Shown here piece by piece: positions 1 through 64,000 of a stretch of 64,000 bases of DNA. The stretch lies in the NCBI RefSeq assembly GCF_964019845.1, contig NZ_OZ026465.1:372001-436000 (forward strand), written 5' to 3'. Both the position numbers and the translations under genes were made by a program. Source of the stretch: Spiroplasma endosymbiont of Labia minor (GTDB lineage Bacteria > Bacillota_I > Bacilli_A > Mycoplasmatales > Mycoplasmataceae). Within the stretch, counting starts at the first letter, position 1; every line of letters starts with the position of its first letter. The notes under the pieces were generated by a model. It saw nothing but the letters and a program-made list of their open reading frames with translations. It did not search any database and was not told the origin of the DNA.

Positions 1-684
1 AAAATGAATCAATTTCATTTGAAAGAATCATCTATTTTTTATTATCCATCTTACATAGAACAAAAATGAAGAAATTTGATATTAATGTTTAGCTTAAATA
101 AAATTTCAAAGGAAATATTATTAGATAATTTAAATAGAGATTTTAAAAATAACTATTATATCTCTATGTTGATTAATTATTATGTAAAACTAAAAACAGA
201 GTGAATTCATGATTTTACAAGTGATGACTTACAGAAAATGAAGTCAGATATTACTTATTTGATTACTATTTATATTCAATATTATGGGCATATAATTTTT
301 GGTAAAGAGTTGATGAAAAAAATTTAAACAAAAGTATATATACCAATCTTACCTAAAATTTTAAATCATTTCAAATTTTCCAAACCATTAAATTTTATTT
401 TAACTTTAGATGAAAAAAAACTACTCAATGATATTGCAAGTATGAATTACAATGCCACTATTGATGAGTGTTTTACTAAAATTAATATTAAAAAATGAAA
501 TTCCTATGACGAACTTAAATATTTTAATTTAGAAAGAGCTGCAATAGCTACAATGAAAAAGAAAACAAAAAGAGAGCAATATTTTAGTGAATTAAAACAA
601 ACTGTTATTAATAGATTGTTATTATATTTTTCAAATTATCATATTAATGATTTAACTGCAGATAGTTCAGCAAAAAATTTATAA
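1..684 (+). pseudogene. Interrupted ORF of unknown function
   Basis: One reading frame (ATG at 4) runs to a TAA at 325-327 and then stays open in the same frame to a TAA at 682-684. No ATG follows the internal stop closely, so the simplest reading is one gene of about 226 codons broken by a nonsense codon; a CAA-to-TAA change would explain it. Two separate ORFs are possible. Both parts are Lys/Asn/Ile-rich with aromatic clusters and predicted helices; I recognise no family motif. No ribosome binding site can be judged because the window starts here, and the gene may begin upstream. The stop lies just before the clpB operator. Confidence 0.5.
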
Positions 685-692
685 AATTATCA

Positions 693-729
693 TTAGCACT
701 TGACATAATAGAGTGCTAAATGGTACGAT
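693..729 (+). promoter_or_regulatory. CIRCE operator overlapping the clpB promoter
   Basis: TTAGCACTT (693-701), nine bases, then GAGTGCTAA (711-719) matches the CIRCE consensus with one mismatch in the left arm. A -35 TTGACA (700-705) lies inside it and a -10 TACGAT (724-729) follows after 18 bases. A repressor bound here would block RNA polymerase. HrcA is encoded two genes on, so heat-inducible control of clpB is the expected outcome. Confidence 0.93.
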
Positions 730-777
730 ACTTATGAATAGTGATAAATAAATGAATTGCTATTAGGAGGTATTTTT

Positions 778-2931
778 ATGGAATTTAATCAAAAGCAAGA
801 TCCGCAAACAGATCCAGATATTTTAAAAAAATATACAAGAGATTTAACGCAAGATGCAAAAGACGGGAAAATTGATCCAGTAATTGGGCGCGATGATGAA
901 ATAGCTCGTTTAATAAGAATTTTATCTAGAAAAACAAAAAATAACCCAGTACTAATTGGTGAACCTGGAGTTGGTAAAACAGCAATTGTTGAAGGGTTAG
1001 CACAACGTATAAATAATGGAGATATTCCTGGTAACTTAAAGGATAAACGTGTTTTAGAATTAGATATGGGAGCTTTAATGGCTGGTGCTATGTTTCTTGG
1101 TGATTATGAATCTCGTGTAAAGGGAATTGTTAATAAAATAAAAGAATCATCTGGTCAAATAATTTTATTTATAGATGAATTACATTTAATTGTTGGTGCT
1201 GGTAAAACAGCAGGTGGTTCAGGAATGGATGTTTCTAATTTATTGAAACCTGCATTAGCTAGAGGCGAATTAAAAGCCATTGGTGCTACAACATTAGATG
1301 AATATAGGGAATATATCGAAAAAGATGCTGCATTAGAAAGACGTTTTCAAAGAGTAATGGTAAATGAGCCAACAATAGATGAAACAATATCTATTCTACG
1401 TGGTTTAAAAGAGCGATTTGAAAATTTTCATGGTGTTAGAATTCATGATAATGCAATTGTGAGTGCTGCACAATTATCAAGCAGATATATCACGGATAGG
1501 TTTTTGCCAGATAAAGCAATTGATTTAATAGATGAAGCTTCAGCTAATATAAAAACTGAACTTGCATCTGTTCCAGCAGAATTAGATCAAGTAAATAGAA
1601 AAGTTATACAATTAGAAATTGAAAGAGCCGCCTTATCAAAAGAAACAGATGATAAATCAAAAGAACGTTTATCTGAAAATGAAAAAGAATTAATTAAACA
1701 AAAACAAATTCAAAGTAGATTAAATACTCAATGAGAAACTGAAAAACAAGAAATAAATAAAGTTAATGCACTAAAATCTACAAAAGAACAATTAAAAAAA
1801 GAATTAGAACAAGCACGTAATGAAGGCAATTTTAATAGAGCTGGTGAATTACAATATTCATTAATTCCTGCTGTTGAAAAACAATTGCAAAAAGCAATTA
1901 CAAATAATAAAGATACCTTATTATCTGAAGAAGTTACAGAACGAGATATTGCGGTTATTATTGGTAAATGAACTGGAATACCTGTTGAGGCTTTAGTTGA
2001 ATCTGAAAAAACTAAATTATTGTCACTAGAGGCTCAATTAAATAAAATGGTTAGAGGCCAAAATCAAGCTGTGCCAGCAGTAGCTCAAGCTATTTTAAGA
2101 TCTAGAGCAGGTATTAAGGATGCAAATAAACCAATAGGATCATTTTTATTCTTAGGCCCAACTGGTGTTGGCAAAACAGAAGTTGCAAAGTCACTTGCGA
2201 AATTATTATTTAGTGATCCAAAAAAAATGGTTAGATTTGATATGTCAGAATTTATGGAAAAACAATCAGTTTCCAAATTAATTGGAGCTCCTCCAGGTTA
2301 TGTTGGTTACAATGAAGGTGGACGTTTAACAGAAGCAGTTAGAAGATCTCCATATTCAATTGTGCTATTTGATGAAGTTGAAAAAGCTCATCCTGATGTA
2401 TTTAATATTATGTTACAAATACTTGATGATGGAATGATTACAGATTCACTTGGAAAAAATGTTAATTTTAAAAACACAATAATTATTATGACTTCAAATA
2501 TTGCATCAGAATATTTATTAACAGTAGAAAACACGGAAATGATAGACCAAACTGTAATAGATAAAGAACTTGCAAAATATTTCAGACCAGAATTTTTGAA
2601 TCGTATAGATAATGTAATTGTCTTTAATCCATTATCAAAAGAAGTTATTTTTGAAATTATTAACAAAAAACTAGACGAATTACACACCAGAATAGCTGAC
2701 GAACGTGACTATTATGTAAATTTTTCAGATAAAACTAAACAAAAAATTTTGAATGAAGGTTATGATCGACAATTTGGTGCAAGACCAATTCAAAGATATA
2801 TTGAAAGAAATATAGAAAATGTTTTGGCTAAAGCTATTGTTTCTGATGAATTAGAAGAAAAAAGAAATTATGTTGTAGATGTTAACTCAAGTAATGAATT
2901 TGAAGTTGTATCTGCTAAAAAACTTAATTAG
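778..2931 (+). CDS. clpB: ATP-dependent disaggregase ClpB (short form)
   Basis: Hsp100 AAA+ chaperone that rescues aggregated proteins together with DnaK/DnaJ/GrpE in the cytosol. It has 717 residues. Walker A of the first ATPase is GEPGVGKT near residue 61 and that of the second is GPTGVGKT near residue 460, with a helical middle region between them. The N-terminal Clp-N substrate domain is absent: the protein begins directly before the first AAA+ module, as in other mollicute ClpB proteins. The start is ATG 778, with AGGAGG seven bases upstream; a TTG at 757 in the same frame would include the Shine-Dalgarno sequence and is rejected. Trp is encoded by TGA at several sites. A CIRCE element controls its promoter, and its TAG stop lies inside the next CIRCE. 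Confidence 0.97.
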
Positions 2932-2963
2932 CACTTGAAATATTACAATGCTAATTGTATAAT
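2928..2963 (+). promoter_or_regulatory. CIRCE operator and promoter of the hrcA operon
   Basis: TTAGCACTT (2928-2936), nine bases, CAATGCTAA (2946-2954) is a CIRCE with two extra mismatches in the right arm. It contains the clpB stop codon. A near-ideal promoter overlaps it: -35 TTGAAA (2935-2940), 17 bases, -10 TATAAT (2958-2963). This arrangement implies autoregulation of hrcA-grpE-dnaK. Confidence 0.88.
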
Positions 2964-2983
2964 TCTGTTTAGGAGAACAAAAT

Positions 2984-4033
2984 ATGCTTTCTGAAAGACA
3001 AAATAAAGTTTTAAAAGCAATAATTTCTGAACATATTAAAACTGCTCAACCTGTTGGTTCAAAAACTATTCAAGAATTATTAGACATAGAAGTTTCATCT
3101 GCAACGATTAGAAATGATGCTGCTTTATTAGAAGAACATGGTTATTTAGAAAAATCTCATACTTCATCTGGACGTATACCGTCAACAAAAGGTTATCGTT
3201 ATTATGTGGAAAATCTAATGGATAAAGATGATGTAAATGATTTAAAAGCAAAAATAAATATTGTTTTTGAAGATCGCAGTAAAACTATTGATGAAGTTTT
3301 AGATAGTGCATCAGATATTATTTCAGAAATGACTCAATTAGCCACTTATGTTATTACGGGGCTTTCGCAAAATGTTGTGAGTGTTAAAAAAATAGAAGTT
3401 ATTTCAATAACAGAAAAAACAGCCGCGGTAATTATTGTATTATCGAATGGTAAAGTTGAAAATAAAATATTCGAATTAGAAAATATTTTATTTAGTGATT
3501 TAAAAGTAGCAATTAATTTTTTTGATAAAAATTTAGTTAATATACCATTATCAGAAATAGAAGCAAAAGCTAAAGAATTATTACCACGTTTTTCTGAATT
3601 AATTAATCAATCAGATTTAGTTTTTCAAAATTTTTTACAAGTAATTGCTGGATTTGATAATTCAAAATCACATGCAAAAGGATTACAATACATGTTAACA
3701 AATCCAGAATTTAATGACCCAGAAAAAATAAAATCGGTTCTTACTTTATTGGAGGGTGTTTCACCATTTGAATGATTTGATTTACAAATCAAGAAATACA
3801 ATATCACAAATAAATTTTCTAAAAAAACAAATATGTTAATTGGATTAGAAACTGGTACTGGTAGTGATGATTTAGCTGTTGTCGAAAAAACAATTATTAC
3901 AAAGGCTGGTGAAACGGCATCAATAGCATTAGTAGGTCCTAAAAGAATGAAATATGATAAAATAACAGAGCTTTTGGAGTGAGTTGCTAAAAAAATCGTT
4001 AATGAATTTGATAACAAAAAAGGGGGTGAGTAG
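2984..4033 (+). CDS. hrcA: Heat-inducible transcription repressor HrcA
   Basis: Repressor that binds CIRCE and shuts off chaperone genes; its activity is classically tuned by GroE. It has 349 residues, normal for the family. The N-terminal winged-helix segment begins with a typical HrcA run (LSERQNKVLKAII) and carries the SSATIRND recognition-helix motif near residue 40, followed by the HTSSGRIPS turn and the central GAF-like and dimerisation regions. Two TGA codons near the C-terminus read as Trp; without code 4 the gene would end at 3775. It starts downstream of its own CIRCE/promoter with an AGGAG ribosome site. The stop TAG precedes the grpE ATG by one base, so the two are cotranscribed. 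Confidence 0.97.
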
Positions 4034-4034
4034 A

Positions 4035-4658
4035 ATGCCAAACGACATTAATTATATTAAATCAACTATTGCAAATTTACGTACTACAATTGAAAAAACA
4101 ATTGAAATAGAACCAATAGATTTGAATAGAAAATCAAAAAAGGAAAATGAAACAGAAATAAAACAAAATGATGTAGATAATCCATTAACAAACTTAGCAG
4201 ATTTAGAAGCTTATTTAGATCAGTTATTATTTGAAAACAATCGTTTGAAAGAAGAAAAATTGATGGCTGTTGCTGAATCACAGAATACCGTGCGTAGAAT
4301 GAAAGAAAAGGAAATTTCAATTAAAAAATACGCAGCTGAGAAATTAGCAGCATCTATTCTACCTGCGATTGATATGTTTAGAGTTGTCTTATTAACACCA
4401 AATGATAATCCAGAAATTATAAATTATTTAAAAGGTTTTGAAATGATAATTAAGCAAATGGACAATGCACTTTTAGAAACTGGCATTAATCAAATACAAA
4501 CAAAAGTAGGGGATGAATTTAATCCAGAAATTCATCAAGCAATAGAACAAATAGAAACAGATGTAGCAGCACCAGAACATATTGCAACTGTTGTTTCTAA
4601 TGGATACATGTTACATGATCGTGTTATAAAACATGTTTTAGTAAAAGTAGCAAAATAA
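4035..4658 (+). CDS. grpE: Nucleotide exchange factor GrpE
   Basis: Co-chaperone that releases ADP from DnaK. It has 207 residues: a charged N-terminal tail, a long coiled-coil dimerisation helix around residues 50-105, and a C-terminal beta domain with the conserved sequence GDEFNPEIHQAI and a closing HDRVIKHVLVKV-type strand. The start is ATG 4035, placed after an AGGGGGTGAG Shine-Dalgarno region that overlaps the end of hrcA; a longer in-frame start at 3984 would lie inside hrcA and is not needed. It is second in the hrcA operon, 26 bases before dnaK, and so under CIRCE control. Confidence 0.96.
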   Translation: MPNDINYIKSTIANLRTTIEKTIEIEPIDLNRKSKKENETEIKQNDVDNPLTNLADLEAYLDQLLFENNRLKEEKLMAVAESQNTVRRMKEKEISIKKYAAEKLAASILPAIDMFRVVLLTPNDNPEIINYLKGFEMIIKQMDNALLETGINQIQTKVGDEFNPEIHQAIEQIETDVAAPEHIATVVSNGYMLHDRVIKHVLVKVAK

Positions 4659-4678
4659 AATAAAATAGAATGAGGTAA

Positions 4679-6520
<1,842 letters not shown>

Positions 6521-6527
6521 ATATTTT

Positions 6528-6558
6528 AAACAATCACATCAAATGTGATTGTTTATTT
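6528..6558 (+). terminator. Terminator after dnaK
   Basis: Perfect 12-bp stem AAACAATCACAT / ATGTGATTGTTT with a three-base loop (6540-6542), followed by a short T-rich run. It separates dnaK from dnaJ and would make dnaJ at least partly independent of the CIRCE promoter. Confidence 0.8.
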
Positions 6559-6577
6559 GTAGGTTGGTAGGTTAATT

Positions 6578-7747
6578 ATGGCAGATAAACAAAAAAGAGA
6601 TTATTATGAAGTATTAGGTGTTTCAAAAGATGCAAACACAGATGAAATAAAAAAAGCTTATCGTAAATTAGCTAAGCAATATCATCCTGATATGAACCAA
6701 TCAGCAGATGCTGAAGAAAAATTTAAGGAAGCTTCAGAAGCTGCTGAAATACTGTTAGACAGTAAAAAAAGAAGCATGTATGATCAATTCGGGCATTCTG
6801 GTGTTAATGGTCAATATGCTAATGCAGGTTTTGGTGGCTTTGAAGATATTTTCAAAAATATGCGTCAAGGTACTTCATCGGATTTCTTCGAAGATATTTT
6901 ATCTGATATTTTTGGTAATACAGGTTTTGGTGGATTTGGCGGTTTCGGACAAAGAACGAGTTCAAAGCGTAGATCATCAATAAATAAAGATGTCATAATT
7001 AATGCAACTTTTAATTGAAAAGAAATTTTATTTGGAACAACAAAAAACACTGAACTTCAATTAAATAAAGAATGTGATTCGTGTCATGGTACTGGAGCTG
7101 AAAAATCCAGTGATATTGTTACATGTGATTCATGTAATGGGCGTGGAACTGTGATAGTTATTCAAGATTTAGGAATTGCAAAATTTCAAACACAACAAAC
7201 TTGTCCAAAATGTAAAGGTCAAGGAAAAATTATTAAAAACAAATGTAAATCATGTAATGGCGATGGTACTAAAAGTTATACAAAAACAATTGAACTTAAA
7301 TTACCACAAGGAATTCATCCTGGTGAACAAGTTCTTTTTAAAGGTTTTGGTAATTATGATGCAGAGACTAAAATAACAGGTAATTTATATGTAAATATAG
7401 ATGTAAAAGAGTCAAATAAAATTTCAATGGCAAGAAATGGCGAAGACATGATAATGCTTTTAAATATTTCATTTGTAGATGCCATTTTAGGAAATAAAAT
7501 TGATGTAGAATCTTTGGATGGAATTGTATCAATAACTTTACCACAGGGATTAAAAAATGAATCAAAAATTGTAGTTAAAAACAAAGGTTTTTATAGAGAC
7601 CAAAAATCTACCAGACGAGGTGATTTGATAATTATTGCAAATATTGTTGTACCTAAAAAAGATGATATGTCGACAGCTGAACAGCAAATGTTAGATATTT
7701 TGTCAAAATCACAGGAATGAAAACCTGATAATTCGTTAGATTTTTAG
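6578..7747 (+). CDS. dnaJ: Chaperone protein DnaJ (Hsp40)
   Basis: Co-chaperone that stimulates DnaK ATPase and delivers substrates. It has 389 residues. The J domain (residues about 1-75) carries YHPDMN with the HPD triad; a Gly/Phe-rich segment (about 80-130) follows; then four CxxCxGxG zinc-binding repeats (about 167-230, e.g. [24 protein letters not shown]); then the C-terminal substrate domain. TGA at 7016 and 7718 are Trp codons; reading them as stops would split the gene. An AGGTTGGTAGG ribosome region precedes the ATG. It follows dnaK after a terminator and ends before its own terminator. Confidence 0.97.
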
Positions 7748-7779
7748 TAAATAATTAAATTTTTACATAATTATAAATT

Positions 7780-7807
7780 ACCCTATACAAAGTATAGGGT
7801 TTTTTTA
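7780..7807 (+). terminator. Terminator after dnaJ
   Basis: Perfect 9-bp stem ACCCTATAC / GTATAGGGT with an AAA loop, followed by seven T residues. Classic rho-independent terminator. Confidence 0.92.
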
Positions 7808-7827
7808 TTTATGAATGATTTAAATAT

Positions 7828-7889
7828 ATTAAAATATTAATTTTTCTGAATTTATTTAAAATTAATATTTTAATTATGTAGAGTATAAT
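7828..7889 (+). promoter_or_regulatory. Inverted repeat and -10 box upstream of the 7910 gene
   Basis: TTAAAATATTAAT (7829-7841) and ATTAATATTTTAA (7861-7873) are exact inverted copies, extended by one A/T pair, separated by 19 bases. A -10 TATAAT (7884-7889) follows directly. The repeat covers the place where a -35 box would be, so it may be an operator, although AT-rich DNA gives such palindromes easily. Confidence 0.4.
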
Positions 7890-7909
7890 AATAAAGTTAG
7901 GGTGAAAAT

Positions 7910-8800
7910 ATGAAGAAAGATAATGTAAAAATTGTAAAAATTATTCGCGATAATAATAAAACAGTTGACTCAAATTATTTGAAACAATATTTTAACCCAA
8001 TAGACAATGTATGATATGATGAAACAACAGATACCTTAACGGGAAACTTTGGAGAAACAATAGATGATATAAAAATTAAAAATGGTAAAATATCTTTAAT
8101 AAAAAATGCAAATGCTCATTTTTTATCACCTAACCCAAGTGCAGTAAATCATACAATTTTAAATAATTCTTCATTACAAATTGATAATGTTAAAACAAAT
8201 AATGCAAATACATTGAATATAATAGGTGCGGACACAATAGACTCAAATTCAAATATTTCTCAATTACCAAAAGAAATAATTAAATTGAGAGAAGAAGACT
8301 ATGTAAAAGAACAAAAGTATAAAAAAAATTTGTTAGAAAAAATTAATACTTCGTTTGATCAAATTTCAAATTTAAAACAAAGCAACACAGATGATAATTA
8401 TAAAAATAAACCAGCAAACTTTTCATATGATGAAATAGCAAATACTTCTACAATTGAAAATGTGGAAACGTCAAACACTATTGAAAATAGAGGTTATGAT
8501 TTCCCAACAATTGATGATTTATCAAATACTGATGATCTCAATAAGGAAATAAAAGAAAAGCAAAATCTTAGAGGGTTAAATAGAACATTAGATTTTTTAA
8601 ATAATAATACAAAATCTACAACACAATTAGTTGGTGATTTATTGCAAAACCAAGCAAATTATGATCGTTTAAAAAATGATTTTGAAACAAGTGAATTTAA
8701 TGATTTTGAAAGTTGATTTAAATCTTCGAAAGAAGTTAAAAGATTGCAAAAATTGGCATTGAAAGAGCAGAAAAAAATGTTAAAAATGAAAAATAAATAA
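7910..8800 (+). CDS. Hypothetical Asn/Asp-rich protein
   Basis: Protein of 296 residues that I do not recognise. No signal peptide or membrane segment is visible. The N-terminal 60 residues contain a regular stretch with two Trp/Tyr positions; the middle (about 70-230) is low-complexity, rich in Asn, Asp, Ser, Thr and Ile, and looks disordered; the C-terminus is a basic, Lys/Leu-rich helix ending KMLKMKNK. Two TGA codons encode Trp. The start follows AGGGTGA and a promoter at 7884. It lies 18 bases before mnmA and may be cotranscribed with it. The protein is probably cytoplasmic. Confidence 0.8.
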
Positions 8801-9946
<1,146 letters not shown>

Positions 9947-10001
9947 AATTGCATAAATATTTATATTTAATATAAAATAATTTAGAAATAGGGGGATAAA
10001 T

Positions 10002-10637
10002 ATGTCAAATTATACAATGCCGATTGTTATTGCTTTAGTTATAGTTGTTGTTTTGGTGTTTATGATAGTTTCAACAATTACTAGAAAAAAAGCAGATAAA
10101 AAAGAAAGAAAAGAAAGAAAAAGAATTGTTAAAAACGAAATTAAACGTTATATTGCTCAAACAGAATTAAAGAAAAATATATCGGTAGATTTTGAGAAGG
10201 TTTTTGCAAGAAAAGGTGAAGCATATAAATACAGAGATGTTTTTGATGTTGTAGTTTCTATTAGAAATCCAAAAAGCAACGAAGTTTTAGAACAAAGAGC
10301 ATATGAAGTAGAAGGTGTCACAAGAAAAATTGACAAGAAAAATTATAAAACAGATTGAAAAGTAAACGGAAGAGTTAATTTAGAAGAGACAAATAAAAAA
10401 ATTGCAATTGCTGAAAAAAGAATTAAACTATCAAAAGATGAGAAGAAAAAACTTCGTGAAGATGAAAAATTAATTGTGAAACAAGAACGTGAAAAACAAA
10501 AAGCAGAATACAAAGCAATGAAAGAAAAACGTTTGGCAGACGCTAAAGCCGGAATTAAACCTGTCAAAAATAATAATGAAATAAGTGATGAAATTAAGAG
10601 AACAACAACGAAATATATTCCTCAAAGAAAAAAATAA
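10002..10637 (+). CDS. Membrane-anchored basic coiled-coil protein
   Basis: Protein of 211 residues, unidentified. Residues 7-28 form one strongly hydrophobic helix (Ile/Val-rich); the remainder is Lys/Glu-rich and cytoplasmic by the positive-inside rule, with a beta-prone middle (about 55-110) and a long charged helix or coiled coil (about 125-185). One TGA is read as Trp. A GGGGGAT ribosome site precedes the start. It stands alone between mnmA and the DUF2779 gene, separated by 55 and 39 bases. Confidence 0.82.
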
Positions 10638-10676
10638 TAATTTTGTGATATAGAATATTAGAAGAGAATTTTCAAT

Positions 10677-12917
10677 ATGTTAAAGAATAAAATTTCAAAA
10701 GAAAATTTCAAAAGAGCTTATGCAAGTTGTTTTAAACTTGCATTTTTAATGAATTCCGAAGAAAATTTTAACAAAGTGATTAAATGAACAATAGATAAAC
10801 AAATAACAACAATTGACAAAAAAATAGAGCATGATATTAAATCTGAAAATTTTAATAGTAATGAACCATCTATTGATTTATTTAACACTTATTTAAATAT
10901 TGAATTGCAAAAGCATAAAGAATTATTAGACGAAGATCAATATATGTCTGATGAGGAAATTGAAAATTTTACAAATGATTTTAAAAAAAATTGATTTGAT
11001 ACAGATATAGATTTTGATGTAGAGAATTCAACAGCAGAATCAATAATAGATGGAAATGCAGTTGGTGCAAAAGCAAGAGAATATTTCGATTTAATTTCTT
11101 TTAGAAATAAAACAAAGACAAAAACTTTAGAAAATTTTTCTTTTAAAAAAGCTTTAAGTGAGACTAATAAATTAATTTATTCTAAAGAAATTTTTAATTA
11201 CGAGTTTTTATATGAGGCAGCTTTTATGTGAGATGCTGAAAATTTAAGAACACAATGTGATATTTTGAAAATCAAAAAAAATTTTCATGTTGAATTATAC
11301 GAAGTGAAAGCAACTACAACAGCAAAAACTGAACATTTATTTGATATTTTATATCAAAAATATATTTTAGAGAAAAATGGATTCATTGTTGATAATGTTT
11401 TTCTGTTGAATATAAATTCAAAATATGAATTAGGTAATAATGTTTTAGTTGATAAATCTTTCGGGGATATTGCAAAAGATGAGTACAATTATTTTTTGCA
11501 ATCAAAAAATAATTGTATAGAATATAATTCTTTCAAAAATAATTTGGATGAAATATTAGAAAAAACAGATAATCTTGTTAAAAGTGACCTTAATTTAGAA
11601 TTATTTTTTAAATTTGATGATTTTTCAAGTAAAAGTAAAGCAAAAAATAAAACTACATTAGTTTTTGAAAAATTGACAACTTTTTTTGATTTTGAATGTA
11701 CAGTTGAGGAGTTACTTATTGAACTTGATAATTATTTGTCACTTAGTGATGAAAAAATATTGACAGATTTCAAATTTGGATATTGTAAATGTAAAAAAAA
11801 TTTAAATTCAATTAAAAAAATAAATGTAACAAGAGATAAATTTGATAAAGACAATAATCAAATAGTTTGTACCCATTTTGTTGAATGATTTGATAAAAAC
11901 GAATTTTCAGTTTTTGATATTGGATTAAAAAAAACTAATGCTTTAAATTTAGCAAAAAATGTCAGTTCTTTCTATTTGAAAAAAATTAATGAAAATAATA
12001 TCATGCTACCATTGAACAAAAATGGTAAAACAATTTATGATTATCCTGATTCATATCACGCTTTATCGGTTACATTAAAATATATTATGCAAAATAATAT
12101 TTCGTCAATTGAAATTATTAATAAAAAAATGCTAAAAAATTTGAATTCATTTTCTGAATTATTTTTGAAATATCCAGTTTATCACTATGATTTTGAAACA
12201 ATGAAAACGGCAATACCTATTTTTGAAAATACATGTTCATATCAACAAATACCATTTCAATATTCATTAGATGTAATGACAGATGAATCATGAATTGAAA
12301 AAATTAATAATAATAATAATTTAGATTTTATGCCACATTATGAACATATAAGTGAAATTGATATAGAAAAAAATAATTTTGATCCTCGCTTTTCATTTGT
12401 GAAAAATTTTATAAAGAATTGTTTTAGACATGGACCTGGAACTTATGTTTCATATAATGAAAGTTTTGAAAAAAGTGTTTTAAAAAGATTGGCAATTACA
12501 TATCCGAGTTTAAAAGAACCTATTTATTTTATAATTCAAAATACAATAGATTTAATGAAATTTTTTTCTGGTATTACTTTAAAAAATCCTTTGATATTAT
12601 CAAACAAAGATTCAATAACATTGAATAAATATTCAATATACCATCCGAATTTTAGGGGTAGTTATTCAATTAAAACAACTCAACCTGTTTTGTATCCCAA
12701 ATTATCTTATAGTGATTTGATTATAAATAAAGGTGATAAAACAAGTTATATATACAGAATGATTGCTACGAAAACATCACCATTTTTCGAACAATACAAA
12801 GATAAGTTTAGATATGATATGTTAGTATATTGTAATCGTGATACAATGGCAATGGTTGTTCTTTTGTATGAAATATTAAAAATAATTAGGGAGGCTAACG
12901 ATGAATCAAAAAATTAG
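10677..12917 (+). CDS. DUF2779 protein: predicted PD-(D/E)xK plus DEDD-type nuclease
   Basis: Protein of 746 residues with the layout of mollicute DUF2779 proteins. The N-terminal half resembles Cas4/RecB-type nucleases: ISKENFKRAYASC at the start, a DGNAVGAKAREYF helix, then D195 in QCDIL and E209-V-K211 in ELYEVKATT, the usual metal-binding pattern. The C-terminal half resembles DEDD exonucleases: HYDFETMKTAIP with D505 and E507, FQYSLDV, TYVSYNESFEKSVLKRLA, and YCNRDTMAMV. Function on DNA or RNA is inferred from these motifs. Six or more TGA Trp codons break it under the standard code. Its last 17 bases overlap fmt, so the two share a transcript. Confidence 0.85.
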
Positions 12918-13863
12918 AGTAGTTTTTTTTGGAACTTCAGAAATTGCAGCAGAAATACTAGAAAGCATGTTAGATATTAACATAGAAGTTGTTGCAGTTG
13001 TAAGTCAACCAGATAAATCAGTTGGAAGAAAACAAGTAATTACAATGACACCTGTAAAAACTGTTGCATTAAAACACAATTTATTAATTTTTCAACCAAA
13101 TAAAGTTATAGAAATACAAGAAAAATTAAAAAAATTAACACCAGATACGATTGTTACTTGTGCTTACGGTCAAAAACTACCACAAGAAATTTTATCTATT
13201 TGCCCGAATAAATGTTTTAACTTTCATGCGAGTTTATTACCAAAATATAGAGGTGGTGCACCTATTCAATATTCAATATGAAAAGGTGAAAATGAAACTG
13301 GTATTTCTATTATGCAAATGATCCAGGAAATGGACGCAGGAGAATATTATATTCAAAGAAAAATTATTATAAATGATAATGAAACGTATGCAACTTTATT
13401 AAAAAAATTAATTGAGTTGGGTAAAAAAATGGTTAAAGAAGATTTATTGAAAGTAATTAACAATGAATATACACCAATAAAACAAGATTATGCAAATGTT
13501 ACTTTTGCGTCAATTATTTCAAAGGATGATGAACATATCAAAGTTACAGATTCTGCAATTGAAATTGAAAGACAAATTAGAGCATTTACTCCATCTCCTG
13601 GCTGTTATTTAATTTTAAATGATATTCGCTACAAAATTATAGAGGCTAGGTTATTAACAGTTAATGATCACTTTCCTGTAACTTTAATTATACATCCACC
13701 AGGTCATATTGTTCATGTCGGAAATGAAGGAATTACATTTCAAACAGGTTCTAAATTTTTGGTAATAACAAAAATTCAAAAAGAAGGTAAAAAACCAATT
13801 GACGCTTCTCTATATTTTAAAAATAAATTACCAGATATTAAAACGGGAATGCTTTTTAAATAA
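12901..13863 (+). CDS. fmt: Methionyl-tRNA formyltransferase Fmt
   Basis: Formylates the initiator Met-tRNA using 10-formyltetrahydrofolate. It has 320 residues, the usual length. The N-terminal Rossmann-like domain starts VVFFGTSEIAAEIL, followed by VSQPDKSVGR and the signature NFHASLLPKYRGGAPIQ near residues 105-121 with the catalytic Asn and His; MDAGEYY follows, and a C-terminal OB-like domain. TGA at 13279 is Trp. The start overlaps the preceding gene by 17 bases and uses the GGGAGG within it; the TAA stop overlaps the next ATG by one base. Confidence 0.97.
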
Positions 13864-15200
13864 TGTATAGATTTAAATCTTTGAAATATTTATTAACAGC
13901 AATATTAATAATTAGTGTCTTAATTGCAATCGGTTATGTTAGTTCTTTTATAAAAATATCAATCAATAGCAATTTTCAAATTTCAGATGGTATATTTTTC
14001 AGCTTAACAGCATTTATACCTGGACCAATGATGCTAATAGTAGGTATTATTTATTCTCCTCTCTTGGATTTATTGATGGGTTCAATTATTTATATGCCAT
14101 TCACATTATTGATACATATTTTAATGTGATCAGTAATTTATTTTTTTAAAAAATTTTTAACAGTTTATGTGGCTTTCTTAATTTCATCTATTTTAACTTT
14201 ATTATATGTGCTAATAGCATTTATAATATATGATAAAACTGTTGCAATTTTAGAATTAATAACAGATTCTATTCAACTTTCAATTTCATTTGTAATAAGT
14301 AGTATTATATTTTTTTCTTTGAATAGATTAAATAAAAAATCTAAAAATAAAATTTGAAATGACAATTTATTTGAAATATACAAAGTAAAAAAAAATACAA
14401 TCAAATGATGATTTACAGATTATGATGGAACTTTTGATAGATCAAATAATGATGAAATAGATCAAGCTGATTTAGAATTTGCAAAGGAATGAATTGATGG
14501 TGGAAACCAATTTATTATTGCATCAGGTAGAATGTATAATGAAATTAAAGAAAGAATTGAAAAACATTCAATTCCATATGATTACATAATATCTCAAAAT
14601 GGAGCTTCGCTATATGCAAATAACGGCAAATTAATTTCATCTCATACATTTTCTAATCAACAAAAGTTAAAACTTTATAATTATTTAAAAAATATTCCAG
14701 AAATTGCTTTAGCATTTTGCGAAAATGATCAAAGAATAGAATGAAAATATGAATTATTCGATTTTTTAAAAAATGATAAATATATGGGTAAAACATATAT
14801 TCCAGAGGAAGTTAGTTTTGAACAGAAAACAAAAAGATTCATGAATTCCAAAAATATTACTGTTGTATTTGTTTTTATGAAACCTGATTTAATGAAATCA
14901 TTTGTTGAAGAGTTCAACAGTAAAAATAATGATATGCGAGCAGTTATTACATATGATATTCTTGTTGAAATAATCTTATCAAAAGTTTCAAAAGCAACAG
15001 CTATTAAAGATTTAATGAGCTTAAATAGAATTGATATCAATGATATATATACTTCTGGTGATTCATATAATGATGTTGAAATGTTAAATATGACAAAAAA
15101 CTCATTTGTAATGGACAGTGCACCAACTAATGTTAAATGTTATGGGGAACATGAAATTTCTAAAGTTTCAGATATCAAAAAATATATTTTATTTTTATAA
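13863..15200 (+). CDS. ECF S-component-like membrane domain fused to a HAD (Cof-type) phosphatase
   Basis: A single reading frame of 445 residues. Residues 1-165 hold five to six hydrophobic helices with a small-residue segment (FIPGPMMLIVGIIYSPLLD) like the substrate-binding S subunits of ECF vitamin transporters. From residue 182 a HAD-IIB hydrolase follows: motif I DYDGT with nucleophile D186 and acid D188, IIASGR as motif II, a Lys region near VSKATAI, and GDSYNDVEML as motif IV. Cof-type HADs dephosphorylate sugar phosphates, FMN, PLP or thiamine intermediates; which applies here is unknown. The domains are joined through TGA Trp codons, not a frameshift. It is translationally coupled to fmt by TAATG. 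Confidence 0.82.
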
Positions 15201-15280
15201 ATTAAATAAACTAAATGAATTATTTTGTAGTATTAATACCTAAATATTGCTAAAATTATAATGATAGGAGTAATATTAAT

Positions 15281-15838
15281 ATGCAGGTAAACGATTTAAG
15301 ACGTGGAATGGCATTTGTGTATGAAAATAATTTATTTGTTGTTTTAGACCAGACATTTACAAAAACTGGTCGTGCACAAGGACATGTAAAATTAAAAGTT
15401 AAAAATATGAAAACCGGTGCAAGGACAGAATTAACATTTACTGGTGGCGACAAAATAGAAAAAGCAATTATAGAAAAAAAAGAAATGCAATATTTATACA
15501 ACGATGGTATAAATGCAATATTAATGGACACAGAAACTTATGAACAAATAGAATTACCTATTTCAAAATTAGAATGAGAATTAAATTTTTTGATTGATGG
15601 TGCAATGATTTCTATGACAGAATCAAATGGAGAATTTTTAGGAATAGAATTACCAGATAAAGTAGAATTAACCATTGCAGAAACAGAACTAGCAGTTGCT
15701 GGAAACACAAATTCTGGAGCACAAAAAAAAGCAATATTGATAACTGGATTGGAAATACAAGTGCCACAATTCATTAAATCAGGAGAGAAAGTTTTAATTT
15801 CAACGATTGATGGTAAATACACAGGCAGATCAAATTAA
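15281..15838 (+). CDS. efp: Translation elongation factor P
   Basis: Relieves ribosome stalling at polyproline. It has 185 residues and three beta-barrel domains. The N-terminal KOW-like domain begins QVNDLRRGMAF; the loop that carries the modified residue reads TKTGRAQG, so the tip residue is Arg31 where Lys is found in E. coli. The family's C-terminal run (DGKYTGR, near the end) is present. One TGA encodes Trp at 15574. An AGGAG site lies 11 bases before the ATG. It is followed 26 bases later by a YqhY-like gene, the same neighbourhood as in Bacillus after loss of accBC. Confidence 0.97.
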
Positions 15839-15864
15839 TTTGTAATTTAAAGGAGTAAAAGTTT

Positions 15865-16164
15865 ATGTATGTCGTTATTCAAAAGAACACTAGAGGAGTT
15901 TTAGAAATTGAAGAAAAAGCTTTGATTGATTTAATTACTTATCTCGTAAGAACAAACAGTAAAAATTTAGATTCGGATGATATTAAAGTTCACATTTTTG
16001 TTAAACACGAAGTTGTTTTATTTGTAAATATTGAATTATTTATATCTAATATAGACGAACAAATTCAGGATGAAAATAATATAACATCAGTTATTGAAGA
16101 GGCGATTGTTCAAACTTTGCAAATAAAACCTAAAAATGTTTCATATGTATATACACATAAATAA
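15865..16164 (+). CDS. Asp23/Gls24-family (YqhY-like) protein
   Basis: Small protein of 99 residues. The opening (QKNTRGVLEIEEKALIDLITYLV) and the alternating beta strand IKVHIFVKHEVVLFVNIEL followed by a terminal helix fit the Asp23/Gls24 fold, though it is shorter than most members and highly diverged. In Bacillus the homologue YqhY lies in the efp-accB-accC-yqhY-nusB region and is linked to acetyl-CoA carboxylase control; no acc genes are seen here. It has an AAAGGAG ribosome site and is probably in the efp transcript. Confidence 0.6.
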   Translation: MYVVIQKNTRGVLEIEEKALIDLITYLVRTNSKNLDSDDIKVHIFVKHEVVLFVNIELFISNIDEQIQDENNITSVIEEAIVQTLQIKPKNVSYVYTHK

Positions 16165-16182
16165 TAAGGGGATATAATTTTA

Positions 16183-16410
16183 ATGATTGAGGCAATTATA
16201 TTAATAACAATTTTATTGATTGTCATTGTTGTTGTGACAATATTATTAGTTTTGTTTATGAAAAAACATCCAGGTAATAAAGATGTAGATAAATTAACAA
16301 CAGCAACACAAACTATAGGTTATGATGTTGATCAAATTCGATCAAATTCAATTACCAAAGTTGCGAATGAAATATATCATGAAAAAGATGAAAAAATTAG
16401 TGAAAACTAA
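16183..16410 (+). CDS. Small single-pass membrane protein
   Basis: Seventy-five residues: an almost purely hydrophobic N-terminal helix (residues 3-27, Ile/Val/Leu-rich), then MKKHPG and a hydrophilic helix that would lie in the cytoplasm. Unidentified. It has an AAGGGGAT ribosome site and follows the Asp23-like gene by 18 bases, so is probably in the same operon. It might anchor its Asp23-like neighbour to the membrane, as small membrane proteins do for Asp23 in staphylococci; this is inference from context only. Confidence 0.75.
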   Translation: MIEAIILITILLIVIVVVTILLVLFMKKHPGNKDVDKLTTATQTIGYDVDQIRSNSITKVANEIYHEKDEKISEN

Positions 16411-16541
16411 TTTTTTTATTTAAATAATTTCAATCATTAAAATGAAATAATGTAAATGCAATTTTGATATTAAAATTAACGACTTAAAGTGAAAATATAT
16501 AAAACACATAAATATTTTTTTCATAAATATTTAGATATATC

Positions 16542-16602
16542 TTGCATTTGTATTGTCTTTCTTGTATTATATATAGCATTTTGGCATAAAATAGTGTATA
16601 AT
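16542..16602 (+). promoter_or_regulatory. Promoter(s) of the 16644 gene
   Basis: TTGCAT (16542-16547), 17 bases, TATTAT (16565-16570) forms a good sigma-A promoter. A second consensus -10 TATAAT lies at 16597-16602 without a well-spaced -35. The rest of the gap 16411-16541 is AT-rich with no other signal I can support. Confidence 0.6.
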
Positions 16603-16643
16603 CTAGGTGTAACTTATAAACGGCAGTGATAGGGGAAAATACT

Positions 16644-18446
16644 ATGGCAGAAACAAAAAAAATATCACAGAATCATTCTTCAGTAATTAAAAAACAAGTT
16701 AAATCAAAAGAAGTTTACGAACCATTATATTTTAATGACGCAACAATAGAAATTATAAAGGCATATAATCTTCAAGGTGAAGAAAATTATAAATCTTTAA
16801 TGGTTCAATTTGAACGTATTAATTTATTAAGCGATGAAGATACAAGAAAAGTAAATTTAATTCAAATGTGGGAAGAAGAATTTAACCGTATTTTCAAAGA
16901 TTTTTGAGAGCAAAACATTTCAATGTCAAGAGTGAGAAAAACAAATAAATCTCAAATTGATGGTTGAAAAGATAGATTGAATATTAAAGAAGTAGCTACA
17001 AATCCTGATGATTTGAGAAAAACTTTAATAGGTAAATTAAATTCAGTCAATGCCTTTGGACAAAAAAGAAATAATAAAGAAGATATCATGAAACGCGCTG
17101 GCTATAGAAATATTGCAGATAATCGTGATTTTAATTATCAAGTTCCAGGTAAATCTGGTACATCTGCTAAAATTGAATCAATGTTAGATGCTGCTGAAAC
17201 ATCAGGAGTTGGTCCACTTAATTCAATGCTTTCTAATACTTTAGAAGAAACTCGTGATTATAAAAATACACCAGGATTTTCTTTTGGATCTGGTATAGAA
17301 GGTGTTGTTAATTTGGATGGTTCACTTTATAGAGATGAAACATTATCAGATTTTACTTTTGCAAAACAAGACTCTACATTTGATGAAATAGATGGCGATA
17401 ACATTTATGATGACATTAATGAAAATGATGAAAAACAAGAATTATCAGACGAAGATATTGATCAACTTGCAAATGATAAACAATTTAATTACAACGAATC
17501 TGTTCAAGGATTCGCAGCAGAACCATCATCATTTGATATAAATTCACCAGTATTTGGTAATACAATGAATGCTATGTCTAATGGTTCAAATCCAAATTAT
17601 ATGGCTCTATCCATGCCAGCAGATACGGCTATTGATCCAAATAAACGTAATATTTTAGAAAAAAATGGTTTTCATTATTTTGACCGCGAAAAAGATTACA
17701 GTAGAGGTGGATACAGTCCGTTTGAAACAACAGAAGAACCGTCAAAACCATATCATGAAATTAAACCAGTCGGTAATTATGGTATGACTTTTGAATATTC
17801 GAAACGTCCTTCGATGGAAGATTTGCTTGAATCTGAAAAAAATAAAACTGAATTAATAGACGAAATGACTGAAAAAATGGAATTTCTACGTGATTTGCGT
17901 AATGAAAGACGTCATAGAATTTCATTGATGAAAATTGAAAGAGCAAATTCATTTATTGTTACTCGTTCACGTAGATTAACTGAAATACGCCAACAACGTC
18001 GCCAAAAACATGTTGGTAATGATCAATTAAAATTAATTGAACGTAACGAGAGAATACGAAGATTAAATGAACGTCAAAAATTAATTCAATTAATGAAAGA
18101 ACGTCAGATTAAAAAAGCCGAAGAAAGACGCGTGGCTTCTTTATTGCGTATTGAACGCGAAAGAAGACTACAACGTGAGGCAAAATACAGAAACCAAGTT
18201 TCATCATTGGATGCACAAATTCGTCATGAACAAGAAGTTATTAAACGTGCAGAATTGAAAATGAAAACTTATTTCACAAAAAATTGAGATGCAAAATATT
18301 TTGATGAATCATTAAAATTAGCTCGTCAGACATCAAAATATGTTGTAACAAATAGTAGAATTAAACGTATGCAAGATTTAGAAGATGTAAAAAGAGCCAA
18401 CAGAATTGAAAAATTATCTCGTAAATTTATAAAAAATCAAAAATAA
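16644..18446 (+). CDS. Large Arg-rich coiled-coil protein, unknown function
   Basis: Protein of 600 residues with no family I can name. An N-terminal globular-looking region (about 1-160) is followed by an acidic, Asp/Asn/Gly/Ser-rich disordered stretch (about 160-400) and then a very basic helical region (about 410-600) dense in Arg and Glu, with repeated ERNERIRRLNERQ-type patterns, a strong coiled coil. There is no signal peptide or membrane segment. Arg in the C-terminal part is often CGT or CGC, as in dnaK and clpB, which suggests high expression. The start is ATG 16644 after AGGGGA; an upstream GTG at 16626 is less likely. Three or more TGA codons encode Trp. The architecture fits a structural or nucleic-acid-binding protein. 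Confidence 0.85.
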
Positions 18447-18542
18447 TTGCAAATTATTTTTTGTATTTAATTTGAAAAAATAAAATATTATTAGCCAAAA
18501 TTTGTTAAATTTTTTAGTACAATTAAGTAAATGGAATTAATG

Positions 18543-18585
18543 ATAAGATTTTTGCAACTTTAATTTGCAAGATCTTATTTTATTA
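18543..18585 (+). terminator. Hairpin with T-run between the 16644 and 18650 genes
   Basis: ATAAGATTTTTGCAA (18543-18557) pairs with TTGCAAGATCTTAT (18565-18578) with one bulge, followed by TTTATT. It is either the terminator of the upstream gene or a leader attenuator, since a -10-like TACAAT (18518-18523) lies just before it. The rest of 18447-18649 shows no other feature. Confidence 0.6.
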
Positions 18586-18649
18586 ATAATTCTATGTCTT
18601 ATAAAATTATTAGATGAATTATAGATAGATTGAGGTTAGAAGGCTTATT

Positions 18650-19840
18650 ATGGCGACAAAAAATAAAAAAGGTGACACGTTTGATTTATTAAGTACTAAA
18701 ACGAAAATTAGAATACGTGATTTAATTGAAAAAAGATTAACTCCACAAACAATAGTTTTATTTGCACAAGAATATGAAAGTTATGATTTATCAATTCGTG
18801 TACAAATAAATCAATATATCAGATATTTAATGGAATTAGAATATGAAGAATTTTTATCATCAACAAAAGCATTATCAAAAGGTGAAATAACTTTTGGACA
18901 AAAACAAGTTTTTGAAGAAAGACAACGTTCTTTGAAAACATTACAAAATTTATTGAAATCTAAAGAAACAAATATTTTGCATAGTACCAAAAATGATAAA
19001 ACATTAATTGATTCAAAACAAGCAATTGCAGAGCAAAAAAAATTCAATTTTGGATATAAAGAATCAGCAAAAGAAGCAAAAAAAACTGAAGATTTAATGA
19101 GAAAACGTTTAGACGAAATGGAAAAACGTGAACGAGATGAAGCTTCAGGGATGTATTCAATAAGTAAGAAACCATTACTTGTAAATCCAAAACAAGAAAC
19201 AGCGAAAATTGCTAGATCTGTTATAAATGATGATTTTGAAACTAATATTGCAAAAACTTCAACAGAGAAAATTGTAAAAAATATAGATTCAAATAATTAT
19301 AATTCATCAATTGTGAATAAAAATAAATTCAAAGATTTTGATCAAGTAAGAACAAGAATTACAGATGATAAAGAATATAAAAAAGAACAATTGGAAAAAG
19401 AACGTTTGTGAAAACAATTGTATGGTAATTTGAAAAAAAATAACGATGAAAATGAATTTGCTAATTCTACACCTGAAATTTCTGAAAAAGACAAACAATT
19501 TAATATTAATGTTTTTGATGATAAAAGAAATTATTTTTTTGTAGGCAATGTTAAAATTACGTATTTTGAAGTTGCTGATCCAAAATCAAGAAATTTTATT
19601 TTTTGGCAAAAATGAAGACGAAAAAAAAGTATGTTTACTGTAGAAAGTTATTTTCAACAAACTGCAACTGAAAAATTTAGATTGAAAATTTTAAAATTAC
19701 GTAATAAATTTATGTCTAAAAATGGAATTAATGAAGAATCAGTAATCCAACCAATATCGGCGAAAAAAATTAAACCTGCAGAACCAAAAAAAGAAAATAA
19801 AGTAAATAGTAATCCAGAACCAACTAAAGATGAGGCTTAG
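18650..19840 (+). CDS. Charged coiled-coil protein, unknown function
   Basis: Protein of 396 residues, unidentified. Residues 1-150 are helical and contain a regular Leu/Ile heptad-like region around RVQINQYIRYLMELEYEEF and RQRSLKTLQNLL; residues about 150-260 are Lys/Glu-rich and probably disordered or coiled coil; residues 290-330 form a beta-prone segment with aromatic residues (NVKITYFEV); the tail is Pro/Lys/Glu-rich. No membrane segment. TGA codons at 19409 and 19613 are Trp. It has a GAGG ribosome site. It lies 27 bases before the next gene and probably forms a unit with it. Confidence 0.85.
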
Positions 19841-19867
19841 AATCATACTATGATATGAGGTGATACT

Positions 19868-20908
19868 ATGGAATATATATTTTCACAATTATTTTGATGA
19901 GAATATTTATTGATAGGTATTGTCTCATTTTTTATTGTTTTTTTAATTTTTTTACTATTAATAGTTGCAAGAAAACATAAAAATTTCTGATATTCGAAAA
20001 TTCCACTTATTGAAAATAAAAATTTAATTCCAAAATTTAATATTACAAAAAGAATGTCTAAAAATAAGTGAGGAATTTCAAATAGAAATCTTGAAAAATA
20101 TTGATATAGGTCGTTAGTTAAAAAGTATAAAATATGCGTGTTTAAAATTAGTGAATTTTTTGACAAAGGACTATTTAGCTCTAAATTTCTAAATGTAAAA
20201 TTACTTGTTCATTCATTAAGCGATTTGTCAACGGCGAATAGAGTGTTAAATCATGTAAATTATTTATCTGCATATTTTGAATCATTATGATATACAAAAT
20301 ATAGAGTACAATTAATAAATTTTAAAAAATATGTAGCAAAAACAAATAACATACCTGTTTATTATTTTTATAAATATTACTTCACTTTTTTAGAAGATTT
20401 CAGACTTCTGATAATTGGTCAATTAATAAATTTTATAATACCAAATATAATTTTTTTGTGATTGCCAAATAAAACACTAGAAGAACATAATTTTGCAGTA
20501 CCAATTACTTCACCAGAAAAAATAATTGAAGATCAAATTAAAAATACTGAAGTCGCAGCTGAAGAATTATATGATAATGTTTTCAATTTATATATGAATG
20601 ATATAAAAACATCAACTAATAAGTTTAAAAATATCAATAATGATTTAATTATAACATCAACAAAATATTTAAATCCTTCATTAGTAATTTCCACAATGTA
20701 TGCAAAACATAAATACAAAGTCAATTTAAAAATTTTGAATTTACCATTAACTTTCAATTTGCATCAAATTTTTAGTAAATATAATAAGATACGAAAATCT
20801 TTCAAAGATAATCAAAAAAACGAATTATTAAAATATAATAATGCTATAAATTATATAATTAGTTATTTAGATTTAACAAAAGAAGAAATTAATTATTTTA
20901 TTAATTAG
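19868..20908 (+). CDS. Membrane-anchored protein, unknown function
   Basis: Protein of 346 residues, unidentified. Residues 13-35 are a hydrophobic helix rich in Ile, Val, Phe and Leu, and a second hydrophobic segment (about residues 180-198, IIGQLINFIIPNIIFLWL) may cross the membrane or pack against it. The remainder is basic and helical, with many Tyr, Asn and Lys. A GAGGTGAT ribosome site lies before ATG 19868. Ten TGA Trp codons sit in the first 200 residues, so the 5' part is missed under the standard code. It is the third member of the unknown cluster. Confidence 0.82.
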
Positions 20909-20977
20909 TTTTTTATTATTTTTATAATCTCTGCAGATAATTTATGTTTATTATTTTATCTTATTATATTTTTTTGT

Positions 20978-20983
20978 TATAAT
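20978..20983 (+). promoter_or_regulatory. -10 box of tig
   Basis: TATAAT preceded by a long T-rich tract, 25 bases before the tig start codon. No convincing -35 is seen. Confidence 0.45.
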
Positions 20984-21008
20984 CTTAGCGTTTATGAAAG
21001 GAAATAAT

Positions 21009-22295
21009 ATGAAATTTAAGGAAGAAAAACTTGTAAAATTGGGTCAAGGTAAATGAATAGTATCCATAGTTGGTGAGGAATGAACTAAATTTTATAATAG
21101 AGGCAAAGCACAAGCTATATCTAATTTAGAGATAAAAGGTTTTAGAAAAGGCAAAGTACCAAAAGAATTGCAAGAAAAATCATTGAGTTCTACAAAAATA
21201 TTGACTAATGCATATGCAGCAGCAGTTGAAAGTGCATGAAATTTTGCAAAAGAACAGAAACACGGAATTGAACCTTGATCATCTCCAGCTTCAATGCCAA
21301 AAAAATTATCAGAAAGTGAAATGGAAGTTGAATTTGTATTTGATTTGCGCCCTGAAATCAAAATTGGTAATTATAAAGATATAACAGGTCCCAAAAAAGA
21401 AAAATTAACAGCATCTGCGCAAGAAATAAATGATGAAATTAAACAATATCAAAAACGTTTTGCAATGGAAAAAACAAAAGATGATAAGGATGCATTAATT
21501 GAAAAAGGTAATGTAGTAGTATTTGATTTTGAAGGATTTAAAGATGATAAACCTTTTAATGGTGGTAAAGGTGAAAATTATTTATTAGAAATAGGTTCAA
21601 ATCAATTCATACCTGGTTTTGAAGATGGAATGATTGGTATGAAATTAGGAAAAAATAAATTAAATATATCATTTCCTGAGGATTATCAAGTTAAAGAATT
21701 GGCTGGAATGCCTACTGTTTTTAAATTGGATATTAAAGAAATTAAAGAACGTACACTTCCAGAATTAGATGATACTTTGATGAAAGATTTAAACATTAAA
21801 TCGGTTTCAACAGTAGCTGATCTTAAAAAATATGTGAAAAAATTAATTGAAGACAAAAAAAGTACAGAATTAAAAAATATTTTTGTTAATCAAGTAATAG
21901 ATGAAATAATCAAAAATTCTACAATTGAAATACCAAAAGGGGCAATTGACAGAGAAACTGCCAATATGAGACAGGATTTTGAAAACCAAGTAATTGCACA
22001 AAAATTAACAATAAAAGATTATAAGAAAAAAACTGGTTTGACAGATGAAGATATCAATAAAGAAATATTTGGTGATGCAAAACGCCGCTTAGAATCATAT
22101 TTAATTACAGATGAAGTTCGTAAGCAAGAAAAACTAGAAGCAACAGATGATGAAATAAAAACAAAATATGATGAATTATCTAAACAATTTGGTATGGATG
22201 TAGAACAAATTACTGAATTATTGCCACATGAAAAAATTGCACAAGAAATTATTTCAAACAAAATTATTAATTTTTTATATGAAAATAATGGCTAG
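21009..22295 (+). CDS. tig: Trigger factor
   Basis: Ribosome-bound chaperone with peptidyl-prolyl isomerase activity acting on nascent chains. It has 428 residues. The N-terminal ribosome-binding domain contains the signature GFRKGKVP (about residues 45-52); the FKBP-type domain spans about 150-245 with VVFDFEGF, FIPGFEDGMIGMK and FPEDY; the helical C-terminal chaperone domain follows. Five TGA Trp codons are in the first 100 residues. It has an AAAGGA ribosome site. In Bacillus the order is tig-clpX-lon; clpX is missing here and lon follows directly after a terminator. Confidence 0.97.
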
Positions 22296-22307
22296 GCCAT
22301 TTTTTTA
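22287..22307 (+). terminator. Terminator overlapping the tig stop codon
   Basis: AATGGC / GCCATT stem whose three-base loop is the TAG stop itself, followed by seven or more T residues. Confidence 0.75.
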
Positions 22308-22327
22308 TTATAAAACTAATTTCATAA

Positions 22328-22351
22328 GCTAATTTATTTTTATAAATTAGC
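22328..22351 (+). repeat. Inverted repeat overlapping the lon CIRCE
   Basis: GCTAATTTAT / ATAAATTAGC, a perfect 10-bp stem with a TTTT loop. Its right arm shares five bases with the left arm of the CIRCE at 22347, so as single strands the two hairpins exclude each other. Confidence 0.6.
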
Positions 22352-22388
22352 ACTTACCTATTGTAAGTGCTAAAAAATATGGTATTAT
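22347..22388 (+). promoter_or_regulatory. CIRCE operator and promoter of lon
   Basis: TTAGCACTT (22347-22355), nine bases, AAGTGCTAA (22365-22373): a CIRCE with one changed base per arm that keeps perfect symmetry. Within and after it are TTGTAA (22361-22366) and an extended -10 TGG-TATTAT (22383-22388) 16 bases later. Lon is thus a predicted HrcA target, unlike in Bacillus. Confidence 0.88.
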
Positions 22389-22417
22389 ATATTTGTACCT
22401 AGGAAAGGAAACAAATT

Positions 22418-24793
22418 ATGAGTGAAAAAATGAAATTACCAGTTTTGGTAACCCGTGGATCTTTTATTTATCCAACATTTACACAAGTTTTGGAAATAGG
22501 GAGAGATAAATCTACTTTAGCAGTTAGAGCAGCTTTAAAAGATAATAATGGTCAAATTCTTGTTGTATCACAAATTAAACCATTAGAAGATGAACCAAAC
22601 TTAGAAGATATTTATAAATTTGGTGTTTTAGCTAATGTTTCTATTAAACGTGAATGAAAAGATGGCACTATAACTGTTGAAATTAAAGCAACAGAAAGAG
22701 CAACTGTTGAAAACATCAGTTTAGACAAATTTTATACAGCTGAAACTAAATTAATTAAAGCAACTAAAAATACAGAAAATTTAGATAAAATTGTTAATAC
22801 TTTAAAAGTGATGATTAGTAATCAAGGTGATTTACCAAGTGAAGTTGGTGATATGATTAATGATAAAATTGGTACACCAGATGAAATCGTTGATACTGTA
22901 GCTCATTTCATGCCATATATGCCTGTAGAAAAAAAACAACAATTATTGGAAGAAACAAATCCAGTAAAACGTTTAGATATGATTTCAGACTATTTGGATG
23001 AGAAAAAACAATCAGCAGACATAGAATCAACAATCTCAAAAAAAATAAAAAATAGAGTTGATGAACAACAACGAGAATATTATTTAAGAGAAAAATTGAA
23101 AGCCATTAAAGAAGAACTAGGCGAAATAGATGGTGATACAAACGAAATGAAGAAATATCGCACTCGCTTGGAAAATGAACCATTCCCAGCTAATGTTAAG
23201 GAAAGAGTTTTACAAGAAATAGATCATTACGAAGGATTACCAGCTTCATCATCAGAGGCAAATATAATTAGAACCTATATTGATTGAATGATGCAAATTC
23301 CATGATGAGAATCATCAGATGATAAAACAGATTTAAAATTCTCACAAGAAATTCTAGATAAATATCATTATGGATTAAAAAAAGTTAAAGAAAGAATTAT
23401 TGAGTATCTTGCAGTAAAACAAAGGACAAATTCCGTTAAAGGACAAATTATTACGTTAGTAGGTCCTCCGGGTGTTGGAAAGACTTCACTTGCAAAATCC
23501 ATTGCAGAAGCAATGGGAAGAAATTTTGTTAAAGTTTCATTAGGTGGAGTTAAAGATGAATCAGAAATTCGTGGTCATCGTAAAACATATATCGGTGCAA
23601 TGCCAGGAAGAATTATTCAAGGTATGAAACGTGCAAAAACGAAAAATCCAGTATTTTTACTAGATGAAATAGATAAAATGGCTTCAGATTATAGAGGGGA
23701 TCCATCTTCTGCAATGCTTGAGGTTTTAGACCCAGAACAAAATAACGCTTTTTCAGATCATTATATTGAAGAAAGTTATGATTTGTCAGATGTAGTATTT
23801 ATTGCAACAGCAAATTATCCAGAAAATATTCCAGAAGCATTATACGATCGTATGGAAATAATAGAATTATCATCATATACTGAAATTGAAAAATTAAAAA
23901 TAGCAAAAGATTATCTGATTAAAAAAGTTTTGGAAGCAAATGCTGTTTCACCAGAAGAAGTTAAATTTACAGATGATGGCTTATCAGAAATAATTAAATT
24001 TTATACAAGAGAAGCTGGTGTTCGTCAATTAGAACGCATGATAGCATCTATTACTAGAAAATTTGTAGTTAAATTATTGAATAATGAAATTACAACATTA
24101 GAAGTAACACCTGAAGTTGTTAATGCATATTTAGGAAAAAGAATCTTTGATTTCACAAGTAAAGAACGCAAACCTCAAGTAGGTGTTGTAACAGGACTTG
24201 CATATACACAATTTGGTGGAGATATTTTGCCAATAGAAGTAAATCACTTTCCAGGTAAAGGTCAATTAATTTTGACAGGTAAATTAGGTGATGTTATGAA
24301 AGAATCAGCATCAACAGCATTTGATTATATAAAATCAAATTATAAACAATTTGGCATTCCAAAAGAAGTCTTTGAAGAAAATGATATACACGTTCACGTG
24401 CCAGAGGGTGCAGTGCCAAAAGATGGTCCATCAGCAGGGGTCACATTAACTACTGCAATTATTTCTACATTGACAAATAAACCAGTATCACAAGATATAG
24501 GAATGACTGGAGAAATTACATTGCGTGGTGTTATTTTACCAATTGGTGGATTAAGAGAAAAATCAATTTCAGCACATCGTTCTGGATTGAAAAAAATTTT
24601 AGTCCCAATTAAAAATTTAAAAGATTTAGACGATATTCCAGAAGAAGTTAAATCAGAATTAGAAATTAAAGGTATGGAAAGATATGAACAAGTTTTTGAA
24701 GAAGTTTTTGGTGAAAAACCTTCAGAACCAATTCGTGAATTACCATTATCAAGTAAAAAAAATATAGAATCATCAATTACAAGCGCAAATTAA
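22418..24793 (+). CDS. lon: ATP-dependent protease Lon
   Basis: AAA+ serine protease for damaged and regulatory proteins. It has 791 residues: the N-terminal LON substrate domain (about 1-200, starting KLPVLVTRGSFIYPTF), a helical region, the ATPase with Walker A GPPGVGKT near residue 349 and Walker B VFLLDEIDK, and the C-terminal protease with the catalytic dyad S672 (in KDGPSAG) and K715 (in GGLREKSISAHR). Four TGA Trp codons at 22655 and 23285-23306 split the gene under the standard code. It has an AAAGGAAA ribosome site, CIRCE control upstream and a strong terminator downstream. Confidence 0.97.
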
Positions 24794-24832
24794 CAAAAAC
24801 TACCTAAATATTTAGGTAGTTTTTGTTTTTAA
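24792..24832 (+). terminator. Terminator after lon
   Basis: A perfect 36-base palindrome (24792-24827) starts at the second base of the lon stop codon; its centre is ACCTAAATATTTAGGT. The right arm is T-rich and followed by more T residues. Probably works in both directions. Confidence 0.9.
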
Positions 24833-24858
24833 ATTATAATAATTATTGAGGTGTTGAT

Positions 24859-26118
24859 ATGCAAAGATTATTGAGCAATGTTTTAAGACCAAAATCAATT
24901 TGTGATATAATAGGTCAAAAGCAAATTTTGGATGATGACAACGGTATTATCAAAAAAATGATAAAAAATAATTTTGCTTCATCGTTATTATTTTTTGGTC
25001 CTCCAGGAACAGGTAAAACAACAATTGCTTTGGCGTTAGCTCATGATTTAAATATAGAATATGCAGAATTTAATGCAGCAATTGATAAAAAAGAAAAATT
25101 AACAAAAATTTTAACTAATGCTGTTGATTTCGATCGTTATATAATTATTGTTGATGAAATTCACAGAATGAACAAAGATAAACAAAATATACTTTTAAAA
25201 TATTTAGAATTAGATAATATATTTATGTTTGCAACCACAACGGAAAATCCTTTTTTTACTGTAAATCCTGCAATCAGATCTCGTTGCACTATTCTTGAAC
25301 TTTTACCTTTAAAAACTCAAGATATTAAAGAACTAATTACTAAATTGACAATTAAATATCATAATGAATTAAATGTCGATTTAGAAACAATAAACTACTT
25401 AGCTGAAATTTCAAATGGTGATTTAAGAAGCGCGATTAAAAAAATAGAACTACTTCTAAATTTGTATTCAAACCAAAAAATAGATTTAAATTTTATGAAA
25501 AAAACATTTCCTTTTGCAATGGTTTCTGGAACAGTAAATTCTGACGAATTTCATGACCTTAAATCAGCATTGCAAAAATCTGTACGTGGTTCTGATGTCA
25601 ATGCAAGTTTGCATTATTTTTCTAGATTACTCGTAATTGGAGATTATGAAACATTAATGCGAAGAATGCTAATAATGGCATATGAAGATATAGGCATGGC
25701 AAATCCAGCAATTCCTGCTAGAGTTGTTCAAGCTACAAACGCTTTTAGAGTAATTGGTATGCCAGAAGGAATAATTCCACTTGGTTTAGCAATAGTTGAA
25801 ATGGCAACATCTCCTAAATCAAATTCAGCTGTACTCGCCACAGAAAGAGCATACAATGACGTAATGACTGGTGATGTTTATAAAATGCCAAAATATCTTC
25901 AAGATAATCATTATAAATCTGCAGTTAAAATTAATCGAGGAATAAATTACAAATACCCACATGATTTTAATGGTTGAGTAGATCAGCAATATTTACCAGA
26001 TGAAATAAAAAATGTTCAATATTATAAAAATAAATCTAATCAATATGAATTAAAAGTAAAAGAGATTTTTGAAAAATTTAAGCAAAATGCTATAGAACAA
26101 AATATGAAAATAAAATAA
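24859..26118 (+). CDS. rarA: Replication-associated recombination protein RarA (MgsA)
   Basis: AAA+ clamp-loader-like ATPase acting at stalled replication forks. It has 419 residues. Typical opening RLLSNVLRPKSICDIIGQ, Walker A FFGPPGTGKTT near residue 50, Walker B IIIVDEIHRMNK, sensor ATTTENP and arginine finger region NPAIRSRC, then the C-terminal tetramerisation domain with AYEDIGMANP and a closing NYKYPHDF-type motif. TGA at 25975 encodes Trp. A GAGGTG ribosome site precedes the start. It stands alone between lon and a membrane protein. Confidence 0.95.
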
Positions 26119-26145
26119 CGTCTATTAATTTCATACGGAGGCAAA

Positions 26146-26919
26146 ATGAAAACATTATATAAAATTAAAGAAGAATTAGGAAACAACGGCTGAAACTGAC
26201 CACCAAAAGATGAACAAATATCTAATAATGTTTGACATAAAATGGAACAGTATTTTAATGATAATGAAGAAGTTAAATCATTGATGTGAGCTTGATTTTC
26301 AAGAGAAGAAATTCCATTAATTGGTATTGTTGCAATAACTAATTTGAGAACTTTCACAATTGAAATCAGATCAGATAATGATAAGGCTAATTTGCGTTAT
26401 GTTCCAGTAGACAACTATAAAGTTGATAAAGTGCAATTTCAAGCACCAAAATCTGAGAATGGTTTTACTTATGTGCAAATTTTAAACGATACATTTGGTA
26501 ATGGAATAACTTTTAAAACGACATCTTTAGCTATGGCTAGGCATTTCGTTAATACACTAAAAGGCGTGATTTCGGGTGATATTGAAGAATTAGAACCAAG
26601 CGATGAACCAATATTATCAGAAAATGAAAAAAAATTTGATTCAAAAACAAAACCTTTAGAAAACAAAATTAAACAAAAACCAAAATCTTTAAATGAAGAT
26701 GACAAAAAACTTTTAGATCAATCAAATTGAAAAAAAGTTAGTGACAATCCAAAAAATCAAATTGTTAAAATTAAAAAAGTAGAATTTAATAAGTCAAGTA
26801 AAAAAGAAAAAATTAACAAATATGGATCAAAAGCAAAATCATTTGTTTGATTATTATGATTCCTGATTCCTATTTTTTTAATAACTGGTTCAATATTGAT
26901 AATGTATTTTTTATTTTAA
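26146..26919 (+). CDS. C-terminally anchored membrane protein, unknown
   Basis: Protein of 257 residues. Residues 1-140 look globular with beta strands alternating hydrophobic and charged residues (TNLRTFTIEIRSD, FTYVQILNDTFGNGITFKTT) and could be a PH-like or immunity-type domain; I cannot assign it. A Lys/Pro/Glu-rich linker (about 145-225) leads to a C-terminal hydrophobic helix (about 229-257, WLLWFLIPIFLITGSILIMY), so the protein is tail-anchored. Nine or more TGA Trp codons, most in the first 65 residues. CGGAGG lies before ATG 26146. Confidence 0.82.
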
Positions 26920-26938
26920 GATTTAATAATCTTATTTT
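26918..26938. terminator. Weak hairpin between convergent genes
   Basis: AAGATT / AATCTT stem with a TAAT loop and a short T-run on the plus side, between two gene ends 12 bases apart. It could serve both strands, but the stem is only six A/T-rich pairs. Confidence 0.35.
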
Positions 26939-27357
26939 GTTCTTATGATATCACCAATTCTTAAATCGAATCTTTTTAGTATGCCCGTAGGAAAAATATA
27001 GAAAAAATTAAAACCAGTATAATGTTTTGTAAATTTTTGTGGAAGAAATTTTGTATATGTTGAGACAATTTCGTTTTTTTGGTTGCAAACAATTACATCT
27101 ATTGGTTCAATAAAGCCCAAAGTATTAAAACCATTAATATTTCTAATTACATATGCAATATTTTCCTTTGAAATATGTTTAAAAATTAAATTCTCATATT
27201 TTTGCTTAAAAGTCTTTAAATGATATATTGTAAAATCTTTTGGTGAATCATTGATAAATAATTGCTTTTCAATGTAATTTTTATCTTGATTATTTAATTT
27301 TTCTTTCTTTTTAGTAATTAACTTATTTAATTGAAATATTCTTTTGATAAAAGACAT
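26932..27357 (-). CDS. DUF192 (UPF0127)-like protein
   Basis: Protein of 141 residues on the minus strand. The C-terminal 90 residues resemble DUF192: a first strand around NLIFKHI, a long central strand GFIEPIDVIVCNQKNEIVSTY, and the closing FFYIFPTGILKRFDLRIGDII, which corresponds to the conserved 'vLEl.aG...-gikvGD.i' end of the family. DUF192 proteins are short beta-barrels of unsettled function; this one lacks the usual signal peptide and has a Lys-rich N-terminal helix instead. It starts 68 bases from the divergent DJ-1 gene. AGAGGGT (plus: ACCCTCT) is its ribosome site. Confidence 0.6.
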   Translation of the reverse strand: MSFIKRIFQLNKLITKKKEKLNNQDKNYIEKQLFINDSPKDFTIYHLKTFKQKYENLIFKHISKENIAYVIRNINGFNTLGFIEPIDVIVCNQKNEIVSTYTKFLPQKFTKHYTGFNFFYIFPTGILKRFDLRIGDIIRTK

Positions 27358-27425
27358 AAATAAAACCCTCTTTTTTTGATAATACCATTATTTAAATGAT
27401 AAAATAAACATTAGGATGTGATTAT

Positions 27426-27986
27426 ATGAGTAAAACAAAAATTGCTATTTTCTTAGCAACAGGATTTGAAGAAATAGAGGCAATATCATCAATAGATGTT
27501 CTACGTAGAGCAGAATTTGATGTACAAATTATATCTGTGACTGATAATTTGACTGTTAAAGGAAATCATAATATTCAAGTTGTTGCCGATAAACTAATAA
27601 ATGAAGTAGACTTAAGTAGTTTTGATGGCTTGGTTTTACCCGGAGGTCAACCTGGAGTGTCAAATTTAATGGAAGTTTCATTACTTCGTGATGCATTGAT
27701 AAAACAAGCTGGTGAAAATAAATTAATAGCTGCAATATGTGCAGCTCCACAAATGCTTGGAATGCTAGGCTTGGCTGATGGTAAAGAAGTGACTCATTAT
27801 CCTGGTGCAATTGAATATTTAGATAAAGCAATAAAAAAACCACAAATGGCAGCAGTTGAAGATGGTAAAATTATTACTGGTTCATCTCCTGGAGGAGCAA
27901 TTCAATTTGCTTTACAAATTGTAGATCACTTTACAGATACACAAAATATGTTGAGAATTCATGAATTACTTGTTATGAATTATTAG
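27426..27986 (+). CDS. DJ-1/PfpI family protein
   Basis: Protein of 186 residues with the class I glutamine-amidotransferase-like fold of DJ-1/YajL/PfpI. It begins IAIFLATGFEEIEAI with the conserved Glu, continues to GLVLPGGQPG, and has the nucleophile-elbow Cys in IAAICAAPQMLG at about residue 105; ITGSSPGGAIQFAL completes the signature. Members are linked to protection from oxidative or glycation stress; deglycase activity remains disputed. It is a lone gene, divergent from the DUF192-like gene, and ends at a terminator. Confidence 0.93.
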   Translation: MSKTKIAIFLATGFEEIEAISSIDVLRRAEFDVQIISVTDNLTVKGNHNIQVVADKLINEVDLSSFDGLVLPGGQPGVSNLMEVSLLRDALIKQAGENKLIAAICAAPQMLGMLGLADGKEVTHYPGAIEYLDKAIKKPQMAAVEDGKIITGSSPGGAIQFALQIVDHFTDTQNMLRIHELLVMNY

Positions 27987-28002
27987 TTATCTTTAATTTG
28001 AA

Positions 28003-28027
28003 ATATGTCATTTGGGCATATTTTTTA
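28003..28027 (+). terminator. Terminator after the DJ-1 family gene
   Basis: ATATGTC / GGCATAT stem (one G-T pair) with a five-base loop, then a run of six T residues. Confidence 0.75.
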
Positions 28028-28041
28028 TTTGGAGATTAATT

Positions 28042-30096
28042 ATGAAAACTAATTTTAAACAAACTTCTGATTCTAATTGTGGAATTTCTGTTATTACAAC
28101 AGCTATAAATCATTTAACATCAAGAAATTTTTCACTTAATGATATTATTATAGATAATGAATTAAGTGATCATTGATTTTCTTTTGAAGAAATAAAAGAA
28201 ATAGTTGAAAGATATGATATCTATACTGTGGGTTATAAATCAAATTTTAGAGAAATAATAGATTGGAATAAAAATAATGGCTACATTTTGCTACCACAAA
28301 TGAAGTCGGTCAATCCCATTATGTATATATATTTGAAAAAAATAAATTTACAAAAGAATTTGAAGTTGCAGATCCGGCAAATAAATTCATTGTTTGAATG
28401 CTAGAAAACAAATTAGAAGCTATGTATGCTGGAAGAGTGTTAATTTTGAAGAAAAAACACAAGGTATATACAAGAAAATCTCCAAGAGATTATTTTAAAA
28501 AATATAAACCATGAGGCAGTTTGTTAAAGACAAAAAAGTTTTATCTTTTAATTACATTCATATTGCAAATTATGCTTAATGTTACATTATTATTTTTAAA
28601 TGATTTTGTAAGATGCTTCATGAATAATGTATCTATATTATTTATGGATAATTTGAAGTCAATTTTTATTGGTTTTTCGATAATATATTTCATTCACATT
28701 ATTTTAAACGGTATAATACAATTGATTTTGAAAAGTATTTCTAATGTAATTTATAGAGATGCAATAAAAATTTTTTTAAATTGATTTACAAATATTTCAA
28801 ATGAGGAATACGATAAAATTTCTTATGACTTATGACTTATGACTTATGACTTATGACTTATGACTTATGAATTCAAAAAATTGCGCAAATCAAAAAAATT
28901 ATTTCATTTGAAATATTTGTAATAATAAAAATTCCAAATGATTTTATATTTTCCATTTTAACATTTGTTGTATTTGCAAAATTAAAAATGGAAATCGCGC
29001 TATTTGCATTTTGTGAAATATTTTTAATATCATTATTATTTGAAATTAAAATAAAAAATAATATAAAATTGCTAGAATATGATCAAAAAAAAATTTAATA
29101 TAAAAATGCAAGATTTAGTATATGGGCAAAAATTTGTGAGAGCAAAAAAACATCAACAAATTATGAATAAACAAATTATGAGAGAATTTGATTCAATAGA
29201 ATCTGGTAATTTAAATATTTCAAAAAAATATTATTTCGAAATGTTATAAGTTCTATTATTCACAGAATAATGTTTTTGGTTGTTTTTATAATGTCATCAT
29301 TATGAATTGCAAAAAATGAAATATTGATTTCTGACTTAATTTATTTTTCATTATTGGGAAATTATATTGTTAATTTAAGTGATGACATTAAAGAAATTAT
29401 TATGTCAAAAATAGAAATTAATATATATTTAAATGAATTAACAATTATGTTTAATCAAAAAAAAGAAATTATAAAGAATAATGATAAAAAATTTTCAGTC
29501 TCAGAATTTTAAATGTTCGTAAATGAATTAATAACGTTGAAATATTAAAAATGAATTCAAAAAATATAACAAAAAATACATTTGTCTTTGGTATGAATGT
29601 AATTGGAAAATCTACAATGTTACAAATTATTGCAGGTCTATATAATAACTATGAGGGTAATATTGCTATTAATAATGACTTAGTCACAAATTTATCAAAT
29701 GAAAGCATAATTTATTTAGATCAATTTGATTATTTGTATGCAGGTAAAGTTATTGATAATTTTATGGATGCAAATTCAACTTTTAATTATAATTATTTTT
29801 ATGAACACAAACTTGATGAGTTAATGAATATGTATAAATTATCTTTGGAAAGCCCTATAATAAATAATGGATCAAATTTGAGCAAAGGTCAAAGACAAAT
29901 AATTTCTTTTTTATCACTCTTATTCATTGAAAGAGATATTTATATTATCGATGAATCGTTATCTAATGTTGAAGGCAAATTAAAAACAATGTTATTAAAA
30001 ATATTACTTGTTGAAAAGAAAAATAAATTGATAATATATTGTGATCATGACATGGAAAATATTAATTTATTTGATGATGTGTGAGAAATTAAATAA
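28042..30096 (+). pseudogene. Decayed C39-peptidase ABC exporter (bacteriocin type)
   Basis: Remnant of a peptidase-containing ABC exporter of about 680 residues, like the C39-ABC transporters known in mollicutes. The N-terminal C39 motif QTSDSNCGISVI keeps the catalytic Cys, and GQSHYVYIF supplies the catalytic His. Six hydrophobic stretches form the membrane domain; the ATPase has GMNVIGKST (degenerate Walker A), LSKGQRQ and IYIIDES. Reading frames must be changed at five places: near 28290, in the heptamer tract 28822-28870, at an A9 run 29085-29093, near 29236 and near 29510. Most are single-base losses or gains, so a full-length product is not made from this sequence. The last segment ends with TAATG, overlapping the next gene. 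Neighbouring genes are intact, which argues against general sequencing error. Confidence 0.85.
28822..28870 (+). repeat. Heptanucleotide tandem repeat (7 copies of CTTATGA)
   Basis: Seven exact, uninterrupted copies of CTTATGA. In code 4 all three frames through it are open (TGA is Trp), so copy number sets the downstream frame. Upstream exporter codons are in one frame and the continuing membrane helix in another; one more unit, or two fewer, would join them. Confidence 0.97.
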
Positions 30097-30467
30097 TGAA
30101 AATAAAAAATTGATTTTTATTAATATTTTCATTATTCATTTTATTATTATCTGTTATCGTGTTATTTTTTATTAATGTAGAAAATAATTTATCTGGAGTT
30201 ATTATTCATATTAATTTAGAAAATCAAGATGTATTATCATTCAAATTTTTAGAGAAAAAAGACATCCATTCTATTAATTTTATTAAACAAATTGTAACTA
30301 AATATAATGATAAAACATATATATTTTCAAATGAATTTGAAATTTATGATGAAACTATAGTTATTCGAAAATTCAATCACGAATTAGAAGATGCAACGAT
30401 GCTATCTGCATTAGCAAATGTAGGAGAAGAAAATATATTACAATATTTGCTTAAAGTTGTTTTTTAA
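30096..30467 (+). CDS. Small membrane-anchored partner of the C39 exporter
   Basis: Protein of 123 residues: an N-terminal hydrophobic helix (about residues 5-27) after MKIKNW, then an extracellular domain with beta strands (SGVIIHINLE, TYIFSNEFEIYDETIVIRKF). Unidentified. Its ATG overlaps the exporter's TAA (TAATG), so the two were translationally coupled and probably worked together, perhaps as an accessory export or immunity factor; this is inferred from coupling and topology only. The frame is intact although its partner is broken, so it may be a relic or serve something else. One TGA encodes Trp. Confidence 0.65.
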
Positions 30468-30476
30468 TTGTATAAT
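30447..30476 (+). promoter_or_regulatory. Promoter of ybeY
   Basis: TTGCTT (30447-30452), 18 bases, TATAAT (30471-30476). The -35 lies in the end of the preceding gene and transcription would begin only about ten bases before the ribosome site. Confidence 0.55.
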
Positions 30477-30493
30477 TAACTGCGGAGGAATAT

Positions 30494-30997
30494 ATGGGTA
30501 ATATAAATTTCATTAATAAAACACATAAAAATATGAATATATGAAAAGAAAAATATCGTAGATATTTCAATTTTGCGTGTGAATATTTAAAATTAAAAAA
30601 TGAAATTACAATATCCATATTATTCGTTACACAAAAATACGCTAAAAAAATAAATGAAAAATATAGAAACAAAGATTATATACCTGATGTTATTTCTTTT
30701 CCAACAAATATTCCAGAAGAAATAATGAAAGATATTGCTGAATATGATATTGGTGATATTATGATTTGCAAAGAAGTGGCTGAAGATAAATCAAAAAGAT
30801 ACGGAACAACGCTTGATGACGAAATGGCTTTTTTAATTATTCATGGTCTTTTACATTTACTAGGATATGATCATGAAAATGATTTAGAAGAACAAGAAAA
30901 AATGTTTAAATTGCAAAATGAAATATTAAAAAAATGTGGTATAAATTATGAAATAAAATTTGATGAAAAGGATTACTTGATGCATTATGGAGAATAA
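30494..30997 (+). CDS. ybeY: Endoribonuclease YbeY
   Basis: Metal-dependent RNase for 16S rRNA 3'-end maturation and ribosome quality control. It has 167 residues. The signature zinc site HGLLHLLGYDHEND (three His) is near residues 115-128, and the middle holds DVISFPTNIPEE in the position of the usual DVLSFP motif. One TGA (30542) encodes Trp. CGGAGG precedes ATG 30494. It opens the conserved ybeY-dgkA-cdd-era run; its last 11 bases overlap dgkA. Confidence 0.95.
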
Positions 30998-31388
30998 AAG
31001 AGTTAAAAAACTAAAAGGTATCTCTAAAACAAAAAACAAATTTTTAAATGCGTCAAGAGGTATTTATATAGCTTTTAAAGAGGAATCGTCTTTAATTGTC
31101 TATTTGATTGCGATTATTTTGGTTATTGCACTTGGTATTTGACTGGTGCTAAGTTATGATCAGTGAGCGCTTTTACTTTTAACTATTGGTGTTGTAATTG
31201 GTTTTGAATTTGTCAATACATCAATAGAAAATTTTGTTGATTTATTATCATTTGAATATAATATTAAAGCAAAAAAAATTAAAGATATTGGAGCTGCTGC
31301 AAGTATAATAAATGCATTAATATCGGTGGCAATTGGTTTTTTAATTTTGTTGCCACATTTAGTTGAAAAAATACAAGGTTATTTTTAA
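30987..31388 (+). CDS. dgkA: Diacylglycerol/undecaprenol kinase family protein
   Basis: Integral membrane kinase of 133 residues. The signature region is FEFVNTSIENFVDLLS, whose Glu and Asn residues coordinate Mg-ATP, followed by the KKIKDIGAAAS helix and a last membrane helix (SVAIGFLILLPHLV). Three hydrophobic helices are visible (about 43-62, 66-85, 110-126). In cell-wall-less mollicutes the substrate is more likely diacylglycerol or another lipid than undecaprenol. Two TGA Trp codons near 31139 and 31166 hide the gene under the standard code. ATG 30987 uses TTATGG-adjacent sequence inside ybeY, overlapping it by 11 bases. Confidence 0.9.
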
Positions 31389-31396
31389 GGGGAATT

Positions 31397-31786
31397 ATGA
31401 AAGAATATTTTGTTAAATTAAATAAATTAAAAGATAATGCGTATTGCCCATATTCAAAATTTAATGTTTCTTGTATAGTTGTTTTACAGGATGGTCAAGA
31501 AATAAGTGGCGTAAACGTAGAAAATGCGGCTTTTCCTTCTGGAATGTGTGCAGAACGTACTGCGGTATCGCAAGTTATAACCAAAGGATACAATCCAGAT
31601 AAAATAAAAGAAATACATTTGTATACAATTTCAGAAAATATCGGTGCACCTTGTGGTCAATGTCGTCAGTTTTTGGTGGAATTTTTGAATCCAAATATAC
31701 CAATTTACATATATAATAAATATGATTTTAAAATAAAAACAAATATTTCAGAATTATTGCCATTAAGTTTTACTAATTTGAATTAA
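31397..31786 (+). CDS. cdd: Cytidine deaminase
   Basis: Converts cytidine or deoxycytidine to uridine forms for pyrimidine salvage. It has 129 residues, standard for the tetrameric enzyme. Zinc ligands and catalytic Glu are in SGMCAERTAVSQ (Cys-Ala-Glu) and the paired Cys in GAPCGQCRQFL; the N-terminal YCPYSKFNVSC is also typical. An AAGGGGA ribosome site overlaps the dgkA stop region, and the genes are eight bases apart, so they share a transcript. Confidence 0.97.
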   Translation: MKEYFVKLNKLKDNAYCPYSKFNVSCIVVLQDGQEISGVNVENAAFPSGMCAERTAVSQVITKGYNPDKIKEIHLYTISENIGAPCGQCRQFLVEFLNPNIPIYIYNKYDFKIKTNISELLPLSFTNLN

Positions 31787-31821
31787 TTTTGTCAAATACA
31801 ATCAATTAAATGGGGGTTTAT

Positions 31822-32499
31822 ATGTCAGTGGGTTTTTCAATCAATACGTTAGTTACTGACGTTCTATCTATATTTGGATTGTTTCTATTGTGATTTGCAC
31901 CAGCTATTTTTTCGGTTATACATAAAAAAGTTTTACGTCAGCGTTTATTTACAAAAGTTGATGGCAAAAAATTATTTGAGAAATTGAAATTTGATATTAG
32001 AATTAATGGCAAATTGGAAGGTATTAACAGAAAACGTCTATTTAGAGATCCGAATTATGCCTTAACAATTTTTAATAAAGCCATGGATTATAATAAGCGC
32101 GATTTAATTTGATATTTTAATGAAAATACAGCCAAATATCAAATTGCCAGAAGTATTTCTAACAAATCTGGATTAAACTTTCTTGTGTGATTTATTTTTA
32201 TTTCTGTTTCTATAATTTCATCGCTTTTAGATGTACCCAGATTTTTCTTTCACGGGAAAATGGAAAGTGATAATGGATTAGGAGCTATAATTTTATTGTT
32301 AATTGTTGTAATTTTTTTCACAGTACTTTTAAAATATTTTCAATGATTTAGTGTTAAAAAAACATTAAACGATGATGTTAGGCAAATAAATTTAGCAAAA
32401 AAACAATTAGTTTGAAATGATTTCAGATTGATTTATTGATCAGAAATCTCTATTTTAGGTTTCGGTTTCTTTTTAATAATATTAAATCAATTTTTTTAA
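31822..32499 (+). CDS. Integral membrane protein, unknown
   Basis: Protein of 225 residues with four hydrophobic helices: about 12-30, 122-140, 154-172 and 204-224. Between the first and second lies a basic cytoplasmic domain (about 35-115) with Arg/Lys and Tyr/Phe. Many TGA Trp codons keep it below the usual ORF limit under the standard code. Not recognised. It has a GGGGG ribosome site. With the next gene it is inserted between cdd and era, which are adjacent in Bacillus. Confidence 0.8.
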
Positions 32500-32514
32500 A
32501 AAAGAGGTGTAATA

Positions 32515-33666
32515 ATGGACAATAAAATGTTTGCAAATAGATTAGTTAATTCTTTTATAGGAGACATGTATACGAAAAGATTCATTAAATCTCAAAATGT
32601 AAAAATAGTTTCAGAAGGAGACTATATTTATAGAATTAGAACTTTGTGTTATGCAACAATTTTAGTGCCTCTATATTTAATTTTTATTGGCTTATTTATT
32701 TATTATAGAGTCGCTTTAAATTTTGATGCTGATTCACTATATAATACAAATCCAACACAAGAAACACTAGATGCAATTGAGATGCAAAAACAGGTAATTT
32801 TATTATTTGCCTCTTTTGCTTGTTATCATTTGTTTCTCATTATTTATGTAATGATTGTAATGCTAAATCAAACTATGGGTAAATCTGTAACAATTTTTAC
32901 AACAATCTTTAATATTTTATTTATTGGTGAATTATTTGAAATTTCTTGTACATTATTTATTCTTGAAAGAATGGGATTGGTTGGTCGAGTAGGCGATATT
33001 GATTTTTTACAAGTTTTGCAAAAACAATGAATATGAATATTCGCCTTTTTGATTTCAAATATTTCTTTCATTCCAATATCTGGAATATTTAAAGGTATAA
33101 ATCAATGACATCGTGAATGAATCCGTATAGATAATTATCGTAAAACAAATGATAAAGAAAATGGTTTCATTTTTAAAACGTGAGTTTCAAAAGGTGAAAT
33201 TAAAGCAAGAATCACTATTATAACGGTTTCAGTTTTTTCTATAATGTTTTCATCGGGTCTTGAAATTTGTAAATATTTTTTTACATTTAATTTTGATCCT
33301 ATGATTTATACAATGTTAATTTTTGGAATGTTAATGTATGTAGGCTCATATGTTATTCCATTTAATTTCTTTTCATTAATTTTTTTTGGTGTGATATTTT
33401 TATTTTTTACAGCTCTATCTTTTTATGTATTTTATATTTTACAAAATGAAGCATGAAAATCAAATAATTGATTTTATTATTTATATGCAGTAGTTATTTT
33501 CTTATGATTTGGTAGTTTTGATGCTACAATTAGATTTTGATGGTCATTGCGAAATAAAAATGAAATTAAAGCAATTGTAATTGACCCATTTAATCAAGAA
33601 AATCAATTTGAGGATTATTTAAATAATCAAGAACAGGCAAAAGCAAATTATGAAAATTCAATTTAG
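32515..33666 (+). CDS. Polytopic membrane protein, unknown
   Basis: Protein of 383 residues with about eight hydrophobic helices in two groups: one pair around residues 45-65 and 95-120 and others near 125-150, 175-195, 240-262, 268-300 and 325-345. A loop after the first helix is acidic (NFDADSLYNTNPTQE). The C-terminal tail is Asn/Glu-rich and cytoplasmic. Not recognised, but it may be paired with its upstream membrane neighbour, which ends 15 bases before. AAGAGGTG is the ribosome site. More than ten TGA Trp codons. Confidence 0.82.
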
Positions 33667-33681
33667 AGAGGTAAATTTAAG

Positions 33682-34590
33682 ATGGAAAAAATTAAATCAG
33701 GTTTTATTGCGATAATCGGTAGACCAAATGTTGGCAAATCAACGTTATTAAATCAATTATTACAAAAAAAAATATCAATTGTAACACAAAAAGCTCAAAC
33801 GACAAGAAATAAAATTTTAGGAATATTATCAAATGATGATTATCAAATGATTTTTATGGATACGCCAGGAATTCATACTCCTTTTACTAATTTGGGAAGT
33901 TATATGAATAAAATTGCTTACAGTTCTATTTCAAGTGCAGATATTATATTATTTGTTGTTCCTGCAAATGAAAATATTGGTAAAAACGATTTGGCAATTG
34001 TTGAGAAGTTAAAAAAAATTAATAAGCCAATAATTTTAGTTATTTCAAAAATTGATGTAGTTAGTTTAGAAAAATTGGAAACAAAAAAACAACAATGATT
34101 AGATTTGAATATGAATGTGAAAGATATTGTTGTTATATCTGCTCTAGAAAATTATAATTTGCCTATGTTAAAAAATGTTATTTACAAAAATTTACCTGTA
34201 GAAAATAATGGTATAAAATTTTATCCAGATGATATGCTAACAGACCAGCCAGAAAAATTTCTGATTAAAGAAATTGTAAGAGAGCAAATTTTATTGTTGA
34301 CAGAAGATGAGGTTCCATTTTCAACAGCAGTTTTGGTAGAAGAGTTTGAAGAGACTTCAAAAGAGATGAAAATAAGAGTTTCAATAATTGTTGAACGTAA
34401 TTCTCAAAAAGCTATTTTAATAGGCAAACACGGCAGTATGATTAGAGAAATAGGGATAAAATCCCGTATGGAAATGGAGAGATTATTTAATACAAAAGTT
34501 CATTTGAATACATTTGTTACTTTTGAACCAAAATGAAGACAAAGCCCCAGTTTGATAAAAAAATTGGGTTATGGTAAAGACAGTTATTAA
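33682..34590 (+). CDS. era: GTPase Era
   Basis: GTPase that assembles the 30S subunit by binding the 3' end of 16S rRNA. It has 302 residues. G1 GRPNVGKST (about residues 14-22), G2 region QKAQTTR, G3 DTPG, G4 SKID and G5 SALE are all present; the C-terminal KH domain has ERNSQKAILIGKHGSMIREIG. Two TGA Trp codons. It has an AGAGAGG ribosome site; the stop overlaps the recO start by one base (TAATG). Confidence 0.97.
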
Positions 34591-35366
34591 TGTCTATCGT
34601 TAAAATTTTTGGAATCGTAGTAAATACTCAAAATTTTGATGATCAAGATAAAGTGATAACAATTTACTCTGATAAATATGGCAAAATGGGATTATTAGCA
34701 AAAGGAGTTAACAAAATTACAAGTAAAAACAGATTTTCAATTCAATTATTTGCATTTTCTGAATTTGAAATTTTTAAAACAAATCATGTTAATAAATTAA
34801 GCAAATTAAAGACAGGCTATTTAATTAAAAACAATTTTGATATTTCTTTAAATTATAATAGTTACGTTTATGCATCAAGTATAATAGGCATAATTTATTA
34901 TAATTTTAGTCCAGGTGAAAAAAATAAATTGCTTTTTGAACAAACAGTTTTAAGTATTGAAAAATTAGCTGACAGATATTATTCTATATATGTTTATTGT
35001 TGATGATTACATAAATGTTTATTTAATTTTGGTATTAATCTAGATTTAAGCTTTTGCCAGAATTGTGGTTTTAAAAAAAATCAATTTAGAAAATTCGATT
35101 TTAAAACGAATGGATTACTTTGTATAAATTGTGTAGATAATTATACAAATATAGATTTGGATTTTGTTGCTTTAATTTTAAGTTTGCAAAATAATAAGCA
35201 TTTGGATCAAGATATAAATTTTTTAATAGATAATATTCTTAAGCTATTGTTATTTCTTTTTAATTTTATAGATGCAAATGTAGGTTTGAAAATAGTGGGT
35301 AAAAAAGAAATTTTAAAACAATCTATTTTCTATGACTTAATAAACGAAAACGATCATAAAAAATAA
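34590..35366 (+). CDS. recO: DNA repair protein RecO
   Basis: Recombination mediator that works with RecR to load RecA. It has 258 residues: an N-terminal OB domain (VKIFGIVVNTQNFDDQDKVITIYSDKYGKM), a helical domain, and a four-Cys zinc element (CQNCGF about residues 152-157 and CINC about 179-182). The protein is highly diverged, as usual for mollicute RecO, and identification rests on the OB start, the zinc pairs and the era-recO order. Two consecutive TGA codons near 35002 encode Trp-Trp. Translationally coupled to era. Confidence 0.9.
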
Positions 35367-35379
35367 CACTTATAATGGG

Positions 35380-35433
35380 TTGACAATATCGACTCATTCA
35401 AATAAATTATAGAATGTGTCGATTAATATCGAC
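35380..35433 (+). promoter_or_regulatory. Promoter and inverted-repeat leader of glyS
   Basis: TTGACA (35380-35385), 17 bases, TAAATT (35403-35408) is a plausible promoter. ATATCGAC occurs at 35387-35394 and again at 35426-35433, and GTCGAT-TAAT-ATCGAC (35418-35433) forms a hairpin followed by seven T residues and the ribosome site. An alternative pairing of 35389-35399 with 35412-35422 would exclude that hairpin. This fits an operator or an attenuator; there is no T-box. Confidence 0.5.
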
Positions 35434-35452
35434 CTATTTTTTTGGAGGTAGT

Positions 35453-36826
35453 ATGTCTATAGAAAATATGGATGAATTAATTAATCATTTAAAGAGTCAA
35501 GGATTTGTTTTTCAAGGTTCTGAAATTTATGGTGGTCTTGCAAATAGCTGAGATTATGGACCACTTGGTGTTGAAATAAAATCTAAATTGAAATCATTAT
35601 GATGAAAATATTTTGTTAAAAAAAATGAATTTAATGTAGGATTAGATAGTTCTATTATATTAAATGACAATGTATGAAAATCATCTGGTCACATCGGTAA
35701 TTTTAATGACCCTTTAATAGACTGTAAAAATTGTAAGGCTAGATACAGAGCAGATAAATTAATCGAAGAAAATCTGCCAAATATCGTCATTAGTGGTTGC
35801 ACTTTAGAACAATTAAAAGCAATTATTTTGGAAAATAAGATAAATTGTCCAAAATGTGGAAAACTAGATTATACAGATATAAGAAAATTTGAATTAATGT
35901 TTAAAACATATCAAGGTGTTATTGCAGATGATAGCAGTGTTGTTCATTTAAGGCCAGAAACTGCTCAAGGAATTTTTATTAATTTTAAAAATGTACAAAG
36001 AACAACTAGGAAAAAAATTCCTTTCGGAATTGGCCAAATGGGTAAATCTTTTAGAAATGAAATTACACCAGGTAATTTTATTTTTAGAACAAGAGAATTT
36101 GAGCAAATGGAATTAGAATTCTTTTTTAATCCAAATGATAGTAAAGATTGATTTGAATACTGATTAAATAAAGTTATTATTTTTTTAAATGAAGAAATCA
36201 ACCTCGATTCAAAAAAATATCATATAAGGCATCACGAACGTGAAGAATTATCACATTATTCAAAAAAAACAGTAGATATAGAATTTGATTTTCCATTTGG
36301 TAGAGGTGAACTTTGAGGAATTTCTCATCGTGGTGATTTTGATTTAAAAGCCCATCAAAATGGATCTAAACAAAATCTAATGTATTTGGACACAGATACA
36401 AATGAAAAATACCTACCGAATGTTATAGAACCATCTGTTGGTGTTGAGAGATTATTATTAGCAATTTTTTCACAATCTTATGTTGAAGAATTATTAGATG
36501 ATGGAACAAAACGAATTGTATTTAAATTACCAAAAAAATTAGCACCATATCAAATCGCAATCATTCCATTACAAAAACAGCAAAATGATAAGGCATATGA
36601 ATTATTTAATGAATTATTAACTGATTTTGATGCTGTCTACGACATTACAGGTAACATCGGGAAAAGATACAGAAGACAAGATGCAATTGGAACTCTTTAT
36701 TGTATTACAATTGATTTTGATTCAGAAGCAGATAAAAAAGTTACCGTTCGTGAAAGAGATACAATGCAGCAAGAAAGAATTTTAATAAGTGAATTAAAAA
36801 ATTATTTGGAACAGAAATTAAAATAG
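35453..36826 (+). CDS. glyS: Glycyl-tRNA synthetase (dimeric class II type)
   Basis: Charges tRNA-Gly. It has 457 residues, the alpha2 type found in mollicutes and eukaryotes rather than the alpha-beta bacterial form. The opening [24 protein letters not shown] is diagnostic; Cys pairs CKNC and CPKC lie in the insert; class II motif 2 is [25 protein letters not shown] and motif 3 is [12 protein letters not shown]; a C-terminal anticodon-binding domain follows ([10 protein letters not shown]). Seven TGA Trp codons. A GGAGG ribosome site lies in the leader. It is followed 12 bases later by dnaG. Confidence 0.97.
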
Positions 36827-36838
36827 GATGGTGTTTGA

Positions 36839-38749
36839 ATGGCTAAAATTTCTCAGCAATTAATCGATAAAATTATTAACAGAGCAAATATAGCTGAAGT
36901 AATATCTAAATTTATTACAATACAAAAACAGGGATCTAACTATCTTTCTGTTTGCCCATTTCATAGTGATACCAATCCCTCCATGCACATTTCACCAGTA
37001 AAAAAGATATATAAATGTTTTGTTTGCGGAAGTGGCGGTAATTCAATTACTTTTATACAGGAATTTAAAAATATGTCATTTTATGATGCCTTAAAATTTT
37101 TGACTGAAATGTATAAAATTGAGACAACCGAATTTAACAATATTAGTGTAATTAAAAAATATTCTAATTCAGAAATTGAATATTTCAAAATAAATGAAGA
37201 TGCGAGTTTATTTTTTAGAGTTATGCTAGACAGTAAAATTGGCGAAGAGGCAAAAAAATATTTATTTGCAAGAGGATTTTCAAATGAACAAATTAATAAA
37301 TGAAATGTAGGATTTTCATATAAAAATGCTCAAATTTTAGAAAACTTAATTTCCAAAAATCATTTGCAAAAAGATATTGTAGATGTTGGTATAGTTACAC
37401 TTAAAGATTCAAATATTTATAATTATTTTATGGATAGAATTATATTTCCTATAAAAGATATTGATGAAAATATAATTGGTTTTTCAGGAAGAATTTATAA
37501 AGAGCAAAATGATAATTCGCCTAAATATTTAAATACAAGAGAAACGTTAATATTTAAAAAATCAAATTATTTATTTAACGCAAATAATGCAAAACGTTAT
37601 GCAAAAATAGATAAGTATATTCTTTTGCTCGAAGGGTACATGGATGTAATTGCATTAGATAAGATTGGAATTCATAATGTTGTTGCTTTAATGGGCACTA
37701 ATTTATCTCAAACTCAATTAAAAATTATAAAATCAATGACAAATGAAGTAAGAATTTTTTTAGATGGTGATAAACCGGGAGTAAAAGCTGCGATAGAAAT
37801 TGCAAAAAAACTATTACAAGCAAATATAAGTGTCAGCATTGTCAATAATTTAACAGAAAATGATCCAGATGAACTTGTTAGCTTAAATAAGCATGAAGAA
37901 TTAAAAGAAATAATTAATGATGCTGAACATCCAATAAATTACGCAATGAATTATTATGAAAAAAATATTGATATTAGTGATTTTAAACATCGTGATGAGT
38001 ATTTAAATAAAATAATTGATATTATCAAATATATTCAGGATGATTTAATTATTGACAGTGTCGTCAATAAATTATCATCTAAACTTACTGTTTCGGCAAA
38101 TTTAATTTTAAAAAAAATTCAAGAATATAAAATACCATTTGATGCAGATAAAAAAATTACTCCATCTAAAAATGATTATCCAAAAATAATAGACAATAAT
38201 ATTGAAAATAAAAGCAATAATTCAATTGAACAACAGTTTTATAAAACTGTTGAAAATAAAATTTGAATAAATATACCTGCCCATGTATATAGAAAAGCAG
38301 AAAATGATGTTGTGTGAAATTTAATTAACAATTCTGATTTTAGTGAATATGTAAATAAAAATCTAGAGAATTTCATTTCCCCAATAAAAAAAAATATATC
38401 AAAAATTATTATAGATGCTTACATTAATGGCGAATTAAAATCAAATGATTATGCATCAATATACAAAATAATTGAAAATAATAGCGAAAAATATAAAGAA
38501 AATTTGCAAGAAATTCAAAATATACCACTACCAAAAAAATATTCTTCTGAAAAAGGAATGAAAGACGCCTTTTTAAAATTAGAGGAGTATGTTATCAAAA
38601 GAGAACGAAATGATTTGGCAAAAAAATTCATTGATTCAAATTCAAATGATAAAAAGAAATCTGTCTTTAGAAGAATTATTTCAAAAGATGAAGAATTTAG
38701 AAATCTAAAAAGAAAGTATGAGGATACAAAAAATGGCAATAAATATTAA
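36839..38749 (+). CDS. dnaG: DNA primase DnaG
   Basis: Synthesises RNA primers at the replication fork. It has 636 residues. The N-terminal zinc domain shows CPFHSDTNPSMHISP and CFVCGSGG (CHCC ligands, about residues 39-64); the Toprim core has LLLEGYMDVIAL with the catalytic Glu and FLDGDKPGVKAA with the Asp pair; the C-terminal part is a diverged helicase-binding domain. Three TGA Trp codons. It is the first of the dnaG-rpoD pair (macromolecular synthesis operon) and overlaps rpoD by 17 bases. Confidence 0.96.
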
Positions 38750-40118
38750 GAACTACGAAACGTGAGACGAATTTAAAGAAAAATTATTAGCGTATATTAT
38801 TAAAAATGATAATGAAATATCTCAAGAAGATATAATAGAAGTTGCACAAAAATCTTTTTCAGATATCGAAGAAGATGAACTTGATTCATTAATGCAAGAA
38901 TTAGTGGCGAATAACGTTATTTTCACTGATGAAGAAATAGAAGAATCAGATTTAGAACAATTAACAGAAGAAGTTGAAGAAGAAACTTTGGCTGATGATT
39001 TTAAAGAACGTTCATTAGCGTTGGATTCAGCAAAAAAAAATCAAGTACCAAATTCACAAACTAAATATCGTGTTGGTGGAATTTCAAATGACACTAAAAT
39101 TCAAGATATTATTAAAGCATACTTTAATCAAATAGGTTCTTCAAAAATTTTAACAAAAGAAGAAGAAGTAATTTATGCAAAAATGATTGAAACTGGTGAT
39201 GAAGAAGAAAAAAGAGCTGGCCGTGACAAATTAATCACATCAAATTTAAAATTGGTTATTTCTGTTGCGAGAAAACATTTAAATCGTGGTTTAGATTTTG
39301 CAGATTTAATTGAAGAGGGAAATATTGGGTTGATTAAAGCAGTTGATAAATTTGATTATAAAAAAGGATTTAAATTTTCAACATATGCAACTTGATGAAT
39401 ACGACAAGCAATAACAAGAGCGATTGCAGATCAAGCAAGAACAATAAGAATACCAGTTCATATGGTTGAAACTATTAATAAATTGACAAGAATAGAAAGA
39501 CAACTAACGCAAGAATTAGGACGAGAACCATCTCCAAAGGAAATTGCAAAACGTTATGGAGACGGTATTACAACAGCTAAAGTTGTTGAAATTAAAAAAC
39601 TTTCTGTAGAACCTGTATCTCTTGAAAAACCATTTGGTGATGAAGATGATACACATTTTGGAGATTTTGTGGAAGATAAAGATATTTCATCACCAGATGA
39701 TTATGCTGAAAAAGAATCATTAAGAGAAGTTATTGATGATTTATTTGCAGAAATTCTTGCACCACGTGAAGAAAAAGTTGTTCGCATGAGATTCGGTATT
39801 TTACCCACAAAAATTAGAACTCTTGCAAGATTGGCAGATGAGTGTGATGATGATTTGGCAGATGATTTGCATGATGCAATCTATGAACTTGGACTTCATT
39901 TGGATACTCCAATTGAATCTGTTCAATCATTACGTAATGAATCTATTCAATTTCAAATTTCAAAATATGACACACCAAAAACTTTAGAGGATGTTGGGCA
40001 TGAACTAAAAGTAACACGTGAACGCATTAGACAAATCGAAGCAAAAACAATTAGAAAATTTAAACCAACAGCTGCCAATCCAAAAGCAAAAATATTAAAG
40101 GATTTCTTTAAGGGATAA
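38733..40118 (+). CDS. rpoD: Primary sigma factor RpoD (SigA)
   Basis: Housekeeping sigma factor, 461 residues. A diverged region 1.1 (1-80) precedes region 1.2/2 with the core signature [26 protein letters not shown] and KFSTYATWWIRQAI (-10 recognition), region 3 ([11 protein letters not shown]), and region 4. Region 4 carries an unusual insertion of about 58 residues (about 358-415) between VVRMRFGI and the helix-turn-helix [23 protein letters not shown]. Overlaps the dnaG end by 17 bases; start ATG 38733 inside the dnaG tail. Two TGA codons encode the region-2 Trp-Trp. Confidence 0.97.
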
Positions 40119-40123
40119 TTATT

Positions 40124-40831
40124 TTGAATATTGTATCATCAAGATTGATTGCAATTGCAAATATGGTAAGTGATGGCGAAAATATTATTGCAGATATTGG
40201 ATCTGACCACGCTTATCTTGCAATTTATTTGGCAAAGTCAGCTAAAGTTAAAAAAATATTTGCAACAGAATTAAACGATGGGCCATATGAAATAACAAAA
40301 ACAAATATCAGAAATTTTGGAGTTGCACATATTGTAGAGGCTATAAAAGCAGATGGATTAAAATGAATTGAAGATAAAAAAATTTCCATTTCGAGCGTTA
40401 TTATTGCTGGAATGGGTACAACAACTATATTAAAAATATTAGAAAATGATAGTAAATTTATTGACTGTTTCATTCTATCGCCTAATACAGATGCTTTTAA
40501 AATAAGAAAATGAGTAAAAAATAAAAAATATTTTATAGAAGATGAGAAATTAATTTTAGACAACGAAATTATTTATGAATTAATCAAAGTAAATAAATAT
40601 GCAGGAAAAAAAATAAAAAATTACAAGGATTTATTTTTTGGGCCAATATTAAGAAAAACAAGTAAAGATAATCGCTTATTTACACAAAAATGAATTCTTG
40701 AGGAAGAAAAATATACAAAATTATTAACAACTATTCCAAATGATAATTTGAATTTTAAAAAATATACAAAATTAAAAAAAATAATTGGAAAATATATAAA
40801 TAAGGAGCTTAAATATGGTAAAGCAAAATAA
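40124..40831 (+). CDS. trmK: tRNA (adenine(22)-N1)-methyltransferase TrmK
   Basis: SAM-dependent methyltransferase for A22 of tRNA. It has 235 residues. SAM-binding motif I is IADIGSDHAYLAIYLA (about residues 22-37), the acidic motif is ATELNDGPYE and the catalytic-region strand VIIAGMGTTTIL follows; an active-site-like LSPNTDAFKIRKW is also present, and a helical C-terminal end. It begins with TTG 40124 after AAGGGA; no ATG is available near the conserved start. Same position after sigA as in Bacillus. It overlaps the next ORF by 17 bases. Confidence 0.93.
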
Positions 40832-41606
40832 ATTAATTGCGTTTCTAAACGAATTATTTCCACAAAATACAGCAGCGAAATGAGACCAAGTTGGTTTTCA
40901 AATTGCCGAATCCTTTAATAATGTTGATATTGATGAAATAAAAAAAATATTAGTAGTTTTGGATTTTAACAGAGAAGCTATGGACTATGCAATTGCAAAT
41001 GATATAAACTTTATTATTTCGAGACACCCATTTATTTTTAATGATATGAAAACTGAAATGGAATCTCCGGCTAAAAAAACAATTTATTCAATTGCGGCTG
41101 AGGCAGGTTTACAAGTTTTTTCTATTCATACAAATTATGATGCATCCTCAAATCAATTTTTAGCTCATTTTATTAAAAACGATTTTGGTGAACTAGAGAC
41201 ATATGAAAAATTTGGTGAAAATAACGAAGGTTCTAAAATCAAATTTAAATCTAATACCAAACTTGTAACGATTATTAATAAATTTTTAGAAAAATTAAAA
41301 TTAAGCAATTTTCAAACTTCTAAAAATACAGATTTAAATACAGAAGTTAATGAAATTTATTTTTTATCCGGTTCTGGATCATCTGAAATGAGTGGATTGA
41401 GTTTAAAAAATACTACATTTGTAACAGGCGAAGCCAAATGAAATGATTTTGTTTACGCTCAAGATAATTTTATTAATTTGATTACACTCGGTCATTACAT
41501 GGAAAATTATTTTATTTATGATATTAAAAATAAATTACAAAAAGAATTTAAAGATGATTTAATTGTTGAAACATTTGATATTGGTAATCAAGTTATTTAT
41601 TATTAA
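40815..41606 (+). CDS. Nif3-like dinuclear metal-centre protein (YqfO family)
   Basis: Protein of 263 residues belonging to the Nif3/YqfO/GCH-I type 2 family, whose cellular role is unsettled. Family features are AAKWDQVGFQI, VVLDFNREAMDYAI, a metal-binding HPFIF (the family has HHPl-F; the first His is replaced by Arg here, RHPFIF), IHTNYDAS, a central GSGSSEM and a C-terminal TLGHYMEN region with His and Glu. The lost His may weaken one metal site. ATG 40815 lies within trmK, preceded by AAGGAG. It converges with ispH, overlapping by four bases. Confidence 0.9.
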
Positions 41607-42622
41607 AAAATAATTTCAGGTTTTTTTGGAATTTGACAATTTGGATATTGTTCTAAAAAATCAATAACTTGTTTTTGAACTTGGCTTGGAGTTGAAGTTC
41701 CGGCCGTTACTGCAACGTTATTAATATTTTCCAAAATACTTAAATTTAATTCGTATAAATCATTTATCCTTATTGTTGGAATATTTTTTGAAATACTTAT
41801 TTCTTTCAATTTTTTTGTATTATTTGAAATTGAATCACCAATAACAATCATTAAATCAATTTTATTGCTATCTAAATTTAAGATAGCTTGTTGTCTTGTT
41901 TCGGCCGCATCACATATATCATTTTTAATTTCTATATTTGGAAATTTCAATTTTAGTAATTTATATAAGTTTTTTGTTTCTAAAATTGATAATGTCGTTT
42001 GGTTTGTAGCAAATATTTTTTTGGTCTGATCAATTTTTAAATTCATAATGTCATATGAATTTTGTATTAAGTGCACTGGCTTTTTCTCTTTTGCCATTTC
42101 TGCTCTTACTTGTCTTTTTAATTGATTAAAAAATGCTGAATCTATTTTTTGTTTTTGATTACTAACTTTGAAATTTATATTTTCACATCCAAGTGAAGTT
42201 AATGCAATAGTTTCTGGGTGATTTTTTACACCAATAAAAATAACTTCATAATTTTGGTTGAGTTTTTCCAAAATAAGCTTTTCTGTTATAGTTACAAATT
42301 CACACACTGTATTAACGACTGTGATATTTTTGTTCTCACATATTTTTATAACTTCTGGTGCAGTTCCGTGTGCAGAAAAAATGACAACAGAATTATTTGG
42401 TAACATTGAAACAATTTCATTTCTAGATTTATTAAATTCCTCAATTATAGTTACGTTTAATTTTTTAAAAGCATTTACAATATATTTATTATGAACTAAA
42501 TTTCCAATCATATAGACATCTTTATTTTCATAATTGAATTTCTTGATTGCTGTTTTGGCCATTTGTATTGCTTTTATTACACCAATACAGTATCCACGTG
42601 GAACAATTTTTATCACATTCAT
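41603..42622 (-). CDS. ispH: 4-hydroxy-3-methylbut-2-enyl diphosphate reductase IspH
   Basis: Last enzyme of the MEP isoprenoid pathway, making IPP and DMAPP, with a 4Fe-4S cluster. It has 339 residues from the start at 42622 (minus strand). Three conserved Cys are visible: PRGYCIGV near residue 10, VVNTVCEFV near 100 and NDICDAAETRQQA near 224; SAHGTAPEV and TAGTSTPSQV are family motifs. A longer start at 42661 adds 13 residues, but AGGTG sits correctly before 42622. IspH follows the nif3 gene in Bacillus (yqfO-yqfP), but here it is inverted. Confidence 0.95.
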   Translation of the reverse strand: MNVIKIVPRGYCIGVIKAIQMAKTAIKKFNYENKDVYMIGNLVHNKYIVNAFKKLNVTIIEEFNKSRNEIVSMLPNNSVVIFSAHGTAPEVIKICENKNITVVNTVCEFVTITEKLILEKLNQNYEVIFIGVKNHPETIALTSLGCENINFKVSNQKQKIDSAFFNQLKRQVRAEMAKEKKPVHLIQNSYDIMNLKIDQTKKIFATNQTTLSILETKNLYKLLKLKFPNIEIKNDICDAAETRQQAILNLDSNKIDLMIVIGDSISNNTKKLKEISISKNIPTIRINDLYELNLSILENINNVAVTAGTSTPSQVQKQVIDFLEQYPNCQIPKKPEIIF

Positions 42623-42705
42623 ATTTATCACACCTATATTCAAATATATTTTACATCGCAATAAAATGTTTTATAATAAAATAAGTAATTAGTTAGGAGA
42701 TTTTT

Positions 42706-43440
42706 ATGAGTTTAATGAATAAATTTTTTGCTAATTTAAAATTAAATAGACAACTTTGAAAAATCTTTTGAATTGGTTTTACAATGATTTGCATGTTTAT
42801 TTTTATGACAATTGCTTATCTTGCTGCTGGTTTAGTACCAAATAATGCATTATCCGGATTTCAAGTCTTTGTAAAAGGTGTTCAAAATCTTTATGTACCG
42901 AATAATGCCGGCACTGCAGCAACAGCTTTAATAAGAGCAGGAAGTATTTTGGGATATACGCCAATGTGTATTTTGATAACTCCATTTGTGATATTGATAA
43001 TTTATTATATAATTGATGAAAAAATAATTAATAAATTTCCAAATGTCGTAAGATGAAAATTTTGATCAAGATATTTTTCATTCATGTTTATTGCCGCTGT
43101 GTTATTAATAATTGGGTTTATTTTGTACGCATTTTCTTTTAATGGAATGAATTGATTAAATATTATAGTAAATGCATCCTCAATTACAAATGATAATTTT
43201 TCAAATCATGTATCAGGAACTGGCAGTATTTGTATTATTATTGCAACTTTCATAGGTTTGATTTGGTTTATTTGAACGTTAGGTATCTTGATGATTTGAA
43301 TTATTGAACAAATATCAAAATTATTAGCAAATTGAAGAGAAAAACGCCTTGTTAAAAAAATGCAAAAAAAAGAAATGAGATTAAATAAGAAAGCCTTAAT
43401 GTATGAAGAAAAACAAAAAAAGATAAAGAATAATAAATAG
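42706..43440 (+). CDS. Integral membrane protein, unknown
   Basis: Protein of 244 residues with four to five hydrophobic helices (about 20-43, 83-104, 124-146, 170-200). The loop between the first two (about 44-80) is probably extracellular; the C-terminal 40 residues are a very basic helix (EKRLVKKMQKKEMRLNKK) in the cytoplasm. Not recognised. AGGAGA is the ribosome site. It is divergent from ispH, with 83 bases between. About nine TGA Trp codons. Confidence 0.82.
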
Positions 43441-43453
43441 TTAACTATTTTTT

Positions 43454-43541
43454 GGAGAGTTGACAGAGTGGCCGAATGTGGCGGTCTCGAAAACCGTTGT
43501 CTGTAACAGGACCCAGGGTTCGAATCCCTGATTCTCCGCCA
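43454..43541 (+). tRNA. tRNA-Ser (anticodon CGA)
   Basis: Eighty-eight bases with an encoded CCA end. Acceptor arms GGAGAGT and ATTCTCC pair (one G-T); D arm, a 7-base anticodon loop CTCGAAA (43486-43492) with anticodon CGA at 43488-43490, a long variable arm (TTGTCTGTAACAGGAC) typical of tRNA-Ser, and T arm CAGGG-TTCGAAT-CCCTG. Reads UCG codons. Confidence 0.97.
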
Positions 43542-43551
43542 GAATAAAAAT

Positions 43552-43580
43552 AACCTTGTATTTATTGCAAGGTTTTATTG
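43552..43580 (+). terminator. Terminator after tRNA-Ser
   Basis: AACCTTG / CAAGGTT stem, nine-base loop, then TTATTG. Ends the tRNA transcript before the helicase gene. Confidence 0.75.
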
Positions 43581-43624
43581 TTACAATTAGACAGTTAGAT
43601 AAAATGAAGGGATGAATAGATATT

Positions 43625-44992
43625 ATGGAATTTAAGGATTTTGGCTTTAAAAAGTTTATAAACGATGCGTTAAATGATTTAAATTTTGTAACACCTACAA
43701 ATATTCAAAAAGAAGTTATTCCATTAATTAAAAAACATCATCCTGTAATAGGATTGGCAAATACAGGTACTGGTAAAAGTCATTCATTTATTTTACCAAT
43801 AATTAACAATTTAGAATTTGATTTGAAAGATAAAATTCAATTTATAATTATGTCACCAACTAGAGAATTAGCGCAACAACTCTATGGAAACATTATGCAA
43901 ATTAAAAAATTTAATGCGGCTTTAACATGTAGTTTAATAATTTCAGGCAGTATGGACGATAATAAAATAAAAGCATTAGAAAAAAATCAATCACAAATTA
44001 TTATCGGAACACCTAAAAGTTTAAAAGAAATGTATGATCAAAAAATTTTAAAATTAACAACTGCTAAATATATTGTAATTGATGAATGTGATATGATTTT
44101 CAATTTAGATTTTATAGATGATGTTGATTATTTGCTTTCAAAAATGAATTTAAATAATTTAGAAATATCGATGTTTTCAGCTACAATTTCAAATAAGATA
44201 AAAAGTTTTATAAATAAATATATAAAAAATGCACTACTTATAGATTTAGTTAAAAACGAAAAAATTAATCAAAAAATATCGCATAATTTAATTTGGACAA
44301 AAAATAAGTCTAATTTAGAAACATTAGATAAATTATTAGTTAACTTAAACCCTTATATTGCAATGATTTTTGTAAATAAGAAAGAAGAAATCGCACAAGT
44401 ATTAGAACTACTACATAAAAATGGTATTAATCAAGTAGGCGAACTTCATGGCAATTTATCAAATCGTCAAAGAGATATGATGATTAAAAGAATTAAAAAT
44501 AATGATTTTAAATATATTGTGGTTTCCGATCTTGCAGCAAGAGGTATAGACATTAAAGGCGTTAGCCATGTCATATCTTTGGATTTACCAAAAAATTTAG
44601 AATTTTATATTCATCGTTCAGGAAGAACCGGAAGAGAAGGATCAAATGAAGGTTATTCTTATATATTTTCAAATTATAAAAATGAACATTTAATAAAAAA
44701 AATAAAAGATTTTGGAATTAAATTTAATGAATTTGATTTGAATAATAACAAAATCATTAAAAAGAATTTAACAAAAAACAATAAAAACATTAATTCAAAA
44801 ACAAGTGTACAAGAGCAAAAAATTATTGGTAAATTTAAAGGAAAAAAAATAAAACCAGGATATAAAAAGAAAAGAAAATCAGAAATTGATGAATTACATC
44901 GAAAAGTTCGCAGAGATCATATAAAAGAATCAATTAAAAAAATTAAAGAAGAAAAATATAAAGAACGTCGTAAAAAAATTTTTCTTGAATAA
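43625..44992 (+). CDS. DEAD-box RNA helicase (CshB-like)
   Basis: ATP-dependent RNA helicase of 455 residues. Motifs in order: Q motif near residue 28 (PTNIQKEVIP), motif I ANTGTGKS, Ia PTRELAQQ, motif II as DECD (not DEAD), motif III SATIS, motif V RGIDIKGV and motif VI HRSGRTGR. The C-terminal 90 residues are very Lys/Arg-rich, suiting RNA binding. Its place after the ispH/nif3 block equals that of cshB (yqfR) in Bacillus, which supports that orthology. No TGA codons interrupt it. Likely roles are ribosome assembly or cold RNA unwinding. Confidence 0.93.
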   Translation: MEFKDFGFKKFINDALNDLNFVTPTNIQKEVIPLIKKHHPVIGLANTGTGKSHSFILPIINNLEFDLKDKIQFIIMSPTRELAQQLYGNIMQIKKFNAALTCSLIISGSMDDNKIKALEKNQSQIIIGTPKSLKEMYDQKILKLTTAKYIVIDECDMIFNLDFIDDVDYLLSKMNLNNLEISMFSATISNKIKSFINKYIKNALLIDLVKNEKINQKISHNLIWTKNKSNLETLDKLLVNLNPYIAMIFVNKKEEIAQVLELLHKNGINQVGELHGNLSNRQRDMMIKRIKNNDFKYIVVSDLAARGIDIKGVSHVISLDLPKNLEFYIHRSGRTGREGSNEGYSYIFSNYKNEHLIKKIKDFGIKFNEFDLNNNKIIKKNLTKNNKNINSKTSVQEQKIIGKFKGKKIKPGYKKKRKSEIDELHRKVRRDHIKESIKKIKEEKYKERRKKIFLE

Positions 44993-45037
44993 GGGAAATG
45001 TTGTAAAATAATTAAGAATGCTTAAAAGAGGTAAAAT

Positions 45038-46549
45038 ATGGAAATTACAAATAGAATAGAAAAATTAACAAATGCAATTTCATATAAAATTTATGAAAAA
45101 GAAGAAATATTTAAATTAGCGATGCTTGCTTTGTTAAGTGATGAATCTATTTTTCTTTTAGGAAAACCAGGAATTGCAAAATCTCTTATATCAAGACGTA
45201 TGAAATTCGCTTTAAAAAAGGCAAATATATTTGAATATTTGATGAATAAATTTTCAACGCCAGAAGAAATTTATGGTCCAATTGATATTAAAGGTTTGCA
45301 AAACGGCGTTTATGAAAGAATTATTACTGGATATTTACCAACGGCAGAAATAGGTTTTTTAGATGAAATTTGAAAAGCAGGGCCTTCTATTCAAAATACA
45401 CTTCTTACAGTTATTAATGAAAAAATTTTTAGAAATGGAGGTAGAGATATTAAAGTGCCACTTCATTTATTGATTTCAGCATCTAATGAATTACCAGCAG
45501 AAGGAGAAGGGCTTGAGGCTCTATTTGATCGTTTTATCATCAGATATGTTGTTGAAGGTTTAAAAGATAAAGAAAATTTTGAACAACTTATTAATGGAGA
45601 TTCACCTTTGGATGTTTCTGTTGATTCAAATTTGCAAATATCTGCAGAAGAACTTGATGATTGAAGAAAAAAACGCCAGCAAGTGAATTTATCACGTGAT
45701 GTAATTGATTTTATTCATTACTTTAGAAATAAATTGCAACTTGCGACTAACGGTGAAGCCTATATTTCAGATCGTAGATGAAAAAAAATATCTGAATTAA
45801 TTAAAACATCCGCATTTTTTAACGGAAGAATGACAGCAGATATACCTGATATATTTATAATTCCTCACTGTATTTGAAATAATGAAATGGAATATCAAGA
45901 TTATACAAAATTATTTGAACAAGCATTTTTAGAAAAATTCGGTTCTGAGTGACGTAATCAAAAGCAAACATTATTAAATAAAGTTGAAGAACTTGCAGTA
46001 CAAATTGATCAAGTAGAAACTCAATATTTACGTTTAACACCATTTATGGATCCGTTTAGAGGTAAACTTCAAGGCACATATTACAGGATTCAAATCCAAA
46101 ACGTGCCACAGGAAAAACAAATTGCGCTGATTTTAGCATCTGATTGAAATAAATTGGTTTCAGTTCCAGATAGTTCTTTAAAAATAAATATTTATTTTGG
46201 TGCTAATTTAAATAGATATTCAGGTGCAGAAACTTTTGATGCACAATTTCATAAAGGAGATCAAATTAATTTAATCTCAATAAACCAAAAAGCTGTTTTA
46301 ACAAATGAAAATCCAGTTGAATATAATAAAAAAATTGAACAATTAAATGTACAGATGGAAAGTTTAGAAAAAGAAGTTAAAGAAATTTCTGCAAAAATGT
46401 ATAAAGCATATAAAAAATATACTTCTGAGGATTGTATTTTCTTTGATCATACCTATAAAGAACAAATTGCAAAAGCATTTGATATTTCTTTAAATTCATC
46501 AAGTCGTAAGGTAACATCAAATTCAAACATCAACGAAGAGGAATTTTAA
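45038..46549 (+). CDS. MoxR/RavA-like AAA+ ATPase
   Basis: AAA+ protein of 503 residues of the MoxR family, RavA type. Walker A is GKPGIAKS (about residues 42-49), the following region is FSTPEEIYGPIDIKGL, Walker B is IGFLDEIWKAG with the conserved DEI, and sensor 1 is ISASNELP. The LARA-like beta region and a C-terminal coiled coil (about 415-455) follow. Such ATPases pair with VWA-domain partners to remodel protein complexes, and the gene immediately downstream encodes one. It has an AGAGG ribosome site. About ten TGA Trp codons split the gene under the standard code. Confidence 0.92.
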
Positions 46550-46587
46550 TTTAGAGTATTGACATTTCAAAAGGAGGCAGTTTTATT

Positions 46588-48246
46588 ATGGCATTTGATG
46601 ATAAAGTTGTTATGAATGAATATAAACGTGAAATTTTGAAATTACGTCAAAAAGATTTGCATAATACTGCTTTTGAAGAGTTCAGAAAAAATCATGAATG
46701 AGTTGCCCAACAATTTGATAATAAAATAAATTCATTTTATGATGATAGAGTGGAATCTGTAAATAGAGAAATAAAATTACCAAAAGCAATTAACGATGAA
46801 ATAATTTATTTTAATTTTTTATCAGAAAAATTTACAGAAACAGATTTAGTTAACGGTATTAATAATGTTTATCAAAAATTCATTTCTTTTGATTCGCCAT
46901 TTCAAACTTATGTTGAAAATTTTAGATGAAAATTAAAAGAAGCATCAGATTTACTTGAAAATAATTGATTTACAGAATTTTTTAAAAATTGAAATTTTAT
47001 GTTAACAAAAAGAATAATAGATTATCGTTTAAAAACTGTTGAGGATTTACGTTATAACTATTTAGTAGAAGTTTATTCTTTAATCAAAAACTACAGTAGA
47101 TACACAAAAATTTATAAAACTATGTATGATGTATTTGGCTATGTTGCCAATGTAAAAGATGAACTAAAAAATTTAAATATAGATGCGATTATTAGATTTT
47201 CCGAATTTATGTATAAAGATCCTTCAATTTTAAAAATTGCGGAATTATTAGGCCGTTTAAATGGTGAAGATGATAAAATGGAAATTAATATCACAGAAGA
47301 AATTACACATTACGAAACAGAAGTTATGTTACCCTATAACCCAGAAGAAATTGTAGGTATTACAGAATCAAAAAATTTAGAACGTGTCTTACCGTTTGAA
47401 ATGGCGTATTTATTTAATCAAAAGTTACAACCTATTTTTTATAAGAAATTTGCAGAAAGTAAATTACAGTCATTTTTATTTAATTCAAAAGAAAAAATAA
47501 TAGAACCAACAGTAGAAGAAGTTGAATATGAAGCCCCAATTCCATTAGAAAGAGGTCCATTTTTATTGTGTATTGACACATCATCTTCAATGGAAGGTTC
47601 TGGTGAATACATTGCAAAAGCACTAGCAATAGCGATTATAAAAATTTCTTTAAAAGAACACAGAAGAGTAATTGTGATTAATTTTGCTTCATCTGATGTA
47701 GAAGAATACGAAATTAAATCAGAAGATTTTTCAATTATTAATTTCACTAAATTCTTAGCTAAATCATTTTACGGTACAACAAATGCTAAACCAGCTTTTG
47801 TAAGAGCAATTGAAAAAATGAAAAAGGAAGAATATAAAAGGGCAGATTTGATGATGATTTCCGATTTCATGATGAGTGATTGGTCAAATGATTTATTGAA
47901 ATCAGTGCAAGAATTAAAACAAAATTATAATAGATTTCACTCTCTAATAGTTGGTACAATGCCAAATATTATTACACAACAACTTTTTGATAATGTAATG
48001 TATTATGACCCAAATGATCCTAATGCAACACAACAAATAATTAAATCATTAAATGAAACTTTAAGAAACTTACATCAATTAACAGATGAAGAACTTTCGC
48101 ATCAAAATAAAGAAACAGAAAAATTAAATGTCATTAGAAATAAAAAAAGAACAAGAGCTCATGTTGATTCGAATAAATTATCAAAAAAAGAATTATCTCG
48201 TATATTAAAAACCGAAGAAGCTAAATTGAAAAAGGATAATGAATAA
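46588..48246 (+). CDS. VWA-domain protein (ViaA-like)
   Basis: Protein of 552 residues with a C-terminal von Willebrand A domain (about 320-480). The MIDAS metal site is visible as DTSSSM in LLCIDTSSSMEGSGEYI, followed by the supporting Thr and Asp residues (GTTNAKPAFVRAI; MMISDFMMSDW). The N-terminal 300 residues are helical, as in ViaA, and the C-terminal tail is basic. It follows the RavA-like gene by 38 bases with a GGAGG ribosome site, which fits a RavA-ViaA pair. Several TGA Trp codons are in the first 140 residues. Substrate unknown. Confidence 0.9.
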
Positions 48247-48247
48247 T

Positions 48248-48610
48248 ATGGAAATAAAAAAACAAGGAAGTTATTTAGTAGTCACAATCAATAATGGTGA
48301 CAGTATTACAGAATCTTTAGAAAAAACCATTCGTACATATGGAATCATTGATGGTATCGTTTCTGGCTTTGGTTATTCTAGTATGTTACAACTGGGTGCA
48401 ATGGAAAAAGTTGACCCATTATTTTACAATAAACAAGTTTATGAAGAGTTAATTACAATAAACAATATTACTGGATTTGTTTCTAATAGATCATGACATA
48501 TTCATATGCAAATTACTGATAAAGAATTTAATCAATCAGGTGGTCATTTCATTGCAGGAGTTGCTTGAATGGATACTTACATAACAATTAATGTTTTGAA
48601 GACAGAATAG
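48248..48610 (+). CDS. PPC (DUF296) domain protein
   Basis: Protein of 120 residues with one PPC/DUF296 domain, known in plant AT-hook regulators and in small bacterial trimers. It begins with a strand pair (YLVVTINNGDSITESLEKTI), then GIVSGFGY, and ends with the family signature HIHMQITDKE, GGHF and a last strand ITINVL. Bacterial PPC proteins are possibly DNA-binding, but function is unproved. Start ATG 48248 is favoured by the spacing from AAAGGAT; an alternative ATG 48239 overlaps the viaA-like gene. It closes the three-gene run. Two TGA Trp codons, after residue 80. Confidence 0.88.
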
Positions 48611-48662
48611 AATTTATTTTCTCTTTTTTATTTATTTTATAGAAAAATATGATATTTCTAAA

Positions 48663-48730
48663 AATAAAGATTAACACTTATAAGTTACTAAAATTAAAAC
48701 AACTTATAAGTGTTAATCTTTATTATTTTT
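48663..48730 (+). terminator. Very strong hairpin between the PPC gene and fib
   Basis: A perfect 24-bp stem (48663-48686 with 48701-48724) and a 14-base loop, followed by ATTTTT. Strength and the T-run make a terminator the first choice; it sits about 110 bases before the fib start and just before its promoter, so it also isolates fib transcription. Its TTAACACTT/AAGTGTTAA arms resemble CIRCE halves, but are 28 bases apart. Confidence 0.8.
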
Positions 48731-48737
48731 AAAAACA

Positions 48738-48803
48738 TTGTTTATTAAAAAGAATTCATAGTATAATAATTATAGCATTGCAATTCGCATAAAACGTTTT
48801 GCG
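48738..48803 (+). promoter_or_regulatory. Promoter and 5' leader hairpin of fib
   Basis: TTGTTT (48738-48743), 18 bases, TATAAT (48762-48767). The leader is about 60 bases and contains CGCATAAAACGTTTTGCG (48786-48803), a small stem with one bulged base that is more GC-rich than its surroundings and could stabilise the mRNA 5' end. The fib ribosome site GAGGTG follows at 48825-48830. Confidence 0.7.
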
Positions 48804-48838
48804 AGAGCCAAAGATAGGAAAAATGAGGTGAACAGATA

Positions 48839-50374
48839 ATGATAGGAATTATCTCAACTGCATATTTTACTGTTAGAGATCGTAAAGATGTTAGAACAGT
48901 TAAAAAATATTGATGACGTAATATGGTTATTCAACATTTAAAATTCCACGGAAAAATATTTGTAATTGCAACAATCGGGTATGGTAAAGCTAATGCTGCG
49001 ATGGCAATCACTTATTTAATGGAAGAATATCCAGGATTAGAAACTATTATTAATGTTGATTTAGCATTATCTACAAATGATAAATTTGATACAACAGATA
49101 CTGTAATTTCAACAAAATTTATTTATCGCGATGCAGATTTAACTGTATTCAAAGATATTAAATATGGACAAATTATTCACGAACCAGAAGCATTTCAATT
49201 CGATACTGAATTTGTAAGCACTATTAAAAACTTTAAATTAGGTGTTTCAGATGGTATTGTAGGTACTGCTGATATGTTAATTTATAACTCAAAACAATTT
49301 AAAGAAATGGTTGATAAATATGGTCAAACTATTGATGTAATTGATACAGAAGCAGGAGCACTTGCACAAGTTGCTAAAAAATCTTCAGTTAATTTCTTGG
49401 CATTGAAAATTATGTATAATAATGCATTATCTCCATGAGATAATGATCCATTGCATAAATTTAAAATTTATGAAACAACTAATACTTTAAAATACTTACT
49501 TGCACGTTTATTTAATTTATTATCTTCAAAATTAATTTTGGACTTTAATAAATCAACTGCAGAAGAATTAGATGTTATTAATGAATTGTTCGAAGTAGAA
49601 CATGATTCATGAGTAACTCGCTTTAAACCAAACGCTGCACAATTGATTTCAGGTTTAGGCCCATCGTTAATGATGCTAGACAAAAAAGGTGGTACACCAG
49701 AAGGTTTAGATATTGTTGAAGTTATGAGACAAAAAATTGATGATGAGGGACCATCAAAAGTTATTTTAGGTGAAGATGAATGAAAACATGCACCAAAAAA
49801 ATGATTGAAAAAAATAATGTTCCTTGAAAATATTCATGTTAATGATGATGAATTATTATGAAATAAATCAGCTAAATATGATATTAAAGCAGAAAGAGTT
49901 TTCGCAATTGAAGAAGTTGCAAAACAATTAGCAAAAACTATAGCTGATCGTTCTCAAGATAAATCGTTATATGCTTACGATGGAGCAACAACTTCTAAAA
50001 AACATTTACTTGTAACTTGTGATGCACAAATTTCATTCTATATTACACATAATACTTCACATGAATTTGTTGAATCACGTAAATTTGGTAGTGATTTAGT
50101 AGTTAATGAATTTGCAAAATTCTTAAATAAAGAATTAGAAAATATTGAATCTCCATTTGCAAAAATAATAGTTTATCTAAAAATTCCAGCATTGCAAAAT
50201 CGCAAAATTCCGGTATTTATTGAAACTAAATCAGGTTCAAATAAAAATATTATCTTTGCAAACTACAAAAAATCATGACAAGACACTTATACAGTTGTTG
50301 ATATTACAAGAAATGATTATGACCCAATTAAAGTTGGTTCATTCAAAGTTACTGTTCGTTTGAAAAACGAATAA
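48839..50374 (+). CDS. fib: Spiroplasma fibril protein Fib
   Basis: Main protein of the internal helical ribbon that gives spiroplasmas their shape and motility. It has 511 residues, the family length. The start MIGIISTAYFTVRDRKD and the segments TIGYGKANAAMAITYL and GTADMLIYNSKQFKEMV agree with Fib. Residues 1-220 form a domain related to MTA/SAH nucleosidase; the Glu-bearing motif IDTEAGALAQVA is kept, but the downstream catalytic Asp position reads IMYNN, so enzymatic activity is doubtful. The C-terminal half (about 280-511) is Fib-specific. Twelve or so TGA Trp codons. It is monocistronic: own promoter, strong terminators on both sides. Confidence 0.98.
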
Positions 50375-50381
50375 TAATCTT

Positions 50382-50410
50382 AAAAAACGATTTTGAATCG
50401 TTTTTTTTAT
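50382..50410 (+). terminator. Terminator after fib
   Basis: AAAAAACGATT / AATCGTTTTTT stem with a TTG loop followed by more T residues. Confidence 0.9.
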
Positions 50411-50482
50411 TTAAAATATTGTAGACTTTATAATTAATTTTGTTATTATATTAGGGAATTTTAGATAAGGATTGACAGTTTT

Positions 50483-52255
50483 ATGGATGAAAATAAAGAA
50501 CAAAACGACATTAAAACTTATGATCAATCCTTGAGCAATGTAGAAATAGATAATTTAGCTATAAAAGAAGAAAAACCAAGCAAAACAAAAAAAAAATTAA
50601 ATAAAAATCAATCGTTGTTGGTTTCAAGAAAACAACAACAAATTATTATTTCTAATTATTTTAAATTTTCATTTGCAAAAGAACTTCTTTCTATTTCAAT
50701 TGGTGTTTTAATTGTTACTGTTGCTTTTGATTATTTTATTTCGTCAACAGGTTCATCTGGTTTATTTCCATCAGGAATGGGTGCTATTGCTCGTTTTTTT
50801 GCTGTTTTAACTTTCCAAAATAGTATTCAAATGCAAGGAACTTTTTATTTTGTTTATTATTTTGTATTAAATATTCCATTAATTATTTTTGGTGCTGTTA
50901 AATTAGGTTGAAAATTAACTTTAACAACTATTTTGTATATGGTTGAATCAATTGCCTTTGATCAAATTTTAACAAGAATTCCTTTTGTTAATCCACAAGA
51001 ATTCCATTTTATTTTTAATTATAAATTAATAAATAATTTATCAATGTCTTGAAGTAGTTCCATTTGATTATTCATTTTTGGTGCAATAGGTGGTGCATTA
51101 CTTGGTTATGGTTATGGTTTTATTTATCGAGTAGGTTCATCAACAGGTGGAACAGATTTTGTCACTATGTATTTTTCAAGAAAAAAAGATATTTCAATCG
51201 GAACAATTAATAGAGATGTTAATTTTGGTATTTTGGCAATAGTAATTATCTCTAATACAGCTGTTTTACCAACAAATCAAATACCATCTGATATAAAATT
51301 AAGTGCTATTTGAGATTTGAATCGAAATGATTTAAATTCGCTGATTTTCTATAATGGTGAACAAATGTCATTTGCAAAAGCTTTATTATTAGATGCTATT
51401 TTGCATTCCACATACATTGGTGAAAATGGCGTAGTTTTTAATTCTGAATTAATTAACACATTTAAAAGTAGTGGTTTATCGAATGATAGTATAATATTTC
51501 ATTTAAGTAATATATACAATAATATCAATTTAGATAATAGCTTAAATTTTTTACTTGATTCTGCAAATACATCATCTGATTCATGACATTCTGTTTGACA
51601 TTATGCAAGTACAACTTCATTGGCAATGGGATTTGATTCATTTCCAACCACACTTTTATTAAAAATTAAATTTATATTTATTTTTGGTCCATCTTTTTTC
51701 GCATCATTAGTTTTAGTAATTGTAAATGCTCTAATAACAAATTTGGTATATCCAAAATATAAAATTAGAACCATAATAATTGCCACCAAAATGCAAGATG
51801 AGATTGTACATTTATTAAATAAAGATGGTGTGCAAAATGATATTATGTCTTGAAATGTCGTAAATAATACTTCTGGTAATTATCTACATCGATCAATAAT
51901 TATGGTAAGTATGTCAGTGATGAATTGAGAACCAATTGAAAAAGAAATTTTTCATATTGATCCACAAGCAAGAATTACACAATTGAGAACCAAATCAATT
52001 AAAGGATTTTTTAAATACGATGTTAAAAAAAATGATGAGTTTGAAATTCCAAAAACTAAAACCGAAAAAGAAAATAATGAAATTGAAAAAATTAGGCAAG
52101 TTGCTTTAGTTAGAGCAAATAAACATAATCAAAAAATGAGCAAATTAATAAGAGCATTACGCAAAAAAACATTATGACAACAAGAACATAAAGACCAAAA
52201 AGAATTAAAAAAATCATCAAATAAAAATAAAAAGAATTCTAAAAAATATAAATAA
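50483..52255 (+). CDS. YitT-family membrane protein with a long external insert
   Basis: Protein of 590 residues. It has YitT hallmarks: a hydrophobic helix containing ELLSISIGVLIVTVAFDYF, then GATRGD-like FIYRVGSSTGGTDFV in the core, about five to six helices, and a C-terminal DUF2179-type cytoplasmic domain (about 410-500) with HRSIIMVSMSVMNW. The usual YitT is under 300 residues; the surplus comes from a basic N-terminal tail (1-50), an insert of about 110 residues (about 265-375) in a presumably external loop, and a Lys-rich tail. About a dozen TGA Trp codons. Function of the family is unknown. Confidence 0.87.
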
Positions 52256-52284
52256 AAATGACATAAATAATGTCATTTTTATTT
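52250..52284 (+). terminator. Terminator overlapping the YitT-family stop
   Basis: Perfect 15-bp stem (52250-52264 with 52270-52284), loop AAATA, T-rich right arm. It starts three bases before the stop codon. Confidence 0.88.
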
Positions 52285-52358
52285 ATAATTTGTGTTATTT
52301 TTTAAAATTTATTGTTTTTAATATAAAATATAATTTGTGTCTAAAAGGAAGTAATTTA

Positions 52359-53702
52359 ATGAAAGTTGTAATAATTGGTGGGTCTACATCAGGAATGGGT
52401 GTAGCTGCAAAATTAAAAAGAAATGATTCAACAATTGAAATTGTTGTAATTCAAAAAGAGGACTATGTATCATTATCTGCTTGTGGATTACCATATTTTG
52501 TTGGTGGAATTTTTGAAGATATAAACAATTTATATGCAAGAACTATTGTTGAATTTCAAAAACAAGATATAAAAGTAATTAATAATTCACAAGCTACTGC
52601 AATAAATTTTGAAAACAAAATTGTTAAATATAAAAAAATACATTCAAGTGATGAATTTGAAATAAACTATGATCAATTAGTAATTGCAACGGGTGCAAAA
52701 CCTAAAATATTTGAACCATTGAGCTTTAACTATACGAACATTTTAAGTCTAACATCAATTCAAGATGCAAAAGTTTTAAAAAATATTTTGACTAAATCAA
52801 AAAATATTGTTGTAGTTGGTGCTGGATTTATAGGCCTTGAAATTACAGAACAATTATCAAAATTAAATAAAAAAGTTTATTTAATAGAAGCGGCAAATCA
52901 ACTTCTATTAAATAGAATTAATAAAGATTTTAGTGAAGAATTAGAAAATAATTTAAAAGAAAAAAATGTAGAAATAAGGCTTTCAACATCTATTTTAAAT
53001 GTAAGTGTAAATGATAACGAAATTAATAAAATTAAATTATCTGATGCTTCTGTGATAAATACAGACCTTATTATTAATGCAACTGGTTTTATACCTAATG
53101 TTGATTGAATTAATGATGAAAAATTAATCAAAGATCAAAAAACTGGAGCAATTGTAGTTGATGAATATGGTAAAACCTCAATCGCTGATGTTTGATCACT
53201 TGGCGATTGTGTTGTTTTAAAAAATAAAATTACAGACAATTACGAATATTTACCATTAGCAACAGTTGCAAATAAATTTGCAAAAATAGTTGCAGACAAT
53301 ATTTGTGGTAAAAATCTTAAATTTCCAGGCCAAATTGGTTCTGCTTTGATTAGAGTAAATCAATTGGAAATTTACAGAACAGGTTTAACAGAAGAACATG
53401 CCATTTCTTTAGGAATTAAGATAAAAAAAGTTTTAGTAAAAGATTTTGATCATACAAATTTTGTTGAAGAAAAACAAACTCCATTGTGATTGGAAGTAAT
53501 TATAGACAATAATAATAAACAAATAATTGGAGCTTCAATGCTAGGTCAAAACAAATCTGTCTTAAGACTTAACGGATTAGTTTCGATGATTTGAAATAGG
53601 CAAACAATTATTGATAATAATAATATTGATTTTGCTTATGCACCACCATTTACAAGAAGTGTTGATATAATTAATATTGCATTTTCGTTATTATTAAAAT
53701 AG
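52359..53702 (+). CDS. nox: NADH oxidase / CoA-disulfide reductase family flavoprotein
   Basis: FAD-dependent pyridine nucleotide oxidoreductase of 447 residues. FAD motif VVIIGGSTSGMGVA at the start, redox Cys in SLSACGLPYFVGG at about residue 43, ATGAKP, the NAD motif VVVGAGFIGLEI near residue 150, and SLGDC for FAD ribityl binding; a C-terminal dimerisation domain follows. In Spiroplasma the water-forming Nox reoxidises NADH from glycolysis and removes O2. ATG 52359 follows AAAGGAAG; a longer start at 52290 lies in the intergenic spacer. A few TGA Trp codons. Its end is 11 bases before the symporter. Confidence 0.93.
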
Positions 53703-53713
53703 AAGAGGATTAT

Positions 53714-55591
53714 ATGGTTTTTTTAGCAAGTACAAATGAAATACTTAAAAACTTTTTGGCCATTTCAACTTGACAATCTCTAGTTGCGATAGTCTTATTT
53801 TTAGGAATAACAGTAGGTTTTTGATATTTTTTGAAATATATTAAAATTAAATTTATTTATCGAGTATTAATAGGATTTGTAATAGGATTAGTTTTTGGCG
53901 TAGTTGTGCAAGCAATTATAGATTTTCCAAGCGGAAATTTCTTTGACCCAACAATTGCAGACCCAGATAATCTTGGTGAATTTATTGATAATCCAAATTA
54001 TCTTTTATGAGTTGGTGAATTTTCAACTTGAGCACAATTATTAAAACAAGTATTTATTAACGGTATTATGTTGATTACAATACCAGTAGTCTTTCTTTCA
54101 ATAACTAGAATTGTGGCAAAACCAAGTAAAAGTAATTTGGGACGAATCACTGCAAAAGGAGTCTCAATGATGCTATTTAATGTCGCAATAGCATTTATAA
54201 TTACTTTTTGAATAGGTTATTCTATTTTAAAAAATAATTCTTTTATGTTAGATCTTTCAACTGCAAGTGGAGATACTAATGCAGCGCATGAAACACAACC
54301 ACTACCAGAAATTATTTTTTCTTATGTACCATCAAACTATGTTGGTGTTTTTACAGCTACAGCTATTATTCCTGCAATGGTGCTTGGTTTATTAACGGGA
54401 ACAGGAATCAAACTTGGCTTGAAAAAAAGACATGAAGAGGCATACCAAAAAACAATTGCAGGTTTAGACCGTGCGTGAGATGTTGTTTTATCAATTTTGA
54501 TGGTATTTACTCGCATAATGCCGTTGGCAATTATGTCTATGATTACTGTTGCGATAACTACTAGACCAATTGGGGCATTATCATCTATTGGTATAATTCT
54601 TGGTATTGGTTATTTATGTATTTTAATTATGTTTGTTATTTTAACTGTTATTTTAATAATTTATGGTGTAAATCCAAAAGTGTGATGAAAACAAACTTGA
54701 AGGGCATTAATACAAGGTTTTGCAACACAATCATCAAATGCCACTTTGCCTACAACAATGGAGGTTTTAAAAGATGAACTTCATGTTAAAGAATCGGTAG
54801 TTTCTGTTGTTACGCCATTATCAACTTCGATGGGACTTATGGGTTGTGCTGGTGTCCAATCTGGTTTGATTACTTCATTTTTGTTTACAGCACATGATAT
54901 TAATGAAAATCCTATAGTTTCAATGGCATTGATTCCTTTTTTTATTTTGGCTTTGTTTGTTACAATTGTAGCTTCATTAGGTATTGCTGGAATTCCGGGA
55001 ACAGCAACAGTTGTAACTTCTGGTGTTTTAGGTGGATTAGGTTATGGTACTTTATTTGGTCCAGTTTATGCAATCATTGGTGCTTTAGATGGCTTATTTG
55101 ATATGGGAAGAACCGGTTTAAATGTAATTGCCGGAGCTGCTGTTACAACACAAGTTGCTAAAATCGAGGGGCAAATAGATAATAATCAACTAATTTTAGG
55201 TAAAATTTCTTTATTAAATGGTGATCAAAAAAATGATATTGAAAAATATTTACAAAATTTAAATTTAAATGCACAAAAAGAGACAAAACTAAATTATGCA
55301 GATAGAACAAAAATTAAAATTGAATTAAAAAACAAAATTAAAGCAACAAAATTAAATATCAAAAATGCCATTGTAGAATATGATGAGAAATACAAAATAG
55401 TTATTAAAGATAATAAATTAGTGCAACAAAAATATAATCAATCATTAAAAGAACTAAAGAAATCAATTACAGATAAAACAGAGTTAAAAATGAATAAAAT
55501 AAAATTGTCACAAGATGTTTCTTTAGAATATAGTAAAAATATTGAAACATTACGAAACAAAATTTCTGCAAAAATAGAAGCATTACAATAA
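53714..55591 (+). CDS. Dicarboxylate/amino-acid:cation symporter with coiled-coil tail
   Basis: Secondary transporter of 625 residues of the DAACS family. Eight or more membrane helices span about 20-490, with two re-entrant hairpin regions: a Ser-rich one (QSSNATLPTTMEVLKDE, about residues 335-352) and a Gly/Ala-rich one near GIAGIPGTATVVTSGV (about 425-440). FDMGRTGLNVIAGA is the Na-binding NxxD-type helix in altered form. Substrate could be glutamate, aspartate or cystine. The C-terminal 130 residues (about 495-625) are a Lys/Glu-rich coiled coil not found in usual members. It starts 11 bases after nox. Confidence 0.92.
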
Positions 55592-55620
55592 CTTTATTTA
55601 GTTTAGAAAATCATTATTTT

Positions 55621-55648
55621 TTGTGTTTTTTTATATAAATACTATAAA
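55621..55648 (+). promoter_or_regulatory. Promoter of the comN-secDF unit
   Basis: TTGTGT (55621-55626), 16 bases, TATAAA (55643-55648). The remaining leader to 55755 is AT-rich with no further signal. Confidence 0.5.
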
Positions 55649-55755
55649 ATAATTAATGAGTTTAAAGTGGCAAAGAAATTGTTTAATGTGTAAATTTCAA
55701 GTTTGAACATTAAATTACAAAAATAATAGAATTAATATTATTAAGTGAGGTTATC

Positions 55756-56037
55756 ATGGAAGATAGAGATTTTATGAAAATTGTAAAGTATGCGCAAGTG
55801 ATGTTAGAAATAAAAACTATTGAATTGCGAATTAAAATTCCAAATATAAAAATATTGGATGTGACTGATTATTTGTTTAATATTTTATTGAAAAATAAAA
55901 AAATTAAAGATGTCAATGATTTAGCATATTATATTTACAATATTAAGATTAATAAATTAATTGAATATATAAATGTTAATACAATTATTGCTAGTGATTC
56001 AAATTTAGAAAAAGATATAGAAGCATTATTAAAATAA
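55756..56037 (+). CDS. ComN-like post-transcriptional regulator
   Basis: Helical protein of 93 residues. The order ILDVTDYLFNILLKNKKIKDVNDLAYYIYNI...LIEYINVNTI matches the short ComN/YrzD family pattern (a beta-free helical protein with a 'vt..dl..yl.-k.wk' core). In Bacillus, comN lies beside secDF and regulates comE mRNA localisation; here it is 32 bases before secDF, which supports the call. Sequence alone would not settle it. GAGGT is the ribosome site. Confidence 0.6.
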   Translation: MEDRDFMKIVKYAQVMLEIKTIELRIKIPNIKILDVTDYLFNILLKNKKIKDVNDLAYYIYNIKINKLIEYINVNTIIASDSNLEKDIEALLK

Positions 56038-56068
56038 AAAATAGATTATTAGAAGGGTTCGTTTTAAT

Positions 56069-59000
56069 ATGGAAAAAATTGATATAAATAAAAATAATAA
56101 GCTGAAAAAAAATAATATTAGAATCAAATCTAAAATGAGCCCTAAAAATATCATTCGTATTCTTGCAATAACTTTGATGATTTTATCTATGCTTATTGGT
56201 TTATTTTTTACCTCAACAAATATTAATGATAATTATAATTTAGGATCTGAATTTGGTGGGACGTTTTCTGCAACAGTTGGTGTATATGATACTTCATCTG
56301 ATGAAACAACATCAGACGATACGCTACCAAATGGCGATGCTGCATCAGCTACAAGAATACTAAATGATAAAATTAATCCAATGGGTAATTTACCAATTAC
56401 TATTACTCAAACCGGGCAACATTATTTAACTGTAGAAGCACCATCATCAATTTATAATGATAATTCTTCAGAATTTAGAACAGTTTTACAACGTTCTGGT
56501 GGAATTTTTATTTTGAATGAATCATATGAGGATGCATTATTTACAGCGGGTAGTTATGGTGGTTCTGTAGAAACAACCATTGCAAGAACTAAAATGTCTG
56601 ACATGTTTGATGACGTTAAAGCAACAACAGTATCTTTAGGATCGACAAATGCACCTTTTCTACAATTAGCAGTTGCTGCAGATAAAGCATCAGATTTTAC
56701 AAATATTATTCAAACCGAACAATCTTCTTCTATAAGAGCAGATAATACAACACAGAATAAAATTTCTGTTATGGTTGATGTCGATTCTTATTTTGATGAG
56801 TTAAGAAATTATTATACAAATGGCAATTCAGCATATGAAAAATGAAAAAATGATATCATATATTCTTTACAAAAAATTTATGATGACCAAAATACATCTA
56901 CTCTTGTTAAAGATACCCTGTATGACTTTTTTTACGGTTCATATCAAAGATGAAACGATGACCAACACACTTCTTTTGAAATGATGTATGGCTCACTTGT
57001 TGATAAAAATTTCCAATTCCAAGAAACTGCCAATTCATCACCAACTGCAAATTTTAGCAGAATTCAAAATTCATGAACATTTGCAAATGATACAAATAAA
57101 TATATTTATGATCCAAATGCAACAGATAAAGATTTTATATCAGGTGGTAAATATTTTGATTCGGTAACAATGGCAAATTCAGGTACTGCAGGAACACCAA
57201 TAGGTGGTGTTGAAATACCAAATATTCAATTAGTTTTTAAAGCATTAGCATCTAACTTGTTACCAATTGCAGATAAAATAAGTGCTGATAATTTTAAGGA
57301 TTACTTTTTATATAATAATAATACAGTTGAAACTCAACAATCGCAATCTTCTGCATATTTTACAGATAATAAATTCATGATTCCAACTGAAACTTATACT
57401 TTGGCTAAAAATTCAGAAGTTATTTATAAAACTGCATCTCAAGGATTTTCATTTCATGTTTTTCTAATTTCAAAATTGGATGCAGTAATTACAAATGTTA
57501 TGTTTACAATTTCTTTAATAACTTTAGCAATAATAGCTTTGGCAACTATGATCTTTTTGTTAATTTTTTATCGAATTTTAGGTTTATTTACAATTGTGAT
57601 AATTGCCATTACTTTAGGCTTGACATTGTTAGCCTCTGTTTGATTTAATTTTGCAATAGGTCCAGATACATTTATGGCATTATTTATTATTGCTGGATTA
57701 TCAATTGATGTCTCCATTTCACTTTTTGAACGAATAAAGCAAGGTTTCTATAAAAAAAATAGACCTTTAAAACAAGCTTTTTCAATTGCAAATAGAGATA
57801 CTATTGGCGTTGCAATAGATTCATTAATAGTTATGATTATTCCAAATATGGCTTTATTTTGAATAGGTCAGTCAGTACTGAAATCATTTGCAACTTTAGT
57901 AACTTTAGGTTGTTTCTTTGCAATTTTGTTTGTAATTATTTTAGGTAGAATTTTATTTTCATTGACAATTAATTCACCATTATATAACAAGACACCAAGT
58001 GCTTTTGCGTTGAATATAGAATTAAGTCTAAATTTATTTATAAAAAATGAGCAAAAAATTATTGAATTAACTCAAATTAGAGATACTTTACTACAGTCAG
58101 ATAATGAAAAAAATAAATTAAAAGCTAATAAATTAACTTCAAAAATTTCGATTATACAAAATAAATTAACGATAAAAGAAGAAAAATTAAAAAACAAATT
58201 TGACTCAAAAATTAAAATTATAGAAACTAAAATTAGTAAACTAGACACACAAAACCAAGCAAATAGAATTTCAAAATTAAAAGCAAAAATTGAAGATTAT
58301 AGGTATTTAGTTGGTACTGGTAAACAAAATTTATTTGAACAAAACCAAGCAGATTTAAATTCTACAAGTATTGTTGATGAAGTACCGCAAACAATTAACA
58401 CAAGATTACAACTTTACAGAAATGAAAAGGGTATTTTTAATGTTTCAAAAATTGTTGCAATAGCTTATATAATAATAATTGCTATTGGTGCAATTCTTGG
58501 TTTCTTTATTGGTGCAAATTATGATGCATCATTTGGTGCTGGATCAAAATTCTTGGTCTGAGGAGATTATGTAAGTAGTATTTATCATACTTCAATGCAA
58601 GATGTTAAAAATGGCTATTTTGAATCACCAACTTCTGGTAGTGGTGAATCATCAGAGAGAAATTTATCAAGTGAATTTGTAAATTATACTTCAAATTTAT
58701 TACAACAATATGAAGGTCATGATGAAATGACAGATGATGTAGTTGTTGAGATGATTTCAACTTGAGTACAATATATTATTAATAATGATATTTCATATCA
58801 ATTAATTGACAAACACATTTCTTTACCAAAAACCAAGATTTATTTTGGAACTGATTATCATCCAAATACTGTATCAAATGATACTGATGCAAAATTATGA
58901 TTCTCATTTCAAACATCAATGACAAATAAAAACGATTATAATGCTGTTAGAAACTTATTAATCGCTTTATCACAAGCAACAGGACCAAATGGTTCTGTTA

Positions 59001-59908
59001 ATTCAACAGATCAAGGTGTTGAAAGATTTGTTTCAATTCCATATTCATCTTTGGAAAATTTAAAGCAATTGGCTTGATCATTATTAGCACTTATTTTGGT
59101 ATTGATTATTTATATTATCATTCGCTTTAAATGAACATATTATGTTGCATTGGCGATAGGAATAATTGTTTCTTTAGCTGTAACTGCAGCTTTAATCATT
59201 ATTCTTCGTATCCCAGTTACTTTCTCTGTTTTTGCAGCTTTTGCAGCCACAATAGGTTTAGTATCAACGTTTATGATTACAATATTGGCAAAAGGAAAAA
59301 ATATTATTCAAGAGCGTGATCAAAAATCACTTGAAAAGCATTTTAATTCTGAAATTGAATTTGCAACATCTATTAGAGAAGCCAGAAAAGCAATGTCAAA
59401 TAAAATATTTGAAAGAAAAAAAATGTTGTCTGAAAATATACCAGTCAAAATTAGTAAATCAACAAAAGAGCAACAAAATGAAAGAAAACAAGCAGTTAAT
59501 TTATATAAAAAAGAATTAAAACTTTTTAAAGCTGAACAAAAACTTAATTTTAAAGCATATAAAAAAGAACAAACACAAAAAATGAATGTGGCTGCAAAAC
59601 AAAATAACTATTTAAAAGAAACCTTAGTTAAAGTAGTTAAATATGCTGTTTGAAAAGCTTGCTTTATTATGCCGTTTTATATTATTTTTGCGATAGTATT
59701 TACTGTTACATTGCCAACATTAGTTGGTTTTGGTCTTACAATTATTATTGGTTTATTATCTGCATTTATTACCACATTATTTATTTTAATACCGATATGA
59801 ATTACAATGGAACAAGGTCGTATTAGAAACAAAATGGCTATAAGACGTTTTGTAAAACGTATTTATATTCATAATGAAGAACAAATTGTTTCAGGAATTA
59901 ATGATTAA
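56069..59908 (+). CDS. secDF: Protein translocase subunit SecDF (fused, with coiled-coil inserts)
   Basis: RND-family subunit that uses proton-motive force to pull secreted proteins through SecYEG. It has 1,279 residues, longer than the 740 or so of Bacillus SecDF. SecD half: first helix about residues 28-50, LGSEFGGTF, a large external P1 domain (about 60-470), then five helices (about 470-650). A cytoplasmic coiled coil (about 655-760) precedes the SecF half (helix about 795-815, GAGSKFLVWGDYV, external domain, helices about 1000-1075), a second coiled coil (about 1077-1190) and last helices to 1250. More than a dozen TGA Trp codons. recJ, next in Bacillus, is absent; apt follows. Confidence 0.94.
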
Positions 59909-59928
59909 TTATTTTGGAGAAAATGAAA

Positions 59929-60441
59929 ATGGATTTATCTAAATTTATTATTGATGTACCGAACTTTCCAAGTTCAGGAGTTATATTTAAAGATATTACT
60001 CCATTATTGGAAGATGCTCAGGCATTTAAATACACAATTGAACAAATGGTTCAATTCGCAAAAGAAGTTGGCGCAACTGTTGTTGTTGCACCAGAAGCAA
60101 GAGGTTTTCTATTTGCATCAGCAGTTTGTTTTGCAGCAGGATTGCGTTTTGTTATAGCTAGAAAACCGAATAAATTGCCAAGAGAAACATTTAAAGCCGT
60201 ATACGAATTAGAATACGGTGAAAATGCTTTGGAAATAAATAGAGATGCAATTAAACAAAATGATAGAGTATTAATTGTAGATGACATTTTAGCAACTGGT
60301 GGAACTGCAAAAGCAATTGTTGAACTTGTTGAAAAATCAAATGCAACTGTTGTTGGGGCTGTCTTCTTAGGAGAACTAAAAGAAATATATAAAAACGATG
60401 TTTTAAAAGATATTAAAATAAAATCTTTATTAACATTTTAA
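59929..60441 (+). CDS. apt: Adenine phosphoribosyltransferase
   Basis: Salvages adenine to AMP with PRPP. It has 170 residues, the standard length. It starts MDLSKFIIDVPNFPSSG and carries the PEARGF region, LPRETF and the PRPP-binding motif RVLIVDDILATGGTA (about residues 114-128). The start ATG 59929 gives good spacing from GGAGA; ATG 59923 and TTG 59914 in the same frame are too close to it or overlap it. It follows secDF by 20 bases and ends before a terminator, with rel next as in Bacillus. Confidence 0.96.
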   Translation: MDLSKFIIDVPNFPSSGVIFKDITPLLEDAQAFKYTIEQMVQFAKEVGATVVVAPEARGFLFASAVCFAAGLRFVIARKPNKLPRETFKAVYELEYGENALEINRDAIKQNDRVLIVDDILATGGTAKAIVELVEKSNATVVGAVFLGELKEIYKNDVLKDIKIKSLLTF

Positions 60442-60455
60442 GAAAATAAATAAAG

Positions 60456-60487
60456 CATATGTTTAATTTTAAATGTATGTTTTTTTA
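60456..60487 (+). terminator. Terminator after apt
   Basis: CATATGTTTAA / TTAAATGTATG stem with two G-T pairs and a very short loop, followed by a T run. Confidence 0.65.
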
Positions 60488-60551
60488 TTTTTTAATATTT
60501 TATTTTTAATTAAAAATAAAATATAATATTCTAGTAAAGTAGGTGCTATGT

Positions 60552-62846
60552 ATGGCTGATAATAAATCAATAAATAATGCTAGTGAATTTGTATTAGAAG
60601 AATGTCGAGATTTTAGTATTGTTTTGGCAGAAATTGAAAAATACATTAAAAATCAAGAACAAATTAATTCAATAATTGAAGCATATAATTTTTCAGAAGA
60701 AAAACACAAACTACAAAAAAGACATAATGGAGATCCATACATTATTCATTTAATTTCAACAGCATATTTTCTTGCACAATGAAGAATGGCACCAAAAACA
60801 ATTATTGCTGGACTTTTACATGACATAATTGAAGATACGCCAGTATCATTTGATGATATAGAAGATGAATTTGGTTTAGAAGTTGCAAACTTAGTAGAAT
60901 CAATTACAAAAGTATCTTTTTTTGCAAAAGAAAATAGAAAAGCAATTAAATCAACTTATTTACGTAAATTATATTTATCAATGGTTAGAGATATTCGAGT
61001 TATTATTATTAAAATAGCAGATAGAATGCATAATATGTTAACAATTCAATATCTGCGACCAGAAAAACAACGTGTAATCGCAAAAGAAACCTTAGATATT
61101 TATTCTGCTATTGCTCACCGTATTGGGATGAAAACTGCTAAATCTCATTTAGAAGATTTATCATTTAAAGTTTTGGAACCAGAAGAATACGCAGATATAG
61201 AGGAATTATTAAAAAGAGATCGTGATGAACGATTTGAAATTATTGAATCTGTTATTAATAATTTAAAAACAGAACTAAAACAAAAAAATGGATTAGAAAA
61301 TGTAATTATTTTTGGTCGAAGTAAAACAATTTATTCAATTTATCGTAAGATGAAAGTTTTTGGGAAACCATTTTCTGATATTAATGATATTTTAGCAGTT
61401 AGAATTATTACAGACACAGTTGATAATTGTTATCGTATATTAGGTTATATTCATCAAGCATATACACCGTTATCTAGTAGATTTAAAGATTATATTGCAA
61501 CTCCAAAGAATAATTTATATCAATCATTACATACAACAGTTTCAGATAATCATGGAGTTATTTTTGAAGTTCAAATTAGAACAGAGGAAATGGATATAAT
61601 AGCAGAAACTGGAGCTGCTGCCCATTGACGTTATAAAGAGGGCGAATCTGTTGATGTTAAACAAAAACAAAAAGAATTAGATGAAAAAATTGATATTTTT
61701 ACAAGAATATTAGAACTTGAAAAATTAACAATTGAAAAACAGGATTTTTCAACTATTAATTCAGATGAATATTCATCTGAAAATTTAATTGAAAAAACTT
61801 TACAAAATGATTTATTTACAGCATCAATATATGTTTTGACGCCAAAAGGTAAAGTAGTTACTTTGCCTTTCGGATCTACAGTATTAGATTTTGCCTATCA
61901 TATTCATTCGGATACCGGAGATCATGCAACTGGTGCGAAAATTAATGGAGTTTTTTCTGCCATCAACACAATGTTAAATTCTGGTGAGATGGTTGAAATT
62001 ATTACATCAGCAAAACAAGAACCTAAAATTTCATGATTAAACATTGCAAAAACAAATTCAGCAAAAAGTAGAATTAAAAAATATTTACAATCTTTAGAAG
62101 AAAGTCAAGCAGAAAGCAAAAAACAAGAGAAAAATAAATTAATTTTAAAAACTAGAGAAAAAATAAATAAATATATCCAACAACATGGTTTAAAATGAAA
62201 AATAAGCAACGATACAGAAATAATTAAAAAAGTTGATTTGTTAGATTATAATTCTTTTGATGACTTTTTGTTAGATATTCATTCTGGTGAAATTCCGTTA
62301 AAAGAAGCTGTAGAAATGGTTTTTTTGGATTCTGCATTAACTAATGATTATAGTAAAATAAATAAATTGCGATCAAAAAAATTCATCAAAAATACATCTG
62401 AGACAGATATTTTAGTTGATGGTATGGATAGAATAAAAACAACCATTGCTAATTGTTGTTTACCAATACCTGGTGATGAGATAGAAGGTTTTGTATCTAG
62501 AACAGAGGGCATTAAAATTCATCGCAAAGACTGCGATAATATAAAATCAGAGAAAGCTAAAAAAAGATTAGTTTCAGTAACTTGAAATTTAGTGCTTACT
62601 GGAATAGAACAATATAATGTAAGATTAAATATTGTGGCTTTTGATAGACCAGCATTAATTTTTGATATCTCAAATGTATTATCTAATTTACACTCGTCTG
62701 TAAATAATATGAGTTTTAATGTTGATCAGTCAAACAATCGTTTTTCTGGAAGTATAATTTCTGTTGTCAACAATCAACAAATGTTGAGTCAAATTATTTC
62801 AGCTATTAAAGCAATTCCAAATGTAGAAGATGTTGAAAGATATTAA
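60552..62846 (+). CDS. rel: Bifunctional (p)ppGpp synthetase/hydrolase Rel
   Basis: Stringent-response enzyme of 764 residues. The HD hydrolase has HDIIEDT (H90, D91) and KIADRMHNM; the synthetase has RFKDYIATPKNNLYQSLHT with the RxKD form found in bifunctional enzymes; then TGS domain (YVLTPKGKVVTLPFGSTVLDFAY), helical region, zinc-finger-type CC region (ANCCLPIPGDEIEGF) and ACT domain (about 680-764). Five TGA Trp codons. ATG 60552 follows AGGTG; GTG 60543 overlaps that site and is rejected. All domains are intact, so both synthesis and breakdown of (p)ppGpp are expected. Confidence 0.97.
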
Positions 62847-62898
62847 TTGTATAAAATTAATAAATAAAATTTTTAAAATTAATTTTTAGTATTAAAAT

Positions 62899-62930
62899 TT
62901 CTATATCAAATAAAATTATTTGATATAGAA
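62899..62930 (+). promoter_or_regulatory. Perfect inverted repeat before the secreted-protein gene
   Basis: TTCTATATCAAATAA / TTATTTGATATAGAA, an exact 15-bp stem with an AA loop. It ends one base before the AGTGAG ribosome region of the gene at 62943. No T-run follows, so a terminator for rel is unlikely on the plus strand; an operator or a translation-controlling hairpin is plausible. The rest of 62847-62942 has nothing else. Confidence 0.65.
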
Positions 62931-62942
62931 AGTGAGATGTTT

Positions 62943-63512
62943 ATGAAAAAATTATTGAGTTTTATTTTAGCATTCACATTTAGTTTATCTGGTTTTATGC
63001 CTGTTTTAAATCAAATAAGAAATAACCAAATTAATCAGAATAATTATCATGAAGAATTTATCATAAAAGGAACTTCAGAGCCAATTAAATTAAGTGATGA
63101 ATGAAATATATTTGGTCTGGTATCAATTTGTTTAGCAGATTATAGTGTTTGAAAAGATATTTCTTATCCAAATTCTGAAAACTATAATTTTTCAGTTTCA
63201 AATATAAATTGGTGAAGTGATTTTGAAGGTGAAAACAATTTTTTTGGTGAATGAACAGATTGATGAACATTTTTTAATGACTGAGATCAAAATCTTATCA
63301 AAACTGTATATGAAGATGATTATAAAACAGAATTAATAGAATCTATTAACGGAATAAATTATTATAATTTAGTTTTAAAAACATCGTACTCTATGAATAA
63401 TGATTTACCAAATAAAACTTTTATTTTTAGAAGTAATTTAATTTCCGAAGATATTTTAGTTAATTATTCTTCTCATTTTGAATATACAATTTTTGTAGAT
63501 GGAAAAGAATAA
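62943..63512 (+). CDS. Secreted Trp-rich protein, unknown
   Basis: Protein of 189 residues with an N-terminal signal peptide (MKKLLSFILAFTFSLSGFMP; no lipobox Cys), so exported but not a lipoprotein. The mature part is Asn/Tyr/Trp-rich: eight Trp between residues 51 and 119, seven of them encoded by TGA and one by TGG, with a dense WTDWWTFFNDW stretch near residues 109-119. Much of the rest alternates in beta-like fashion. Not recognised. It lies alone between rel and the last gene, after an inverted repeat, and ends at a terminator. The TGA Trp codons hide it from standard-code ORF finding. Confidence 0.8.
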
Positions 63513-63530
63513 TATTAAATCAATTAAAAT

Positions 63531-63570
63531 AAACAAAACTTTGAAAAATATTTTTTGGTTTTGTTTTTTT
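63531..63570 (+). terminator. Terminator after the secreted-protein gene
   Basis: AAACAAAAC (63531-63539) pairs with GTTTTGTTT (63558-63566), 18-base loop that can pair further, then T residues. Confidence 0.75.
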
Positions 63571-63694
63571 AATGTTAATTTATAAATAAAAAAATAAATT
63601 TTATTTTAATTTCTATTTTTGTAAATATATAAAATTTCCAATATTAAAATCCATAATCATCGTGTGTGATTGGTTAGTAAATTAGCGTAAAATG

Positions 63695-63703
63695 TGGTAT
63701 AAT
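63695..63703 (+). promoter_or_regulatory. Extended -10 promoter of the last gene
   Basis: TGG-TATAAT, an extended -10 motif, 30 bases before ATG 63733. No well-spaced -35. The rest of 63571-63694 is AT-rich with no visible feature. Confidence 0.55.
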
Positions 63704-63732
63704 ATAGAGGAAAATGTTAGGGATTTGTTTAT

Positions 63733-64000
63733 ATGAAAAAAGAAATGATATACTTGCCGATAAAAGAATTTATAAATATAGATTTGAATTTTAGTATTGC
63801 AGAAAATAGAAAAAGTTCAGAATTTGATTTTAATTTTACGAGATGAAAAACATTAATTTTTTCATCGACAAAATTAAAATTTATTTTAAGATACGCGCAA
63901 TCAGTTTTACAATGATTGTCAAAAATTATAGATGTTTCAAATTTTTCAGTTTCAATAGATACTACTACTATTGATAGATTCAATTTAAGTTTGTATGAGT
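63733..64000 (+). CDS. Start of an unidentified gene (3' end outside window)
   Basis: Eighty-nine codons are visible, open to the window end. It begins MKKEMIYLPIKEFINIDLNF with alternating hydrophobic residues and a strand/helix mixture; no signal peptide or membrane segment. Two TGA codons encode Trp. AGGGAT lies before the ATG and an extended -10 promoter upstream. Not enough is present to assign a family. Confidence 0.65.

Follow-up and report, generated by a model that had tools for sequence, protein, structure and literature searches.

A frame-setting heptanucleotide array in a decayed peptide exporter gene: a probable private expansion rather than a working switch

Described repeat systems and the exporter locus

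In Mycoplasma fermentans, the gene p78, part of an ABC transporter system, encodes a surface lipoprotein; a poly(A) tract at its 5' end makes it phase-variable, and reversible switching has been demonstrated (Theiss and Wise 1997, cited in passages of PMC2831843 and PMC3711429). Transcription of the Haemophilus influenzae adhesin genes hmw1A and hmw2A is controlled by a heptanucleotide tract, according to the passage of PMC4235727 that cites this work. Where repeats switch genes by changing the frame, they cluster towards the 5' end of the gene (Lin and Kussell, as cited in a passage of PMC4692102).

We analyzed a stretch of 64,000 nucleotides (the window) from a Spiroplasma endosymbiont of Labia minor, a mollicute in which TGA encodes Trp and whose genome is a single contig of 984,411 bases with 26% G+C. 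A perfect array of seven CTTATGA units lies on the forward strand at 28822-28870 (Tandem Repeats Finder: period 7, 7.0 copies, 100% matches), within a gene for a C39-peptidase ABC exporter. As far as the passages cited above describe p78, the two loci share a mollicute host, an ABC transporter system and a repeat whose length sets the frame; unlike the p78 tract, ours is made of heptamers, sits mid-gene in a permease, is accompanied by four other frame breaks and is known from one genome. The hmw1A and hmw2A tract, as cited, has a seven-base unit too, but ours lies within the coding sequence of a broken gene. The exporter resembles the Mbov_0121 family (NCBIfam NF045998) and the PCAT1 type (PDB 4ry2) in domain order, motif order and family genome neighborhood, and differs from intact members in having a frame broken five times and an altered Walker A motif. 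Ordinary microsatellite expansion in a pseudogene likewise leaves a frame-changing array that is tolerated amid other inactivating indels and absent from orthologs, and no difference from it emerged among the features tested.

Unit number does set the reading frame at this locus. The tract holds the TGA codon of the exporter's invariant Trp. Because 7 is coprime to 3, every frame of the tract encodes the identical cyclic peptide, LMTYDLW, and all three frames are open, as seen in the code-4 ORFs at 28398-28922, 28801-29049 and 28832-29098. Coming from upstream, the homologous frame enters the array at the second codon position (codon 28821-28823); on the downstream side, homology resumes in a frame that starts at 28871. 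Joining the two requires 1 + 7n to be divisible by 3, that is, n = 2, 5 or 8 (n = 2 modulo 3); with the present seven units of 7 nt, the flanking frames are not joined. The preliminary description had reported seven exact units, three open frames and flanks in different frames that one unit more or two units fewer would join, and our analysis agreed with it on each of these points.

Five frame changes in the exporter gene

The broken exporter gene spans 28042-30093 on the forward strand. Four of its pieces matched NF045998, which describes peptidase-domain ABC transporters of the Mbov_0121 (cleave_ABC_plasm) family, in order at profile positions 1-95, 114-250, 391-463 and 490-660; the curated cut-off of this model is 500 bits, and the intact orthologs likewise score below it. 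The C39, membrane and ATP-binding domains are present in the order of the family, which supports the original identification of a C39 ABC exporter. The gene does not have the single uninterrupted frame of about 650-700 codons that characterizes the family.

We reconstructed the frame path by searching all three frames with a profile of 27 intact orthologs, together with a frameshift-tolerant alignment; between 29080 and 29245 the alignment took a poorer path, and that of the profile was preferred. By ortholog comparison, the first part of the C39 peptidase domain, with its catalytic Cys, reads in frame 1 (28042-28290, forward strand, as for all segments). The end of this domain, carrying the His and Asp, and the first membrane helices follow in frame 0 and reach the tract (28293-28829). 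Past the tract, the membrane domain resumes with LWIQKIAQIKKIISF in frame 2 (28865-29080), continues with an intracellular segment in frame 0 (29082-29244) and ends with the last membrane helices in frame 2 (29252-29509), where the ORF at 29270-29509 produced the match to profile positions 391-463. The ATP-binding domain occupies frame 1 (29521-30093; Pfam ABC_tran, E 9.3e-16). The path 1, 0, 2, 0, 2, 1, with its later boundaries at about 29080, 29245, 29509 and 29520, contains five frame changes, one at the tract and the others near 28290, 29080-29098, 29245 and 29510-29520. The earlier count of four frameshifts besides the tract was therefore correct.

These four frame changes part the C39 Cys from its His and Asp and cut up the membrane domain. 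In the ATP-binding domain, the ABC signature LSKGQ and Walker B are intact; Walker A reads GMNVIGKS, having lost the middle Gly that 26 out of 27 orthologs keep at this position. We also considered whether partial products could be functional and dismissed the idea, because the C39 residues do not share a frame and the membrane domain is fragmented. The five frame changes, that at the tract included, support the view that the exporter has decayed.

The relative designated G047 carries an intact exporter, and its gene order matches that of the window across the locus: lon, rarA, a 245-aa ORF, a 147-aa ORF on the other strand, DJ-1/PfpI, the exporter, a small partner gene, ybeY, dgk, cdd, two membrane ORFs and era. 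This shared order confirms the orthology of the exporters, so that the window gene combines several lesions with an intact ortholog in a syntenic relative, as a pseudogene does. The neighbors lon, rarA, DJ-1/PfpI, ybeY, dgk, cdd and era are intact in the window. The small partner membrane protein (30096-30464, forward strand), recognized by synteny, by alignment and by a weak, below-cut-off match to NF045999, is still encoded by an open gene despite the broken exporter; the start of this gene overlaps the exporter's end, in the same position as in relatives. Its protein sequence diverges across genera, with a conserved C-terminal end (YLLKxxF-like).

Read across frames, the exporter shows 23-31% protein identity to single orthologs, and intact genes of two other genera compared with the largest ortholog genus average 27-28%. 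Because its divergence is about that of intact orthologs across genera, inactivation appears to have been recent, and the gene was probably maintained until fairly recently; 25 of the 30 columns that are invariant in orthologs are kept. This exporter is the only C39 match in its genome. Exporter loss recurs within the family, since 9 out of 60 family genomes lack any C39 match. Stop-interrupted C39 or exporter genes were also seen in genomes G011 (contig C1, 351501-351904), G017 (contig C3, 824625-826508) and G021 (contig C1, 1139109-1139432), and these appear to be independent losses.

The tract site in intact relatives and in its own genome

Four further genera of the family supplied the 27 intact orthologs, every one of which consists of one code-4 frame about 650-710 codons long. 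None of them (0/27) has a repeat at the tract site, where the longest period-7 run is at most 16 nt as against 49 nt here. The preliminary description had named repeat-free intact homologs as the observation that would count against it, and all 27 are of this kind. In the orthologs, the site contains an invariant Trp (27/27), usually encoded by TGA, in a stretch resembling EKFNSxSKEEWIKKL without length variation. In the window, EEYDKISYD precedes the tract, and LWIQKIAQIKK is read at the tract's end. When the tract was set to two units, both flanking frames aligned to all 27 orthologs without gaps, and the last TGA of the tract fell on the invariant Trp. Because the flanks align gaplessly at two-unit spacing, with the invariant Trp on a tract TGA, the ancestor likely held about two adjacent units (ISYDLWIQK). 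A DNA-level search of 40 relatives returned short matches only, mostly of low complexity.

The tract is located mid-gene, at what we take to be the first intracellular loop with the coupling helix of ABC exporters. It aligns with NSRKVGEIISRF of PCAT1 (4ry2), the closest solved relative in our search. In-frame arrays of five or eight units would place 7 or 14 extra residues in this coupling loop, and since they would be inserted at the junction of the membrane domain and the ATPase, a good on state from either number is unlikely.

Among the perfect arrays of the genome, the tract (49 nt) ranks fourth in length. The three longer ones (171 nt, period 15; 75 nt, period 21; 68 nt, period 15) sit within long open ORFs whose frame they leave unchanged, and the tract is the sole perfect array of more than 30 nt with a period that is not a multiple of 3. 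No CTTATGA array of at least three units occurs elsewhere in the genome, nor in any of 59 other genomes of the family, and the second-longest period-7 array of the genome measures only 24 nt; the tract is therefore not a chance occurrence. The genome has no set of similar tracts, unlike what is usual for users of contingency loci. MutS and MutL domains were not found in the genome, an absence that would ease slippage generally; mismatch repair is not expected to work well on 7-base loops. Single-strand DNA structure as a driver of expansion was tested, and no fold was found at the tract. Promoter-like sites were no more frequent than in shuffled sequences.

Other repeats were recorded alongside. 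A 15-base unit, AAAAAAGATAATGAT, is repeated 4.5 times at window positions 6449-6516 (genome 378449-378516), at the extreme C-terminal end of the dnaK ORF, and is frame-neutral. The longest perfect array of the genome (598307-598477; a 15-base unit, 11.4 copies) encodes an (HSEHN)n extension at the N-terminus of an ORF resembling a P-type metal ATPase. Arrays of units of about 147-150 nt, repeat-protein-like and mostly related to one another in sequence, lie at genome positions 248350-248826, 308408-308674, 522547-523077, 610304-610816 and 617612-618023.

Origin of the array

Taking these results together, we consider it probable that the tract arose when a short seed, lying in what is now a recent pseudogene, was expanded by strand slippage in this lineage alone, and that it is not a working switch. 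The ancestral exporter would have lacked the array, like its intact relatives, and would by homology have held about two adjacent units. Gaining about five units (35 nt) by slippage would have shifted the frame, and the array would persist because the exporter no longer needs read-through. Slippage had been proposed from the start and is supported as the likely origin. The count of seven units comes from one genome. A mutable tract that is still slipping should be perfect too, which counts against this explanation, and the 25 retained invariant columns indicate a gene that worked until rather recently and that could have been switching at that time.

One version of the expansion reading, quite possible although we would not call it probable, makes the expansion the inactivating event in a live exporter, with the other four frame changes coming later. 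About 89% of the genome is coding, which makes a random expansion likelier to start in a live gene than in a dead one of 2 kb, and the loss looks recent from the identities given above. However, nothing dates the tract relative to the four other breaks, and a substitution-free array fits a late origin equally well. The data are compatible both with the tract as the cause of loss and with the tract as a later hitch-hiker in a dead gene.

It is doubtful that the tract is the relic of a real phase-variable switch in which unit number turned the exporter on and off before decay. The frame does depend on unit number, and p78 offers a mycoplasma precedent, at least as described in the passages cited. 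Set against this are the orthologs without a repeat, the single locus with no sister tracts, the five- and eight-unit on states that burden a conserved loop, the four other frame breaks, and a mid-gene position where switching repeats, in the cited account, favor the 5' end. For these reasons we did not find support for the claim that the tract bears the signature of slipped-strand phase variation. Of the two outcomes offered in the preliminary description, a relic switch is now the weaker option, and a cause of the loss remains.

Still less likely is a recently arisen heptanucleotide contingency locus that goes on slipping in a peptide exporter, other strains of the species having copies that are intact and still switch. 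In the present genome a functional on state is excluded, because four independent frame changes persist at any unit number, and no array was found in intact homologs, at a second locus or in the 59 relatives. Least probable is a sequencing or assembly artefact with a wrong unit number and false indels: two non-tract frame changes do lie near A runs (around 29085-29093 and 29222-29228), but the genome is a single contig with 97.89% completeness, the uninterrupted adjoining ORFs make five indels in 2 kb peculiar to the exporter, and tandem insertion of 7-nt units is an unusual read error.

The tract is thus a clean example of a frame-setting repeat that alone is not evidence of phase variation. 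When the exporter gene is compared with its intact relatives, a likely ancestral unit number emerges and the array stands out as a private expansion in a dying gene. The window exporter adds to the recorded losses of a peptide exporter that is retained by most of the family.
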